Of a DNA stretch of 64,000 nt, positions 1 to 64,000 are shown in pieces. Under the pieces are notes generated by a model. It ran no database searches. It saw only the letters and a list, made by a program, of their open reading frames with translations, and was not told the DNA's origin. The stretch covers positions 119,241-183,240 of the forward strand of contig NZ_EQ973631.1 of NCBI RefSeq assembly GCF_000157915.1, given 5' to 3'. Origin of the DNA: Phocaeicola coprophilus DSM 18228 = JCM 13818. GTDB lineage: Bacteria > Bacteroidota > Bacteroidia > Bacteroidales > Bacteroidaceae. The translations under genes and the position numbers were made by a program. Position 1 is the first letter of the stretch; each line of letters opens with the position of its first letter.

Positions 1-196
1 TAGACTTATTCATTACTCCGTTTTCGTCATCGAATACACGCAGGCCTGTAATCTTTTTACAGAGCCAGTCGGCATCTTCTTTGGTATCGGCCTCTTCAAT
101 GCCGACCAGTATCATGAAGCCTTCCTGAATGGCAGACTTGCATACCCCGTTGATGGTAACTGAGGCATGACTTACTCGTTGTATTACTACTCTCAT
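1..196 (-). CDS. dtd: D-aminoacyl-tRNA deacylase, N-terminal part (cut by window edge)
   Basis: The enzyme hydrolyses D-amino acids (and glycine mischarged on tRNA-Ala) from tRNA. About 65 residues are present, starting MRVVIQRVSHASVTINGVCK, the characteristic Dtd N-terminus, and continuing through the GFMILVGIEEADT strand. The catalytic SQFTL and cis-Gly-Pro segments would lie beyond position 1, so completeness cannot be judged. It is the last visible gene of the minus-strand run mnmG, apt, uvrC, dtd, but a TATTTTTG element at 215-222 suggests it also has its own promoter. Confidence 0.9.
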   Translation of the reverse strand, partial: MRVVIQRVSHASVTINGVCKSAIQEGFMILVGIEEADTKEDADWLCKKITGLRVFDDENGVMNKS

Positions 197-214
197 ACGT
201 TTCTGTTCTTGTTA

Positions 215-222
215 CAAAAATA
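215..222 (-). promoter_or_regulatory. Putative -7 element for dtd
   Basis: On the minus strand this reads TATTTTTG, a full match to the Bacteroidetes -7 consensus TAnnTTTG, 19 bases before the dtd start. No clear TTG is seen at the -33 distance, so this is tentative. Confidence 0.4.
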
Positions 223-274
223 CGAAATTAATCGAGATTTCTGATGTTCTGTATATGCAGTTTTGAAGTTTCGT

Positions 275-2095
275 TTATTTCAAAGCTTCCTTCACGTTTA
301 TTGCTGCAGCTTCACCGATAACAGCCGCTATTTCCTGAAGGGATGCTTTCCGGATACGTGCCACACTCTTGAATGTCCGAAGCAGATCTGACTTCCGTTT
401 TTCTCCGATTCCCTTGATAGAATCGAGTGCTGAAGCTACCTGACTCTTGCTTCGCTTGTCCCGGTGAAAGGTTATGGCGAAACGGTGCACTTCATCCTGT
501 ATCTGTTCCAGCAGATGGAACAGGGGAGTACCCTGTTTGATTCCGATGGTTAATGGGGGAAATCCGAAAAGTACTTCTGAAGTGCGGTGACGGTTATCCT
601 TTGCCAGTCCGACGATTGGAATATTCAAGTGCAGCTCGTCTTCGATGACTTGCCGTACGACTTCCATTTGTCCCTTTCCACCGTCAGTCAGGATTACGTC
701 AGGAAGCTCTCCCTGTTCTTCCAGAATACGCGTGTACCGGCGGCGGACCACTTCCTGCATGGATGCATAATCGTCCGGCCCCGTCACAGTCTTGATGTTG
801 TATTTCCGGTATTCTTTCTTGCTGGGTTTGGTTTTCCGGAATACTACGCATGCAGCTACGGCATCAGACCCCTGGATATTTGAATTATCGAAGCATTCGA
901 TATGCACGGGCAGGCGGTCCAGTCCCAATTGCGTCTGAATTTCCTTCATCAGCCGGGCGCTCCGTTGCTCAGGATTCAGTTTCTCGGCCTGCTTCAGCCG
1001 ATCCACTTTATATTGTTTTACGTTCAGCAATGAGAGTTCCAGCAGATGTTTCTTGTCACCTCGTTGCGGTACGGTGAAAGTCACTCCATTCATCTCCATG
1101 TCCAGCTCAAAAGGTACGATGATCTCTTTCGACTGGCTTTGGTAACGTTCCCGCATTTCCACAATACCGAGCTGGAGAAGTTCCTCCTTGCTTTCGTTAA
1201 CCCGCATCTTATATTCGAACGTGAAGGCCTGGTTGACGCATCCGTTAGTAATGTGCAGATAGTTGATGTAAGCAGAACTTTCGTCCGTTTCAATCGAAAA
1301 AACGTCGATGTTGTGGATGACAGAACTGACCACCTCACTCTTGGAACGGTAGTTTTCGATCAGCTCGTATTTCTCCTTTACTTTCTGTGCTTCCTCAAAC
1401 CTGAGCTCTTCGGCCAGCTTCTGCATCTCCTCCATCAGTGCATTACTTATGGACTGTGTATTCCCTTTCAAAATTTCCCTGATTTCAGCGATGCTTTTCA
1501 TGTACTCATCGTGCGACTGAGCGCCGATGCATGGCCCTTTACAATTCTTGATATGATATTCCAGACATACCTTGAACTTTCCGGCTGTGATGTTTTCCGG
1601 AGTTAAAGCCAGGTTACAGGTGCGGAGAGGGTAAAGCCTTTTGATCAGTTCCAGCATAGCCATCATCGAAGGCACGTGGCTGTATGGTCCGAAGTAAGTG
1701 GAGCCATCGCGGATAAGCTTCCGTGTCTTGAAGACCCGCGGAAAGTATTCATTGCTGACGCAGATTGACGGATAGCTTTTGTCATCTTTTAGCAAGACAT
1801 TATAACGCGGACGGTATTTCTTGATGAGGTTATTCTCCAGCAGCAGCGCATCCTCTTCGGTGTTGACTACAATGTAGCGAATGTCTGCAATGCGGGTAAC
1901 CAGTACCCGGGTCTTACGCGACTCGTGCTCTTTGGCAAAATAAGAGTAGACACGCCGTTTCAGGTTCTTTGCTTTGCCTACATAAATGATGGTACCTTCG
2001 CTGTCCAAATACTGATAGATGCCTGGGGTCTCCGGCAGGTTCATCACGATGGAACGCAGGTAATCATTGGCTATGGCTTTTTCTTTATTCTCCAT
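275..2095 (-). CDS. uvrC: UvrABC excinuclease subunit C
   Basis: UvrC makes both incisions around bulky DNA lesions in nucleotide excision repair with UvrA and UvrB. The 606 residues match the usual family length. The GIY-YIG 3'-nuclease domain lies at about 23-100 (PGIYQY, then IIYVGKAKNLKRR). The UvrB-interacting UVR helix pair is at about 222-250. The RNase H-like 5'-nuclease domain carries Asp403 (ECFDNSNIQG), Asp471 (VILTDGGKGQ) and the DEVHRFAITFHR segment at 535-545. Helix-hairpin-helix DNA-binding repeats close the protein (about 555-606, LDSIKGIGEKRK). It lies 86 bases after apt on the same strand, so co-transcription is plausible. Confidence 0.98.
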   Translation of the reverse strand: MENKEKAIANDYLRSIVMNLPETPGIYQYLDSEGTIIYVGKAKNLKRRVYSYFAKEHESRKTRVLVTRIADIRYIVVNTEEDALLLENNLIKKYRPRYNVLLKDDKSYPSICVSNEYFPRVFKTRKLIRDGSTYFGPYSHVPSMMAMLELIKRLYPLRTCNLALTPENITAGKFKVCLEYHIKNCKGPCIGAQSHDEYMKSIAEIREILKGNTQSISNALMEEMQKLAEELRFEEAQKVKEKYELIENYRSKSEVVSSVIHNIDVFSIETDESSAYINYLHITNGCVNQAFTFEYKMRVNESKEELLQLGIVEMRERYQSQSKEIIVPFELDMEMNGVTFTVPQRGDKKHLLELSLLNVKQYKVDRLKQAEKLNPEQRSARLMKEIQTQLGLDRLPVHIECFDNSNIQGSDAVAACVVFRKTKPSKKEYRKYNIKTVTGPDDYASMQEVVRRRYTRILEEQGELPDVILTDGGKGQMEVVRQVIEDELHLNIPIVGLAKDNRHRTSEVLFGFPPLTIGIKQGTPLFHLLEQIQDEVHRFAITFHRDKRSKSQVASALDSIKGIGEKRKSDLLRTFKSVARIRKASLQEIAAVIGEAAAINVKEALK

Positions 2096-2181
2096 CTTGT
2101 TTCGGAACTAATTGAATCAAACAAATTCCCGGCGGTCTTGCGGCAGTATGTCCGCATGACCGCCGGGAATAGTAAAGACGT

Positions 2182-2706
2182 TTACAATTGCAGAAGAGTG
2201 GTTACTTCTACATTTTCGGGGAATGCTTTGCGTCCGTCCAGACCTTTCAGTTCGATGACGAAGTTGACGAATGCCTGTTTAGCTCCGCAGCGTTCTACCA
2301 GACGGTAAGTAGCAGCCATGGTTCCTCCGGTTGCCAATAAGTCATCGTGAAGTAGTACGACATCATCCTTGCCGATTGCATCCTTATGGATCTGTATGGT
2401 GTCTGTTCCGTACTCTTTGTCGTAGGTTTCTTCGATAGTCTCTGCCGGAAGTTTTCCGGGTTTGCGTGCCATGACGAAGCCAGCTCCCAAACGGGCAGCC
2501 AGTGCACCTCCCAGAATGAAGCCTCGTGATTCGATTCCTACTACTTTTGTAATGCCCTTATCCTTATAGATCTCGTAAAGTTCATCGATCATGCCTTGCA
2601 GACATTCGGGATTTTTAAAGAGGGTTGTTACGTCGTAGAACAGAATTCCCGGTTTGGGGAAATCCGGAATTTCGCGCAGGTTTTTCTTTAATGTTTCTTT
2701 ATTCAT
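2182..2706 (-). CDS. apt: Adenine phosphoribosyltransferase
   Basis: Apt salvages adenine with PRPP to make AMP and is cytoplasmic. The 174-residue protein starts MNKETLKKNLREIPDFPKPG; a TTG two codons upstream is possible but the ATG at 2706 fits the family. The PRPP-binding loop reads VLLHDDLLATGGT near residue 125, and the adenine-site region IESRGFILGGALA lies near 65. It follows mnmG after 57 bases that hold a parS-type palindrome and no obvious promoter, so it is probably read through from mnmG. Confidence 0.97.
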   Translation of the reverse strand: MNKETLKKNLREIPDFPKPGILFYDVTTLFKNPECLQGMIDELYEIYKDKGITKVVGIESRGFILGGALAARLGAGFVMARKPGKLPAETIEETYDKEYGTDTIQIHKDAIGKDDVVLLHDDLLATGGTMAATYRLVERCGAKQAFVNFVIELKGLDGRKAFPENVEVTTLLQL

Positions 2707-2739
2707 ATCCAATGTTTTATATGTTTTCCTTAAACAAAT

Positions 2740-2755
2740 TGTTTCACGTGAAACA
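2740..2755. promoter_or_regulatory. parS: parS-type centromere site (ParB binding palindrome)
   Basis: The sequence TGTTTCACGTGAAACA is a perfect 16-bp palindrome and matches the widely conserved bacterial parS consensus (tgttNCACGTGAAACa) recognised by chromosomal ParB/Spo0J. It sits in the 57-base gap between mnmG and apt. In many bacteria mnmG (gidA) and parS sites lie close to the replication origin, so this part of the window may be origin-proximal. No parA, parB or dnaA gene is in view. That ParB binds here is inference from the match. Confidence 0.85.
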
Positions 2756-2763
2756 TCGTCCTT

Positions 2764-4635
2764 TTATCTGCCTAGCAGGACGAGCAGCACATTTACATCG
2801 CTTGGTGATACGCCAGGGATGCGGCTGGCTTGTGCCAGGGTTTCTGGATCTATCTTAACCAGCTTCTGGCGAGCTTCGGTTGACAGAGACTGAAGGCTTG
2901 CATAGTCGAACTTTCCTTTAATACGGATGGATTCCAGCCGGTGGATCTTATCGGCTATGGTACGCTCGCGGTCGATGTAGCCTTTGTATTTGATGCGTAT
3001 TTCGGCCGCTTCGATAATCTCTTCCTTCCGGTCTTCAATCCGGTCAAGTAAAGCCTGGAAAGCGGGGACGTGTGGCGCAATGTTGTCGATGGTGATTTGC
3101 GGACGGCTGATGATATCAATCAGCTTACATCCGTGGGTGAGTCTTGCTGTGCCGAGTGATTCCAGAGCATCGTTGATTTTATCTGCCTTGATGGAGTAGG
3201 TCTTTGCAAACTCAACGATTCGTTCTATTTCTTCACGCTTGCTGCAGAGTTTGTCATACCGGTCTTGTTTCACCAGTCCCAGACGGTAGGCCCGTTCGGT
3301 GAGACGCATGTCCGCATCGTCCTGACGAAGCAGGATCCGGTATTCGGCACGCGAAGTAAACATGCGGTAAGGTTCGTCCACACCTTTCGTTACGAGGTCA
3401 TCAATCAACACTCCGATGTAGGCTTCATCACGTCCGAGTACGAATGGTTCTCCACCCTGACAGTTTATATGTGCATTGATGCCGGCAATGATTCCTTGTC
3501 CGCCCGCCTCTTCGTAGCCGGTTGTTCCGTTTACTTGTCCTGCGAAGAACAGGTTTTTTACGATCTTTGATTCGAGTGTATGCTTCAGTTGCGTCGGGTC
3601 GAAGTAATCATATTCGATGGCATATCCCGGACGATAAACTACCAGATCGCGGAAACACGGAATCTTCTTCAATGCTTCTAACTGGATCTCCATCGGCAGG
3701 GATGAAGAGAATCCGTTCAGATAAAGCTCGCGTGTTGTTTCTCCTTCCGGTTCAAGAAACAGCTGATGCTGCGGCTTGTCAGGGAATGTCACGATTTTGG
3801 TTTCGATACTGGGGCAGTAGCGTGGACCAATACTTTGAATCTGTCCGTTGTAAAGCGGGGAGTCTGCGAGTCCGCTGCGCAGGGTGTCGTGAACTTCTTC
3901 ATTCGTGTAGCAAGTCCAGCACTGAAGTTGTTTGAGCTTGCGTGGCTCGCTGATATAAGAAAAACGATGGAAATCGTTTTCACCGTCCTGGGTTTCCATT
4001 AAATCAAAATGGACGCTGCGTGCATCAATGCGAACCGGTGTACCGGTTTTCATACGTCCCGCTGTAATTCCGTGTCGGGTGATGGATTCCGTCAGATGAT
4101 AGGATGCAGGTTCTGCACACCGTCCTCCGGCAAGCATTTTACGGCCGATATGCATCAATCCGTTCAGGAATGTACCTGCAGTCAGAACTACGCATTTGGC
4201 ATGGAACGTAACGCCCCAGCAGGTAACCACTCCCGTTACTTCTCCGTTCTCGACCAGAAGTTCTTCAACAGTGTCCTGCCAGATATGAAGGTTCGGTATG
4301 TTCTCCAGAATCTCTCGCCAGGCCCAGATAAATTTACCGCGGTCGCATTGTGCACGTGGACTCCACATGGCAGGACCTTTCGAGCGGTTGAGCATGCGGA
4401 ACTGAATGGCAGTACGGTCTGTTACCAGTCCCATGTAACCGCCCAGTGCATCGATCTCCCTTACGATCTGTCCTTTGGCAATGCCTCCTACGGCCGGGTT
4501 GCAACTCATCTGGCCAATCTTGTTCATGTCCATTGTGATGAGACATGTTTTCGAGCCAAGATTAGCGGCTGCAGCTGCAGCCTCACAACCTGCGTGTCCG
4601 GCTCCTATTACAATAACGTCGTAATTGAAATTCAT
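2764..4635 (-). CDS. mnmG: tRNA uridine-5-carboxymethylaminomethyl synthesis enzyme MnmG
   Basis: MnmG (GidA) acts with the GTPase MnmE to install the cmnm5/nm5 group on U34 of tRNAs, using FAD, NADH and methylene-tetrahydrofolate. The 623-residue protein has the N-terminal FAD-binding Rossmann motif VIVIGAGHAGCEAAAAAA at about 8-25. The conserved Cys segment YCPSIETKIVTFPDK is near 280, a second dinucleotide motif FFAGQVNGTTGYEEA is near 370, and the C-terminal MnmE-binding helical domain ends near residue 623. The ATG at 4635 directly begins the MNFNYDVIVIGAG strand. It heads the run mnmG, apt, uvrC, dtd. It pairs functionally with mnmA at 57 kb, which thiolates the same base. Confidence 0.98.
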   Translation of the reverse strand: MNFNYDVIVIGAGHAGCEAAAAAANLGSKTCLITMDMNKIGQMSCNPAVGGIAKGQIVREIDALGGYMGLVTDRTAIQFRMLNRSKGPAMWSPRAQCDRGKFIWAWREILENIPNLHIWQDTVEELLVENGEVTGVVTCWGVTFHAKCVVLTAGTFLNGLMHIGRKMLAGGRCAEPASYHLTESITRHGITAGRMKTGTPVRIDARSVHFDLMETQDGENDFHRFSYISEPRKLKQLQCWTCYTNEEVHDTLRSGLADSPLYNGQIQSIGPRYCPSIETKIVTFPDKPQHQLFLEPEGETTRELYLNGFSSSLPMEIQLEALKKIPCFRDLVVYRPGYAIEYDYFDPTQLKHTLESKIVKNLFFAGQVNGTTGYEEAGGQGIIAGINAHINCQGGEPFVLGRDEAYIGVLIDDLVTKGVDEPYRMFTSRAEYRILLRQDDADMRLTERAYRLGLVKQDRYDKLCSKREEIERIVEFAKTYSIKADKINDALESLGTARLTHGCKLIDIISRPQITIDNIAPHVPAFQALLDRIEDRKEEIIEAAEIRIKYKGYIDRERTIADKIHRLESIRIKGKFDYASLQSLSTEARQKLVKIDPETLAQASRIPGVSPSDVNVLLVLLGR

Positions 4636-4898
4636 ACTGTTTCTAGTTTTATTGTCGTCTGCAAAGTTACGAAAAATTAGCGGCTTACCGGAAGGTGTAA
4701 CCTTGAAAAGAATAGGGCTTTTATTTAGAACACCGGTGCCGGAGATTTTGTTTTCCGGGAGGATGCGGGAAGGGGTGGAATAACCTGAAAAAAGGCCTCG
4801 GGCTTTTTAAAAAAGAATTCGACGTTTCAGTGAAAAGATTTTGGGCTTTAAGGTAAAACGCTTCGACGTTTTTTTAGGGGAATTTTTCTCAAAAAACA
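4636..4898. repeat. Intergenic region with short repeat modules (copy A)
   Basis: The stretch between mnmG and the ybeY terminator has no convincing gene. Two modules recur in the 51.9-kb intergenic region in the opposite orientation. The first is GGGCTTTAAGGTAAA at 4843-4857, seen at 51876-51891 with one extra T. The second is an 18-mer, AAAACGCTTCGACGTTTT at 4855-4872, whose exact reverse complement is at 51906-51923. It also contains GGCCTCGGGCTTTTTAAAAA (about 4793-4812) and GAATTCGACGTTTCAGTGAA (about 4815-4834). These are sequence facts; what the element does is unknown. Confidence 0.6.
4662..4669 (-). promoter_or_regulatory. Putative -7 element for the mnmG operon
   Basis: The minus strand reads TAACTTTG (TAnnTTTG consensus), 27 bases before the mnmG start. 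A -33 TTG at the usual distance is not evident. Confidence 0.45.
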
Positions 4899-4935
4899 TC
4901 TCCCGGACACTGACAAAAATCCAGTGTCCGGGAGA
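4899..4935 (-). terminator. Rho-independent terminator after ybeY
   Basis: A 14-bp perfect stem (TCTCCCGGACACTG at 4899-4912 with CAGTGTCCGGGAGA at 4922-4935) has a 9-base loop. On the minus strand it is followed by TGTTTTTTGAG, so it is oriented to end ybeY transcription. Confidence 0.85.
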
Positions 4936-4974
4936 CGGAAACAGAATAGGGAACGGGATTGAACGGATTTTCTT

Positions 4975-5397
4975 TTATTGGAAATCGGCCAGCATATCGA
5001 GGGCACGGTTCTCTGCAGCTTCCATGATTTCACGCTCGCCTGGCCCTTTGTCGTTGATTCCGCAAAGGTGAAGGATACCATGAATGATCACCCGGTGCAA
5101 CTCTGTTTCGTAAGTGGCACCGAATTGTTCAGCATTGGTGCGTACGGTGTCGAGACTGATGAAAAGATCACCGGAAATCCGATTGCCTTCACAATAGTCG
5201 AACGTAATGATATCCGTGTAATAATCGTGTTGCAGATACTGGCGGTTTACTTCCAGAATCTTTTCGTCCGAGCAAAAGATATAAGCTATTTCACCGACCT
5301 TCTTTCCGTAAGTTTCAGCTACGGCTTTTATCCAGGCCGAAGTCTCACGCTTCTTGATGGCGGGCATATCCACGCCTTCCGTTTGATAAGTAATCAT
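4975..5397 (-). CDS. ybeY: Endoribonuclease YbeY (rRNA maturation)
   Basis: YbeY is a zinc-dependent single-strand endoribonuclease needed for 16S rRNA 3'-end maturation and ribosome quality control. The 140-residue protein carries the family zinc motif as HGILHLCGINDKGPGE at about 108-123. In Bacteroidetes the third histidine position of the HxxxHxxxxxH pattern is commonly replaced by a D-K segment as here. The upstream GDLFISLDTVRTNAEQF segment is also family-typical. It has its own -7 element at 5425-5432 and a strong terminator. Confidence 0.93.
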   Translation of the reverse strand: MITYQTEGVDMPAIKKRETSAWIKAVAETYGKKVGEIAYIFCSDEKILEVNRQYLQHDYYTDIITFDYCEGNRISGDLFISLDTVRTNAEQFGATYETELHRVIIHGILHLCGINDKGPGEREIMEAAENRALDMLADFQ

Positions 5398-5424
5398 AAT
5401 TGTCTATACATTTAAATGTGGTTG

Positions 5425-5432
5425 CAAAGTTA
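5425..5432 (-). promoter_or_regulatory. Putative -7 element for ybeY
   Basis: The minus strand reads TAACTTTG 27 bases before the ybeY ATG, matching TAnnTTTG. No good -33 TTG is visible. Confidence 0.4.
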
Positions 5433-5458
5433 CGCATTTTTGGCGGCATCTTCTTTGT

Positions 5459-6691
5459 TTATCCGAAAAAGAGGTAGCAGATGAAGATCGCGGCAAGGAC
5501 ACCTGCAAGATCGGCAAGTAGTCCACAGGGAACCGCATGACGGGTACGTGTGATGCCCACGCTTCCGAAATAGACGGCCAGGATGTAGAACGTCGTATCT
5601 GTGGATCCCTGGAAAACACAGGCCATACGTCCGATAAACGAGTCGGCTCCGTACGTGCTCATTGCATCGACCATCAGTCCGCGGGCACCGCTTCCGCTTA
5701 ATGGCTTCATCAAAGCAGTAGGAAGTGCGCCGACAAAATCACTGTTGATGCCACAGAGTTCTGTTAACTTCGCTACACCCCGGATCAGGTAGTCCATGCA
5801 TCCGGAAGCTCGGAATACTCCGATGCCCACCAGGATGGCGACAAGATAAGGGATGATCCGTACGGCTGTGGTAAAGCCCTCCTTGGCTCCTTCTACAAAT
5901 GCATCGTATACATTGATGCGCTTACGCATGCCTGCTATGATGAATCCGATGATGATGACAAAGAGGAACACATTGGCAGTAGTGGTGGAATACGTGTCAA
6001 TTTGTTGGCGTGAGAGTGTGGTGAAGAACCAGATGATTCCGGCGATGAACAGGCTGGCTCCACCCAGGAAAAGAAGAATGGTACGGTTCAGCAGATTGAT
6101 GCGCTGATAAAGACTGACGGTGATGATTCCTGCCAGTGTAGAAAAGAAAGTTGCCAGCAGGATCGGTACAAATACGTCGGTGGGCTGGGCTGCTCCCATC
6201 TGTGCGCGGTAGACCATGATGCTGATGGGAATAATGGTCAGTCCGGATGTATTCAGGACTAAAAACATGATCATCGGATTGCTTGCCGTATCTTTTCGGG
6301 GATTGAGTTCCTGCAGGCCTTCCATAGCCTTCAGACCGAGTGGGGTGGCTGCATTATCCAGCCCCAGCATGTTGGCGGCAAGGTTCATGAAAATGCTTCC
6401 TGTGACAGGATGTCCTTTCGGAATATCGGGAAAAAGTTTACTGAACAGGGGACTGAGAATTCGTGCGAACCAGTTGACCACTCCGCCCATTTCGCCGATT
6501 TTCATGATGCCCAGCCAGAGGGAGAGAACACCGGTAAGTCCGAGTGAAATCTCAAAGGCTGTCTTTGAAGAAGCAAAGGTTGAATTGATGATATCGGGAA
6601 AAACAGTAGTGTCGCCAAAGAAAATGAGACGCACGGAAGCCACGGCAAAAGCTGTCAGGAAAAAGGCAAGCCAGATATAGTTCAAGACCAT
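5459..6691 (-). CDS. Fused SpmA/SpmB-like nucleoside-recognition (Gate) membrane protein
   Basis: The 410-residue, highly hydrophobic protein is recognised as two Gate/nucleoside-recognition domains in tandem. The N-terminal half resembles spore maturation protein A (ISLGLTGVLSLWLGIMKIGE near 50, then NMLGLDNAATPLGLKAM near 110). The C-terminal half resembles SpmB (GAKEGFTTAVRIIPYLVAI near 272, then LSGSGARGLMVDAM near 335). About ten membrane segments are expected. In Bacillus these are two separate proteins; this lineage does not sporulate, so the role here is unknown (transport or membrane physiology). It starts at the ATG at 6691, divergent from the DUF3810 gene. Confidence 0.85.
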   Translation of the reverse strand: MVLNYIWLAFFLTAFAVASVRLIFFGDTTVFPDIINSTFASSKTAFEISLGLTGVLSLWLGIMKIGEMGGVVNWFARILSPLFSKLFPDIPKGHPVTGSIFMNLAANMLGLDNAATPLGLKAMEGLQELNPRKDTASNPMIMFLVLNTSGLTIIPISIMVYRAQMGAAQPTDVFVPILLATFFSTLAGIITVSLYQRINLLNRTILLFLGGASLFIAGIIWFFTTLSRQQIDTYSTTTANVFLFVIIIGFIIAGMRKRINVYDAFVEGAKEGFTTAVRIIPYLVAILVGIGVFRASGCMDYLIRGVAKLTELCGINSDFVGALPTALMKPLSGSGARGLMVDAMSTYGADSFIGRMACVFQGSTDTTFYILAVYFGSVGITRTRHAVPCGLLADLAGVLAAIFICYLFFG

Positions 6692-6733
6692 GATGAATAA
6701 TATTTTATCTGTTGTTAATAATCTTTATCCGGA

Positions 6734-6741
6734 CAAAAATA
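6734..6741 (-). promoter_or_regulatory. Putative -7 element for the Spm-like gene
   Basis: The minus strand reads TATTTTTG 42 bases before the ATG at 6691. It lies 21 bases from the plus-strand element at 6763-6770, giving a compact divergent promoter region. Confidence 0.35.
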
Positions 6742-6762
6742 AGTGTTTTCAACAGAAAAAGA

Positions 6763-6770
6763 TAATTTTG
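6763..6770 (+). promoter_or_regulatory. Putative -7 element for the DUF3810 gene
   Basis: TAATTTTG matches TAnnTTTG, 21 bases before the ATG at 6792, and so favours that start over the upstream in-frame ATGs at 6690 and 6693. The -33 position lacks a TTG. Confidence 0.4.
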
Positions 6771-6791
6771 CTTTCAATAAATAGATATTCT

Positions 6792-7895
6792 ATGAAGAGA
6801 ATTCAAGTCATCCGCCGGTCTTTGCTTGCTGTCCTGGTTGTGGGTAGCTTTGCATTCCGGTTCATTCCTCATGCCGGCGAATTTTATGCATGCCGCATGT
6901 ATCCGGCCATTTCCACTTTCCTTTCTGCAATAGCTTCGCTTGTTCCTTTTTCTCTTGACGAATGGGTGGTTGTTCTCTCTCTGGTGCTGCTGGTGGTTTT
7001 TCCTTTTTGGGCCCGTCATCGGAAGTTTCGCTGGAAACGCATATTGGGATATGAGGCCGAGTGTTTGCTTTGGATTTATGTCTGGTTTTATTGGGGATGG
7101 GGAATGAACTATTATCGTGACAGTTTTTATCTCCGGGCCAACGTTGCACCACGTCCGTATGAAGAAGAGGTGTTCTGTTGTTTTTTACAGAGTTATGCCG
7201 ACCGGTTGAATGCTTCCTATGCGGCCGCATCCGGCATTTCGCTTAATGATTCCTGTCTGGCAGATTCAGAAAGACCGGAAAGAGCATTGTTGTTTCCTGA
7301 CCGGATGAATCTGGAGGCTGAAGTGAAGAAACTCTATGCACAGATTCCGGGACATTACGGACTGGCACTTCCTCGCGATTTCCAACATCCAAAATACTTA
7401 TTCTTTAATTCTCTTTATTCCGGAGTCGGTGTCTTGGGATTTATGGGACCTTTTTTCGGTGAGTCTCATCTTAACCATGAACTTCTTCCTTTGCAATATC
7501 CGTTTACTTATGCCCATGAGCTGTCTCATCTGTTAGGCATAAGCAACGAAGCCGAAGCTAATTTCTGGGCTTACCAGATTTGCATTCGTTCGACATCACC
7601 TGCCGTGCGATACAGCGGTTATTTTGGACTTTTGTCGTATGTGTTGTCCAATGCGGCGGCGACTCTTCCTGAACAAACCTGGAAAGCCTGGCTGGAAACT
7701 ATTCATCCGGCCATCCTTCGTCAGCTGGCCGACGGCCAGCGTTATTGGTCGGAGCGTTATAGTCCATGGATCGGATCAGTACAGCATGTGATCTATAACT
7801 GGTACTTAAAAGGAAACCGTATTTCGTCGGGGCAGCGGAATTATGCTGAAGTGATAGGAATGATTCTTTCTTTGCCGGAAGACAAGTGGTTCTGA
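6792..7895 (+). CDS. DUF3810 family membrane-anchored putative zinc metallopeptidase
   Basis: The 367-residue protein begins MKRIQVIRRSLLAVLVV. It has three hydrophobic segments in the first 120 residues, then a soluble domain with the gluzincin-like motif YAHELSHLLGISNEAEANFW near residues 241-260 (HExxH-like HELSH plus a downstream Glu/Ala-rich helix). This is the signature of DUF3810, a family restricted largely to Bacteroidetes. The active-site face is probably periplasmic, and the substrate is unknown. I chose the ATG at 6792 because the preceding 34 codons overlap a divergent promoter region and look non-coding. Confidence 0.85.
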   Translation: MKRIQVIRRSLLAVLVVGSFAFRFIPHAGEFYACRMYPAISTFLSAIASLVPFSLDEWVVVLSLVLLVVFPFWARHRKFRWKRILGYEAECLLWIYVWFYWGWGMNYYRDSFYLRANVAPRPYEEEVFCCFLQSYADRLNASYAAASGISLNDSCLADSERPERALLFPDRMNLEAEVKKLYAQIPGHYGLALPRDFQHPKYLFFNSLYSGVGVLGFMGPFFGESHLNHELLPLQYPFTYAHELSHLLGISNEAEANFWAYQICIRSTSPAVRYSGYFGLLSYVLSNAAATLPEQTWKAWLETIHPAILRQLADGQRYWSERYSPWIGSVQHVIYNWYLKGNRISSGQRNYAEVIGMILSLPEDKWF

Positions 7896-8313
7896 AATCG
7901 GTGAGAATTAAAAATTCCCGGGGAGGTGGTGAAATATTCCTGATTTTCCGATTCTGACAGAATCTATACTTTCTTGTTTGATTCTGTCTTGTTTTAAAAT
8001 TGTGCTCTTCTCTTTTATTTGGCTTTATATTGTTTCTTTTTGTTGCTATATACCTGTGTTAAGTGTCTTTTTGATATTGCTTGTATATCTTTCTCTCGGT
8101 GTAATCTGGAGAAAAATAAAGAAAAAAGTTTTGGATAAGGCTTATTGGACATTTTCACTTGAAGAAATTTTCCAGAGATAACCTCCTGACATGAACCTCT
8201 TATTATATAAGGTGTATAAAGCAGCAAGTTTTTATGAAAATTAAAAGAAGTGCAGGCTCTTCGAATAAAAAATCGTATCTTTACTCCCTGAAATTTCATA
8301 GTATTACGAATCG
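7896..8313. other. A+T-rich intergenic stretch, no supported gene
   Basis: This 418-base gap holds a small hairpin (GATTCT at 7950-7955, AGAATC at 7959-7964) followed by a T-rich run, possibly a weak terminator for the DUF3810 gene. It also has a TATCTTTA element at 8276-8283 (7 of 8 to TAnnTTTG) that could drive the GNAT gene 31 bases further on. A 67-codon reading frame at 7978-8181 would need a TTG start and looks like an A+T artefact. Confidence 0.5.
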
Positions 8314-9444
8314 ATGGCCATTATCATTAAGAAAGTAAGCAATAAAAAAGAGCTGAAAACATTTATCCGCTTCAATTACGAGTTGTATAAGAATAATCCT
8401 TATTCTGTACCCGATTTGTATGATGATATGTTAGGAACATTCAGCCCGCAGAAGAATGCGGCGTTTGAATTTTGTGAAGCGGACTATTTTTTGGCTTATA
8501 AGGACGACAAGGTGGTAGGGCGAGTGGCCGCCATCATTAACCGTCGTGCCAATGAAACATGGAACAAAAAGGAAGTTCGTTTTGGCTGGATTGACTTTGT
8601 AGACGATCCGGAGGTTTCGAAAGCTTTGCTTGATCAGGTGGAAGCCTGGGGAAAGGAAAGAGGGATGGAAGCAATGGTAGGCCCTCTTGGCTTTACGGAT
8701 CTCGATGCAGAAGGTATGCTGGTTGAAGGCTTCGACCAGTTAAGTACGATGTCCACCATTTACAATTATCCGTATTATTCTCAACACATGGAGCGTCTGG
8801 GCTTTGAGAAAGAGGCCGATTGGGTGGAATTTAAATTGACTGTACCCGATAAACTTCCTGAGAAGTTTGTACGCATCTCCGAAATTATTCTGCAGAAATA
8901 TAAGCTGAAGATCAAGAAGCTGAAGCGTAGTGAGATTAAGGAAAAGAATTACGGACAGAAAATCTTTGATCTGATCAATGAAGCTTATGCGCCTCTGTAC
9001 GGTTATTCCAAGATGACGCAGGGACAGATCAATCAGTATATTAAAACTTATCTTCCGTTAATTGACCTGCGGATGGTGTCGCTGGTGGAAGATGAAGCAG
9101 GCGAGCTGGTAGCCGTAGGTATTTCGATGCCTTCGCTTTCAGAGGCATTGCAGAAAGCCAAAGGAAAGATGCTGCCTTTTGGATGGTATCATTTGCTGAA
9201 AGCCCTGTTCTTCAAGAAACCTAAAGTGCTCGACCTGCTGCTTGTGGGAGTGAAGCCGGAGTATCAAAGTAAGGGCGTGAATGCTTTGCTTTTCTATGAT
9301 CTGGTTCCAATTTATCAGCAGATGGGATTTCAGTATGGTGAGAGCAATCCGGAACTGGAAGTAAACAAGAAAGTACAGGCGCAGTGGAGTGCCTTTGAAT
9401 CGGTACAGCACAAGCGTCGTCGTGCTTATAAGAAAGTATTTTAA
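8314..9444 (+). CDS. GNAT-fold N-acetyltransferase-like protein
   Basis: A 376-residue protein with an N-terminal acyltransferase-like domain ([20 protein letters not shown] near 55-80) and a C-terminal GNAT region ([20 protein letters not shown] near 305-330, the acetyl-CoA-binding Q/RxxGxG/A-like stretch read here as QSKGVNA). The double-domain layout resembles uncharacterised Bacteroidetes GNAT proteins. The acceptor substrate cannot be told. It lies 14 bases before parE and is probably co-transcribed with it. Nothing suggests a signal peptide, so it is cytoplasmic. Confidence 0.75.
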
Positions 9445-9458
9445 GTCTGATTACCGAC

Positions 9459-11405
9459 ATGAGCATGGAAGAAATAAATGAACAACAGAATACCCCTGTT
9501 TCCTATACAGAGGAGAACATTCGCCATCTGAGTGACATGGAACATGTGCGTACCCGTCCGGGTATGTACATCGGACGTTTGGGAGACGGCTCACAAGCTG
9601 AAGACGGAATCTATGTCCTGTTGAAGGAGGTGGTGGACAACTGTATCGACGAATTTAAAATGGGAGCGGGAAAGCGCATTGATATCCAGATGGAGGATAA
9701 CCTGCGTGTTTCCGTGCGTGACTATGGTCGTGGTATTCCGTTGGGAAGTTTGGTGGATGCTGTTTCGATGCTGAATACGGGAGGTAAGTATGACACAAAG
9801 GCCTTCAAGAAAAGTGTCGGTCTGAATGGTGTGGGAGCCAAGGCGGTCAACGCCCTGAGTTCTCGTTTTGTGGCACGGAGTGTTCGTGACGGTCAGATGC
9901 GTGAGGCCATATTTACACAGGGAAATCTGATAAGTGACACAACTTCTTCCACCGACGAAGAGAACGGTACTTATATCTTCTTTGAGCCGGACAATACTTT
10001 GTTCCTGAATTATCATTTCCGTCCGGAGTTCATCGAAACCATGTTGCGTAATTATACGTATCTGAATACCGGACTGGCTATTTATTACAACGGACATCGC
10101 ATTATCAGCCGGAACGGGCTGGAAGACCTGCTGAATGATAACATGACTTCACAGGGATTGTATCCGATTATCCATCTGAAAGGAGAGGATATTGAGATTG
10201 CTTTTACGCACAGTCCGCAGTACGGTGAAGAATATTATTCCTTTGTCAACGGGCAGCATACCACTCAGGGTGGAACGCATCAGAGTGCTTTCAAGGAACA
10301 TCTGGCCCGGACGATCAAGGAATTTTTCGGCAAGAACATGGAGTTCCAGGATATCCGTAACGGACTGGTAGCTGCCGTTGCCATTAATGTGATTGAACCG
10401 ACTTTTGAGAGTCAGACCAAGATCAAACTGGGTTCGCTTACCATGGCGCCGGAGAAGGATTCGGACGGAAATCCATATCCGTTGTCGGGAGTAAGTGTCA
10501 ATAAGTTTGTTGGGGACTTTGTCAAAGAAAATGTTGATAATTATCTCCATAAGCATGCGGATGTAGCAGAAGTCCTGCTTCAGAAGATTCAGGAATCGGA
10601 GAAGGAACGGAAAGCGATTGCCGGTGTGACAAAGATTGCACGTGAACGGGCCAAGAAAGCAAACTTGCATAATCGCAAGCTTCGGGATTGCCGTATTCAT
10701 CTGAATGACGTTAAAACCGGCAAGAAGGATGATGAAGATGATCCACGGGCAGAAAGTTCTATCTTTATCACAGAGGGAGACTCAGCAAGCGGTTCCATTA
10801 CAAAGAGCCGGGATGTCAATACGCAGGCGGTATTCAGTCTGCGGGGTAAGCCTTTGAACTCGTTCGGACTGACGAAAAAGGTTGTGTACGAAAATGAAGA
10901 GTTCAACCTCTTGCAAGCCGCTTTGAATATTGAAGATGGACTGGACGGATTACGTTATAATAAGGTGATTGTAGCAACCGATGCGGATGTGGACGGTATG
11001 CATATTCGTCTGCTGATGATGACTTTCTTTCTTCAGTTCTTCCCTGATCTGATCAAGAAAGGCCATGTATACATTCTTCAGACGCCGTTGTTCCGTGTCC
11101 GCAACCGGAAGAAAGGAGTCTATGAAACCATTTACTGCTATACGGATGAAGAACGTGTGGCAGCGATTGAGAAGTTAGGGCCCAATCCGGAGATTACGCG
11201 ATTTAAAGGACTTGGAGAGATTTCTCCTGATGAGTTCCGGAACTTTATTGGAAAAGATATGCGGCTGGAGCAGGTAACTCTCCGTAAGACGGACGCCGTC
11301 CGGGAATTGCTGGAGTTTTATATGGGAAAGAATACAATGGAGCGTCAGAACTTTATTATCGATAACCTGGTAGTGGAGGAAGATCTGATAACGGACAACG
11401 TATAA
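9459..11405 (+). CDS. parE: DNA topoisomerase IV subunit B (type IIA topoisomerase ATPase)
   Basis: ParE is the ATPase/TOPRIM subunit of topoisomerase IV and decatenates daughter chromosomes with ParC. The 648-residue length favours ParE over the longer GyrB. The GHKL ATPase domain shows [13 protein letters not shown] near 30, [10 protein letters not shown] near 55, [10 protein letters not shown] near 85 and [14 protein letters not shown] near 125. The TOPRIM domain shows [12 protein letters not shown] near 435 and [17 protein letters not shown] near 510. The start is the ATG at 9459; MEE two codons later is an alternative. No parC is in the window. It is probably co-transcribed with the GNAT gene and, after 56 bases, coaD. 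Confidence 0.93.
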
Positions 11406-11461
11406 TATATAATAAGGTGTGAAAGCCGGTTGAAAGAGAGTAGAAACATTTAATTCTGGAT

Positions 11462-11917
11462 GTGTTGAAAGCTATATTTCCGGGGACGTTCGACCCCTTT
11501 ACGATCGGACATTATTCAGTGGTGAAACGTGCCTTGACATTTATGGACGAGGTAATCATCGGTATCGGAGTGAATGACGGAAAACGTACATGGTTCCCTA
11601 CCGAAAAACGTGTGCAGATGATACGCGATCTTTTTAAGGATGAACCGCGTATTAGTGTAGAGGCTTATACCGGCCTGACGGTTGATTTTGCCAGCGAACG
11701 TGGTGCCGGGTTCATTATCCGGGGCATTCGTACGGTGCGTGATTTTGAATATGAAGAAACGATTGCTGATATCAATCGGAAACTTTCCGGTATCGAGACT
11801 ATCCTGTTGTTTACGGAACCGGAACTCACTTCTGTCAGTTCAACAATTGTTCGTGAACTGCTGCAATATGGCAAAGATGTGACTCCGTTCTTGCCTGAAG
11901 GAATGAAGATTGAATAA
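11462..11917 (+). CDS. coaD: Pantetheine-phosphate adenylyltransferase
   Basis: CoaD transfers AMP from ATP to 4'-phosphopantetheine, the penultimate step of coenzyme A synthesis. The 151-residue protein has the nucleotidyltransferase T/HxGH motif in [16 protein letters not shown] (His at about 18) and the C-terminal [15 protein letters not shown] segment, which corresponds to the ISSTxVRE motif. There is no ATG: the frame opens with GTG at 11462 followed by TTG at 11465, and the family alignment fits either. Its stop codon lies one base before the ATG of the S41 protease gene, so the two are probably translationally coupled. Confidence 0.95.
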
Positions 11918-11918
11918 A

Positions 11919-13514
11919 ATGAAAGACATGATAAGAACTTGTTTAATTGTGATGCTGGCCTGTTTGTCCGCAGGAGGAATGCAGGCGCAAAACAAATTGT
12001 TGGATTCTCCGGCACGTAAGCTGCAGTTGGCTGAATTTGCCATTGCCAATTTATATGTGGATAAAGTAGACGAGCCGGAACTGGTCGAAGCTGCTATTGT
12101 CAGCATGTTGGAAAAGCTGGATCCGCATTCAACTTATTCGGATCCGGAAGAAGTGAAACGTCTGAATGAGCCGTTGCAGGGAAACTTTGACGGTATAGGT
12201 ATCCAGTTTAATATGGCGACGGATACATTGTTTGTTATTCAGCCTGTTTCCGGAGGCCCCTCTGAAAAAGTAGGAATTCTTGCAGGTGATCGTATTATTC
12301 AGGTCAACGATACGGTTATTGCCGGAGTGAAGATGAACACAGACGAAGTGATGCGCCGCTTGCGCGGACCGAAAGGAACGGTTGTCAATCTGAAGATTAT
12401 GCGTAAGGGAGTGAAAGATTTGCTTTCATTTACCGTAAAGCGTGATAAGATTCCGGTTTACAGTCTGGATGCGGCCTATATGGTAGACCGCAGAATCGGA
12501 TACATTCGTGTCAACCGGTTTGCAGCTACTACCAGCAAAGAGTTTATGGAGGCTTTGCAGAAGCTGAAGCAACAAGGCATGCAAGACCTGATTCTGGATC
12601 TTCAGGGGAATGGTGGCGGTTATCTGAACGCGGCTATTGATCTGGCAGACCAGTTCCTGGGCAAGAAAGAACTAATTGTTTATACGGAAGGAAGACGCAA
12701 TCCTCGGAGTGAATTCTTTGCAAAAGGGAATGGAGCCTTCCTAAACGGACGTCTGGTTGTCCTGGTAGATGAATATTCTGCATCGGCCAGTGAAATTGTT
12801 TCTGGTGCCGTTCAGGATTGGGACCGTGGAATGATCGTTGGACGCCGGACTTTTGGTAAAGGATTGGTCCAGAGACCCATTGATTTGCCGGACGGTTCCA
12901 TGATCCGTCTGACTGTGGCCCGTTATTATACTCCCTCCGGCCGTTGTATTCAGAAGCCGTATGAAAGTATTGAACAATACAACAAAGATCTGATAGACCG
13001 CTATAACCGGGGAGAAATGTTAAGTGCAGACAGTATTCATTTCCCGGATTCTTTAAAATATAAGACCCATAAACTGGGACGTACCGTCTATGGCGGCGGC
13101 GGTATCATGCCGGATTATTTTGTTCCGCTTGATACAACCCGTTACACAGACTATTATCTGGCTCTGCGGGATAAGGGAGCAATTGTTCAGATGAATATTA
13201 AACTGATTGACCGTCATCGGGCAGAATGGTTGAAGAAGTATAAGAACTTTGACCGTTTCTATAAGGACTTTGAGATTTCTTCCAAGATGCTGGATGAACT
13301 GGTCGAATTGGGCAAGACGATGGGAGCAGAGTATAATGAGGAACAGTTTCAGACTGCTCTTCCGTTGATCAAGACACAGCTCAAAGCCTTGATCGCCCGT
13401 GACCTGTGGGATATGAACGAATATTTCAGAGTGATTAATGATTTGAGTGACAGTATGAAAAAAGCTCTTGAACTGCTGGAGAAGCCGGGAATGAATTTCC
13501 CTAAACGAGATTAA
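11919..13514 (+). CDS. Exported S41 family C-terminal processing peptidase
   Basis: A CtpA/Tsp-type serine protease that degrades or trims periplasmic proteins from their C-terminus. The 531-residue protein starts MKDMIRTCLIVMLACLSAGG with a signal peptide cleaved near MQAQ. A PDZ domain covers about 85-170 (GGPSEKVGILAGDRIIQVND). The catalytic domain contains the Ser/Lys dyad as Ser289 in YSASASEIVSG and Lys314 in RRTFGKGLVQRP, 25 residues apart as in E. coli Tsp. A helical C-terminal extension follows. The ATG at 11919 lies next to the coaD stop; a TTG at 11910 is less likely. Confidence 0.93.
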   Translation: MKDMIRTCLIVMLACLSAGGMQAQNKLLDSPARKLQLAEFAIANLYVDKVDEPELVEAAIVSMLEKLDPHSTYSDPEEVKRLNEPLQGNFDGIGIQFNMATDTLFVIQPVSGGPSEKVGILAGDRIIQVNDTVIAGVKMNTDEVMRRLRGPKGTVVNLKIMRKGVKDLLSFTVKRDKIPVYSLDAAYMVDRRIGYIRVNRFAATTSKEFMEALQKLKQQGMQDLILDLQGNGGGYLNAAIDLADQFLGKKELIVYTEGRRNPRSEFFAKGNGAFLNGRLVVLVDEYSASASEIVSGAVQDWDRGMIVGRRTFGKGLVQRPIDLPDGSMIRLTVARYYTPSGRCIQKPYESIEQYNKDLIDRYNRGEMLSADSIHFPDSLKYKTHKLGRTVYGGGGIMPDYFVPLDTTRYTDYYLALRDKGAIVQMNIKLIDRHRAEWLKKYKNFDRFYKDFEISSKMLDELVELGKTMGAEYNEEQFQTALPLIKTQLKALIARDLWDMNEYFRVINDLSDSMKKALELLEKPGMNFPKRD

Positions 13515-13534
13515 AGAATTATTTCCATAATTCC

Positions 13535-13564
13535 TTGTAATCTCGCGGAAAACTTCTAATTTTG
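13535..13564 (+). promoter_or_regulatory. Bacteroidetes-type promoter of the fumarate reductase operon
   Basis: TTG at 13535-13537, 19-base spacer, TAATTTTG at 13557-13564: full match to the Bacteroidetes primary sigma consensus. The start codon is 69 bases downstream, leaving a leader of roughly 60 bases. Confidence 0.8.
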
Positions 13565-13633
13565 CAACAAGAAATAACATATTGTAAAAGAAATTTTAGT
13601 TCTAACAATTAAATAATTTAAATTCAATCATTT

Positions 13634-14323
13634 ATGTGGTTAAGTAATTCATCTATTGGAAGGAAAGTGGTGATGAGCGTAACAGGTATCGCCCTTGTCC
13701 TGTTTCTGACATTTCACATGGCGATGAACCTTGTTGCATTGTTCTCAGGCGAGGCATACAACATGGTTTGCGAATTCCTCGGTGCTAACTGGTATGCCCT
13801 GGTAGCAACTGTTGGATTGGCTGCCTTGTTTGTGATTCACATCATCTACGCTTTTTGGCTGACTATGCAGAACCGTGCCGCACGTGGTCACGAACGTTAT
13901 GCTGTGACAGCTAAACCTAAAAATGTGGAATGGGCATCTCAGAACATGTTGGTACTGGGTATCATTGTAATTCTGGGTCTGGCTCTTCACTTTGTGAATT
14001 TTTGGTACAAAATGCAGTTCGCTGAAATTATCGGTAATCCGATGATGGGAGGTCTTCATGCAGCTGATGGTTATGGTTACATCATGCAGACTTTCTCTAA
14101 CCCATTGTTCTTTGTACTGTATATCATTTGGTTAATTGCTTTGTGGTTCCACCTGACTCACGGTTTCTGGAGCTCAATGCAGACTCTGGGATGGAACAAT
14201 ACCACCTGGATTAACCGTTGGAAATGCATCTCTAACATCTATTCTACCATCATTGTTCTTGGTTTCATGCTGGTAGCCGTTGTGTTCTTCCTGAAAAACA
14301 TGATGGGTTGCGGTGCTTGCTAA
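13634..14323 (+). CDS. frdC: Fumarate reductase / succinate dehydrogenase cytochrome b subunit
   Basis: This is the membrane anchor of the quinol:fumarate reductase; it binds haem b and menaquinol and passes electrons to the iron-sulfur subunit. The 229-residue protein has five membrane helices and histidines within them (FLTFHMAMNLVALF near 22-35, FVIHIIYAFWLTM near 65, WFHLTHGFWSSMQTLG near 175). This matches the single-polypeptide diheme anchor seen in Wolinella and Bacteroides. It is the first gene of the C-A-B operon. Codon choice is strongly biased (CGT, GGT, AAC), as in highly expressed genes. Confidence 0.96.
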   Translation: MWLSNSSIGRKVVMSVTGIALVLFLTFHMAMNLVALFSGEAYNMVCEFLGANWYALVATVGLAALFVIHIIYAFWLTMQNRAARGHERYAVTAKPKNVEWASQNMLVLGIIVILGLALHFVNFWYKMQFAEIIGNPMMGGLHAADGYGYIMQTFSNPLFFVLYIIWLIALWFHLTHGFWSSMQTLGWNNTTWINRWKCISNIYSTIIVLGFMLVAVVFFLKNMMGCGAC

Positions 14324-14356
14324 TTTAAGTGTAACTGATTAAATTGAAAAAACATT

Positions 14357-16339
<1,983 letters not shown>

Positions 16340-16374
16340 TCAGTGAAGTTAAACAATTAAAGAATCTAAGTAAA

Positions 16375-17130
16375 ATGGATAAAAATATATCATTTACGCT
16401 GAAAGTTTGGCGTCAGAACGGACCTAAAGATAAAGGTCATTTCGATACATTCCAGATGAAGGATATTCCGGGTGATACTTCCTTCCTGGAAATGTTGGAT
16501 ATCTTGAACGAACAGTTGGTTGAAGAAGGTAAGGAACCGGTAGTATTCGATCACGACTGTCGTGAAGGTATCTGCGGTATGTGTTCTTTGTACATCAACG
16601 GACATCCTCATGGACCTGCAACCGGTGCTACTACCTGCCAGATCTACATGCGTCGTTTCAAAGATGGCGATGTAATCACTGTTGAACCGTGGCGTTCTGC
16701 CGGTTTCCCGGTTATCAAAGACTTGATGGTAGACCGTTCTGCATACGACAAGATCATGCAGGCTGGTGGTTTCATCAGCGTACGTACAGGTGCTCCTCAG
16801 GATGCTAACGCTATCCTGATCCCGAAACCGATCGCTGACGAAGCAATGGATGCTGCTACTTGTATCGGTTGCGGTGCTTGTGTAGCTGCTTGTAAGAACG
16901 GTTCTGCGATGTTGTTCGTATCTGCAAAGGTTAGCCAGTTGAACCTGTTGCCTCAGGGAAAACCGGAAGCTTTGCGTCGTGCAAAAGCTATGATCGCTAA
17001 GATGGATGAACTGGGCTTCGGTAACTGTACAAACACTCGTGCTTGTGAAGCTGAATGTCCGAAATGTGTTTCAATCAGCAACATTGCTCGTTTGAACCGC
17101 GACTTCATCAAAGCAAAACTGAAAGACTAA
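16375..17130 (+). CDS. frdB: Fumarate reductase iron-sulfur subunit
   Basis: This subunit carries the [2Fe-2S], [4Fe-4S] and [3Fe-4S] clusters between cytochrome b and FAD. The 251-residue protein has plant-ferredoxin cysteines C62, C67, C70 (CREGICGMC) and C88. A bacterial-type set follows: C163, C166, C169, C173 ([11 protein letters not shown]) and C218, C224, C228, C231 ([14 protein letters not shown]). It is the last gene of the operon, 35 bases after frdA, and is followed by a strong terminator. Confidence 0.97.
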
Positions 17131-17155
17131 TCATCTGATTAATCAGAATATGAAG

Positions 17156-17193
17156 AGAGGGTGCATCTTTGGGATGCACCCTCTTGTCGTTTT
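17156..17193 (+). terminator. Rho-independent terminator of the frd operon
   Basis: A 12-bp perfect stem (AGAGGGTGCATC at 17156-17167 with GATGCACCCTCT at 17173-17184) with a 5-base loop is followed by TGTCGTTTT. Confidence 0.88.
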
Positions 17194-17244
17194 AAGACAC
17201 AAAGAGATGTTGTTCTGACATTCTTTGTGTAAGATGTATGCTGA

Positions 17245-18360
17245 TTACAGCAATCGGTACATGCCGCCTGCTGCCGCTCTTACAACTCCTTTTAATTCCA
17301 GTTCCAGCATGATACCGGCCAGCCGGTTCACAGGAATATTGGATGCAACGATCAGACTGTTCAGCTGCATGCCGTCCGGGTTTTTCTCCAGCAGGGAACA
17401 AATCAGACTTTCCTCCTCATTCAAGTCTGGGAACAGCTGGCGTTGTACAATAGTGGGGCGGTGTTCCCCACAACTCCAGTTCATGGCTTTGACGAAATCT
17501 TCAGCGCTTTGCAGCAGTGCTGCCCGGTTATTTCTGATCAGATTGTTGCAACCGGTGGAATACGTGTCTCCTACGCGTCCCGGAAAAGCAAAACAGTCCC
17601 GATGATAACTGTCTGCGATATCCGCAGTAATCAGGGCGCCTCCTTTTTCTGCTGATTCCACAACAATGGTAGCATCGCTGATACCTGCCACGATGCGGTT
17701 ACGCCGGATAAAGTTCTGCCGGTCGGGATTGGTACCACTGGGATATTCCGTCAGCAGGCCGCCGTGATGGATCATCTCAGCCGCTGTCAGCCGGTGTACA
17801 GCCGGATAGATCCGGTCCAGTCCGTGTGCCAGCACACCGATCGTATCGGCTTTATACTGAAGCGCAGCCCGGTGAGCATGAATATCAATGCCATATGCCA
17901 GTCCGCTGACAATCAATACATCGGGAACCAGCTCCTTCAGTTCACGGACAAAACGGGTGCAGAGATCTTTCCCGTAGTCTGTTGCATGGCGTGTTCCTAC
18001 CATGCTTATGACATGCAGCCGGTTGAGATCTGCATTTCCTTTGTAGAACAACACCAGCGGTGCGTCATCACAGTCGCGCAAGCGTGAAGGGTATTCTTCG
18101 TCATGAATGCTGAGACAGCGGATCTGATTCTTTTCGGCAAAGGCCAGTTCTGCTTCACAAAGCCGCAGGGTTTCCGGACATTTCAGGGCTGCTTCCAGTT
18201 TGTGTGTTGATTCCGGAAGGCTTTGCAGCACCTCATGCGGATGCTTGAACAGGTCGGTAAGCTGGTCTCCGATGGCCAGCAGCAGGCGCCGGGCACCAAT
18301 CAGTCCCAGGCCGGGAATACGGGTCAGTGCAAGCGTGTAGAGCAGTTCTTCGTTTTTCAT
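17245..18360 (-). CDS. dprA: DNA processing protein DprA
   Basis: DprA binds single-stranded DNA and loads RecA; it is known from natural transformation but occurs widely in non-competent bacteria. The 371-residue protein has an N-terminal helix-hairpin-helix region (TRIPGLGLIGARRLLLA at about 13-29). The Rossmann-like DprA domain shows SMVGTRHATDYGKDL near 120, SGLAYGIDIHAHRAA near 155, EYPSGTNPDRQNFIRRNRI near 210 and FPGRVGDTYSTGCNNLI near 260. A C-terminal winged helix covers about 310-371. Its ATG overlaps the stop of the upstream thioesterase gene by four bases (ATGA), implying translational coupling. Confidence 0.96.
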   Translation of the reverse strand: MKNEELLYTLALTRIPGLGLIGARRLLLAIGDQLTDLFKHPHEVLQSLPESTHKLEAALKCPETLRLCEAELAFAEKNQIRCLSIHDEEYPSRLRDCDDAPLVLFYKGNADLNRLHVISMVGTRHATDYGKDLCTRFVRELKELVPDVLIVSGLAYGIDIHAHRAALQYKADTIGVLAHGLDRIYPAVHRLTAAEMIHHGGLLTEYPSGTNPDRQNFIRRNRIVAGISDATIVVESAEKGGALITADIADSYHRDCFAFPGRVGDTYSTGCNNLIRNNRAALLQSAEDFVKAMNWSCGEHRPTIVQRQLFPDLNEEESLICSLLEKNPDGMQLNSLIVASNIPVNRLAGIMLELELKGVVRAAAGGMYRLL

Positions 18361-18764
18361 TCGGTGAAATAAGGAGCAAAGGTTTCATTCAGCAACTGGG
18401 ATTCGCCCAGGCGTCCGTTAATCAGACAGACGGTATCCACCGTTGCTTTGATGACCGGTTTAAGGTCAGGAAGGCGGAAGATATCCTGATAGAATATATA
18501 CTTGATGCCTTCTTTCTTCAGGTAGAGTTTGGAAACAAACTCGTCACCACTCCGGAGAGGCGTCTTGAAAGCAATGGAAAGACGGGCTACTACGGCATCA
18601 ATGCCTTGTTCATGCAACTGGGCGAAACTGATTCCGGCCGATAGAAGAAATTCATGGCGCGTATGTTCGATGTAGTGCTGATAATTGGCATTGTTGACGA
18701 TACCTTGCAAGTCGCATTCGTAGTCGCGGACTTTCATTTTCAGTTCATAGATGTACTTTTCCAT
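18357..18764 (-). CDS. Hotdog-fold acyl-CoA thioesterase (4HBT/YbgC type)
   Basis: A 135-residue single hotdog domain that probably hydrolyses acyl-CoA or related thioesters. The catalytic segment YECDLQGIVNNANYQHYIEH at 15-34 carries Asp18 in the D-x-x-G-x-V-x-x-x-x-Y pattern of 4-hydroxybenzoyl-CoA thioesterases. The natural substrate is not predictable. It shares a -7 element at 18792-18799 and a four-base stop/start overlap with dprA. Confidence 0.9.
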   Translation of the reverse strand: MEKYIYELKMKVRDYECDLQGIVNNANYQHYIEHTRHEFLLSAGISFAQLHEQGIDAVVARLSIAFKTPLRSGDEFVSKLYLKKEGIKYIFYQDIFRLPDLKPVIKATVDTVCLINGRLGESQLLNETFAPYFTE

Positions 18765-18791
18765 GATGAGAACAGGTTTTGGTTATTTGGA

Positions 18792-18799
18792 CAAAGATA
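18792..18799 (-). promoter_or_regulatory. Putative -7 element for the thioesterase-dprA operon
   Basis: The minus strand reads TATCTTTG 28 bases before the thioesterase ATG. It is part of a divergent region with the dus element at 18854-18861. Confidence 0.5.
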
Positions 18800-18853
18800 C
18801 ATAATTATGTGCTAAGTGACTCTTTAAATACTGGTTAATTACCGGAAAGTCCG

Positions 18854-18861
18854 TAACTTTG
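18854..18861 (+). promoter_or_regulatory. Putative -7 element for the Dus gene
   Basis: TAACTTTG matches TAnnTTTG, 34 bases before the ATG at 18895. The -33 position reads TGG rather than TTG. Confidence 0.45.
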
Positions 18862-18894
18862 TGCTTCCTGATTTACATTTTAACAGCCTGACGG

Positions 18895-19821
18895 ATGATA
18901 ACTCTTTATGCAGCTCCCTTACAGGGATTTACGGAACTTGCCTGGCGCAATGCTCATGCACAGGTTTTTGGCGGTATAGATGCCTATTATACTCCCTTTG
19001 TACGCCTTGAAAAAGGGGAGATACGCAACAAGGACAAACGCGAACTGCTTCCTGCAGGAAACACAGTATCCCGACTGATTCCCCAGATTATTGCAGCTGA
19101 GCCCGATGAATTCCGGATGCTGGTTGAGCAGATTTCCGGCTGGGGCTATCGGGAAATTGATCTCAATATGGGCTGTCCGTTTCCGTTGATAGTCAATCGC
19201 AGGAAGGGATCCGGTATTTTACCTTTTCCGGATAAGGTTGCAGCCTTGCTCCATGAAATGGAAACATTTCCGGAGATTCGTTTCTCGGTAAAGATGCGTC
19301 TGGGCTGGGAGCGGGCAGACGAATGGCGGGAGATTCTTCCCCTGTTGAATGAATCCTGTGTCAGGCAGATAACCTTGCATCCGCGTATCGGCCGACAGCA
19401 ATACAAAGGAACGGTAGACAGAGAGGCCTTTACTGCCTTTTATGAGAGCTGCCGGTTACCGCTGGTATATAACGGAGACTTGCGAACCCAGGAAGAGATG
19501 CAGGAACTTTTGCTAGCTTATCCCCGGCTCGAAGGACTGATGCTGGGACGCGGACTGCTGGCCAATCCGGCTCTGGCAGCCGGTTTCAGACAGGGGAATA
19601 CACTGCCGGTCTCAGAACTTTACCGGAAGATCGGGCAGATGCATCAGCTGATCTATGCAGAATATGCACGTACTTTGGAAGGAGGAGAGGCGCAGATTCT
19701 GCAAAAACTGAAGCCCATGTGGGAGTATTGTCTTCCTGATCTGGACAAAAAAGCCCGCAAGGCTATTCTGAAAAGCAATAAGCTGGATGCTTATCTCCGG
19801 GCTGTCCGTGAAGCCCTGTAA
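18895..19821 (+). CDS. tRNA-dihydrouridine synthase family protein
   Basis: Dus enzymes reduce specific uridines in tRNA to dihydrouridine with FMN and NADPH. The 308-residue TIM-barrel protein has the N-terminal FMN-phosphate region LYAAPLQGFTELAWR at 4-18, the proton-donor Cys94 in DLNMGCPFPLIVNR, KMRLGWERADEW near 140, ITLHPRIGRQQYKG near 165 and YNGDLRTQEEM near 193. It resembles the DusB/DusC group; the target position cannot be assigned. It converges on the DUF2851 gene with only 10 bases between stops. Confidence 0.92.
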   Translation: MITLYAAPLQGFTELAWRNAHAQVFGGIDAYYTPFVRLEKGEIRNKDKRELLPAGNTVSRLIPQIIAAEPDEFRMLVEQISGWGYREIDLNMGCPFPLIVNRRKGSGILPFPDKVAALLHEMETFPEIRFSVKMRLGWERADEWREILPLLNESCVRQITLHPRIGRQQYKGTVDREAFTAFYESCRLPLVYNGDLRTQEEMQELLLAYPRLEGLMLGRGLLANPALAAGFRQGNTLPVSELYRKIGQMHQLIYAEYARTLEGGEAQILQKLKPMWEYCLPDLDKKARKAILKSNKLDAYLRAVREAL

Positions 19822-19831
19822 ATCCCGAAAT

Positions 19832-21106
19832 TTATTCTTTCTGCTCCTTTTTGAAATATTCATATCCGATGCGGCAGTAAAGACATTTCTTGGAGTCGCA
19901 GTAATTCTTTTTCAGTTGGATGAGAGCCTGACTGTCACCTGCATGAGCAGCCTTCAGTCCACATTCTTCCCACATGCGGGTGATGTAATTGTTTTCCGGT
20001 TTCAGATCTTCCAGCAGCTGGCTGGCCCGGTTGCAGAGCTGTTCTTCTCCTTTATGCTTTCCGTAGGCATAGAGGAAAGGAACCACCGTGTTGATGATCA
20101 GCAGGTCGATGGAACTCTGACTGAGCGTTTTGGGGTGGGAGGGCGAAGGCTGTCCGAAGACATAATGGGTCAGCCAGTAGACAGATGTTCCTCCTTTGAA
20201 TATTTCCCGAAGCTCCTGCAAGGTTTCCAGTTCCATCAGCCGTGAGAACATCCCCTGTGAACGGTGGTACAGACAGGCCAGCTGTGCGATGCGTACATGC
20301 GGAAAATTTCCCGGACGCATGCGGAGAAACTTCCAGCGGCAGTCTTCGGCAGGAGTCAGATCGAACTTATGAGCCAGATAAGCATATTCCTTCATAAGTT
20401 TTTCCGTATAGTCATCGGCAGGAAGTTCCTGTAAGAGTCCGGCCTGTCCGAAGAAGATTGCTTCAATCTGGAAAAGGTCATCCCGATGCTTGTTGACGGC
20501 TGCCAGAGGGATATGTTTGGCCCAAAGCTCAAATGCATCACTGTTTACTCCAAACCCGAAATTACGTGCCAGTGTCACAAAGAAAGCGCCTTCCCAGCTG
20601 CGGTCACAAAAATCCAGCCGTTGAAAAATCTGCTGGGTTTTCTGTTCGAAACGTTCCGTCTGCAGACTGGAGAGCCAACTGTGAAGGAGGAAGGGCGACA
20701 AATGCGGGATCAGCCGGTAGCAGGCCGGATAATGGCTTGTCTGGATCAGTTCCTGGTAGTTTTCAAGCAAGTAGGGCGGATAATGCAGTTCAAGTTGGGG
20801 GATCGGTTCTCCGTTGGTGCGCTTCACTTCGGCATCAATGTCGGAGGCCGCATGCAGAATGACCGAATCGTAAGTCGGATCCTGGTCGTGGTGATGGCGT
20901 TTCCAGTCGGAAGCACGCTCATGAATTTCCACATTTCCCACCCAGATCACTCCGTCCAGTTTGATTTTTGCATTGAAGAAGTCAGGACCGGCATCCGGAT
21001 TGGAGAGTCCGGGATCAATAATTTCCACTTTCTGTCCTGTGGTCGTGTGCAGAGGTTTTAGCGGGAAAAGCTTGTGTTTCCATACGTAATGTAAGAGTTG
21101 TTCCAT
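19832..21106 (-). CDS. DUF2851 family protein
   Basis: A 424-residue protein recognised by its N-terminal block: EQLLHYVWKHKLFPLKPL at the start, IDPGLSNPDAGPDFFNAKI near 30, and VGNVEIHERASDWKRHHHD near 56. The D-A-G-P-D-F, N-V-E-I-H and histidine-rich elements look like a restriction-endonuclease-like fold (inference; no function is established). There is no signal peptide. The family is common in Bacteroidetes. The C-terminus has a Cys-rich end (CDSKKCLYCRIGYEYFK), perhaps metal-binding. Confidence 0.85.
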   Translation of the reverse strand: MEQLLHYVWKHKLFPLKPLHTTTGQKVEIIDPGLSNPDAGPDFFNAKIKLDGVIWVGNVEIHERASDWKRHHHDQDPTYDSVILHAASDIDAEVKRTNGEPIPQLELHYPPYLLENYQELIQTSHYPACYRLIPHLSPFLLHSWLSSLQTERFEQKTQQIFQRLDFCDRSWEGAFFVTLARNFGFGVNSDAFELWAKHIPLAAVNKHRDDLFQIEAIFFGQAGLLQELPADDYTEKLMKEYAYLAHKFDLTPAEDCRWKFLRMRPGNFPHVRIAQLACLYHRSQGMFSRLMELETLQELREIFKGGTSVYWLTHYVFGQPSPSHPKTLSQSSIDLLIINTVVPFLYAYGKHKGEEQLCNRASQLLEDLKPENNYITRMWEECGLKAAHAGDSQALIQLKKNYCDSKKCLYCRIGYEYFKKEQKE

Positions 21107-21158
21107 GTTAACGAGGTGTAAATGTTGCCTAAATGTAATGATTAATACTGAAAAACAC

Positions 21159-21166
21159 TATCTTTG
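21159..21166 (+). promoter_or_regulatory. Putative -7 element for the dapB-lepB operon
   Basis: TATCTTTG matches TAnnTTTG 22 bases before the dapB ATG at 21189, supporting that start over the upstream in-frame codons. No TTG is seen at -33. Confidence 0.5.
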
Positions 21167-21188
21167 CGTTGAAAATTATCAGAGAATT

Positions 21189-21944
21189 ATGAAAATAGCA
21201 TTGATTGGATATGGAAAGATGGGTAAAGAGATTGAGAAAATTGCTCTTTCCCGCGGACATGAGATTGTGAGCATCATCGATATCAATAATCGTCAGGATT
21301 TTTCTTCCGAAGCTTTTCGCTCGGCAGATGTTGCCATTGAGTTTACGGCACCTTCTGTAGCTTACGGCAATTGCCTGGAAGCTTTCAAGAATGGTGTAAA
21401 GGTGGTTTCCGGAAGTACAGGATGGATGGGAGAACACGGTGACGAAATGCGCCGTCTGTGTCAGGAAGAAGGAAAGACATTGTTCTGGTCCTCCAACTTC
21501 AGTCTGGGAGTAGCCATTTTCTCGGCTGTCAACAAATACCTGGCCAAGATTATGAATAATTTCCCCAACTATGATGTTTCGATGGTGGAAACCCATCATA
21601 TTCATAAACTGGATGCACCGAGCGGTACAGCCATCACACTGGCCGAAGGCATTCTGGAAAATCTTGACCGTAAGCAGAAGTGGGTATCCGGAACATTGAC
21701 CGCTCCTGACGGTACGGTCAGCGGAACAACCGACTGTGCTCCCGATGAGTTGCCGGTCAGTGCTGTCCGCAGAGGCGAGGTTCCGGGCATTCATACCATC
21801 AAATATGAGTCGGATGCCGATTCTATCATCATTACACACGATGCCAAGAACCGCAGCGGCTTCGCGCTGGGTGCCGTACTGGCGGCTGAATATACAGCCG
21901 GACATACAGGTTTTCTGGGTATGAACGATTTATTTCCTTTCTGA
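21189..21944 (+). CDS. dapB: 4-hydroxy-tetrahydrodipicolinate reductase
   Basis: DapB reduces the dihydrodipicolinate precursor with NAD(P)H on the way to meso-diaminopimelate and lysine, so it feeds peptidoglycan synthesis. The 251-residue protein starts MKIALIGYGKMGKEIEKIAL with the nucleotide-binding glycine motif. The substrate-binding segment THHIHKLDAPSGTAITLAEG lies near 137-156. The C-terminal block includes RRGEVPGIHTIKYES and HDAKNRSGFALGAV. It is the first gene of an operon with two signal peptidase-like genes and a WbqC gene; lepB follows after 2 bases. Confidence 0.97.
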   Translation: MKIALIGYGKMGKEIEKIALSRGHEIVSIIDINNRQDFSSEAFRSADVAIEFTAPSVAYGNCLEAFKNGVKVVSGSTGWMGEHGDEMRRLCQEEGKTLFWSSNFSLGVAIFSAVNKYLAKIMNNFPNYDVSMVETHHIHKLDAPSGTAITLAEGILENLDRKQKWVSGTLTAPDGTVSGTTDCAPDELPVSAVRRGEVPGIHTIKYESDADSIIITHDAKNRSGFALGAVLAAEYTAGHTGFLGMNDLFPF

Positions 21945-21946
21945 TT

Positions 21947-23371
21947 ATGATACAGGCCTCACGTAGACAATGGATAAAGTTTGCCGTCGTTCTGGTGCTT
22001 TATCTGATTTTCCTGCTTTGGTTGCAGAGCTGGCTGGGACTGATTGTGGTTCCGTTTATCTTTGATGCTTATATCTCGAAGAAGATTCCATGGACCTGGT
22101 GGAAAAAGTCGAAAAACAAGACGGTGGTAACAGTCATGGGATGGGTAGACGCCATTGTATTTGCGCTGGTTGCCGTTTATTTTGTCAATCTGTATTTTTT
22201 CCAGAACTACGTCATCCCGTCTTCTTCACTGGAGAAATCTTTGCTGGTAGGCGATTATCTGTTTGTCAGCAAGATGAGTTACGGTGCCCGTATTCCGCAG
22301 ACTCCGCTCCATGTGCCCTTGACTCAGCATACCCTGCCCATATTCGGATGCAAATCTTATCTGGAATGGCCCGAATGGGATTACAAGCGTGTCAGCGGAC
22401 TGGGTGAGGTACAGCTGAACGACATCGTGGTGTTCAACTTCCCCGCAGGCGACAGCGTAGCGACCGGTGTACCGGCAGAAGATCTTTACCGCTTGAGTTA
22501 TCAGGCAGGAAAGGGCTTGTCACAACCGGTTGATATGTCCCGGCTGACTCTGGAACAGGAACGTGAGGTATATGACTATTATTATGCCGCAGGGCGGAAA
22601 TACATTGATGAGAATCCGCAGATATATGGCAAGATCGTTTCCCGTCCGGTGGACCGTCGGGAGAATTACGTGAAGCGCTGTGTGGGCCTTCCCGGACAAA
22701 CCCTGCAGATCAAGGACCGCATCATTTATCTGGACGGAAAGCCGAATAAGGAGCCGGACAATGTCCAGTACCGTTATCTGGTTTATACAAAGGGCATGCT
22801 GCCTGATGATCTCTGCCATGAGCTGGGTATCAGCGTAGAAGACCGTGAAATTTATTATTCCGAAGAATCCGCCTATAATATGCCGCTGACGGAAAAGGCA
22901 AAGGCTGCTCTGCTGGCGCGGAAAGATCTGGTGACTGCCATTCATGACGTGCCTGATGACGATGCCGGCGGACTGTATCCCGTCAACAAGAATACGGGAT
23001 GGACTGTAGACAACTACGGTCCGGTATGGATCCCGAAGAAAGGAGCCACCATCGATCTGACGCTGGACAACCTGCCGGTCTATGAACGGCCGATCCGGGT
23101 GTATGAAGGCAATCAGCTGGATGTGAAAGACGGACGCATTTATATCAACGGACAGGAAACCACGAAGTATACTTTCCGCATGGATTATTACTGGATGATG
23201 GGCGATAACCGCCACAATTCTGCGGATTCCCGTTTCTGGGGTTTTGTTCCTGAAGATCATATTGTCGGTAAACCGATCTTTGTTTGGCTTTCACTGGATA
23301 AAGACCGCGGATGGTTTGACGGAAAGATCCGCTGGAACCGTCTGTTCAAATTTGTAGATTCAATCAAATAA
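21947..23371 (+). CDS. lepB: Signal peptidase I, catalytically complete copy
   Basis: It cleaves signal peptides from exported proteins at the outer face of the inner membrane. The 474-residue protein has hydrophobic segments at about 10-40 and 59-86, then the S26 boxes. Box B is VIPSSSLEKSL with nucleophile Ser94, box D is ENYVKRCVGLPGQTL with general base Lys243, and box E is WMMGDNRHNSADSRFWGFV near 430. Large insertions between boxes B, D and E explain the length and are usual in Bacteroidales. It is followed after 4 bases by a paralogue lacking the dyad. Confidence 0.95.
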   Translation: MIQASRRQWIKFAVVLVLYLIFLLWLQSWLGLIVVPFIFDAYISKKIPWTWWKKSKNKTVVTVMGWVDAIVFALVAVYFVNLYFFQNYVIPSSSLEKSLLVGDYLFVSKMSYGARIPQTPLHVPLTQHTLPIFGCKSYLEWPEWDYKRVSGLGEVQLNDIVVFNFPAGDSVATGVPAEDLYRLSYQAGKGLSQPVDMSRLTLEQEREVYDYYYAAGRKYIDENPQIYGKIVSRPVDRRENYVKRCVGLPGQTLQIKDRIIYLDGKPNKEPDNVQYRYLVYTKGMLPDDLCHELGISVEDREIYYSEESAYNMPLTEKAKAALLARKDLVTAIHDVPDDDAGGLYPVNKNTGWTVDNYGPVWIPKKGATIDLTLDNLPVYERPIRVYEGNQLDVKDGRIYINGQETTKYTFRMDYYWMMGDNRHNSADSRFWGFVPEDHIVGKPIFVWLSLDKDRGWFDGKIRWNRLFKFVDSIK

Positions 23372-23375
23372 ACTT

Positions 23376-24293
23376 GTGCGAAACGGACGTTGGCTAGTCT
23401 GGCTGAAAGCAATCGGCGGCGCACTGGTCGCCGTATTGCTGGTTAAGACTCTGTTTGTCACCTCTTGTTTCATTCCTTCCTCCGGGATGGAGAACAGTCT
23501 CTATCAGGGGGAAGGCGTGCTGGTGGGCAAATGGAGTTACGGTCTTCGTCTGCCTTTCCCGTCGTTGCTGGGTTATCACCGCCTGGGAGCTTCTCCGGTG
23601 GAGCGGGGAGACATCGTACTGTTCAATAATCCCAACCCGGCCGATTCGGAAACGGGAATTGAGTGGCGTGAGGTTTTTATCAGCCGTTGTGTCGGGCTGC
23701 CGGGAGATACCCTTTCGCTCAACCGTGCACTGACCGTCACCGGAAATCAGGCCTTGAGCCCGGACAGCAAGGCGCTCTATGTCTATCCGTCTTCTTCAGA
23801 AGATCTGATGCAGGCCGTTCTGGAAACTCTGGGACTGCTGCCCGGCAATACACTGGTGAGCTATACGTCTGATGGCGGTTATGTCCGCAGTTTCAGCCAT
23901 TACGAGTTCTATCTGGTTTCCCAGAAGTTGGAAGGCCGGATTCCTGTTGTTCCGCTCGACAGCCGTATCTCTCAGGAAACACATCCGTTTGTCGTACCCC
24001 GCAAGCAGGTTCCGGTAAAAGTTTATCCCTGGAATGCTGTGCTTCTCTGCAATACCATTGTACGTCATGAGCATAAGCAGGCCGGTGTGCAGGGAGACAC
24101 ACTTTATGTGGAAGGCCGTCCGGTGGGAGAATATACCTTCAGCAAGGACTATTACTGGATGGCTTCCAACGATCCGGTCAATCTTTCCGATTCTCGTTTG
24201 TTTGGCTTTGTGCCCGAAGATCACCTGATCGGGCGTGCCCTGCGGATATGGTATCCGGCAAGAAAGGGACGTTTCCTGCAGCGGGTGCAATAG
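23376..24293 (+). CDS. Signal peptidase I homologue lacking both catalytic residues (putative pseudoenzyme)
   Basis: The 305-residue protein clearly belongs to the S26 family: one N-terminal membrane helix (9-30), ERGDIVLFNNPNP near 77, SRCVGLPGDTLSL at 103-115 and SDSRLFGFVPEDHLIG near the C-terminus. However the nucleophile position is Gly37 (CFIPSSGMENSL; codon GGG at 23484) and the general-base position is Ser103 (FISRCVGLPGD; codon AGC at 23682). The box E GDNR is replaced by SNDP. The frame is intact with normal codon use, so this is not decay. The start is GTG at 23376, 4 bases after lepB. A non-catalytic partner or regulator of LepB is the simplest reading; S. aureus SpsA beside SpsB is a precedent for an inactive neighbour. 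Confidence 0.88.
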   Translation: MRNGRWLVWLKAIGGALVAVLLVKTLFVTSCFIPSSGMENSLYQGEGVLVGKWSYGLRLPFPSLLGYHRLGASPVERGDIVLFNNPNPADSETGIEWREVFISRCVGLPGDTLSLNRALTVTGNQALSPDSKALYVYPSSSEDLMQAVLETLGLLPGNTLVSYTSDGGYVRSFSHYEFYLVSQKLEGRIPVVPLDSRISQETHPFVVPRKQVPVKVYPWNAVLLCNTIVRHEHKQAGVQGDTLYVEGRPVGEYTFSKDYYWMASNDPVNLSDSRLFGFVPEDHLIGRALRIWYPARKGRFLQRVQ

Positions 24294-24324
24294 TTGTGGC
24301 ATTAAATTGAAGGAAGAAATAGTT

Positions 24325-24981
24325 ATGAAGAAAGAAGTGATATTGGGGTCCGCTTATCTGGGACCGGTGGAGTATTATACCAAACTCTTTGCTTACGATA
24401 CGGTCCGTGTGGAGCGTTATGACCATTATATGAAGCAGACCTATCGCAACCGTTGTGTCATTGCTTCGGCCGACGGCCCGCTGGCGCTGACCATTCCGAC
24501 GGAGAAGGGAGATGATGCCAAGTGTCTGATGAAGGATATCCGCATTTCCGATCACGGCAACTGGAGACATGTACACTGGAATGCCTTTGTGGCAGCCTAT
24601 CGTCACAGCCCTTTCTTTGATTACTATGCCGATGAGTTTCACCGTTTCTTTGAGGAGCGTTACACCTGGCTGTATGATTTCAATGCTGAGCTGTGCAGCT
24701 GGGTATGTGAGCAGATTGATCTTCAGCCCCGGATTATCCCTACGGACGATTATCTGCCGGTATCGGAAACGGCCGATGATTTCCGTGAACGGATCCATCC
24801 CAAGCGGCTGCCGCAGGAAGCCGATCCGGACTTTGTTCCGAAAGCCTATTATCAGGTATTCGATGCCCGGCTGGGTTTTCTTCCTAATCTCAGTATTGTC
24901 GATTTATTGTTTAATATGGGACCCGAAAGCCTGCTGGTGTTGCGTGATAGTACGGTCGGTTCATCCCAATCTTCCCGTTGA
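24325..24981 (+). CDS. WbqC family protein
   Basis: A 218-residue cytoplasmic protein starting MKKEVILGSAYLGPVEYYTK, with WbqC-family hallmarks: EHYDHYMKQTYRNRC-like segment near 40 (read here as ERYDHYMKQTYRNRC), LTIPTEKGDD near 62 and WRHVHWNAFVAAYRHSPFFD near 84-103. WbqC genes occur in O-antigen clusters and elsewhere and the biochemical activity is not established. It is the last gene of the dapB-lepB-lepB' operon, 31 bases after the pseudo-peptidase gene. The ATG at 24325 marks the start of family similarity; the longer frame upstream overlaps the preceding gene. Confidence 0.85.
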   Translation: MKKEVILGSAYLGPVEYYTKLFAYDTVRVERYDHYMKQTYRNRCVIASADGPLALTIPTEKGDDAKCLMKDIRISDHGNWRHVHWNAFVAAYRHSPFFDYYADEFHRFFEERYTWLYDFNAELCSWVCEQIDLQPRIIPTDDYLPVSETADDFRERIHPKRLPQEADPDFVPKAYYQVFDARLGFLPNLSIVDLLFNMGPESLLVLRDSTVGSSQSSR

Positions 24982-25031
24982 TTTTGTATTATGAAAAGGA
25001 CATTCCGGTGAGTTTGTCCTTTCGTTTCTGG

Positions 25032-25080
25032 AGTTTCATGCAGACGAATCAAGTGTATTCTCTGCATGAAACTTTTGTTT
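25032..25080 (+). terminator. Probable terminator of the dapB operon
   Basis: A 13-bp perfect inverted repeat (AGTTTCATGCAGA at 25032-25044 with TCTGCATGAAACT at 25061-25073) with a 16-base loop is followed by TTTGTTT. It is also part of the repeat region noted at 25058-25178. Confidence 0.65.
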
Positions 25081-25178
25081 CGTCTGGGTGGAACAAAAAG
25101 TTTCTCTAGGTGGAACTTTTTTTTTCTCTGCATGAAACACTTGTTTCCTTTCGGGAAAACTGCTGTTTCGTCGAAACA
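25058..25178. repeat. Intergenic short-repeat region with GAAAC/GTTTC motifs
   Basis: A 15-base direct repeat TTCTCTGCATGAAAC occurs at 25058-25072 and 25124-25138. Between the copies, GGTGGAAC occurs twice (about 25087 and 25110). A short inverted repeat TGTTTC-GTC-GAAACA lies at 25164-25178. No reading frame is convincing in the 24982-25318 gap. The arms of the last inverted repeat equal those of parS, but the centre is 3 bases rather than ACGT. Confidence 0.6.
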
Positions 25179-25260
25179 AATTCTGCCGGACGAGCCGAAG
25201 AATAGGTCCCTTCGTGCAGACGTTTCCAGCAGGGTTTCCGTACATCTTTTGCAAAAAGAA

Positions 25261-25293
25261 ATCCGCCTGAGTGCGGATTGCGCTCAGGCGGAT
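25261..25293 (-). terminator. Terminator of the beta-galactosidase gene
   Basis: An 11-bp perfect stem (ATCCGCCTGAG at 25261-25271 with CTCAGGCGGAT at 25283-25293) has an 11-base loop. On the minus strand it is followed by TTCTTTTTGC, orienting it to the beta-galactosidase gene. Confidence 0.85.
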
Positions 25294-25318
25294 GATAAAT
25301 TGACGTCAGGATGACGGA

Positions 25319-28696
<3,378 letters not shown>

Positions 28697-28765
28697 TTAC
28701 AGATTGCCGGGTGTGCCAGGTTCATAAAAAACACTAAGATATATCGGAGAACCGGAATAAAGTTG

Positions 28766-28773
28766 TACTTTTG
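28766..28773 (+). promoter_or_regulatory. Putative -7 element for the rhomboid operon
   Basis: TACTTTTG, 30 bases before the ATG at 28804, matches TAnnTTTG. Confidence 0.5.
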
Positions 28774-28803
28774 CGTCTGATACAAAGATTAATAGAGGAA
28801 AAA

Positions 28804-29484
28804 ATGAATAATCTGCCTACAGTAACTAAAAATTTGCTTATTATCAATGTGCTTTGCTTCTTCGGAATGCTGGTAGCAAAACGATATGGCATCGATGTCG
28901 AAAATCTGCTGGGACTTCACTTCTTTTTGGCTTCAGACTTTAATCTGAGCCAGCTGATCTCATATATGTTCATGCACGCCAATTTCCAACACATCTTTTT
29001 CAATATGTTTGCCGTGTGGATGTTCGGGCGTGTGCTGGAGCAGGTATGGGGCCCCAAGCGGTTTCTTACTTATTATTTGATTTGCGGAATTGGTGCCGGT
29101 CTGATTCAGGAGCTGGTGCAATATCTGGAATACGCCTTTACCTTGTCCAATTATGACAGCGTCAATCTGGGAATTGCCGGAGGAATTATACCGATGGAAG
29201 AATACCTGAATATGATGACGACGGTGGGAGCTTCAGGAGCCGTTTACGGTATTCTGCTGGCGTTCGGAATGTTGTTCCCTAACAGCCAGATGTTTATTTT
29301 CCCGCTTCCGTTCCCGATCAAGGCGAAGTATTTTGTGATCGGTTATGCTGTACTGGAGTTGTTCCTGGGACTGGGCGGAGGTGACGGAGTTGCTCACTTT
29401 GCTCATCTGGGCGGTATGCTCTTTGGACTGATCCTGATTATCTATTGGAGGAAAAAGAATGGCAATCAACAGTTTTATAGCTAA
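28804..29484 (+). CDS. Rhomboid family intramembrane serine protease (first of a pair)
   Basis: Rhomboids cleave membrane helices of substrate proteins inside the bilayer. The 226-residue, six-helix protein starts MNNLPTVTKNLLIINVLCFF. It has the HxxxN-type segment FMHANFQHIFFNMFAVWMFG near 57-76, nucleophile Ser144 in the canonical GASGAVYG, and catalytic His201 in GVAHFAHLGGMLFG. Its last 26 bases overlap the start of a second rhomboid gene, so the two are co-expressed. Confidence 0.93.
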   Translation: MNNLPTVTKNLLIINVLCFFGMLVAKRYGIDVENLLGLHFFLASDFNLSQLISYMFMHANFQHIFFNMFAVWMFGRVLEQVWGPKRFLTYYLICGIGAGLIQELVQYLEYAFTLSNYDSVNLGIAGGIIPMEEYLNMMTTVGASGAVYGILLAFGMLFPNSQMFIFPLPFPIKAKYFVIGYAVLELFLGLGGGDGVAHFAHLGGMLFGLILIIYWRKKNGNQQFYS

Positions 29485-30352
29485 TCTGAAAGAAAATTTC
29501 CGTCGGGGAGACATTGTCACGCAGTTGCTGTACATCAATGTCGGAATGTTTATCCTGACTGCACTGACGGGCATTGTACTGATACTTTTCCGTCTGCCGC
29601 CTGTTCCCTGGCTGAACTGGCTGGAACTGCCGGCATGGATTGAGGCATTTATCCGCCAGCCCTGGTCGCTGCTGACCTATATGTTCATGCATGCAGGTGT
29701 ATTTCATCTCCTGTTCAACATGTTGTGGCTGTACTGGTTCGGCCGTTTGTTCCTGAATTTCTTTTCGGCCCGTCATCTGCGGGGACTGTATATTCTGGGC
29801 GGATTGTGCGGCGGACTGCTGTATATTCTGGCATATAATGTATTTCCTTATTTCTCGGATGCCGTATATTCTTCCTACCTGCTGGGTGCATCGGCTTCGG
29901 TGCTGGCCATAGTTGTGGCGACGGCTGTCCGTGAACCTGAATATACGGTACAGTTTATGTTTATTGGTGCCGTTCGTTTGAAGTATGTGGCTTTGTTTAT
30001 GGTGGCCCTTGATCTGCTTTTCATGACCTCTGAAAACGCCGGCGGACATATTGCTCATCTGGGAGGCGCACTGGCCGGATGGTGGTTTGCTTCCGGTCTG
30101 AGCTGCGGACACGATGTAACGAAGTGGATCAATGCCGTATTCGATTTTCTGGGCGGGAAATGGAAACCGGCTCCCCGGAAACCGAAAATGAACGTACATT
30201 ACAGTGACAAGCAAAAAGATTATGATTATAATGCCCGTAAGAAGCAGCGTTCGGACGAGATAGACCGCATTCTGGATAAGTTGCGCAAATCGGGATATGG
30301 CAGTCTGACTGAAGAGGAGAAGAAAAGTCTGTTTGATGCCAGCAAAAAATAA
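29459..30352 (+). CDS. Rhomboid family protein with C-terminal cytoplasmic tail (second of a pair)
   Basis: The 297-residue protein has the same six-helix core: FMHAGVFHLLFNMLWLYWFG near 77-96, Ser145 in GASASVLA (the second glycine of GxSG is alanine) and His200 in GGHIAHLGGALAG, so the Ser/His dyad is retained. It differs from its neighbour by a hydrophilic tail of about 80 residues ending DRILDKLRKSGYGSLTEEEK, a short helical motif common at the ends of Bacteroidetes membrane proteases. GGAG of the upstream gene serves as its ribosome-binding site. Substrates are unknown. Confidence 0.9.
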   Translation: MAINSFIANLKENFRRGDIVTQLLYINVGMFILTALTGIVLILFRLPPVPWLNWLELPAWIEAFIRQPWSLLTYMFMHAGVFHLLFNMLWLYWFGRLFLNFFSARHLRGLYILGGLCGGLLYILAYNVFPYFSDAVYSSYLLGASASVLAIVVATAVREPEYTVQFMFIGAVRLKYVALFMVALDLLFMTSENAGGHIAHLGGALAGWWFASGLSCGHDVTKWINAVFDFLGGKWKPAPRKPKMNVHYSDKQKDYDYNARKKQRSDEIDRILDKLRKSGYGSLTEEEKKSLFDASKK

Positions 30353-30361
30353 TTCAATTCA

Positions 30362-31432
30362 ATGAAAATATTGGGACATGCAGTGCGAGGACTCGCACTG
30401 ACGGGAAATCTGGTCGTAGCGGCCGGGTTTCTTCTTTGTGGTTACAGTTCATATATCCAGCCTGTTACCCATCCGATATGGGCTTGTCTGGGATTGGGAT
30501 TTCCTTTTTTTCTGCTGTTGAATCTCTTTTTCCTTTTTTTCTGGCTGGTGTGCCGCCGCAAGTTTGTGTGGCTTCCGATACTGGTTTTTGTTGTGGGGTG
30601 GGGACTGGTTCGTGCATATATTCCTTTCAACCGTTCTCAGGATCCTCAGGGAGGAACCCTGGTGAAGCTGCTTACCTATAATGTAATGAATACGAACTTA
30701 TCCCGTCCGGAAGAAGGAGCAGAGGAGGGGAACATCGTGACATATCTGGAACAGTCGGAAGCTGATATTATCTGTCTGCAGGAAATCACCTCTTCGGAAA
30801 AGCAGCTCCGTAAGGCTTTTCCGATGTATCCGTATGTACGGCGGATCGGTTTTGCTACGGCCAACGGTGTGGCTTGTCTGTCAAAATATCCCATTCTGTC
30901 AGCAAAGAGAATAGAATATGCCAGTGCATTTAACGGAAGTGCCCTGTTCCGTCTGAAAATAGGAAAAGATACGGTGACACTGATCAACAATCATCTGGAG
31001 TCGAACAAGCTGGATGCCGGAGACAAGGCCTTGTACAAGGAGCTGCTGAAGTCGCCCGATGAGGAAAAGGTGAAGACGAGCGGAAAGTATCTGTGGCACA
31101 AACTGGCAGATGCCGTCGCAATTCGTGCCGCTCAGGCTGATTCGGTGGCAAAGGTCATTGCTGAGTACGGTTATGACCGCATGCTGGTGTGTGGAGATTT
31201 CAATGATTCTCCCTTGTCGTATGCCCGCCGAGTGATTGCCAGGGGATTGCAGGATGCCTACGTGGAAAGGGGAAACGGTCCGGGATTTTCCTATAATCAG
31301 AATCTGCTTTATTTCCGGATTGACCATATCCTGGCCGGAACTGATTTCCGGATTCTGCACTGTGAGGTGGATCGTTCCATCCGTACGTCCGACCATTATC
31401 CGGTGTGGTGTCTGTTAGAGAAGAAAGAATAA
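30362..31432 (+). CDS. Membrane-anchored endonuclease/exonuclease/phosphatase (EEP) family protein
   Basis: The 356-residue protein has three hydrophobic helices in the first 95 residues, then an EEP domain from about 100. The motifs are LLTYNVMNTN (Asn), ICLQEITSSEKQ (metal Glu), INNHLESNKLDAGD, CGDFNDSPLSYARR and RIDHILAG, ending with SDHYPVWCLL (catalytic His). Such proteins may act on nucleic acids, phosphoinositides or phospholipids; the membrane anchor points to an envelope phosphodiesterase. It follows the rhomboid gene by 9 bases. Confidence 0.9.
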   Translation: MKILGHAVRGLALTGNLVVAAGFLLCGYSSYIQPVTHPIWACLGLGFPFFLLLNLFFLFFWLVCRRKFVWLPILVFVVGWGLVRAYIPFNRSQDPQGGTLVKLLTYNVMNTNLSRPEEGAEEGNIVTYLEQSEADIICLQEITSSEKQLRKAFPMYPYVRRIGFATANGVACLSKYPILSAKRIEYASAFNGSALFRLKIGKDTVTLINNHLESNKLDAGDKALYKELLKSPDEEKVKTSGKYLWHKLADAVAIRAAQADSVAKVIAEYGYDRMLVCGDFNDSPLSYARRVIARGLQDAYVERGNGPGFSYNQNLLYFRIDHILAGTDFRILHCEVDRSIRTSDHYPVWCLLEKKE

Positions 31433-31451
31433 ACATTATATCTATTTTAAT

Positions 31452-33545
31452 ATGAAACATTTAGCAATTGCATTAGCCATGAGTTGTATAACCTTTGGGT
31501 GCAGTCAGAAGGCAGAAAATGCCTCCAATCCTTTTTTGACGGAGTTCCAGACTCCTTATGGTACTCCTGATTTCAACCGGATCAAGCCGGAACATTATGA
31601 ACCAGCCTTCCTGCAAGGTATGGAACAGCAGAATAAGGAAATCAAGGCCATCGTGGAAAATCCGGAAGCTCCGACTTTTGAGAATACCATTGTTGCCTTG
31701 GATAACAGCGGGGAAATCCTGAACCGGGTAAGCGGTGTTTTCTTTGCCCTGGCAGAAGCCGATACGAATGATGAACTGATGGCACTGGAAGCAAAGATTG
31801 CTCCGATGTTGTCAGAACACAGTGACAATATTTACCTGAATGCAGATCTGTACAAGCGTGTTGCTGCGCTGCACGATCAGGAAGAAGCAGGAACCTTGAA
31901 GCTGACTACGGAACAACATTACCTGCTGGACAAATATTATAAAGGTTTCATCCGTTCCGGAGCCGGACTGGATGCTGCCAAGCAGGAGCGTCTGCGTGCC
32001 ATCAATAAAGAATTGTCTACCCTGACCATTGAATTTGGCAATCACGTACTGGCTGAAAACAATGCCTACAAACTGATTGTCGACAAGAAGGAAGACCTGG
32101 CCGGTCTGCCGGAATCTGCCATTGCCATTGCTGCCGATGAAGCTAAGGCTGAAGGTCTGGAAGGCAAATGGGTGTTCACTCTTCAGGAATCAAGCCGTCT
32201 GCCTGTTTTGCAATATGCGCAGAACCGTGAGATGCGTAAGAATATCTATCAGGCTTATACCAGCATGGGCAATCATGGAGATGCCAATGATAACAAGGAA
32301 ATCCTGAAACGGATTCTGACCTTGCGTCTGGAGAAGGCCCAGCTGATGGGATATACGAACTATGCAGAATATGTGTTGGCTGACAATATGGCCAAGACTC
32401 CGCAGAATGTAATGGACTTCTTGCATAACTTGTGGGGATATTCTATCGAGAATGCAAAGAAAGAGGCTGCCGAACTGCAACAGATCATGGATCGTGAAGG
32501 CAAAGGTGAAAAGCTTGAAGCATGGGACTGGTGGTATTATGCAGAAAAACTGCGTAAGGAAAAGTATGATCTGAATGAAGATGAAATCCGTCCTTACTTC
32601 AGTGAAGAGGATGTCCGTAACGGATTGTTCTATGTCGTAAATAAGCTGTATGGCATTACATTGACGGCAGTAGACTCTATTTCTGTATATAATAAGGATG
32701 TGAAAACCTATCTGGTGAATGATGCCGACGGATCGTTCCTGGGTATTTTCTACAGCGATTATATGCCGCGTGCAAGCAAGCGAAGCGGAGCCTGGATGAG
32801 TAATTTCCGCGAACAATGGCAGGGAGTCCGCCCGTTGATTTATAATGTGGCCAGCTTTACCAAGCCCAGTGGAGATATCCCTTCATTGCTGACTATTGAT
32901 GAAGCCCGTACGATGTTCCATGAGTTTGGACATGCACTCCACGGAATGTTAAGCCAGTGTACTTATAAAGGTGTTTCCGGAACATCAGTTGCACAGGACT
33001 TTGTGGAACTTCCTTCTCAGATTATGGAGCATTGGGCCATCGAACCGGAAGTAATGAAAGTGTATGCCAAGCATTATAAGACCCGTGAGGTGTTGCCGGA
33101 TTCTCTGATTGCCAAGATTGAGAACCAGGCTTTGTTTAATCAGGGCTTTATGACAACAGAGCTGCTGGCTGCGGCCTTGCTGGATATGGAATTCCATACA
33201 CTGACTTCTACGGATAACCTGGATGTTGTAGCTTATGAGAAACAGGTGATGGACCGCCTCGGACTGATCCCGCAGATTGCACCTCGTTACCGGGCTACTT
33301 ATTTCAATCACATCATGGGTGGTTATGAAGCCGGATATTACAGCTATCTGTGGGCTGAACGTCTGGATGCAGATGCTTTTGAAGCATTCAAGGAACACGG
33401 AATCTTTGATCCGGCAACTGCAACGGCTTTCCGCAAGAACATTCTTGAAAAGGGTGGTTCGGATGATCCGATGAAACTCTATCATACATTCCGCGGTGCA
33501 GACCCGAGTCTGGAGCCTTTGCTGAAAAACAGAGGACTAAAGTAA
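31452..33545 (+). CDS. dcp: M3 family zinc peptidase (peptidyl-dipeptidase Dcp-like), lipoprotein
   Basis: The 697-residue oligopeptidase probably removes C-terminal dipeptides from periplasmic peptides. The N-terminus MKHLAIALAMSCITFGCSQK is a lipoprotein signal with Cys17 as the lipid site; the residues after the Cys (SQKAEN) do not form a clear surface-export signal, so a periplasmic location is likely. The thermolysin-like motif HEFGHALHG starts at residue 490, with the third ligand Glu about 25 residues on (FVELPSQIMEHW). It lies 19 bases after the EEP gene. Confidence 0.94.
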   Translation: MKHLAIALAMSCITFGCSQKAENASNPFLTEFQTPYGTPDFNRIKPEHYEPAFLQGMEQQNKEIKAIVENPEAPTFENTIVALDNSGEILNRVSGVFFALAEADTNDELMALEAKIAPMLSEHSDNIYLNADLYKRVAALHDQEEAGTLKLTTEQHYLLDKYYKGFIRSGAGLDAAKQERLRAINKELSTLTIEFGNHVLAENNAYKLIVDKKEDLAGLPESAIAIAADEAKAEGLEGKWVFTLQESSRLPVLQYAQNREMRKNIYQAYTSMGNHGDANDNKEILKRILTLRLEKAQLMGYTNYAEYVLADNMAKTPQNVMDFLHNLWGYSIENAKKEAAELQQIMDREGKGEKLEAWDWWYYAEKLRKEKYDLNEDEIRPYFSEEDVRNGLFYVVNKLYGITLTAVDSISVYNKDVKTYLVNDADGSFLGIFYSDYMPRASKRSGAWMSNFREQWQGVRPLIYNVASFTKPSGDIPSLLTIDEARTMFHEFGHALHGMLSQCTYKGVSGTSVAQDFVELPSQIMEHWAIEPEVMKVYAKHYKTREVLPDSLIAKIENQALFNQGFMTTELLAAALLDMEFHTLTSTDNLDVVAYEKQVMDRLGLIPQIAPRYRATYFNHIMGGYEAGYYSYLWAERLDADAFEAFKEHGIFDPATATAFRKNILEKGGSDDPMKLYHTFRGADPSLEPLLKNRGLK

Positions 33546-33619
33546 GGGATAAATAGGCTTTTTTATCCTCTATGCCTTAAATATTTACAAACCTTTCCGC
33601 GTATAAGTGAAAAAAAAAC

Positions 33620-33627
33620 TATATTTG
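33620..33627 (+). promoter_or_regulatory. Putative -7 element for secDF
   Basis: TATATTTG matches TAnnTTTG and lies 55 bases before the secDF ATG. Confidence 0.5.
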
Positions 33628-33682
33628 CAACCTTGAATAAACGTATATAATTAAAAAAAGTAAATATAATAATTAAAGTAAC

Positions 33683-36649
33683 ATGCAAAACAAAGGATTC
33701 GTAAAAGTTTTTGCGGTATTACTGACCCTTGCCTGTGCTTTTTACCTTTCATTCTCATTCGTGACGCGTTATCAGATGAACAAGGCGGCCGAAGATCCGA
33801 GAGGTGCTGCACATTATCTGGATTCCATGCAGAATCAGAAGGTTTGGCTGGGAGTTTACACGCTGAAACAATGTCGTGAAATGGAGATTGGTCTGGGTCT
33901 TGACCTGAAAGGTGGTATGAACGTGATTCTGGAAGTGTCTGTACCCGATGTGGTTAAAACACTTGCGGATAACAAACCCGATGAAGCTTTCAACAAAGCC
34001 GTAGCTGAGGCAGCCAAACAACAGGTGACTAGCCAGGACGATTTCATTACCTTATTTATCAGAGAGTATAAGAAACTGGCTCCGGAAGGAAAGTTGGCAG
34101 AACTGTTCGCTACTCAACAGCTGAAAGACAAAGTGACTACCCGTAGTACAGATGCGGAAGTAGAAGCTGTGTTGCGTGAAGAAGTGAAAGCTGCCGTTGA
34201 AAACTCATATAATGTATTGCGTACCCGTATCGACCGTTTCGGTGTAGCTCAGCCGAACATCCAGACTCTGGAAGGACGCATGGGACGTATCATGGTGGAA
34301 TTGCCGGGTATTAAGGAACCTGAACGTGTGAGAAAGTTGTTGCAGGGATCTGCTAACCTGGAATTCTGGGAAACTTATGAAGCAAAGGATATCACTCCGG
34401 TTCTGGCTTCTGCTGACAGCCGTGCACGTGCTATTCTTGCCAGCGAAACTGTTTCTTCTGACTCTGTTGCAGTGAAAGAAGAAGCTGCTGTTTCTGCTAA
34501 AGACAGTCTGGCTGCAGCCTTGAAGGGTGAAGCTCCGGCTGAAGCAGGAGAACAAAACCGTAAGAACTATCCTCTGCTGTCTGTTCTACAATTGAATCAG
34601 AGTGGTGTAGGAGCAATTGTCGGTTATGCTGATTACAAAGATACGGCTGATATCAATCGTATCCTGAATATGAAGGAAGTAAAAGAAGTTTTGCCTCGTG
34701 ATCTGAAGCTGATGTGGGGTGTAAGAGCTTCTGATATGGATAAGACCGGACGTATTTTCGAATTGTATGCAATCAAATCTACCCAGCGCAACGGACGTGC
34801 GCCGCTGGAAGGTGATGTGATTACAGATGCACGTGACTCATACGACCAGTACAACAGACCTTGCGTAACGATGGCTATGAATACAGAAGGTGCTCGTCGC
34901 TGGGCACAGCTGACCAAGCAGAACACTGGCCGTGAAATCGCTATCGTTCTGGATGGATATGTATACAGTGCTCCGCGTTCTAACGGTGAAATTGCCGGAG
35001 GTAATTCTGAAATCACAGGTAGCTTCACTCCTGAACAGACAAAAGACTTGGCCAATGTGTTGAAATCCGGTAAGATGCCTGCACCTGCACGTATCGTACA
35101 GGAAGATATCGTAGGTCCGTCTTTGGGTCAGGAATCAATTAACCAGGGTATTGTTTCATTCATTGTTGCTTTGGTTGTATTGATGGCTTACATGTGCGTC
35201 ATGTACGGATTTATTCCGGGTATGGTCGCTAATGCAGCTTTGTTTATCAACTTCTTCTTTACATTGGGTATCCTTTCTTCCTTCCAGGCTGCACTGACAA
35301 TGTCCGGTATTGCCGGTATGGTGTTGTCTTTGGGTATGGCTGTGGATGCTAACGTTTTGATCTATGAACGTACGAAAGAAGAACTGAAAGCAGGTAAGGG
35401 TACTCGTCAGGCTTTGTCAGAAGGTTATGTAAACGCTTTTTCTGCAATCTTTGACTCTAACTTGACTTCTATCATTACAGGTATTATCCTGTTCAACTTT
35501 GGTACAGGACCTATCCGTGGTTTTGCTACAACGTTGATTATCGGTATCCTCTGTTCATTCTTCTCTGCAGTGTTCTTGACTCGTCTGGTTTACGAACACT
35601 TCATGAATAAGGATAAATGGATGAACCTGACTTTCACAACAGGAATCTCAAAGAACCTGATGCAGAATGTACATTATAATTTCATTGGTTCTACCAAACG
35701 TTCCTTTACGGTTTGGGGTACCATCATTATTATCTGCATTGTATCATTCTTTGTCCGTGGTCTGGCGCAGAGTATTGACTTTACGGGTGGACGTAACTTT
35801 GTTGTTCAGTTTGAACAGAAGGTTGCTCCGGAAACCGTACGTGAATTGTTGCAGCCGAAAGTAGGTGATGCAAACGTTCAGGCAATTGCACTGGGAACAG
35901 ACGGAAGAACTGTTCGTGTAACTACCAACTATCGCATTGAAGAAGATTCTCCGACAATTGATGCTGAAATTGAAGAGTTCCTGTATCAGGCTTTGAAAGA
36001 TGGTAATCTGTTGGGTGAAGGTACTACTCTGGAAATCTTTATCGACCGCGATAACCGTGTAGGAGGTTCTATCATCAGTTCACAGAAAGTAGGTCCGAGT
36101 ATTGCAGACGACATCAAGACTTCTGCAATCTGGTCAGTTGTGCTGGCTTTGATCGCAATCGGTTTGTATATCCTGATCCGATTCAGCAATATTGCTTTCA
36201 GTATCGGTGCTACGGTAGCGCTGACTGTTGATACTTTGTTGATTATCGGAGCTTATTCACTTTGCCATGGATGGATGCCATTCTCTTTGGAAATTGACCA
36301 GACATTCATCGGTGCAATCCTGACAGCAATCGGTTATTCTATCAACGATAAGGTGGTAATCTTTGACCGTGTACGTGAGTTCCTGGGACTGTATCCGAAG
36401 CGTGACCGTGTACAATTGTTCAATGATTCACTGAATACAACATTGTGTCGTACCATCAATACCTCATTGAGTACATTGATCGTATTGTTGAGTATCTTCA
36501 TCCTGGGCGGTGACAGTATCCGTAGTTTTGCTTTCGCAATGATTCTGGGTGCAGTAATCGGTACGTTGTCTTCTCTGTTCATCGCAGCTCCTGTTGCTTA
36601 TCTGACAATGGGAAATAAGATGCCTAAAGGAGAAGAAGCTAAAGCTTGA
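33683..36649 (+). CDS. secDF: Fused protein translocase subunit SecDF
   Basis: SecDF uses the proton gradient to pull preproteins through SecYEG on the periplasmic side. The 988-residue polypeptide fuses SecD (about 1-640) and SecF (about 660-988), the arrangement usual in Bacteroidetes. The SecD part has an N-terminal helix, the P1 region (EIGLGLDLKGGMNVILEVS near 71-89) and five membrane helices with DANVLIYERTKEELKAGK near 552. The SecF part repeats this (IDFTGGRNFVVQFEQ near 698, then a transmembrane block with INDKVVIFDRVREFLG near 888). An Ala/Glu-rich insert at about 255-300 (KEEAAVSAKDSLAAALKGEA) interrupts P1. Codon use is biased towards highly expressed gene codons. Confidence 0.97.
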   Translation: MQNKGFVKVFAVLLTLACAFYLSFSFVTRYQMNKAAEDPRGAAHYLDSMQNQKVWLGVYTLKQCREMEIGLGLDLKGGMNVILEVSVPDVVKTLADNKPDEAFNKAVAEAAKQQVTSQDDFITLFIREYKKLAPEGKLAELFATQQLKDKVTTRSTDAEVEAVLREEVKAAVENSYNVLRTRIDRFGVAQPNIQTLEGRMGRIMVELPGIKEPERVRKLLQGSANLEFWETYEAKDITPVLASADSRARAILASETVSSDSVAVKEEAAVSAKDSLAAALKGEAPAEAGEQNRKNYPLLSVLQLNQSGVGAIVGYADYKDTADINRILNMKEVKEVLPRDLKLMWGVRASDMDKTGRIFELYAIKSTQRNGRAPLEGDVITDARDSYDQYNRPCVTMAMNTEGARRWAQLTKQNTGREIAIVLDGYVYSAPRSNGEIAGGNSEITGSFTPEQTKDLANVLKSGKMPAPARIVQEDIVGPSLGQESINQGIVSFIVALVVLMAYMCVMYGFIPGMVANAALFINFFFTLGILSSFQAALTMSGIAGMVLSLGMAVDANVLIYERTKEELKAGKGTRQALSEGYVNAFSAIFDSNLTSIITGIILFNFGTGPIRGFATTLIIGILCSFFSAVFLTRLVYEHFMNKDKWMNLTFTTGISKNLMQNVHYNFIGSTKRSFTVWGTIIIICIVSFFVRGLAQSIDFTGGRNFVVQFEQKVAPETVRELLQPKVGDANVQAIALGTDGRTVRVTTNYRIEEDSPTIDAEIEEFLYQALKDGNLLGEGTTLEIFIDRDNRVGGSIISSQKVGPSIADDIKTSAIWSVVLALIAIGLYILIRFSNIAFSIGATVALTVDTLLIIGAYSLCHGWMPFSLEIDQTFIGAILTAIGYSINDKVVIFDRVREFLGLYPKRDRVQLFNDSLNTTLCRTINTSLSTLIVLLSIFILGGDSIRSFAFAMILGAVIGTLSSLFIAAPVAYLTMGNKMPKGEEAKA

Positions 36650-36700
36650 TACATCCGATTCTGATATAATCAGAGTATTTTAGTTTACTCTGTTTCTGAT

Positions 36701-36732
36701 AAAGCCCTGGCTTATTTGTAAGTCAGGGCTTT
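36701..36732 (+). terminator. Hairpin terminator after secDF
   Basis: A 14-bp stem with one G-T pair (AAAGCCCTGGCTTA at 36701-36714 with TAAGTCAGGGCTTT at 36719-36732) and loop TTTG. A smaller 7-bp hairpin (36671-36677 with 36686-36692) lies just before it. Confidence 0.75.
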
Positions 36733-36813
36733 ATGCTTATAGTAAGACTGAAAACGAAAAATAAGACATTCAGCGTTTATTGCTTTTATAATTCTTAAAA
36801 ACATATTTTTGAA

Positions 36814-37734
36814 ATGTTCGTTGTTATTGGACTTATGCTTACAGGCGTTTTGATTGGTTGGGTGACGCGTAAGCATTGTTTGAAATTTCTGCAACAGATT
36901 ATACCTGTGTTTATCTGGTTATTGCTTTTCCTGCTTGGAGTGGAAGTAGGGGATAATGATGCCATACTTCGCGGATTGCATACGATTGGAATCGAAGCGC
37001 TTGTTCTTACTCTGGGAGGAACATTGGGAAGCGTGCTGGCTGCTTCTTTGTTATGGAATATCCTGACAGGATGGAAAAAGACAACGGAAACAGTACATGA
37101 ATCCTCTGTGGCCTCGGGGAATATATTGCATGCTCTTAAAGGCAGTCTGGTAATTGTTGCTTTTTTTGTGATCGGAGTATGTTGCGGCTTGTGGGGATGG
37201 CTTCCCGGGCATTGGGGGAGTAAGATTAGTTTTTACGCTTTGTGCCTGTTGATGTTTAGTGTAGGAATCAGTGTCGGGAATGATTCACAGACGTTGAAGA
37301 GTTTCCGGAGTCTGAATCCCCGATTGATGTTTCTGCCGCTCATGACCATTTTGGGAACTCTGGCAGGAACAGCTGTAGTCAGTATTTTTCTGAGTCATCG
37401 TAGTCTGACTGACTGTTTGGCGGTAGGCTCCGGTTTTGGTTACTATTCTTTGTCCAGTATCTTTATTACGGAATATAGGGGTGGGGAATTGGGTACAGTA
37501 GCTTTGTTGGCCAATATCAGCAGAGAAATATTGACATTATTGGCTGCTCCATTATTAGTCCGTTGGTTTGGGCGCTTGGCTTCTATTTCTGCAGGTGGAG
37601 CTACAACAATGGATACGACGCTTCCTGTGATTTTGCAGACAGCAGGACAGGAGTTTGTTGTTGTATCGATCTTTCACGGTTTTGTTGTAGATTTCAGCGT
37701 TCCTTTTTTAGTAACCTTTTTTTGCAGTATATAG
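36814..37734 (+). CDS. lysO: LysO (DUF340) family lysine exporter
   Basis: LysO exports lysine (and toxic analogues) in E. coli. The 306-residue, roughly eight-helix protein starts MFVVIGLMLTGVLIGWVTRK. It shows the family motifs FLLGVEVGDND near 45 and CLLMFSVGISVGNDSQTLKS near 142-162, with intramembrane-level acidic residues, and GSGFGYYSLSSIFI near 208. It stands alone between secDF and the tdh terminator. Substrate assignment is from family membership only. Confidence 0.85.
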   Translation: MFVVIGLMLTGVLIGWVTRKHCLKFLQQIIPVFIWLLLFLLGVEVGDNDAILRGLHTIGIEALVLTLGGTLGSVLAASLLWNILTGWKKTTETVHESSVASGNILHALKGSLVIVAFFVIGVCCGLWGWLPGHWGSKISFYALCLLMFSVGISVGNDSQTLKSFRSLNPRLMFLPLMTILGTLAGTAVVSIFLSHRSLTDCLAVGSGFGYYSLSSIFITEYRGGELGTVALLANISREILTLLAAPLLVRWFGRLASISAGGATTMDTTLPVILQTAGQEFVVVSIFHGFVVDFSVPFLVTFFCSI

Positions 37735-37803
37735 GGAACCCTGATTGATATAGGAAAAGAGGCCGCTTTATAATAAAGATAGTTCAGCTTCTTTCATAAA
37801 ATG

Positions 37804-37860
37804 AAGAAGGTGTATCAATCTGTATATGGACATACATTTTTGATACACCTTCTTTTTTGT
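37804..37860. terminator. Bidirectional terminator between lysO and tdh
   Basis: A 15-bp perfect stem (AAGAAGGTGTATCAA at 37804-37818 with TTGATACACCTTCTT at 37840-37854) has a 21-base loop. It is followed on the plus strand by TTTTGTTTG. The lysO and tdh genes converge on it. Confidence 0.88.
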
Positions 37861-37877
37861 TTGTCAGGAAGACTGGA

Positions 37878-38834
37878 TTACTTCTTCTGGAAGCGTTCTG
37901 TCAGCTTAGCCAACATATCTTTAGTCATTGAATCCAAATCGTATTCCGGTTTCCATCCCCATTCTTCACGGGCGCAAGTATCATCCAGTGAATTAGGCCA
38001 AGAATCAGCAATAGCCTGGCGCAAAGGATCAACTTTGTATTCCATTTGGAAATCAGGAACATATTCCTTGATCTTGTTGTAGATGATTTCCGGATCAAAG
38101 CTCATAGAAGCGATGTTGAACGAGTTACGATGAACGAATTTGCTCGGATCAGCTTCCATGATTTCGATAGCAGCACGCAATGCATCCGGCATGTACATCA
38201 TGTCCATGTATGTACCTGCTGCGATCGGACATTCAAATTTTTCCCCTTTAGCAGCTGAATAATAAATATCTACGGCGTAGTCGGTTGTACCGCCACCCGG
38301 AGGAGTTACGTACGAAATCAGTCCAGGGAAACGAACAGAACGAGTGTCGACACCGAAACGGATGTTGTAATAATCGCTCAGCAATTCACCGGAAACCTTA
38401 GTTACTCCATACATGGTACGTGGGTTACGGATAGTGTCCTGAGGAGTCTTGTCTTTCGGAGTATTGTTTCCAAATACGCCGATTGAGCTCGGAGTAAACA
38501 CGGCACAATTCATGGTACGTGCTACTTCAAGAACGTTGAACAAACCACCCATACCGATCTTCCATGCAAGCTGAGGTTTTGCTTCAGCTACGGCTGAAAG
38601 CAAAGCGGCGAGATTGTAGATCGTATCAATTTTATATTTTGATACAGTTTCAGCAATCTGCTGTTCGTTGGTAATATCAACGATAGCCGACGGACCGGAT
38701 TCCTTCAGTTCTCCTTTAGGTTCTGCTCCGGGAATATAACCGGCTACGATGTTACCGTTATACAGTTTTCTCAGTTTCATTGTCAGCTCTGAACCGATCT
38801 GTCCGGTCGAACCGATGATCAATACATTTTTCAT
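37878..38834 (-). CDS. tdh: L-threonine 3-dehydrogenase, epimerase (short-chain) type
   Basis: It oxidises threonine to 2-amino-3-oxobutyrate with NAD+. The 318-residue protein is of the GDP-mannose epimerase-like type, not the zinc-dependent type of E. coli. Motifs are LIIGSTGQIGSEL at 5-17 (NAD), YNLAALLSAVAEAKP near 73 and the catalytic YGVTKVSGE with Tyr142 and Lys146. GGTTDYAVDIYYSA near 196 and the substrate region GTYMDMMYMPDALRA follow. It is divergent from kbl, whose product cleaves the 2-amino-3-oxobutyrate; the two form one pathway. Confidence 0.94.
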   Translation of the reverse strand: MKNVLIIGSTGQIGSELTMKLRKLYNGNIVAGYIPGAEPKGELKESGPSAIVDITNEQQIAETVSKYKIDTIYNLAALLSAVAEAKPQLAWKIGMGGLFNVLEVARTMNCAVFTPSSIGVFGNNTPKDKTPQDTIRNPRTMYGVTKVSGELLSDYYNIRFGVDTRSVRFPGLISYVTPPGGGTTDYAVDIYYSAAKGEKFECPIAAGTYMDMMYMPDALRAAIEIMEADPSKFVHRNSFNIASMSFDPEIIYNKIKEYVPDFQMEYKVDPLRQAIADSWPNSLDDTCAREEWGWKPEYDLDSMTKDMLAKLTERFQKK

Positions 38835-38862
38835 AATCTAGTTTTTAAGTTTGATACCGATG

Positions 38863-38894
38863 CAAAGATAGCTATAAAATAAAATTTTTTTCAA
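38863..38894 (-). promoter_or_regulatory. Bacteroidetes-type promoter of tdh
   Basis: On the minus strand TTG (38892-38894), 21-base spacer, TATCTTTG (38863-38870), 28 bases before the tdh ATG. Confidence 0.6.
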
Positions 38895-38969
38895 AAAAAG
38901 ACAGATTATTCATACACAGATTCAAGAAAAAATGTGAACTTTGTGCCTTAACCTTAAAATATAAATCTT

Positions 38970-40160
38970 ATGTACGGAAAATTTAAAGATTTCTTGTCTC
39001 AGGAACTGGCAAACATTGAAGCTGCCGGCTTGTATAAAAAAGAACGTATCATTACAACACCTCAGCGTGCGGATATTCAAGTAAATGCAGGAGAAGGTGT
39101 ACTGAACTTCTGTGCCAACAACTATTTGGGCTTGTCAGACAACAAGCGTCTGATTGAAGCTGCTAAAGCTGCTATGGATTCTCATGGTTATGGAATGTCT
39201 TCTGTTCGTTTCATTTGTGGAACTCAGGATTTGCACAAACAATTGGAAGCTGCTATTTCTGATTATTTCAAGACAGAAGATACAATTTTGTATGCTGCTT
39301 GCTTTGATGCTAACGGTGGCTTGTTTGAACCATTGTTTACAGATGAAGATGCTATCATTTCTGACTCTCTGAATCATGCTTCTATCATTGATGGTGTTCG
39401 TCTGTGTAAGGCAAAACGTTACCGTTACGCTAATGCAGATATGGCTGATTTGGAACGTTGCTTGCAGGAAGCTCAGGCTCAGCGTCATCGTATCATTGCT
39501 ACCGATGGTGTCTTCTCAATGGATGGAAATGTAGCTCCGATGGATAAGATCTGTGAACTGGCAGAGAAATATGATGCATTGGTTATGGTAGATGAATCTC
39601 ACTCTGCAGGTGTTGTTGGTCCTACTGGTCATGGTGTTGCAGAACAATATAATGTATATGGACGTGTAGATATCTTTACAGGAACTCTGGGCAAGGCTTT
39701 CGGAGGTGCTATGGGTGGATTTACTACCGGTAGAAAGGAAATTATCGACATGTTGCGTCAGCGTTCTCGTCCGTATCTGTTCTCTAACTCAGTTGCTCCT
39801 GCTATTGTCGGTGCTAGCTTGGAAATGTTCAAGATGCTGAAAGAAAGCAATGCATTGCATGACAAATTGATGGATAATGTAACTTATTTCCGTGATAAGA
39901 TGTTGGCTGCCGGATTTGATATCAAACCGACTCAGAGTGCTATCTGTGCAGTGATGCTGTATGATGCGAAATTGTCTCAGGATTTTGCAGCCAAGATGCA
40001 GGAAGAAGGTATTTATGTAACAGGATTCTATTATCCGGTTGTTCCGAAAGGACAGGCTCGTATCCGCGTACAGCTGTCTGCCGGTCATGAACGTGAACAC
40101 CTGGACAAAGCAATTGCAGCCTTCATCAAAGTTGGTAAAGAGTTAGGAGTTATCAAATAA
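38970..40160 (+). CDS. kbl: Glycine C-acetyltransferase (2-amino-3-ketobutyrate CoA ligase)
   Basis: A PLP enzyme that splits 2-amino-3-oxobutyrate with CoA into glycine and acetyl-CoA. The 396-residue alpha-oxoamine synthase has FCANNYLGLSDNKRL near 47-61, YGMSSVRFICGTQDLHK near 74-90, VDESHSAGVVGPTGHG near 207 and the PLP lysine Lys242 in FTGTLGKAFGGAMGG. It is divergent from tdh, so the intergenic region probably controls both. A GAACTTTG element at 38936-38943 (one mismatch to TAnnTTTG) lies 26 bases before the ATG. Codon use is strongly biased. Confidence 0.96.
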   Translation: MYGKFKDFLSQELANIEAAGLYKKERIITTPQRADIQVNAGEGVLNFCANNYLGLSDNKRLIEAAKAAMDSHGYGMSSVRFICGTQDLHKQLEAAISDYFKTEDTILYAACFDANGGLFEPLFTDEDAIISDSLNHASIIDGVRLCKAKRYRYANADMADLERCLQEAQAQRHRIIATDGVFSMDGNVAPMDKICELAEKYDALVMVDESHSAGVVGPTGHGVAEQYNVYGRVDIFTGTLGKAFGGAMGGFTTGRKEIIDMLRQRSRPYLFSNSVAPAIVGASLEMFKMLKESNALHDKLMDNVTYFRDKMLAAGFDIKPTQSAICAVMLYDAKLSQDFAAKMQEEGIYVTGFYYPVVPKGQARIRVQLSAGHEREHLDKAIAAFIKVGKELGVIK

Positions 40161-40186
40161 AGAATAAAATTCTTCATTTTTTAATT

Positions 40187-40226
40187 GGGGCGAGGCCTGT
40201 GAAATACAGGATAAGCCCCTTTTTTA
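40187..40226 (+). terminator. Rho-independent terminator of kbl
   Basis: A two-part stem (GGGGC at 40187-40191 with GCCCC at 40215-40219; CCTGT at 40196-40200 with ACAGG at 40206-40210) is followed by a run of seven T. Confidence 0.8.
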
Positions 40227-40248
40227 TTTCTAATTGGGCGGGAAATTG

Positions 40249-40320
40249 TACCCCCGAGGGGAATCGAACCCCTATCTAAAGTTTAGGAAACTTCTATTCT
40301 ATCCGTTGAACTACAAGGGC
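40249..40320 (-). tRNA. tRNA-Arg(CCU)
   Basis: The minus strand folds as a complete 72-base cloverleaf. The acceptor is GCCCTTG with CGGGGGT, and the D stem is GTTC with GAAT. The anticodon stem is GAAGT with ACTTT around loop TTCCTAA (anticodon CCT, preceded by T33). The variable loop is AGAT, the T arm AGGGG-TTCGATT-CCCCT, and the discriminator A73. The anticodon reads AGG arginine codons. The CCA end is not encoded (ACAA follows). Three of seven acceptor pairs are G-U. Confidence 0.95.
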
Positions 40321-40418
40321 AACTTTTGCAAAAGTACGGCTTTTTCTTGATTTCCCCATGTGTTCTTTGATAAAAAACTTTATTATCCTTCTCCTTGCTA
40401 AATATTTTTTGATTTATC

Positions 40419-40449
40419 TTGCTTTTCTCAAGTAACTTCGCCATTTTTG
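40419..40449 (+). promoter_or_regulatory. Bacteroidetes-type promoter of korAB
   Basis: TTG at 40419-40421, 20-base spacer, CATTTTTG at 40442-40449 (one mismatch to TAnnTTTG), 35 bases before the korA ATG. Confidence 0.55.
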
Positions 40450-40484
40450 CAACCATTGATTTTGTGAACTTTAAATAATACGTT

Positions 40485-42338
40485 ATGGCAGAAGATATGA
40501 TTGTCAAAGAGCTGGACGATGTTGTAGTCCGCTTTTCAGGCGACTCAGGTGATGGAATGCAGTTGGCTGGTAATATGTTTTCCAATATTTCGGCTACTGA
40601 AGGAAACGACATCAGTACTTTTCCGGATTATCCGGCTGATATTCGTGCCCCGCAAGGAACATTAACCGGAGTTTCAGGCTTCCAGGTTCATATAGGCTCG
40701 GGCAAGGTGTATACTCCGGGTGATAAATGTGATGTGCTGGTTGCTATGAACCCTGCCGCCTTGAAAACACAGTATAAATTTTGTAACCCCCAGTCTGTTA
40801 TTATTATCGATACAGATTCGTTTACCAAGCGTGATTTGGAGAAAGCCCAATTTGTTCTTGAAAATCCATTCTCTGAATTAGGAATCAAGAATGAAGTGGT
40901 GGAGGCAGCCATAACGACCATGTGTAAGGAAAGCCTGAAGGATAGTGGTTTGGATAATAAGACGATTATGCGAACCAAAAATATGTTTGCACTGGGGCTT
41001 GTTTGCTGGTTGTTCCATCGGGATATCCATGTAGGTGAGAAAATCTTGAGAGAAAAGTTTGCGAAGAAACCGGAAATTGCAGAGGCAAATGTGAAAGTCT
41101 TGTATGACGGTTATCATTTTGGTGAGAATACGCATGCTTCCGTATCCATTAGCTATACTGTTCCAAGTAAGGAACAGAAGAAGAAAGGCCTGTATATGGA
41201 TATAAATGGCAATAAGGCTACTGCATATGGCTTGATTGCTGCTGCGGAGAAGGCTGGTCTGGAACTTTATTTGGGCTCTTATCCCATTACCCCGGCAACA
41301 GATATTCTTCATGAGCTGGCCAAACATAAGTCATTAGGAGTAAAGACTGTTCAGTGTGAAGATGAAATCGCTGGATGCGCTTCTGCCGTAGGTGCTGCTT
41401 TTGCCGGAGCTTTGGCAGTTACAACGACTTCAGGACCGGGTATCTGTCTGAAAAGTGAAGCGATGAATCTGGCAGTGATTACGGAATTGCCTTTGGTAAT
41501 TGTGGATGTGCAACGAGGAGGACCTTCTACGGGATTACCGACAAAATCCGAGCAGACTGATTTACTTCAGGTTCTTTATGGACGTAACGGAGAAAGTCCC
41601 ATGCCGGTTATTGCAGCTTCATCGCCAACAGATTGTTTTGACGCGGCTTTTATGGCATGTAAAATAGCCTTGGAGCATATGACTCCGGTTGTTTTATTGA
41701 CCGATGCTTATATTGCCAATGGTTCAGCTGCATGGCATTTACCGGACTTAAACGAATATCCTTCGATTTGTCCGCCTTATGTAAAACCGGAGATGGCTGG
41801 TACATGGACTCCGTTCCAGCGTGACCCGAAGACTGGCGTACGGTACTGGGCTATTCCAGGAACTGAAGGTTTTATGCATCGTATTGGCGGTTTGGAAAAG
41901 AGCAATGAAACAGGAGCCATTTCTACAGATCCCGAAAATCATCACCGGATGGTACAGCTTCGTGCAGAGAAAGTTGCGCGTATTGCAGATTCGCTTCCGG
42001 ATTTGCAGGTCGAAGGTGATTTGGATGCAGACTTATTGATTGTGGGTTTTGGCGGGACTTATGGACATTTGCACTCTGCGATGGATACATTGAGAAAGCA
42101 AGGCAAAAAAGCTGCCTTGGCTCATTTCCGCTTTATCAATCCGTTGCCCCGTAATACAGAGGCAGTATTGCGCCGCTATCCGAAGATTGTGGTTGCCGAA
42201 CAGAATATGGGACAACTGGCCGGTTATTTGCGCATGAAAATCGAAGGAATTCATTTGTATCAGTTTAATCAAGTAAAGGGTCAGCCTTTTGTTGTACAAG
42301 AATTGGTTGATGCGTTCACAAAAATATTGGAGGAATAA
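40485..42338 (+). CDS. korA: 2-oxoacid:ferredoxin oxidoreductase, fused gamma-alpha subunit
   Basis: Together with KorB it oxidatively decarboxylates a 2-oxoacid (2-oxoglutarate most likely) to acyl-CoA, reducing ferredoxin; in Bacteroides it can run reductively. The 617-residue protein begins with the gamma domain (VVRFSGDSGDGMQLAGNMFS at 11-30, SDxPxxIRAPQGT-like DYPADIRAPQGTLTGVSGF). The alpha domain follows from about 230 (LYLGSYPITPATDILHELA near 264, CEDEIAGCASAVGAAFAGA near 290, QRGGPSTGLPTKSEQTDLL near 345). Substrate choice between 2-oxoglutarate and others is inferred from this gamma-alpha/beta architecture. There is no delta ferredoxin subunit nearby. Confidence 0.92.
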   Translation: MAEDMIVKELDDVVVRFSGDSGDGMQLAGNMFSNISATEGNDISTFPDYPADIRAPQGTLTGVSGFQVHIGSGKVYTPGDKCDVLVAMNPAALKTQYKFCNPQSVIIIDTDSFTKRDLEKAQFVLENPFSELGIKNEVVEAAITTMCKESLKDSGLDNKTIMRTKNMFALGLVCWLFHRDIHVGEKILREKFAKKPEIAEANVKVLYDGYHFGENTHASVSISYTVPSKEQKKKGLYMDINGNKATAYGLIAAAEKAGLELYLGSYPITPATDILHELAKHKSLGVKTVQCEDEIAGCASAVGAAFAGALAVTTTSGPGICLKSEAMNLAVITELPLVIVDVQRGGPSTGLPTKSEQTDLLQVLYGRNGESPMPVIAASSPTDCFDAAFMACKIALEHMTPVVLLTDAYIANGSAAWHLPDLNEYPSICPPYVKPEMAGTWTPFQRDPKTGVRYWAIPGTEGFMHRIGGLEKSNETGAISTDPENHHRMVQLRAEKVARIADSLPDLQVEGDLDADLLIVGFGGTYGHLHSAMDTLRKQGKKAALAHFRFINPLPRNTEAVLRRYPKIVVAEQNMGQLAGYLRMKIEGIHLYQFNQVKGQPFVVQELVDAFTKILEE

Positions 42339-42341
42339 GCC

Positions 42342-43352
42342 ATGGATGAAACAAAATATACAGCAGCAGATTATAAGGCTGGTCAACCTCGCTGGTGCCC
42401 GGGATGTGGCGATCATGCCTTTTTGAACTCTTTTCATAAAGCTTTGGCTGAATTGGGTGTTCCGCCTCATGAAATAGCAGTTATTTCAGGAATCGGATGT
42501 TCTTCACGTTTGCCCTATTATATGAATACGTATGGGATGCATACCATTCATGGGCGTGCAGCAGCTATTGCAACTGGTGCGAAAGTTGCTAATCCTCAAC
42601 TTACGATCTGGCAAATTTCTGGGGATGGAGACGGACTGGCTATCGGTGGAAACCATTTTATTCATGCGATTCGCCGCAATGTAGATATTAATATTGTTTT
42701 GTTGAATAATCGGATTTACGGTTTGACAAAAGGACAATATTCACCGACCTCTGCTCGTGGTTTTGTGAGTAAGTCTTCACCTTATGGAACTGTGGAAGAT
42801 CCGTTCCGGCCTGCCGAACTTTGTTTTGGAGCGAGAGGCCGTTTCTTTGCCCGTTGTGCAGCTGTAGATGGTGGCCCTTCTGTAGAAGTTCTGAAAGCGG
42901 CAGCACGTCATAAAGGAACTTCCGTTGTAGAGGTCTTGCAGAATTGTGTGATTTTTAATGATGGAACACATAACGCCGTAGCCAAGAAGGAAGACCGTGA
43001 ACGTAATGCCATTTATCTGGAGCATGGTAAACCGATGTTGTTTGGACCTAACAAGGAATTTGGTCTGATGCAGGAAGGATTCGGCCTGAAAGTCGTGAAA
43101 CTGGGTGAGAATGGTATTTCAGAAAAAGATATTCTAGTGCATGATGCACATTGTGAAGATCATACTCTACAATTGAAACTGGCTCTGATGGAAGGGCCTG
43201 ATTTCCCGATTGCTTTGGGAGTGATACGTGATGTGGAAGCTCCTACGTATGATGAGTCGGTAGAAGCTCAGATAGAAGAAATTTCAGCTAAGAAACCTTA
43301 TCATAATTTTGCAGAACTGCTGGCAACAAATGATACCTGGGAAGTGAAATAA
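42342..43352 (+). CDS. korB: 2-oxoacid:ferredoxin oxidoreductase subunit beta
   Basis: The thiamine pyrophosphate- and [4Fe-4S]-binding subunit partnering KorA. The 336-residue protein has RWCPGCGDHAFLNSFHKAL at about 17-35, with the first cluster cysteines. It continues with ISGIGCSSRLPYYMNTYGMH near 49-68 and the TPP motif GDGDGLAIGGNHFIHAIRRN near 93-112, with NNRIYGLTKGQYSPTS after it. It lies 3 bases after korA, with GGAGG inside the end of korA as ribosome-binding site, an unusually good Shine-Dalgarno for this group. Confidence 0.94.
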   Translation: MDETKYTAADYKAGQPRWCPGCGDHAFLNSFHKALAELGVPPHEIAVISGIGCSSRLPYYMNTYGMHTIHGRAAAIATGAKVANPQLTIWQISGDGDGLAIGGNHFIHAIRRNVDINIVLLNNRIYGLTKGQYSPTSARGFVSKSSPYGTVEDPFRPAELCFGARGRFFARCAAVDGGPSVEVLKAAARHKGTSVVEVLQNCVIFNDGTHNAVAKKEDRERNAIYLEHGKPMLFGPNKEFGLMQEGFGLKVVKLGENGISEKDILVHDAHCEDHTLQLKLALMEGPDFPIALGVIRDVEAPTYDESVEAQIEEISAKKPYHNFAELLATNDTWEVK

Positions 43353-43363
43353 TATCAAAATAG

Positions 43364-43416
43364 AATTGGCGTATGTCGGATTGGGTTGACAATCCTTCAT
43401 ACGCCAATTTTTTTAT
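43364..43416 (+). terminator. Rho-independent terminator of korAB
   Basis: A 12-bp outer stem (AATTGGCGTATG at 43364-43375 with CATACGCCAATT at 43398-43409) and an inner stem (GGATT at 43378-43382 with AATCC at 43391-43395) are followed by a T run. It also separates the convergent upp gene. Confidence 0.9.
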
Positions 43417-43433
43417 AGAATCAGATAAATAAA

Positions 43434-44087
43434 CTATTCTTTCTCTCCGAAACATAAATCTCCTGCATCTCCTAATCCAGGCACAATGTATGAATGTTCA
43501 TTTAACTCTGGATCTATGGCGCCACACCAAATGGTGGTTTTGGCATCAGGTAATGTCTTTTGTAAATACTCAATAGCTTGTTGGCTGGCCAGTACAGAAA
43601 CGATGTGTATATGTGAAGGTTCACCTTTTGTAAGTAAGGCTTTATATGCCAGTTCCATAGAACCTCCGGTTGCCAGCATCGGATCTGTAATGATCAGAAT
43701 CTTATTGTCAAGGCGTGGAGAAGCAATGTATTCAATGTGAATGTCGAAATGTTCAATGTCAATGTATTTACGATAAGCTGAAACGAAAGCATTTTCCGCA
43801 TGATCAAAGTAGTTCAGGAAACCCTGGTGCAAAGGCAGACCCGCACGAAGGATGGTAGCCAGTACCGGTTGTACCGCCGGTACGTTTTCACAAGTCTTTG
43901 CTAGAGGGGTTTGAATTTCTATTGGATGATAAGGGAGATCCCGGCTGATCTCATAAGCCATGATTTCACCGATGCGTTCAATATTTCTTCGAAACCTCAG
44001 GCTGTCTCCCTGTATGTTGATGTTACGTACTTCTGCCAGATACTGATTCAGGATTGAGTTTGCCTGATTGAAAGTGACAATCTTCAT
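43434..44087 (-). CDS. upp: Uracil phosphoribosyltransferase
   Basis: Upp salvages uracil with PRPP to UMP. The 217-residue protein carries the PRPP loop as LIITDPMLATGGSMELAYKA near 131-150. The uracil-site C-terminal segment CGAIDPELNEHSYIVPGLGD lies near 188-207, and the dimer region ATILRAGLPLHQGFLNYFD near 77. It is preceded by a good promoter at 44131-44162 and is monocistronic. Confidence 0.96.
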   Translation of the reverse strand: MKIVTFNQANSILNQYLAEVRNINIQGDSLRFRRNIERIGEIMAYEISRDLPYHPIEIQTPLAKTCENVPAVQPVLATILRAGLPLHQGFLNYFDHAENAFVSAYRKYIDIEHFDIHIEYIASPRLDNKILIITDPMLATGGSMELAYKALLTKGEPSHIHIVSVLASQQAIEYLQKTLPDAKTTIWCGAIDPELNEHSYIVPGLGDAGDLCFGEKE

Positions 44088-44130
44088 AAATGATCAAGGG
44101 GTTTGATTGTTCAAAATAAGTTTATCCTTG

Positions 44131-44162
44131 CAAAGGTATGAATAATATTTTGTAGGCTCCAA
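44131..44162 (-). promoter_or_regulatory. Bacteroidetes-type promoter of upp
   Basis: Minus strand TTG (44160-44162), 21-base spacer, TACCTTTG (44131-44138), 43 bases before the upp ATG. Confidence 0.65.
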
Positions 44163-44441
44163 GTCTATAAGAGTGTTTCTGTTTAAAAGATGCATATAAA
44201 TGTAATGAGATTTATACGTAAATATCTTGTTTGAAATTTCTTTCAGTTCTATATCTTTGATTTTTCTGAACTCCTGGATAACTTTTGTTTTTGCCTGATA
44301 AAGCTTGGCAGGAAGGCTGGAAATGAAGGATTGACTCTGTATTTCAGCTCTCATGGAATGTAGTTGTAATGTCTGAATTGCATATTTGTTACACAAGTAT
44401 AAATCTTTTCATGATTACGGATTTTTTTCTCTAATAAATTC

Positions 44442-44469
44442 TTGGATTCAAAGAAAACCACTATTTTTG
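44442..44469 (+). promoter_or_regulatory. Probable promoter of pckA
   Basis: TTG at 44442-44444, 17-base spacer, TATTTTTG at 44462-44469. The spacer is slightly short; the -7 element is a full match. The leader to the ATG at 44573 would be about 95 bases. Confidence 0.6.
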
Positions 44470-44572
44470 TAGCGCCTAAAACAAGGGGATGTTGAAAAAC
44501 ATTCTTTTGATGGTTATTAAGAATTTAGGAATTAAACATTTGATATAAATAACCAAATTAATCATTTGAACA

Positions 44573-46177
44573 ATGGCAAATTTAGATCTTACTAAGTACG
44601 GTATCACTGGAACCGTAGAAATCGTACACAATCCTTCTTACGAAGTTTTGTTCGCAGAAGAAACAAAAGCTGGTTTGGAAGGCTTCGAAAAAGGTCAGGA
44701 AACTGAACTGGGTGCAGTAAACGTAATGACTGGTATCTACACTGGTCGTTCTCCTAAAGATAAATTCTTGGTAAAAGACGCTACAAGTGAAAACACTGTA
44801 TGGTGGACTTCTGAAGAATATAAAAACGATAACAAGCCTGTAACTACAGAAACTTGGAATGTATTGAAAGACTTGGCTGCAAAAGAATTGTCAAACAAGA
44901 AATTGTTCGTTGTTGACGGTTATTGCGGTGCTAACGAAGCTACTCGTTTGAAAGTTCGTTTCATCATGGAAGTTGCATGGCAGGCTCACTTCGTAACTAA
45001 CATGTTCATCCGTCCTTCTAAAGAAGAATTGGAATCATTCGAACCTGACTTCGTTGTTTACAACGCTTCTAAGGCTAAAGTTGAAAACTACAAAGAACTG
45101 GGTCTGAACTCAGAAACTGCAGTTGTATTCAACTTGACTACTAAGGAACAGGTTATCCTGAACACTTGGTACGGTGGTGAAATGAAGAAAGGTATGTTCT
45201 CTATGATGAACTACTTCAACCCGTTGCGTGGTATCGCTTCTATGCACTGCTCTGCTAACACTAACATGGACGAAACTGAATCAGCTATCTTCTTCGGTTT
45301 GTCTGGTACAGGTAAGACAACTTTGTCTACTGACCCGAAACGTAAGTTGATCGGTGATGACGAACACGGATGGGATAACGAAGGTGTATTCAACTACGAA
45401 GGTGGTTGCTATGCTAAGGTTATCAACCTGGATAAAGAATCAGAACCGGATATCTACAACGCTATCAAACGTGACGCTTTGTTGGAAAACGTTACTGTTG
45501 ATGCTGAAGGTAAGATCAACTTCGCTGATAAGAGCGTAACAGAAAACACTCGTGTTTCTTATCCTATCTATCACATCAACAACATCGTTAAACCGGTTTC
45601 TAAAGGTCCTCACGCTAAGCAGGTTATCTTCTTGTCTGCTGATGCATTCGGTGTATTGCCTCCTGTATCTATCTTGAACGAAGAACAGGCTCAGTACTAC
45701 TTCCTGTCAGGATTTACTGCTAAGTTGGCTGGTACAGAACGTGGTATCACTGAACCGACTCCGACATTCTCTGCTTGCTTCGGTGCTGCTTTCTTGAGCT
45801 TGCATCCTACTAAATATGCAGAAGAACTGGTTAAGAAGATGAAGATGACTGGTGCTAAGGCATACTTGGTTAACACTGGTTGGAACGGTACCGGTAAGCG
45901 TATTTCTATCCGTGATACTCGTGGTATTATCGATGCTATCCTGGATGGTTCAATCGAAAAAGCTCCTACTAAGACTATTCCTTACTTTGACTTCGTCGTT
46001 CCGACTGAATTGCCGGGTGTTGATCCGAAGATCCTGGATCCGCGTGACACTTACGAATGTGCTTGTCAGTGGGAAGAAAAAGCTAAGGATTTGGCTGGTC
46101 GTTTCATCAAGAACTTCTCTAAGTTCACTGGAAACGAAGCAGGTAAAGCTTTGGTTGCTGCTGGTCCGAAATTGTAA
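44573..46177 (+). CDS. pckA: Phosphoenolpyruvate carboxykinase (ATP/ADP)
   Basis: It interconverts oxaloacetate and PEP plus CO2. In succinate-forming Bacteroides it mainly fixes CO2 onto PEP, making ATP and feeding the fumarate pathway. The 534-residue ATP-type enzyme has RSPKDKFLV near 59-67, the kinase-1a P-loop [11 protein letters not shown] at 242-252, the metal-binding [20 protein letters not shown] near 259-278 and the adenine-site [20 protein letters not shown] region near 437-456. Glu is almost always GAA and Gly GGT, marking very high expression. It works with the frd operon of this window. Confidence 0.98.
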
Positions 46178-46210
46178 TTATAAGAATTACATAAGACTAA
46201 ATAATTAGAA

Positions 46211-46240
46211 GGAGTCCCGATTTTCGGGGCTCCTTTTTTT
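46211..46240 (+). terminator. Rho-independent terminator of pckA
   Basis: A 9-bp stem (GGAGTCCCG at 46211-46219 with CGGGGCTCC at 46225-46233) is followed by seven T. The end of the T run is also the -33 element of the next promoter. Confidence 0.9.
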
Positions 46241-46268
46241 GTTCCTTTTCCTAATCCTGTTACCTTTG
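46239..46268 (+). promoter_or_regulatory. Promoter of the lipoprotein-nitroreductase pair
   Basis: TTG at 46239-46241, 19-base spacer, TACCTTTG at 46261-46268: full consensus. The -33 element is built from the last T of the pckA terminator tail. The ATG follows 36 bases later. Confidence 0.7.
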
Positions 46269-46304
46269 TAGATAGAGACTTTACCATACTAATTATAAAC
46301 GCTT

Positions 46305-46682
46305 ATGAAAATGTATATTTTATTTCCATTGTTTGCAGTGGCAATCATGTGTTTCTCCTCCTGCCATTCTCAAAAAGGCCGTATGGACGATTTAAAGGAC
46401 TTTGTGGAAAAGATTCAGGAGGAAGGGAAGGATTATACTCTCGACCAGTGGAAAGAAGCTAACGAACGTTTCCAGAAATTGCTGGATAAAATTAATTCCT
46501 ACGAAGATTTGACCAAGGAGGAATTGGAAGAGATGGCTAAATTGCAAGGGCAGTATGCTGCTACTGTTTTTAAGAACAGTGGAAAGAGTATTATGGAGCA
46601 GATGCAAAAAGCTGGAGTTGCATTGGATAGTCTGGAAGAAGGTTTCGAGAAAGGAATGATTGAGAGTCAGGAGTTAGAGTAA
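46305..46682 (+). CDS. Small helical lipoprotein of unknown function
   Basis: A 125-residue protein with a lipoprotein signal (MKMYILFPLFAVAIMCFSSC, lipidated at Cys20). The remainder is charged and helical (KDFVEKIQEEGKDYTLDQWK, then LTKEELEEMAKLQGQYAATV), of the kind annotated as DUF6565-like in Bacteroidetes. No catalytic motif is visible. It is followed after 23 bases by a lipoprotein nitroreductase under the same promoter, so the two may share a cell-envelope task. Confidence 0.75.
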   Translation: MKMYILFPLFAVAIMCFSSCHSQKGRMDDLKDFVEKIQEEGKDYTLDQWKEANERFQKLLDKINSYEDLTKEELEEMAKLQGQYAATVFKNSGKSIMEQMQKAGVALDSLEEGFEKGMIESQELE

Positions 46683-46705
46683 TATTTATCTAATAACAAT
46701 AAACT

Positions 46706-47356
46706 ATGAAACAATTGAAGACGATGGCAGGCTGTTTATGCCTTTGCCTCGCAGCAGGATGTACCTCTCCCGCTTCACAGCAGGAGAATGTAGCTGTTAC
46801 CGAAGGAATGACTCAGTCTGATGCGGTGATTAAGACCATAATGGAGCGCCGTAGTGTGCGTAAATACAAACCACAGCCGGTTAATCGTGATACAATGCAG
46901 ACGATTCTGAATTGTGGCATTAATGCTCCTAACGGACAGAACAAGCAATCATGGGCTATTCGGGTAGTGGATAATCCTGATTATATCAATGGCCTGACGG
47001 AAATCTATAAAAAGGCCAATCCTCAGGCAGCAAAAGATCCGAATTTCAAGAATATGTTCCGCAATGCCCCTACAGTTGTATTCATTGCCCATGACACTTC
47101 CTATGACATGTCTCAGATTGATTGTGGACTGTTGGGTGAGAACATGATTCTTTCAGCCTGGTCTATGGGAGTAGGTTCCTGTTGCCTGGGAAGTCCTGTC
47201 CGTTTTATGAACACGCAACCTGAAGCAACTGATTACCTGAAAAAGCTGGATTTTCCTGAAGGTTACCAGCTCTTGTATTGTATAGCATTCGGCTATCCGG
47301 ATGAAAGTCCGGCAGCCAAGCCGCGTGATGCCCAGAAAATCAAGTTTATAGAGTAA
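46706..47356 (+). CDS. Nitroreductase family protein with lipoprotein signal
   Basis: A 216-residue FMN-binding nitroreductase-fold protein. The fold is recognised from ERRSVRKYKPQPV near 48-60 (FMN phosphate Arg-Ser-x-Arg), NAPNGQNKQSWAIRVVD near 73-89, the dimer segment GLLGENMILSAWSMGVGSC near 141-159 and the C-terminal IAFGYPDESPAAKPR. Unlike typical cytoplasmic members it begins with a lipoprotein signal, MKQLKTMAGCLCLCLAAGC, lipidated at Cys19, and so should sit in the periplasm or outer membrane. Residues after the Cys (TSPASQQ) lack the acidic surface-export signal. Substrate unknown. It converges on the sulfatase-fold gene with 7 bases between stops. Confidence 0.85.
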   Translation: MKQLKTMAGCLCLCLAAGCTSPASQQENVAVTEGMTQSDAVIKTIMERRSVRKYKPQPVNRDTMQTILNCGINAPNGQNKQSWAIRVVDNPDYINGLTEIYKKANPQAAKDPNFKNMFRNAPTVVFIAHDTSYDMSQIDCGLLGENMILSAWSMGVGSCCLGSPVRFMNTQPEATDYLKKLDFPEGYQLLYCIAFGYPDESPAAKPRDAQKIKFIE

Positions 47357-47363
47357 TCTGACT

Positions 47364-49187
47364 CTATTGTCTTTCTCCCAGATCGTCGTATGAACTTTGC
47401 AGGATCGCCTTACCGAGTTCCATACGGCGCAGGCTGGGGGCAGGTTCATCCACCAGTGTTTTTCCTGAATTGTTGTCCACCTGTGTTACTCCCGTACTGT
47501 CACGGAAAGCAAAGCCGTTGTTATAGGTGTAATAGGCAAAAGGATAAGTATATTCTTTCCCCAATACATTTCTGCTGAAGTTAAATTCCCGGTGATTGAT
47601 GCCCAGCTGTCCCAGCAGGGTAGCAGCCATATCTGTCTGATTCATCAGTTTGTCAACAACAGCCGGCTGCTTAATTGCACCTCCCAGCCAGAGCATAGGA
47701 ATATGATGAATACGCGGCGTGTTGTTCGGCTCGTTGATCGGATAATGGAAACCGTGATCCGGTAGACAAATAACCAGCAAGTCTTTCCATTGTGGCAACT
47801 GTTTTAATTTATCGATAAACTTCCCGAGACATTCGTCTGTAAAGGCGAAAGCATTGGGAATCTTTTCTTCCAGCCGGTGATAAGGTACCTCAAAAGGCTC
47901 ATGGCTGCTCAGAGTCAGGAAAGCTGTGTGCCATCGTTGTGAGAGAGGCCGTTTCTTGATTTCATTATACAAGTATTCAAAAGTGATATCATCGTTCACT
48001 CCCCACGGATTTTGCCGTTCTTTCAGACTGAAATCCACATCTGCGGTAAGTTTCTGGTATCCGCTTCCGAGCAGATAACTTTTCATGTTTGTAAAGTTGA
48101 TATCCCCTCCGTACAGGAAGTCTGTAACATATCCTTCCTTCACCAGTTTGCCTGCAATGGAAGGAAGTGTACGGCTTTTTGCCGGTATTTTCATGACAGA
48201 AAGAGTAGGGAAGCCCTGATAACCGCTAAACGTACAGATGGTTCCTCTGTCCGTACGGAAGCTGTTGGCATAACAGTTGGTGAAGAACACTCCTTCCTTC
48301 GACAGGCGTTCCCAGTTCGGACTTACCCCTGGTACTCCTCCAAGCGATTCAATGAACACCCCTCCATAACCTTCCACCAGAATGATCAGAATGTTTGGGC
48401 GGCGTGTATTGAGCAGTTCTACCGCATTTTCTCCTTCTGTCGGATAAAGTCCTTCAAACAACTCTTTACGCTTCTCCTCGTCGAAGAAATCGAATTCTGA
48501 CGCATAATTCTCAGTCTTTCCGGCGGAAGCCAGTAGGCTGAAGGCCGGATTTACGGCTGAATGATTCAGGAATTCATTATTACAGAAATATACCTGTCCG
48601 ATATTGGCTGTTGATTCCGTCACACCTCCCCGGATGACGACAAACAACAGTCCGCCAAGTAGAATCATGCCGGCACTTCCCGTCACCCGACGGCTAGTAC
48701 CAGCTAGTCTTTGAGGAGTCAGTTTGTATAAACCGGCCATCATCAGAGCTGATAAAAGCAGCATGATAAAGATGCGTAAGATAATGAATCCCGTAGAAAC
48801 GCTTGCCAGTGCATTTTTCGGTGAATCCATATACAGGAAGATGGAAGCATCCAGCTTAAATCCCCAGAACGGATATAAAGCCATGTCTACAATGAAGATC
48901 AGCATGACCAGAAAGCTGATCAGCACATAATAGCCTGTCAGAATCTTCCGCAACGGGAATTGTCTGAACCAGATACTGATCAGGACTACAAGCCATGGGA
49001 TTACCGTCAGATACCCGGCAGTAGTGGCATCAAGTGTGAATCCGTGTAAGATCACCCGTCCGAAATCTGCTGGAGAAACACCTTTTTCCACTGCGTCGTT
49101 ATACAGCATGAACAATGGTTTCTGTATAAGAAAACACCCCAGTACCATTGCGAAAAAAGCAATCAGGTAAGCTATTCTTTTCTTCAT
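47364..49187 (-). CDS. LTA synthase family sulfatase-fold phosphoglycerol/phosphoethanolamine transferase
   Basis: A 607-residue membrane enzyme with five helices in the first 190 residues and a periplasmic alkaline-phosphatase-fold domain. Motifs are ILIILVEGYGGVFIES near 264 (metal Glu), SFRTDRGTICTFSGYQGFP with the nucleophile Thr near 316, SSHEPFEVPYHRLE near 430 and VICLPDHGFHYPINEP near 475 (metal Asp-His). In Gram-negatives such proteins transfer phosphoglycerol or phosphoethanolamine to glycans or lipids; the acceptor is unknown here. It stands alone. Confidence 0.9.
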   Translation of the reverse strand: MKKRIAYLIAFFAMVLGCFLIQKPLFMLYNDAVEKGVSPADFGRVILHGFTLDATTAGYLTVIPWLVVLISIWFRQFPLRKILTGYYVLISFLVMLIFIVDMALYPFWGFKLDASIFLYMDSPKNALASVSTGFIILRIFIMLLLSALMMAGLYKLTPQRLAGTSRRVTGSAGMILLGGLLFVVIRGGVTESTANIGQVYFCNNEFLNHSAVNPAFSLLASAGKTENYASEFDFFDEEKRKELFEGLYPTEGENAVELLNTRRPNILIILVEGYGGVFIESLGGVPGVSPNWERLSKEGVFFTNCYANSFRTDRGTICTFSGYQGFPTLSVMKIPAKSRTLPSIAGKLVKEGYVTDFLYGGDINFTNMKSYLLGSGYQKLTADVDFSLKERQNPWGVNDDITFEYLYNEIKKRPLSQRWHTAFLTLSSHEPFEVPYHRLEEKIPNAFAFTDECLGKFIDKLKQLPQWKDLLVICLPDHGFHYPINEPNNTPRIHHIPMLWLGGAIKQPAVVDKLMNQTDMAATLLGQLGINHREFNFSRNVLGKEYTYPFAYYTYNNGFAFRDSTGVTQVDNNSGKTLVDEPAPSLRRMELGKAILQSSYDDLGERQ

Positions 49188-49220
49188 AATGTCAGTTGCT
49201 TTATCATCCAGTTAATTATA

Positions 49221-49264
49221 AACGGCTGCTCATGTCCGGAATTTCTCCGTCAGTAGCAGCCGTT
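49221..49264 (-). terminator. Hairpin after the argS-rnhA operon
   Basis: A 10-bp perfect stem (AACGGCTGCT at 49221-49230 with AGCAGCCGTT at 49255-49264) with a 24-base loop starts 5 bases after the rnhA stop. The following minus-strand tail is A+T-rich but not a pure T run. Confidence 0.65.
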
Positions 49265-49268
49265 ATGT

Positions 49269-49889
49269 TTATTTTCTTCCAAAGTCAGCCGGTACCTCTC
49301 CCCATTTTTCTGTTTCCCATTTAAGTAATGGAGTCGGGCATCCATTTTCGTGCAGCCACTTCTCAGCCCGTTCAATCAGCCTGAAAAGTTCCTCTGTACG
49401 ATCATTCCGTTCCAGCTTTGTTTTGCATTTTTTCTGTTTTACCCAGTTCAGCGCATTGCGGCTGTCCGAATAAATAGGCATGTGCAGGTTCTTCTGTTTG
49501 AGCAATGCCAGTCCGTGTACAATGGCCAGGAATTCACCGATATTATTGGTTCCATACACAGGTCCGAAGTGAAAGATCTCTTCACCCGTCAGGAGATATA
49601 CTCCCCGATATTCCATCGGTCCCGGGTTTCCGCTGCATGCTGCATCTACGGCCAGGCAGTTCAGATCGAATCCTTCCGGCAGTGCTACGGCCGTTTTCAC
49701 TTTCTCTTTACCGGCTCCCACATACTTGTGAGCGGCTGAGACCAGCGCCTGTTCTGCTTCCTCACGGGTGTCAAATGATTTATAAAGGGCCCCTTTATAA
49801 TTCTTGATTTGCAGTTGACATTCCGTCCATGAAGTGTAGATACCTGGCGCGACCCCTTTCCAGACCACGTAAAACTTTTGCTTCGGCAT
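49269..49889 (-). CDS. rnhA: Ribonuclease H with N-terminal viroplasmin domain
   Basis: RNase HI cleaves the RNA strand of RNA-DNA hybrids. The 206-residue protein has an N-terminal hybrid-binding (caulimovirus viroplasmin) domain (KFYVVWKGVAPGIYTSWTEC at 5-24, then YKGALYKSFDTREEAEQAL). The catalytic domain contains AVDAACSGNPGP near 80 (Asp), GTNNIGEFLAIVHGLAL near 114 (Glu) and YSDSRNALNWVK near 139 (Asp). The Asp-Glu-Asp set is complete. Its start codon shares one base with the argS stop (TAATG), a translational-coupling arrangement. Confidence 0.93.
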   Translation of the reverse strand: MPKQKFYVVWKGVAPGIYTSWTECQLQIKNYKGALYKSFDTREEAEQALVSAAHKYVGAGKEKVKTAVALPEGFDLNCLAVDAACSGNPGPMEYRGVYLLTGEEIFHFGPVYGTNNIGEFLAIVHGLALLKQKNLHMPIYSDSRNALNWVKQKKCKTKLERNDRTEELFRLIERAEKWLHENGCPTPLLKWETEKWGEVPADFGRK

Positions 49890-51706
49890 TACATTCTTTC
49901 CGGAACTTCAATACCCAGCAAGCCCATAGCCAGCTTCACAACCTTGCCCACGTTCTGACTCAGTGCCAGACGGAATACCTTGAGAGCTTCGTTCTCTTCG
50001 CGCAGGATGCTGAAGTCGTGATAGAACTGATTGTATTCTTTCACCAGATCGTATGCATAGTTAGCCAGGATTGACGGGTTGTAGTCCGTACCAGCCTGTT
50101 TCACTACATTGCCGAAGTCTGCCAGCATCTGGATCAGTCCTTCTTCCTTCGTGCTCAGCTCGATGCCGGCTGGGATAACGGCAGGTACTGTAATTCCAGC
50201 TTCTGCAGCCTTGCGGAGAATAGACTGGATACGTGCATAAGTATATTGAATGAAAGGACCCGTATTACCGTTGAAGTCGATGGATTCTTTCGGGTTGAAG
50301 GTCATATTCTTGCGGGCATCTACTTTCAGGATGAAATATTTCAGAGCACCCAGACCTACGATACGTGCAATGTCATCAGCCTCTTCCTTGGTCAGACCAT
50401 CCAGTTTACCCAGTTCGTTGCTGGTTTCCTTGGCCGTTTCGATCATTGCTTCCATCAGGTCGTCAGCATCTACCACGGTACCTTCACGGCTCTTCATCTT
50501 ACCTTCCGGCAGTTCCACCATTCCGTAAGAGAAGTGAACCAGATCTTTACCCCATTCGAATCCCAGTTTGTCAAGCAGGATAGACAGAACCTGGAAGTGA
50601 TAGTTCTGTTCGTTACCTACTACGTAAATCATCTTGTTGATCGGATAATCCTGGAAACGCAGCTTGGCTGTACCGATATCCTGAGTCATGTATACGGAAG
50701 TACCGTCAGCACGGAGCAGCAGCTTGTGATCCAGACCTTCAGCGGTCAGGTCAGCCCATACGGAACCATCTTCTTTGCGGAAGAAGAAACCTTTTTCGAG
50801 GCCTTCCATTACCTTTTCCTTACCTTCCAGATAAGTTTGTGATTCGTAGTATATCTTGTCGAAGCTGACACCCATCATTTTGTAGGTCTCGTCAAATCCG
50901 GCATATACCCAGTCGTTCATCATTTTCCACAGGCTGCGTACTTCCGGATCGTTGGCTTCCCATTTGCGGAGCATTTCCCGGGCTTCCAGCATCAGCGGAG
51001 ATTCAGCTTCAGCCTTGGCCTTTGCTTCTTCTTCGTTCATTCCTTCTGCCTGGAACTTAGCCATCAGTTCCTTGACTTCTGCCTTGTAATGTTTGTCGAA
51101 AGCTACGTAATAGTCTCCGATCAGGTGGTCACCTTTCTTGCCTGATGACTCCGGAGTTTCACCGTTACCGTATTTCAGCCAGGCCAGCATGGACTTGCAG
51201 ATGTGAATACCACGGTCGTTTACGATGTTGGTCTTCACTACCTTGTTGCCGTTTGCCGCCATGATGTTTGCCAGTGCGTTACCCAGCAGGTTGTTGCGCA
51301 CGTGTCCCAGATGCAACGGTTTGTTGGTATTCGGTGAAGAATATTCAATCATGACCAGCGGCGCATTCTCATCGGCTTTGCGGATGCCCCATTCTGCATC
51401 GGCGTGGATACGGTTCAGCAGTTCCACCCACACGTCGGAAGCAATAGTCAGGTTCAGGAATCCCTTGATGACGTTATAGCTGGCAATGGCCGGTTCATGC
51501 TGTTTCAGGTATTCACCGATTTCCTGTGCTGTCTGTTCAGGACCCTTCTTCGACATCTTCAGGAACGGGAAAACCACGAGAGTCAGGTGGCCTTCAAATT
51601 CCTTTTTAGTCTTTTGCAGCTGTACCATCTTGGCGGGAACTTCCTGCCCGTACAACTCTTTCACGCCGTTGATTACGGACGCCGTCAGTTTATCTTCAAT
51701 TTTCAT
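49889..51706 (-). CDS. argS: Arginyl-tRNA synthetase
   Basis: A class I synthetase that charges tRNA-Arg, including the tRNA-Arg(CCU) at 40.3 kb. The 605-residue protein has the N-terminal Add-1 domain (about 1-115) and the HIGH motif as KPLHLGHVRNNLLGNA near 134-149. The KMSKS-type loop GKMKSREGTVVDADDL is near 403-418, and an anticodon-binding helical domain (DALR) ends in LLGIEVPERM. A TATCTTTG element at 51744-51751 precedes it. Confidence 0.97.
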   Translation of the reverse strand: MKIEDKLTASVINGVKELYGQEVPAKMVQLQKTKKEFEGHLTLVVFPFLKMSKKGPEQTAQEIGEYLKQHEPAIASYNVIKGFLNLTIASDVWVELLNRIHADAEWGIRKADENAPLVMIEYSSPNTNKPLHLGHVRNNLLGNALANIMAANGNKVVKTNIVNDRGIHICKSMLAWLKYGNGETPESSGKKGDHLIGDYYVAFDKHYKAEVKELMAKFQAEGMNEEEAKAKAEAESPLMLEAREMLRKWEANDPEVRSLWKMMNDWVYAGFDETYKMMGVSFDKIYYESQTYLEGKEKVMEGLEKGFFFRKEDGSVWADLTAEGLDHKLLLRADGTSVYMTQDIGTAKLRFQDYPINKMIYVVGNEQNYHFQVLSILLDKLGFEWGKDLVHFSYGMVELPEGKMKSREGTVVDADDLMEAMIETAKETSNELGKLDGLTKEEADDIARIVGLGALKYFILKVDARKNMTFNPKESIDFNGNTGPFIQYTYARIQSILRKAAEAGITVPAVIPAGIELSTKEEGLIQMLADFGNVVKQAGTDYNPSILANYAYDLVKEYNQFYHDFSILREENEALKVFRLALSQNVGKVVKLAMGLLGIEVPERM

Positions 51707-51743
51707 GCGTGTATGTAGTTTTATGATAATCCGTTCAATGGCG

Positions 51744-51751
51744 CAAAGATA
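51744..51751 (-). promoter_or_regulatory. Putative -7 element for argS-rnhA
   Basis: The minus strand reads TATCTTTG 38 bases before the argS ATG. No TTG is visible at the -33 distance. Confidence 0.45.
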
Positions 51752-51859
51752 GTGAATTTATTTTGTTCTTCCGACAGGGCGTTTCCCCAAATTTGCAGTG
51801 ACTTATTTCACCAGCTTGCTGCACTCAGTCTGTTGTTCCATATATTTATAGAGAGGTCT

Positions 51860-51945
51860 GAAAAACGTTTCGTCATTTACCTTAAAAGCCCGAATTCAAT
51901 GTTGTAAAACGTCGAAGCGTTTTTTTAAAATCCCGAAGGGCTTTT
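51860..51945. repeat. Intergenic short-repeat modules (copy B, opposite orientation to 4.8 kb)
   Basis: TTTACCTTAAAAGCCC at 51876-51891 and AAAACGTCGAAGCGTTTT at 51906-51923 are the reverse complements of modules at 4843-4857 (one T fewer there) and 4855-4872 (exact over 18 bases). A following AAATCCCGAAGGGCTTTTTTT at 51926-51947 could form a small hairpin with T tail. No gene is seen here. Confidence 0.65.
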
Positions 51946-52023
51946 TTTGATTGAAATAAATGGTTTGAATGATGCAAAAGTACTTTCTGGACTGACCGGA
52001 AAAATCGACTGGACGATTCTCCT

Positions 52024-52118
52024 TCATCGAGTATAACGATTAGCCCGCAACGACCGCACGATTGGGCTGCAACGACTGCACGTTTCTGCAGGATCGACCG
52101 CACGTTTCCGGAGGGTCG
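52024..52118. repeat. 22-bp imperfect tandem repeat, three clear units plus degenerate flanks
   Basis: Units at 52047-52068, 52069-52090 and 52091-52112 read GCAACGACCGCACGATTGGG.., GCAACGACTGCACGTTTCTG.. and GGATCGACCGCACGTTTCCG... Neighbouring units agree at 17 of 22 positions, around the core CGACYGCACG. A degenerate unit precedes (from about 52024) and a partial one follows (GGGTCGA). The array is uninterrupted by spacers, so it is not CRISPR, and I see no open reading frame that explains the period (22 is not a multiple of 3). Confidence 0.75.
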
Positions 52119-52144
52119 AAAAGGGATTGTCTGAGGGGGAAAGG

Positions 52145-52197
52145 AAAAAAGTCTTCCCGCCTGGCAGGTCTCGGTGAGACATACGGGGCGGGAAGAC
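52145..52197 (-). terminator. Rho-independent terminator of the sigma factor gene
   Basis: An 11-bp perfect stem (GTCTTCCCGCC at 52151-52161 with GGCGGGAAGAC at 52187-52197) encloses a second stem (GTCTC at 52168-52172 with GAGAC at 52176-52180). On the minus strand six T follow (52150-52145). Confidence 0.9.
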
Positions 52198-52281
52198 TGG
52201 AAGACATGCTCGGGATGAGCACGGTTTATGGGGTGAAACAAGAGTTACCGTTAGCAGAGAGTCCGGAACAGGACGGCAGGA

Positions 52282-52794
52282 TCAGCGGAAATCCTTCAGT
52301 TCCTGCTGGAGTTTCTGACGGGTAAAGTAAATGCGGCTTTTGACGGTTCCCAGAGGGAGACCCAGTTTTTCAGCAATCTCGCGGTACTTGAATCCGGAAA
52401 CATACATGGCGAACGGGATGCGGTATTCCTTGGGCAGAGCGTTTACTACCCGGCGGATTTCTTTCAGATCATGGCTGCTTTCAGTGCTTTCGTCAGCCAG
52501 ATCGATGCTTTGATTCAGATAGAACAGGTTGTCGGTCTGGTCCACGTAGGTCTGGTCGCGTACAGCCTTGCGGTAATTGTTGATAAAAAGGTTGCGCATG
52601 ATGGTGTACATCCATCCTTTGAAATTGGTTTCTGCTGCATATTTTTCTTCGTTGTCCAGCGCTTTCAGGGAAGTTTCCTGAAGAAGGTCGTTGGCATCTT
52701 CGTGGTTGGCTGTTAACTTATAGGCAAAGCGCAGCAGGTCGTTTTGTACATTTATCAGGTCGCGGGTAAAACTCTCAGTTCTCATAATTTTCAT
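52282..52794 (-). CDS. ECF-type RNA polymerase sigma factor
   Basis: A 170-residue sigma-70 family protein with region 2 (FAYKLTANHEDANDLLQETS near 28-47, then TNFKGWMYTIMRNLFINNYR) and region 4 (LPKEYRIPFAMYVSGFKYRE near 119-138, then IAEKLGLPLGTVKSRIYFTR, a helix-turn-helix). It directs RNA polymerase to a special promoter set that cannot be predicted. No anti-sigma factor, TonB receptor or SusCD pair lies beside it, and it is closed by its own terminator. M4 at 52785 is an alternative start. Confidence 0.94.
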   Translation of the reverse strand: MKIMRTESFTRDLINVQNDLLRFAYKLTANHEDANDLLQETSLKALDNEEKYAAETNFKGWMYTIMRNLFINNYRKAVRDQTYVDQTDNLFYLNQSIDLADESTESSHDLKEIRRVVNALPKEYRIPFAMYVSGFKYREIAEKLGLPLGTVKSRIYFTRQKLQQELKDFR

Positions 52795-52952
52795 TTTTAA
52801 ATAATTAATGCAGATGATCTTGGTGAATCATCATACTGCAATATTACGACAAAGTTCTGAGAACGAGGGGATAGTATCTGACATCTTAGGGGGTAAAATC
52901 AGGTATTGATCATTTTGCCCCCTTTATTTACCGGTTAACAGGGGATGGAAAT

Positions 52953-54080
52953 TCATACAACGGCCTTCCGGATTTCCTTTCGCCATGTAGAAGGGGACTG
53001 TCCTTCCTTTGCTTTGAACTGTTTGCTGAAGTGGGCAAGATCGGCGAACCCCACTTGTTCAGCGACTTCGGCCAGGCTTATGTCCGGATTGTTGATCATC
53101 CGCTCTTTGGCTTCTTCGATTCTTAAGCCGTTAACCCACCCGTTGAAGTTTGTCTGATAGGTATCATTGATGAAATTAGAGAGGTATGTGCGGTTGATAC
53201 CTATTTCCTTACTCATTTCCTGAATGGTAAGTCCGGAATGGAGATAACCTTTTCCGGAAGTCCATTCTTTAATTTTCTCTTCTATTTTCTCGTAGTTCAA
53301 TTCGTTGGTTTTTTTCATGACCGTTGTGTTATCTATGGTTAGCGTTATGGTTGGTGAGGCCGGAGTCTGATCCGGTGTCTCATTTTCTTCGATCAGGGGA
53401 TAATTGGCGATGTATATGCCATAGTTATGGAACTGCAGGGCAAAAACTATGTAGAAAATTGTGTAAATTCCTGTGAATATAAGCTGGCTGATGAAGTATG
53501 GGTAAATGTTTACAACAACAGACAGTCCGAACATGATGCACAGGCCGATACACAGAGGGTGGATGCGCTTTTGCAGATAAGGCGCACGCTCGGGATGTAC
53601 CTGTGTCCAGCGTCTGGAGATACGGAGATAAACGCGTATATAGAGGATCAGCAGGAGGGCATAGCAGGCCATGAGGACATAGTAGAGAAGAGTACCCGTC
53701 TGTCCGTCCAGGCCGAAATAGTATATCAGATTTGCGGCCGCCAGCAGAAATGTATAGATCAACTGCCGCCACATGAACCCTTCCAGTTTGTGCCCTATAT
53801 ATATAGGATAGGTGATAGACCAGAGGAATAACAGGGTTTGTATGGGTGCCAGGCTCTGGATAAAGAAAGCTTTCAAGGTTTCATGATAACTTTCCGTGGA
53901 GAATGCGATGCCCAGTGATGCGAGGCCAACCAGAATGTAGGCGGCTTCCACATAAATCCGGCTGTGTTTGTTGCGCCTGCACATTTCTCCTTTCGGCACT
54001 TCTGAGAAGTGGAGGAAAAGAGCCAGTATCAGGCTGCTGACGCCGGAGAATGTCTCCATAGTGAAAAAGATTCTTTCCAT
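52953..54080 (-). CDS. Membrane-anchored AraC family transcriptional regulator
   Basis: A 375-residue protein with about seven membrane helices in residues 1-230 (FSGVSSLILALFLHFSE near 11, LIYTFLLAAANLIYYFGL near 107). A linker near 235-275 follows, then a C-terminal AraC/XylS double helix-turn-helix (GLTIQEMSKEIGINRTYLSN near 287-306 and ISLAEVAEQVGFADLAHFSK near 340-359). A membrane-sensor AraC protein could read an envelope or membrane signal and act on DNA from the membrane. Its target is unknown. It lies 158 bases upstream of the sigma factor on the same strand, so the pair could be one regulatory unit. Confidence 0.92.
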   Translation of the reverse strand: MERIFFTMETFSGVSSLILALFLHFSEVPKGEMCRRNKHSRIYVEAAYILVGLASLGIAFSTESYHETLKAFFIQSLAPIQTLLFLWSITYPIYIGHKLEGFMWRQLIYTFLLAAANLIYYFGLDGQTGTLLYYVLMACYALLLILYIRVYLRISRRWTQVHPERAPYLQKRIHPLCIGLCIMFGLSVVVNIYPYFISQLIFTGIYTIFYIVFALQFHNYGIYIANYPLIEENETPDQTPASPTITLTIDNTTVMKKTNELNYEKIEEKIKEWTSGKGYLHSGLTIQEMSKEIGINRTYLSNFINDTYQTNFNGWVNGLRIEEAKERMINNPDISLAEVAEQVGFADLAHFSKQFKAKEGQSPSTWRKEIRKAVV

Positions 54081-54330
54081 GGCTTGTTGATTTTGCGTTA
54101 AAAGTAGCGAATTGTCAAACTAAGCCTTTGTCAAATCGTAAAAAATCTTGTCTTATAGCTATAAAACATACTTTTGAAGGAGTATGATAAAGGCAATATT
54201 TTTCTTTTCGCTAAGGGTAAATGTAGCAAATTGATAAATATTGCAGAAACGGGATTTCTTGTCTATTTGTACTATGGAGAGGAAATGTATGCTTATCCGA
54301 TGGATATTCGTAACTATTCAGTCGAAAAAA

Positions 54331-55566
54331 TTACTGATAGATCAATTGGGACAGGTATTCTTCTGTCAGTACTTCATTGGCAATCTCCAGCAGTTGGGAA
54401 GCGGTAAGTTCTTCGATGCGGCGGTACACTTCTTCCCGGCTGTCGTATTTGCCGTAGTGAAGAAAGCATTTGCCCATGTCGAGGGCATTGTTCTCAAAAT
54501 TGTCACTTGCCACTCCGATTTGCCCGATGATCTGCTTCTTGGCAGCATGAAGCTGGGCGGTGGTCAGTGCACGGTCACGCAGTTGTTTCAACTCTTTCCG
54601 CACCAGACTGATACATGAGTCGACGTCTTCCGGATCGCAGCCGAAGTAGATACAGAACGTTCCGGTGTCGGTATAGGAGGTAAGATTTGATTCTACATTA
54701 TACACCAGCCCCCGGCGTTCGCGCAGGGATACGTTGAGGCGGCTGTTCATTCCGGGCCCTCCCAGAATGTTGTTCAACAGATAAAGACCGGTACGTCGTT
54801 CATCGTAGGCATGATAGCCGCGGCCCCCGATCATGACGTGTGCCTGATGGGTATCCTTGTGTGTCGTGAGGTGCTGCGGACGATAAGGCAGCGGAGACTG
54901 GCGGTGATAGCCTTCGAAAGCCGAACAGGGAATATCAGCTGTGACTTTCTCCAGTGTACGCAAAGCCTTGCGGAAGTCAATATCCCCCAGAATAAAGAAT
55001 ACCATGTTGGTGGAACGGTAAAATCTTCTTGTAAAATTCAGGGCATCCTGGCTGGTGAAGTTCCGGAGCAGGTCTGGCTTTCCCAAAATGTTTCTGCCCA
55101 GGGGATGGTTGGGAAAAATCAGTTCTTCAAAGTCGTCAAAGATCAGTTCAGCCGGACTGTCTTCATAGCTTTGGATTTCATCGATGATGACTTCCACTTC
55201 CTTGTCTATTTCCTGTTGGGGGTAGGTGCTGTGAAATACGATGTCCGTCAGCAATTCTGCTGCGCGTGAGAAATGTTCTTTCAGAAAAGCACTGTAGACT
55301 ACAGTCTCTTCCTTATTGGTGTAGGCGTTCAGATCGCCTCCTACATTTTCCATGCGGTTCAGGATATGCCAGGCCTTCCGCTTATGGGTTCCCTTGAAGA
55401 TAAGGTGTTCCACAAAGTGGGCCATACCTTGCTCGTGCGGCTGTTCATCGCGTGTGCCGGCATCAACGGTATAACCGCAGTAAGCAACATTTGTCGGGCT
55501 GGGTGCATGAATGACACGAAGTCCGTTAGGCAAGGTAAAAGTACTATATGACATGATCTTTTGCAT
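54331..55566 (-). CDS. M16 family zinc peptidase (processing peptidase-like)
   Basis: A 411-residue single-unit M16 peptidase (the size of mitochondrial processing peptidase beta, about 45 kDa). The inverted zinc motif HFVEH (His50, Glu53, His54) lies in GMAHFVEHLIFKGT, the third ligand Glu follows in TNKEETVVYSAFL near 84, and the C-terminal half has the substrate-binding GGPGMNSRLNVSLRERRGLVY block near 264. There is no signal peptide, so it is likely cytoplasmic. A good promoter is at 55586-55616. Translation may start at the ATG at 55566 or at MSYSTFTLPN (55554). Confidence 0.93.
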   Translation of the reverse strand: MQKIMSYSTFTLPNGLRVIHAPSPTNVAYCGYTVDAGTRDEQPHEQGMAHFVEHLIFKGTHKRKAWHILNRMENVGGDLNAYTNKEETVVYSAFLKEHFSRAAELLTDIVFHSTYPQQEIDKEVEVIIDEIQSYEDSPAELIFDDFEELIFPNHPLGRNILGKPDLLRNFTSQDALNFTRRFYRSTNMVFFILGDIDFRKALRTLEKVTADIPCSAFEGYHRQSPLPYRPQHLTTHKDTHQAHVMIGGRGYHAYDERRTGLYLLNNILGGPGMNSRLNVSLRERRGLVYNVESNLTSYTDTGTFCIYFGCDPEDVDSCISLVRKELKQLRDRALTTAQLHAAKKQIIGQIGVASDNFENNALDMGKCFLHYGKYDSREEVYRRIEELTASQLLEIANEVLTEEYLSQLIYQ

Positions 55567-55585
55567 GATAAACGGTTTCCGGCGG

Positions 55586-55616
55586 CAAAATTACATAAAT
55601 ACTTATTGCTATTCAA
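55586..55616 (-). promoter_or_regulatory. Bacteroidetes-type promoter of the M16 peptidase gene
   Basis: Minus strand TTG (55614-55616), 20-base spacer, TAATTTTG (55586-55593), 19 bases before the ATG at 55566. The short leader favours the start at 55554 or a very short 5' end. Confidence 0.65.
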
Positions 55617-55667
55617 CGTAAAATGCAGATATTTGCAAAACAGAATCGCTTTAGAAGAGGTGAAGAT

Positions 55668-56201
55668 ATGGATAAGATAGCTATATTTTGTTCTGCTTCG
55701 GACCATATTGCTCCGGTTTATGTGGAAAAAGCGCGTGAACTGGGAGCCTGGATGGGGCAGAACCGGAAATGGCTGGTGTACGGAGGATCGGACACCGGAC
55801 TGATGGAAGAAGTGGCCCGTGCAGCCAAGGAGCAGGGGGCTATGATCATGGGCGTGGTGCCCGACAAACTTGAAGAACGGGGGCGGGTGAGCAATCTGCT
55901 TGATGTGACGTTCCATACCGTAAATCTGAGTGACCGTAAGGATATCATGCTTCAGGAAGCGGATGTGATGGTGGCTTTGCCGGGAGGAGTGGGGACACTC
56001 GACGAGGTGTTCCATGTGATGGCAGGGGCAACTATCGGCTATCATTCCAAACAAGTCATCTTCTATAATGTGGAAGGATTCTGGAACGGGCTGCTGGATT
56101 TCCTGAGCGGACTGGAAGCTGCGAACTTTGCCCACCGTCCGCTGAACAACTTTTATCAGGTAGCCAATACCTTTGAGGAACTGACTGCCTTGCTGAAATG
56201 A
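55668..56201 (+). CDS. LOG family protein (cytokinin-activating-type phosphoribohydrolase)
   Basis: A 177-residue Rossmann-fold protein of the TIGR00730/LOG family, which removes ribose-5-phosphate from nucleoside monophosphates (cytokinin ribotides in plants, AMP in bacteria). The start MDKIAIFCSASD is at 55668. It contains LVYGGSDTGLMEEVARAA near 35-52 and the catalytic PGGVGTLDEVF near 105-115 (PGGxGTxxE), with metal- and substrate-contacting Arg near 85. In bacteria it probably serves purine salvage. The SIS gene follows after 24 bases. Confidence 0.92.
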   Translation: MDKIAIFCSASDHIAPVYVEKARELGAWMGQNRKWLVYGGSDTGLMEEVARAAKEQGAMIMGVVPDKLEERGRVSNLLDVTFHTVNLSDRKDIMLQEADVMVALPGGVGTLDEVFHVMAGATIGYHSKQVIFYNVEGFWNGLLDFLSGLEAANFAHRPLNNFYQVANTFEELTALLK

Positions 56202-56225
56202 ATATTCACTAAAAAACAACCTGAT

Positions 56226-56828
56226 ATGATTTCATCTATTAATGAATTGCTGAAGCGCGAAGCCCAGGCTGTATTGAACATTCCGGTGACGGATGCGTAT
56301 GAGAAAGCCGTGGCTCTGATTGTGGAGCAGGTACATGAAAAGAAAGGTAAGCTGGTGACCAGCGGCATGGGAAAGGCAGGGCAGATTGCCATGAACATTG
56401 CCACTACATTCTGTTCAACCGGCATCCCGGCTGTGTTCCTGCATCCTAGCGAGGCACAGCATGGTGACCTGGGAATTCTGCAGGAAAATGATCTGATGCT
56501 GCTGATTTCCAATTCGGGAAAGACCCGTGAGATTGTAGAATTGACGGAACTGGCCCGAAAACTGAATCCGGATATGAAGAAGATTGTCATTACGGGAAAT
56601 CCTGACAGTCCGCTGGCACAGGCAGCAGATATTTGCCTGGCAACCGGTCATCCTGATGAAGTTTGCCTGCTGGGTATGACACCGACTACTTCCACTACGG
56701 TGATGACGGTTATCGGAGACATTCTGGTCGTTGAGACCATGCGGCGTACAGGCTTCACTATTGAGGAATATAGTAAGCGTCATCATGGCGGTTACCTGGG
56801 CGAACGTTCACGTGAATTGAGCAAGTAG
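56226..56828 (+). CDS. kdsD: Single-SIS-domain D-arabinose-5-phosphate isomerase
   Basis: The enzyme interconverts ribulose-5-phosphate and arabinose-5-phosphate, the first step to Kdo for lipopolysaccharide. The 200-residue protein is the SIS domain alone: VTSGMGKAGQIAMNIATTFC near 41-60, SEAQHGDLGILQENDL near 77, ISNSGKTREIVELTELA near 97-113 and PTTSTTVMTVIGD near 156-168. The C-terminal RHHGGYLGERS matches the isomerase signature HPGGALG. The CBS pair of E. coli KdsD/GutQ is absent, a CBS-less form known from Bacteroides. Other SIS isomerases remain possible. Confidence 0.82.
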   Translation: MISSINELLKREAQAVLNIPVTDAYEKAVALIVEQVHEKKGKLVTSGMGKAGQIAMNIATTFCSTGIPAVFLHPSEAQHGDLGILQENDLMLLISNSGKTREIVELTELARKLNPDMKKIVITGNPDSPLAQAADICLATGHPDEVCLLGMTPTTSTTVMTVIGDILVVETMRRTGFTIEEYSKRHHGGYLGERSRELSK

Positions 56829-56848
56829 TCTTTCCGTTGTAGAAAAAC

Positions 56849-56906
56849 AAGGAGACAGATAGTCATTTCTTTTTCGGAAGAGTGGCCGTCTGTCTCCTTT
56901 CTTTTT
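56849..56906 (+). terminator. Terminator between the SIS gene and mnmA
   Basis: An 11-bp perfect stem (AAGGAGACAGA at 56849-56859 with TCTGTCTCCTT at 56889-56899), 29-base loop, followed by TCTTTTT. The two genes converge here. Confidence 0.82.
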
Positions 56907-56932
56907 CCCAGCCGCTAAAGAGGGAATCCGGA

Positions 56933-58069
56933 TTATTTGCTGAAACGTTCCTGATTCTCTGCCGCTATTTTGCGGATTGCCTGCTGGAAAGCAATAAAGC
57001 CTCCGCCCAGTACGCGATTGCCGTCATAGAAAACTGCTGACTGGCCGGGGGTGATGGCTGAAGCCGGTCCTTCGAACTTCACCAGCAGACGATTGTCGTC
57101 AAGCGTAATGACACGACAGGGAATGGCCCGGCTGCGGTAACGGATGCGAACAGACAGACTGGGGCAGGTGAGCAATTCTTCCAGATTGGCTACGTTGACA
57201 TCCTCTACGAGCATATACTCGGCATTCAGCTGTTCTGCGTCACCCAGCATTACTGTATTCTTGGCCGGATTGATCTTGAGTACGTAAGCAGGTTTGCCCA
57301 GTGCAATGTCCAGTCCCCGCCGTTGTCCGATGGTGTAATAGGCGAATCCTTTGTGCTGTCCCAGTTTGAGTCCCTTGCTGTCAACAAACCATCCCGGGCC
57401 GATGCGTTCGTCAATGTCCGGACAATGCTCCCGGAGAAAGTCGCGGTAATCTTTGTCGATAAAGCAGATCTCCATACTTTCACCTCCGCGGGCTTTGGCC
57501 TCAAATCCTTTCTCTGCCAGGTAAGCCCGTACCTCTTGTTTGGTCATTCCGCCTAAGGGGAAGATCATACGGCGCAGAATTTCCTGCGGCAACTTCCAGA
57601 GGAAATATGACTGGTCTTTGGTGGGATCGTCACCGGTCAGAATATAACGGTAGCCATTACGGTCTTCAAGCTGGCAGTAGTGGCCTGTGGCAATCCAGGC
57701 GCAGTCCGTACGATCGGCCCATTCGCAGAGGATACGTTCCTTGAACAGTGGGTTACACATCACGCAAGGGTTGGGGGTCCGTCCTCTCATGTATTCGTCG
57801 ATGAAGTATTTCACAATTACCTGGCGGAACTCTTCGCGTACGTCGGCGACGTGGTGCTCAATTCCCAGTCGGGCAGCAAGAGCCTGGGCTTCGAGCACTT
57901 CGTCCGGCTGTTCCTGGCCGGGTGTGCTGAAATGGGACGGCACGTCCCAGGTGCGCATGGTGACTCCGACTACTTCATATCCTTGTTCCTGCAGCATGAT
58001 GCATACGGCAGAACTGTCTATTCCGCCACTCATGCCTACCAATACTCTTTTGTCTTTGTGGATTGTCAT
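56933..58069 (-). CDS. mnmA: tRNA-specific 2-thiouridylase
   Basis: MnmA adenylates and thiolates U34 of tRNA-Lys, -Glu and -Gln. The start at 58069 gives 378 residues beginning [20 protein letters not shown] with the PP-loop at 10-21. The catalytic Cys pair is C102 ([12 protein letters not shown]105 completes the CxxC) and C201 ([11 protein letters not shown]). The C-terminal beta-barrel domain runs from about 290. The longer frame upstream overlaps the neighbouring gene's end and is not part of it. Bacteroidales often have several mnmA copies. It lies 7 bases after an EFR1 ferredoxin gene. Confidence 0.93.
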
Positions 58070-58076
58070 GATCTGT

Positions 58077-58862
58077 TTATAAAAAAGTTTCCGGTTCCCG
58101 GCGTGCACTGAATTTTTCGTGCAGAATGGCCGTGAAGGGTGAATCGAAGATACGTGCGCCGGTGGGACATTCCTTGACGCAGGCACAGCAACGGATGCAG
58201 CGTTCGGCAATGGTCTCAATCTGACTTCCGTCTGCGCTCAGGTAAATGGCGTGGGTAGGGCAGACTTCGATGCAGTTTCCGCAGGCATAGCAGAGGTCAT
58301 TGCATACAGGTGTGGCATTGTTGCCTGCAGGAAGAGGTTTGTAGGGAATATTCCCTTTGATAAAGAATGACGGCAGAGGGAATGTACTTTCCTGCAGTTT
58401 TTTCAGACTCTTACGTCCGAACTGTTCTGCTTTCTGCAAATCGTCGGCATCAGGACGTCCGGCTGCTACCGGCATATTCGGACGGCTGTAACTGTGTTCT
58501 CCGATGAATGCTCCGGCCGACAGTGGGGTAAATCCCAGTTCAACAGCTGTGTCACGCAGTTCAACCAGGGCATCTTCGTAGTCGCGGTTCCCGTAGATGG
58601 TCAACAGAATGACCGGTGCATTATGTCCTTTCAGACGTTTCAATCGTTGTAAGGCAATGGGAGCTACTCGTCCTCCGTAAACCGGAACTGCTATGACAGT
58701 CAGAGCATCATTGATCAGAATGGGGGAAGTTCCCTCATCCAGGGTGAGGTCGGTTTCTATCCGCCGTCCCATACCGATGCCTTCGCCGACGGCACGAGCT
58801 ATCTTCGCAGAAGTATGAGTGGGGGAGAAAAACACAAGGTGGGTTGTCGTATATGGCTCCAT
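58077..58862 (-). CDS. EFR1 family flavodoxin-ferredoxin fusion protein
   Basis: A 261-residue redox protein. The N-terminal flavodoxin-like domain (residues 1-160) shows [20 protein letters not shown] near 10 and [20 protein letters not shown] near 62. A C-terminal di-cluster ferredoxin follows with two CxxCxxCxxxCP sets, [12 protein letters not shown] near 192 and [12 protein letters not shown] near 225. It should carry electrons using FMN and two [4Fe-4S] clusters in the cytoplasm. The ATG at 58862 is chosen over a TTG two codons upstream. The -7 element at 58892-58899 is shared face to face with ruvB. It is probably co-transcribed with mnmA. Confidence 0.9.
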
Positions 58863-58891
58863 AATCAAAAAAGTTAGTTACTACATCTGGA

Positions 58892-58919
58892 CAAAGGTAA
58901 CTTTTTTTTCGTACTTTTG
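58892..58919. promoter_or_regulatory. Overlapping divergent promoters of the EFR1-mnmA operon and ruvB
   Basis: The minus strand has TACCTTTG at 58892-58899 (30 bases before the EFR1 ATG). The plus strand has TACTTTTG at 58912-58919 (19 bases before the ruvB ATG). Both are full TAnnTTTG matches only 12 bases apart, so polymerase could occupy only one at a time. Confidence 0.6.
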
Positions 58920-58938
58920 CGTAATTATCGAAAGAATC

Positions 58939-59964
58939 ATGGAAGAACAATTTGATATACGTGACTATAAACCGACCGGTAAGGAACGGGACTTTGAGAA
59001 TGCGCTTCGTCCGTTGCAGTTTGAGGACTTCAGCGGGCAGGACAAGGTTGTAGACAACTTGCGCATCTTTGTCAAGGCAGCCCGTTTGCGTGCCGAAGCT
59101 TTGGATCACGTGCTGTTGCACGGCCCTCCCGGACTGGGAAAAACAACCTTGAGTAACATCATTGCCAATGAACTGGGAGTAGGATTTAAGGTCACTTCCG
59201 GTCCGGTACTCGACAAGCCGGGAGATTTGGCAGGTGTGCTGACCAGTCTGGAACCGAACGATGTACTGTTTATTGATGAAATTCACCGGTTAAGTCCTGT
59301 GGTGGAAGAGTATCTTTATTCGGCAATGGAAGACTACCGTATCGACATCATGATTGATAAAGGACCTTCAGCCCGAAGCATTCAGCTGGATTTGAATCCG
59401 TTTACACTGGTAGGAGCAACCACCCGAAGCGGGTTGCTGACAGCTCCGCTCCGTGCTCGTTTTGGTATTAATCTCCATCTGGAATATTACGATGATACGA
59501 TACTTTCGCGAATTATTCTGCGTTCGGCTGGTATTTTAGGTGTACCCTGCGATGTAGATGCAGCCGGAGAAATTGCTTCACGCAGCCGTGGAACGCCCCG
59601 TATTGCGAATGCCTTGTTACGGCGGGTACGTGACTTTGCACAGGTGAAGGGAAGCGGCCGGATTGATGTGGAGATTGCCCGTTATGCACTGGAAGCACTG
59701 AATATAGACCGGTATGGCTTGGATCAGATTGATAACAAGCTGCTCTGTACCATTATAGACAAGTTCAAAGGCGGGCCTGTGGGACTGACTACCATTGCTA
59801 CGGCATTGGGGGAAGATCCGGGAACACTGGAAGAAGTATATGAACCTTTCTTGATCAAGGAAGGATTCCTGAAGCGTACACCTCGGGGAAGAGAGGTGAC
59901 GGAACTGGCTTATAAACATTTGGGAAGAAGCCTTTATAGTAGTAATAAAACATTGTTTGATTAA
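58939..59964 (+). CDS. ruvB: Holliday junction branch migration ATPase RuvB
   Basis: The hexameric motor of the RuvABC resolvasome. The 341-residue AAA+ protein starts [20 protein letters not shown]. It has Walker [13 protein letters not shown] at 61-72, Walker [15 protein letters not shown] near 109, sensor 1 [19 protein letters not shown] near 158 and the C-terminal winged-helix [17 protein letters not shown] near 310. The ATG at 58939 agrees with the promoter position; upstream codons lie in the divergent promoter. ruvA and ruvC are not in the window. Confidence 0.97.
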
Positions 59965-60018
59965 GCCGGGCACATGGCGGTGCCGGGCTTGTGGCGGGCC
60001 GGAAATGCATATCCGGCC
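59963..60018 (+). other. Two tandem hairpins between ruvB and the flippase gene
   Basis: An 11-bp stem with one central G-G mismatch (59963-59973 with 59980-59990) starts inside the ruvB stop codon. It is followed by a 7-bp stem (GGCCGGA at 59997-60003 with TCCGGCC at 60012-60018). There is no T run, so partial termination or mRNA processing fits better than a strict terminator. Confidence 0.5.
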
Positions 60019-60041
60019 TGTTCGAAGTTGGATTTTGAAAT

Positions 60042-61532
60042 ATGGCTGGACTGAAATCTTTGGCTAAGGACACTGCCATCTACGGATTGAGCAGTATTGT
60101 GGGACGTTTCCTGAACTATCTTTTGACTCCGCTTTATACGGAAGTACTGGCGGCATCATCCGGTAAATATGGAATCGTATCGAATGTATATGCTTATACG
60201 GCATTGATTCTGGTTTTCCTGACCTTTGGTATGGAAACCGGTTTTTTCCGTTTTGCCAATAAGACAACGGAAGATCCGAAAAAGGTGTATGCTAACTCTT
60301 TGATCTTTGTTGGCGGACTTTCCCTGATTTTCGTGGTGTTGTGTTTCCTGTTTCTGGATCCAATCTCGTCTCTGTTGGGTTATCCGGATCATCCGGACTA
60401 TATTGCCATGATGGTACTGGTAGTGGCACTTGATTCGTTCCAATGTATTCCGTTTGCTTATCTGCGTTATCAGAAACGTCCCATTAAGTTTGCTGCAATC
60501 AAATTGTTCAATATCGTAGGGCTGATTCTGCTGAATCTGTTCTTCCTTTTGCTTTGTCCCTGGCTGGACGTACATGCCCATTCACTGGTTTCATGGTTTT
60601 ATGATCCTGAATATCTGGTAGGGTATATCTTTGTAGCTAATCTGATAATGACATCCGTGCAGATGTTCTTCTTTATTCCTGAACTGAGAGGACTGGTGTG
60701 GAGACCGGATAAGGCGTTGCTGAAGCGTATGGTTAACTATTCGTTTCCCATCCTGATATTCGGACTGGTCGGTATTCTGAACCAGACTGTAGACAAGATG
60801 ATTTATCCTTTCCTGTTTGAGGACCGCCAGGAAGGACTGGTGCAGCTGGGTATTTATAGTGCAACGAGTAAGGTAGCAATGGTGATGGCAATGTTTACAC
60901 AGGCTTTCCGTTACGCCTATGAACCTTTTGTGTTCGGCAAGAGCCGGAACAGTGATGACCGTGGTACGTATGCGGCAGCGATGAAGTATTTCTTTATTTT
61001 TTCCATGCTTGCATTTCTGGCTGTGATGTTTTATATGGACTTGTTGCGCTATATGGTAGCTTCCGATTACTGGGAAGGACTGAGCGTAGTGGCCATTGTG
61101 ATGGGAGCTGAGATTTTTAAAGGTATCTATTTCAATCTTTCCTTCTGGTATAAGCTGACGGATGAGACACAATGGGGAGCTTACTTTTCTCTGATCGGTT
61201 GTGGAGTGATCCTGGCTTTGAATATCTGGCTGGTCCCGACATACGGATATGTAGCTTCCGCGTGGGCTTCGGTAGCCGGATATGGTTTGATAACACTTTT
61301 GTCTTATTTTATCGGTCAAAAGAAGTATCCGGTGAAATATCCTTTGAAGGATATGGCTGTTTATCTGGTTCTGGCTGCTGCACTGTTTGTTGTCGGACAG
61401 GAAGTAACTGTTTCGAATGTTATAGCCCGTCTGGCCTTCCGTACGGTATTGCTGCTGGTCTTTGTCGCTTATATCGTGAAAAAGGATCTGCCCTTGAAGA
61501 GTATTCCGGTGATCAATCGTTTTATTAAATAA
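60042..61532 (+). CDS. Oligosaccharide/lipopolysaccharide flippase (MOP superfamily)
   Basis: A 496-residue membrane protein with about 12-14 helices, recognised as a Wzx/MurJ-like polysaccharide exporter. The segments are KDTAIYGLSSIVGRFLNYLL near 9-28, the paired TM helices with GMETGFFRFANKTTEDP near 64, and NYSFPILIFGLVGILNQTVD near 231 in the second half. It would flip lipid-linked glycan across the inner membrane. No glycosyltransferase cluster lies nearby, so the glycan is unknown; this solitary position is usual for Bacteroidales core-genome copies. It precedes the DUF389 gene by 15 bases. Confidence 0.88.
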   Translation: MAGLKSLAKDTAIYGLSSIVGRFLNYLLTPLYTEVLAASSGKYGIVSNVYAYTALILVFLTFGMETGFFRFANKTTEDPKKVYANSLIFVGGLSLIFVVLCFLFLDPISSLLGYPDHPDYIAMMVLVVALDSFQCIPFAYLRYQKRPIKFAAIKLFNIVGLILLNLFFLLLCPWLDVHAHSLVSWFYDPEYLVGYIFVANLIMTSVQMFFFIPELRGLVWRPDKALLKRMVNYSFPILIFGLVGILNQTVDKMIYPFLFEDRQEGLVQLGIYSATSKVAMVMAMFTQAFRYAYEPFVFGKSRNSDDRGTYAAAMKYFFIFSMLAFLAVMFYMDLLRYMVASDYWEGLSVVAIVMGAEIFKGIYFNLSFWYKLTDETQWGAYFSLIGCGVILALNIWLVPTYGYVASAWASVAGYGLITLLSYFIGQKKYPVKYPLKDMAVYLVLAAALFVVGQEVTVSNVIARLAFRTVLLLVFVAYIVKKDLPLKSIPVINRFIK

Positions 61533-61547
61533 TCAATCAATAATACT

Positions 61548-62909
61548 ATGGAAGTAGGCAATCACAGAAAGTATCTGATCCGTACTTTCTTTAAGAATTA
61601 TCTGGAGTTAAACCGCACCGAGGCGGAAGAGCGGGAAACCGTAGAATCGATCCGTAACGGAGTGGAATTTAAGGGAGCGAATCTGTGGATTCTGATATTC
61701 GCGATATTCATAGCGTCTCTGGGACTGAACGTCAATTCTACGGCCGTGATTATCGGTGCCATGCTGATTTCTCCGCTGATGGGGCCGATTATGGGGGTGG
61801 GCCTGTCTGTGGGGTTGAATGATTTTGAACTGATGAAGCGTTCACTGAAAAGTTTTCTGGTCGCTACGTTGTTCAGTGTGATGACCGCGACGCTTTATTT
61901 TCTGTTTACTCCGCTCGATGAAGTTCAGTCAGAATTGCTGGCCCGTACTTCGCCGACCATTTACGATGTTTTTATTGCGCTGGTGGGTGGTCTGGCAGGT
62001 ATTGTAGCTTTGTCGACGAAGGAAAAAGGAAATGTGATCCCCGGAGTAGCCATTGCTACCGCCTTGATGCCGCCGCTTTGTACGGCCGGCTTTGGACTGG
62101 CAACGGGTAACTGGCTGTATTTCCTCGGAGCTTTTTATTTATATTTCATCAATTCTGTATTCATCAGTCTGGCTACGTTTATCGGAGTACGTGTGATGAG
62201 ATTCCAGCGGAAGCAGTTTGTGGACAAAGCACGCGAGAAGCTTGTAAAACGGTATATTGTTGCCATTGCCGTACTCACCATGTGTCCGGCTGTGTATCTG
62301 ACGTATGGGATTGTGAAGGAAACCTTTTATCAAAGTGCGGCGAATAGTTTTATTTCCACAGAACTTCAATTTCCGGAAACACAGGTCTTGAGCCGTGAAA
62401 TTTCTTTTGAGAAACGAGAAATAAAGGTCGTTCTGTTAGGTAAGGAAATACCGGAAGATCAGTTGGCTCTGGTACGTTCGAAGATGGATCGTTATAAACT
62501 GCATGATACGAAACTCGTCGTCTTTCAGGGTATGAATCAAAATGGAACGATGGATATCAGCAATATTCGGACGCTGGTGATGGAAGATTTCTATAAGAAT
62601 ACAGAGAGCCGGCTACTGGCACAGCGAGAAGAACTGGATTCTTTGCATAGTGTATTGGCTGCTTTCAGCGGTTCTGGTCAGGTAGATGCCCGGATGGGGC
62701 AGGAAATGAAAGTCTTGTTTCCTGAGGTCAGGACCATTTCTTTATCAAAAAGTCTTCAGTTGAATGTGGACAGTGCCCGTACAGATACGCTGACTTTTGC
62801 CATTGTCGGTTGTGGCAAAAAGCCCTCCCATACAGAAAAAAATAAAATGGAGCAATGGCTGAAGGCCCGTATCGGAACTGAAAAGCTGCAATTGATCTTG
62901 TTGGATTGA
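61548..62909 (+). CDS. DUF389 (TIGR00341-like) membrane protein
   Basis: A 453-residue protein with six predicted helices between 45 and 250 that carry the DUF389 signature (LGLNVNSTAVIIGAMLISPL near 58-77, MGPIMGVGLSVGLND, then PGVAIATALMPPLCTAGFGL near 164-183). A soluble C-terminal region of about 190 residues is predicted to be outside the membrane. DUF389 proteins are widespread and of unknown activity, possibly transport. It may be co-transcribed with the flippase gene upstream. Confidence 0.88.
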   Translation: MEVGNHRKYLIRTFFKNYLELNRTEAEERETVESIRNGVEFKGANLWILIFAIFIASLGLNVNSTAVIIGAMLISPLMGPIMGVGLSVGLNDFELMKRSLKSFLVATLFSVMTATLYFLFTPLDEVQSELLARTSPTIYDVFIALVGGLAGIVALSTKEKGNVIPGVAIATALMPPLCTAGFGLATGNWLYFLGAFYLYFINSVFISLATFIGVRVMRFQRKQFVDKAREKLVKRYIVAIAVLTMCPAVYLTYGIVKETFYQSAANSFISTELQFPETQVLSREISFEKREIKVVLLGKEIPEDQLALVRSKMDRYKLHDTKLVVFQGMNQNGTMDISNIRTLVMEDFYKNTESRLLAQREELDSLHSVLAAFSGSGQVDARMGQEMKVLFPEVRTISLSKSLQLNVDSARTDTLTFAIVGCGKKPSHTEKNKMEQWLKARIGTEKLQLILLD

Positions 62910-62928
62910 ATATTTTATCCATAAACAG

Positions 62929-62964
62929 ATAGCGGCGTATCTCTTCTGGAAGGTACGCCGCTAT
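62929..62964. terminator. Terminator between the DUF389 and DEAD-box genes
   Basis: An 11-bp perfect stem (ATAGCGGCGTA at 62929-62939 with TACGCCGCTAT at 62954-62964) with a 14-base loop and A+T-rich flanks on both sides. The genes converge on it. Confidence 0.75.
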
Positions 62965-62997
62965 TTATTATATAAGGTGTAAATACCGTTTAAACGG

Positions 62998-64000
62998 TTA
63001 CTTTTTCCGTTTCATCGGTTTGGCCCATTGCTCAGCCATGAAGTCCGGTTCTTCTCCTTTCAATGGACGATCATCGTGAACGAAGAACTGTTTCCAGTCG
63101 TCTTTTTTCTTTGGTCCCCGTGGAGATGTGTAGCCACGTTCTTCCCGACTGGGTCTGGTTCCGGCTGTGCCTTTGTCTGCCTTACTTCCTTTTTTGCCTT
63201 TCTTTTCAGCCGGTTTGGCGGTAGCATTCTTCTGCTTCTTTCCGCTCTTGTCACTTTTGCCGTTGTTTTCTCCGGCAACTTCAACGATTACTCTGCGGCC
63301 ATTGGCTGTTGTCTTGTTCAAGGCCTTGATGACCATGGGAGCCTGTGCTTCCGCAATTTCAAAGAAAGAGAAGTTTTGCATCAGATCAATTCGTCCGATT
63401 TCGATACGTTCCTTTTTCAGGTTCCGGTTGATCAGCTCAATAATCTGATTGGCATAGAAACCATCCGTTTTACCCAAATTAAGGAACAGACGTGTATAAC
63501 CTTTCTCGGCTTTACGGCTGATCTTTTCGCGATCACTTCCATGATCCTTCCGTTCCTTTTGGCTTTCTCTTTTTTCGTTACCTTTCGGTTGCTCAATTTC
63601 TGCAGCATTTTTATAATAGTCAAGGAAGCGGTTGAACTCCATGGAAACCACGCGTTTAATCAGGTCTTCCTTGCTGAGCCATTCCAGTTTGCGGTAAATT
63701 CCGGGCAAGAATGTTTCGATTTCTTCTTCGTCTACTTTGACTTTTTCTATATCGTCGATCAACTTGATCAATTGCTGTTCGCAGATTTCCTTACCGGTTG
63801 GCAGGGTACCGAGATCAAATTTCTTTTTGATGATCCGTTCGATCTCGCGCATTTTACCTTTTTCTCTCAGGTTGATGATGGCGATGGATACACCGGTTTT
63901 ACCGGCTCTTCCGGTACGTCCGCTACGGTGAGTATAGCTTTCCGTATCATCCGGCAGTCCGTAGTTGATGACATGAGTCAAGTCATTTACATCAAGACCG
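62998..64000 (-). CDS. DEAD-box RNA helicase, C-terminal part (cut by window edge)
   Basis: About 334 C-terminal residues of a DeaD/CsdA-like ATP-dependent RNA helicase; the frame is open at the window end. It begins within motif V ([18 protein letters not shown]) and contains motif VI ([13 protein letters not shown]). A DbpA/CsdA-type RNA-binding fold follows ([20 protein letters not shown] near the middle, then [20 protein letters not shown]). A Lys/Gly/Ser-rich basic tail ends in [12 protein letters not shown]. Such helicases assist ribosome assembly and cold adaptation. The N-terminal DEAD motif is outside the window. Confidence 0.93.

What the first reader, a model, noticed from the sequence alone, without database searches (positions are those of the whole stretch)
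23376..24293. Signal peptidase I paralogue with both catalytic residues replaced
Aligned with the neighbouring intact LepB (Ser94, Lys243), this copy has Gly37 and Ser103 at the nucleophile and general-base positions, and box E GDNR is changed to SNDP. Yet the frame, the membrane anchor and other conserved boxes are intact and it sits 4 bases behind lepB. This points to a retained non-catalytic role, such as a LepB partner, substrate chaperone or regulator. SpsA beside SpsB in S. aureus is a known case of an inactive S26 neighbour.
Basis: partly seen in the sequence, partly recalled or inferred. Interest (0 to 1): 0.72.

Follow-up and report, generated by a model that had tools for sequence, protein, structure and literature searches.

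The report
Dead signal peptidase beside live one
Next to the enzyme that trims exported proteins, these gut bacteria keep a second copy that has lost its cutting residues but is still preserved by selection, which suggests it helps protein export without cutting anything.

Summary
Window 23376-24293 encodes a 305-aa S26 (signal peptidase I) paralogue, 4 nt behind an intact lepB, with Gly37 at the nucleophile position, Ser103 at the general-base position and SNDP for GDNR.

It is a fixed pseudoenzyme. In 81 Phocaeicola/Bacteroides-type loci the nucleophile column is Gly in 81 of 81, the base column Ser/Asn/Gly, never Lys, and box E never begins with Gly. LepB next door is Ser 80/80, Lys 80/80, GDNR 81/81. 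Median dN/dS is 0.10 (lepB 0.05).

LepBs form one clade without the second genes, so the duplication is old. In other Bacteroidaceae genera the gene shrinks to 136 aa or is undetected.

The fold and most cleft residues are kept. Best reading: a non-catalytic, membrane-anchored binding subunit of the LepB step; partnership with LepB is inferred, not shown. Inactive S26 proteins (SpsA, SipA) are known in Gram-positives; ten open-access text searches listed no paper on this family.

The parts
23376..24293 (+). second S26 gene (lepB-prime): non-catalytic signal peptidase I paralogue, 305 aa, GTG start
   Evidence: ORF and translation; Pfam PF10502 3.5e-23; TIGR02227 3.4e-21
23382..23453 (+). N-terminal helix, residues 3-26, presumed single membrane anchor
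   Evidence: AlphaFold2 helix 3-26; membrane topology itself not predicted by a dedicated tool
23484..23486 (+). codon of Gly37 (GGG) at the position of the catalytic Ser
   Evidence: alignment column Gly 81 of 81 versus Ser 80 of 80 in LepB; all four Gly codons used among 80 orthologues
23682..23684 (+). codon of Ser103 (AGC) at the position of the catalytic Lys
   Evidence: column Ser 72, Asn 6, Gly 3 of 81 versus Lys 80 of 80 in LepB
24165..24176 (+). box E, residues 264-267 SNDP in place of GDNR
   Evidence: first position Ser 64 or Ala 17 of 81, never Gly; GDNR in 81 of 81 LepB
21947..23371 (+). lepB, intact signal peptidase I (Ser94, Lys243, GDNR), 474 aa
21105..21944 (+). dapB, first gene of the conserved neighbourhood
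   Evidence: Pfam DapB_C/DapB_N; present on the same strand in 78 of 80 named loci
24325..24981 (+). wbqC-like gene behind the second S26 gene
   Evidence: Pfam WbqC 1.3e-33; downstream on the same strand in 80 of 80 named loci

Best explanation
The gene encodes a catalytically dead S26 protein (pseudo-signal-peptidase) that arose by an old duplication of the signal peptidase within or before Bacteroidales and has stayed behind lepB. SHOWN by sequence: Ser, Lys and the Gly272/Ser278 residues that surround the Lys are gone, most residues lining the S1/S3 substrate cleft are kept, an N-terminal helix is kept, and the gene is under purifying selection. INFERRED: it sits in the inner membrane facing the periplasm next to LepB. 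It binds signal-peptide c-regions or early mature parts of pre-proteins in its uncut cleft, and/or binds LepB itself. In this way it holds, presents or times the release of some exported proteins, i.e. it works as an accessory subunit of the LepB step. Confidence is about 0.95 that it is no Ser/Lys signal peptidase, about 0.9 that it has a retained function in Bacteroides/Phocaeicola, and about 0.5 for the LepB-linked accessory role.
For: Fixed substitutions in 81 loci. Orthologue in 59 of 60 genomes sampled from the genus; the exception is 79% complete and its best match of any kind is 1e-11. LepB upstream in 80 of 80 named loci, dapB in 78 of 80, wbqC downstream in 80 of 80. dN/dS median 0.100 over 72 pairs. 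The replacement Gly is itself held: one residue, four codons (GGC 42, GGT 21, GGA 9, GGG 8 of 80). Eleven cleft positions (list recalled) are more conserved than random columns (mean entropy 0.49 versus 1.45; 0.0005 of random draws as low). Of 49 lepB-adjacent copies elsewhere in Bacteroidales, 0 keep Ser+Lys+Gly272 together, whereas 7 of 8 S26 copies in fetched stretches without lepB keep all three. LepB is one clade (100/99) and the second genes lie outside it. The model matches E. coli LepB (VIA Z 8.1-9.4) and SipA 4n31 (Z 8.3).
Against: No direct evidence of binding to LepB or to pre-proteins. The mirror-tree test (78 loci) gives equal partial correlation with LepB (0.53) and with WbqC (0.53), so it does not point to LepB. 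A close match (E 1e-30 or better) was found in only 42 of 151 genomes and 6 of 22 genera of the family; in other genera the gene is eroded or undetected beside an intact lepB, so it cannot be needed for signal-peptide cleavage as such. Two distant copies keep Ser+Lys (L182, L268). The adjacent/non-adjacent contrast is not phylogenetically independent, and the rows were chosen by score. Conserved cleft residues also carry the fold, so their conservation is not proof of ligand binding; three cleft positions differ in kind from LepB (Y->C, N->L/V/I, L->M).
Confidence: 0.52

Rival explanations
1. SipA-like chaperone: the dead S26 protein serves a particular class of exported clients (for example a surface fibre or lipoprotein pathway) and has nothing to do with LepB; its place behind lepB is a relic of tandem duplication.
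For: SipA lacks Ser and Lys (Asp48, Gly85), has Asn at Gly272 and Arg at Ser278, keeps the peptide cleft and is essential for pilus polymerisation (PMC4049620, passages). The same set of positions is changed here. The model matches SipA 4n31 at Z 8.3. The mirror-tree test does not single out LepB.
Against: The immediate neighbours are dapB, lepB and wbqC in 78 to 80 of 80 named loci, not a pilus cluster; genes further away were not surveyed. The gene lies directly downstream of lepB in 49 copies from other Bacteroidales too.
Confidence: 0.25
2. Vestigial gene: the paralogue lost its job when it lost the dyad, and it is decaying slowly or is kept only because it lies inside an operon with wbqC.
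For: In other Bacteroidaceae genera the copy has stop-to-stop frames of 281, 275, 255, 247, 240, 228, 226, 217, 198, 187, 164, 156, 147, 142 and 136 aa and is not detected in 5 of 20 loci. The nucleophile letter changed at least 14 times on the tree. dN/dS is about twice that of lepB.
Against: In the window's genus a close orthologue is present in 59 of 60 genomes; it is open in 80 of 80 named loci, with median dN/dS about 0.10 and 52 columns of entropy under 0.11, which is not decay.
Confidence: 0.12
3. LepB decoy or inhibitor: the dead copy competes for pre-proteins or forms inactive dimers with LepB and so limits cleavage.
For: Cleft kept without a dyad; encoded next to lepB and so probably co-expressed (expression not examined).
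Against: Promoters and expression were not examined; nothing here distinguishes helping from hindering.
Confidence: 0.07
4. Still an enzyme with different catalytic residues.
For: Some polar residues outside the dyad are nearly invariant in 81 loci (R171, E177, Q183, H231, E232).
Against: None of these five is among the invariant or nearly invariant columns of the order-wide alignment A2 (17 rows). The nucleophile position is Gly here and the base position is not kept.
Confidence: 0.04

Closest known systems
SipA/LepA of streptococcal pilus clusters (S. pyogenes, PDB 4n31)
   Same: S26 fold, both catalytic residues replaced, Gly272 and Ser278 equivalents replaced, cleft kept; non-catalytic function (paper passages)
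   Different: SipA lies in a sortase pilus cluster of Gram-positives and has a much smaller cap domain than E. coli LepB (passages); this protein lies behind lepB in a Gram-negative phylum, with dapB and wbqC as the other neighbours
SpsA of Staphylococcus aureus (with active SpsB)
   Same: inactive S26 homologue in a species with an active one; lacks two conserved catalytic residues (review passage)
   Different: sequence of SpsA not compared here; SpsA is described as dispensable; that it lies beside spsB is recalled; the Bacteroidales copies are an order-wide lineage with many different replacements
LepB of the same operon (window 21947-23371)
   Same: paralogue, 26% identity with gaps; same conserved boxes apart from the catalytic ones
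   Different: LepB has Ser94/Lys243/GDNR, a longer N-terminal part and longer inserts
Accessory subunits of the eukaryotic signal peptidase complex (Spc2/SPCS2 and others)
   Same: works-like analogy only: a non-catalytic partner that modulates substrate and site selection (title and start of abstract of PMC11579918 in the listing; passages of PMC13385932)
   Different: apart from one VIA row for human SPC paralogue A (7p2p_A, Z 6.0) no comparison was made; no shared origin is claimed and no complex is shown here

Membership tests
Active type I signal peptidase (S26) | Ser nucleophile in box B | tested here: not met
   Gly in 81 of 81 second genes; Ser in 80 of 80 LepB rows with that column
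Active type I signal peptidase (S26) | Lys general base in box D | tested here: not met
   Ser 72, Asn 6, Gly 3 of 81; Lys 80 of 80 in LepB
Active type I signal peptidase (S26) | Gly272 and Ser278 (E. coli numbers) around the Lys | tested here: not met
   Ser 64/Ala 17 and Leu/Ile/Val/Met/Phe in 81 rows
S26 superfamily by descent | profile match above curated cut-off | tested here: met
   PF10502 82.8 bits against cut-off 22.9; TIGR02227 75.8 against 47
S26 superfamily by descent | signal peptidase fold | tested here: met
   model pLDDT 78.2, pTM 0.70; VIA Z 8.1-9.4 to E. coli LepB over 124-138 residues; Foldseek E 2.5e-06 but TM only about 0.3
SipA-type non-catalytic S26 protein | dyad lost | tested here: met
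SipA-type non-catalytic S26 protein | peptide cleft kept | tested here: inconclusive
   by sequence: cleft columns entropy 0.49 versus 1.45 overall, three of eleven differ in kind from LepB; the cleft loops are low-confidence in the model; pocket positions recalled; binding not tested
SipA-type non-catalytic S26 protein | encoded in a sortase pilus cluster | tested here: not met
   neighbours are dapB, lepB and wbqC; the wider neighbourhood was not surveyed
SipA-type non-catalytic S26 protein | needed for assembly of a surface polymer | not testable with these tools
   needs a deletion mutant
SpsA-type inactive partner | encoded beside an active signal peptidase | tested here: met
   4 nt behind lepB; lepB upstream in 80 of 80 named loci; LepB activity itself not tested, only its residues
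SpsA-type inactive partner | sequence kinship with SpsA closer than with LepB | not tested
   SpsA was not fetched

The most novel reading that the evidence does not exclude
In Bacteroidales the signal peptidase is not a lone enzyme but a two-part machine: LepB plus a dedicated, anciently duplicated pseudo-peptidase subunit that recognises or presents exported proteins, a bacterial counterpart in logic to the eukaryotic signal peptidase complex. It has been streamlined to a short membrane-anchored remnant and then lost in some other Bacteroidaceae lineages.
Probability: 0.3. Interest if true: 0.8.

Novelty: new variant of a known kind. Interest (0 to 1): 0.57.

Why it matters
Signal peptidase I is normally treated as a self-sufficient enzyme in bacteria. 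An old family of dead copies locked next to lepB in gut Bacteroidales, kept by selection although the catalytic positions have been replaced in many ways, makes the question 'does bacterial signal peptidase have an accessory subunit?' directly testable in genetically tractable commensals. It also warns that genes matching signal peptidase I models above the curated cut-offs (PF10502, TIGR02227) need not be signal peptidases.

Tried and rejected
Low model confidence at box B and box E as evidence of a collapsed active site: rejected. In the second-gene model these loops have pLDDT under 50, but the LepB control (33 rows) is poor overall (60.5) and low at the same boxes, so the signal is uninformative.

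Mirror-tree test of LepB partnership: inconclusive. Partial correlation of the second gene with LepB is 0.53, with WbqC 0.53 and with DapB 0.11 (78 loci).

Link to the Bacteroidetes Q-rule (Gln after the cleavage site): considered and set aside. The rule is described for the phylum as a whole (PMC5837995 and PMC10653852, passages), whereas no second gene was detected in 5 of 20 other Bacteroidaceae loci.

Recent tandem duplication in each lineage: rejected, because LepBs form one clade with support 100/99. A single origin of the second genes is the best tree but weakly supported (66/24; 70% of 200 bootstrap trees).

Published transposon or essentiality data: searches listed nothing on this gene. 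PMC11878027 (passages) counts one mention of signal peptidase; its gene BT1549 is a predicted lipoprotein. PMC10434189 (passage) lists BT0667 as a lepB of B. thetaiotaomicron; which copy that is was not checked. Literature on the family itself: the listings of searches showed no description (29 and 58 listed only the best 15 of 19 and of 40 papers; 72 the best 12 of 14). The library holds open-access papers only.

Errors made and corrected: the quick tree held three long frames that are not S26 proteins, left out. The wbqC query was in the wrong frame and was corrected. One search read minus-strand loci on the wrong strand; those rows were not used. One dN/dS pair (L133/L157, 0.69) looks saturated but stays in the 72.

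Full report
WHAT IS THERE. The window gene at 23376-24293 (+) encodes a 305-aa protein that starts with GTG 4 nt behind the stop of lepB. It matches Pfam Peptidase_S26 at 3.5e-23 and TIGR02227 signal peptidase I at 3.4e-21, both above the curated cut-offs. The nearest solved structures by sequence are E. coli signal peptidase I. The gene order is dapB, lepB, second S26 gene, wbqC. The genus is probably Phocaeicola: contigs of 'same genus' genomes have the same lengths as named Phocaeicola contigs, for example G030:C4 and P. faecium, both 315493 bases.

I aligned the second genes and the LepBs of the window and 80 named loci. The column of the LepB nucleophile is Gly in 81 of 81 second genes and Ser in 80 of 80 LepBs (one LepB is cut at a contig edge). 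The column of the general base is Ser 72, Asn 6, Gly 3 against Lys 80 of 80. Box E is GDNR in 81 of 81 LepBs. In the second genes its first position (Gly272 in E. coli numbering) is Ser 64/Ala 17, and Ser278 is always a hydrophobic residue. Those two residues lie beside the catalytic Lys, and they are also changed in the streptococcal protein SipA (PMC4049620, passages).

IT IS MAINTAINED. Of 60 genomes sampled from the genus, 59 hold a close orthologue (E 6.6e-85 or better). The exception, G009, is 79% complete and its best match of any kind is 1e-11, so its lepB locus may be missing from the assembly. In the 80 named loci the frame is open and lepB is upstream in 80 of 80, dapB is on the same strand in 78 of 80 (both exceptions are short stretches), and wbqC is downstream in 80 of 80. 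The gap from the lepB stop to the nearest in-frame start has a median of 12.5 nt, range -13 to 207. Over 72 pairs with dS 0.1-1.2 in both genes, the median dN/dS is 0.100 for the second gene and 0.048 for lepB; single pairs reach 0.69 and 0.43. The replacement Gly is written with all four Gly codons (GGC 42, GGT 21, GGA 9, GGG 8 of 80), so its constancy looks selected rather than inherited inertia.

WHAT IS KEPT. Eleven cleft positions (S1/S3 pockets of E. coli LepB, listed from recall) have mean entropy 0.49 against 1.45 for all 303 columns; 0.0005 of random draws are as low. Ile33, Pro34, Met38, Arg104 and the D-S-R of box E are invariant in 81. Three pocket positions differ in kind from LepB (Tyr->Cys, Asn->Leu/Val/Ile, Leu->Met), so a ligand, if any, may differ. 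The AlphaFold2 model (46 rows, pLDDT 78.2, pTM 0.70) has one N-terminal helix (3-26). VIA-align places it with E. coli LepB (Z 8.1-9.4) and SipA 4n31 (Z 8.3), and matches residues 124-198 to unrelated small alpha/beta domains (Z about 5-7). Foldseek agrees on the family (E 2.5e-06) but with poor global superposition (TM about 0.3). A control model of LepB was poor (pLDDT 60.5), so I draw nothing from the low confidence at the active-site loops.

HOW OLD AND HOW WIDE. In the family, 42 of 151 genomes and 6 of 22 genera have a match to the window protein at 1e-30 or better. With a wider profile I looked at high-scoring order-level matches: 30 loci (5 dropped: four of the window's own kind and one fetched twice), 18 further regions, 1 locus (L063), and 20 lepB loci. 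Frames under 130 aa were left out. One search sorted 62 copies. Of 49 directly downstream of an intact lepB, the nucleophile position is Q 14, G 7, S 6, N 5, A 4, E 3, K 3, R 2, single T, C, D and H, and one gap. The base position is Lys in 6. Only 2 of 49 (L182, L268) keep Ser and Lys, and both have Asp at Gly272; none keeps all three. Of 8 copies in fetched stretches without lepB, 7 keep all three. Three more copies lie just upstream of lepB (two of them cut by the edge of the stretch, so partly unreadable) and two in the same stretch at a distance; none of these five shows Ser and Lys. The adjacent/non-adjacent contrast is suggestive only: the rows are related and chosen by score, and a LepB counted as LepB only if it had Ser and Lys. 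By the group codes I count the 49 in Bacteroidaceae (f1) and 19 other families of the order, a lower bound since only high-scoring matches were read. In the phylum-wide search, the 27 loci that I read outside the order (L189-L215, 29 copies) all had Ser and Lys. On a 69-row tree with the catalytic columns removed, LepBs are one clade (100/99). The second genes are one side of a branch only weakly (66/24; 70% of 200 bootstrap trees). Intactness of the dyad needs at least 2 changes and the nucleophile letter at least 14.

EROSION IN OTHER GENERA OF THE FAMILY. The frames are 136 to 281 aa long and without the dyad (one, L257, weakly matched). Five show none (L252, L255, L256, L258, L261). So the protein is dispensable in some lineages, and its shortest forms lack much of the domain between the boxes.

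HOW IT MOST LIKELY WORKS. The protein cannot cut by the Ser/Lys mechanism. The simplest account of a kept cleft, a kept anchor, purifying selection and lasting linkage to lepB is a non-catalytic accessory subunit that binds pre-proteins and/or LepB and tunes the signal-peptide step. The steps 'no Ser/Lys dyad' and 'under selection' are shown by sequence; 'binds peptides', 'binds LepB' and 'tunes cleavage' are inferred. A mirror-tree test did not favour LepB over WbqC (0.53 each). The strongest rival is a SipA-like chaperone for particular clients.

COMPARISON WITH THE KNOWN. SpsA of S. aureus (review passage) and SipA (passages) show that dead S26 proteins exist and that at least one has a non-catalytic job. 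What differs here is the phylum, the steady placement behind lepB, the age and spread of the lineage, the variety of replacements, and the shrinkage. The listings of text searches of the open-access library showed no description of this family. The window genome also has a third S26 gene with an intact dyad on another contig (L262).

Noticed in passing
L270 3-632, L276 2-787, L278 770-2107 (G368, G302, G416): In three genomes of one family (f18) lepB has S26 copies on both sides. The upstream one keeps GDNR, but has Ser at the Lys position in the two where that column can be read; two of the three are cut by the edge of the stretch.
   Followed up: partly
L242-L261: Copies of the lepB-adjacent S26 gene with frames of 281 down to 136 aa, and none detected in 5 of 20, in other Bacteroidaceae genera, with the catalytic positions already gone.
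   Followed up: partly
L262 (window genome contig C72, 7000-10500): Third S26 gene of the window genome, frame of 297 aa, with Ser, Lys and box E GDNG; probably a second active signal peptidase.
   Followed up: partly
window 23376-24293, residues 124-198: The cap domain of the second protein is modelled as a small alpha/beta domain that matches PII-like proteins and a part of DNA polymerase II at Z about 5-7, which may be only a common arrangement.
   Followed up: no
window 24325-24981 and 19832-21106: WbqC-like gene kept behind the S26 pair in 80 of 80 named loci, and a DUF2851 gene divergent from dapB; the roles of both beside signal peptidase are unexplained.
   Followed up: no
L182 1498-2544 and L268 1944-2882: Two lepB-adjacent copies keep Ser and Lys but have Asp at the Gly272 position; they look like intermediates on the way to a dead enzyme.
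   Followed up: no
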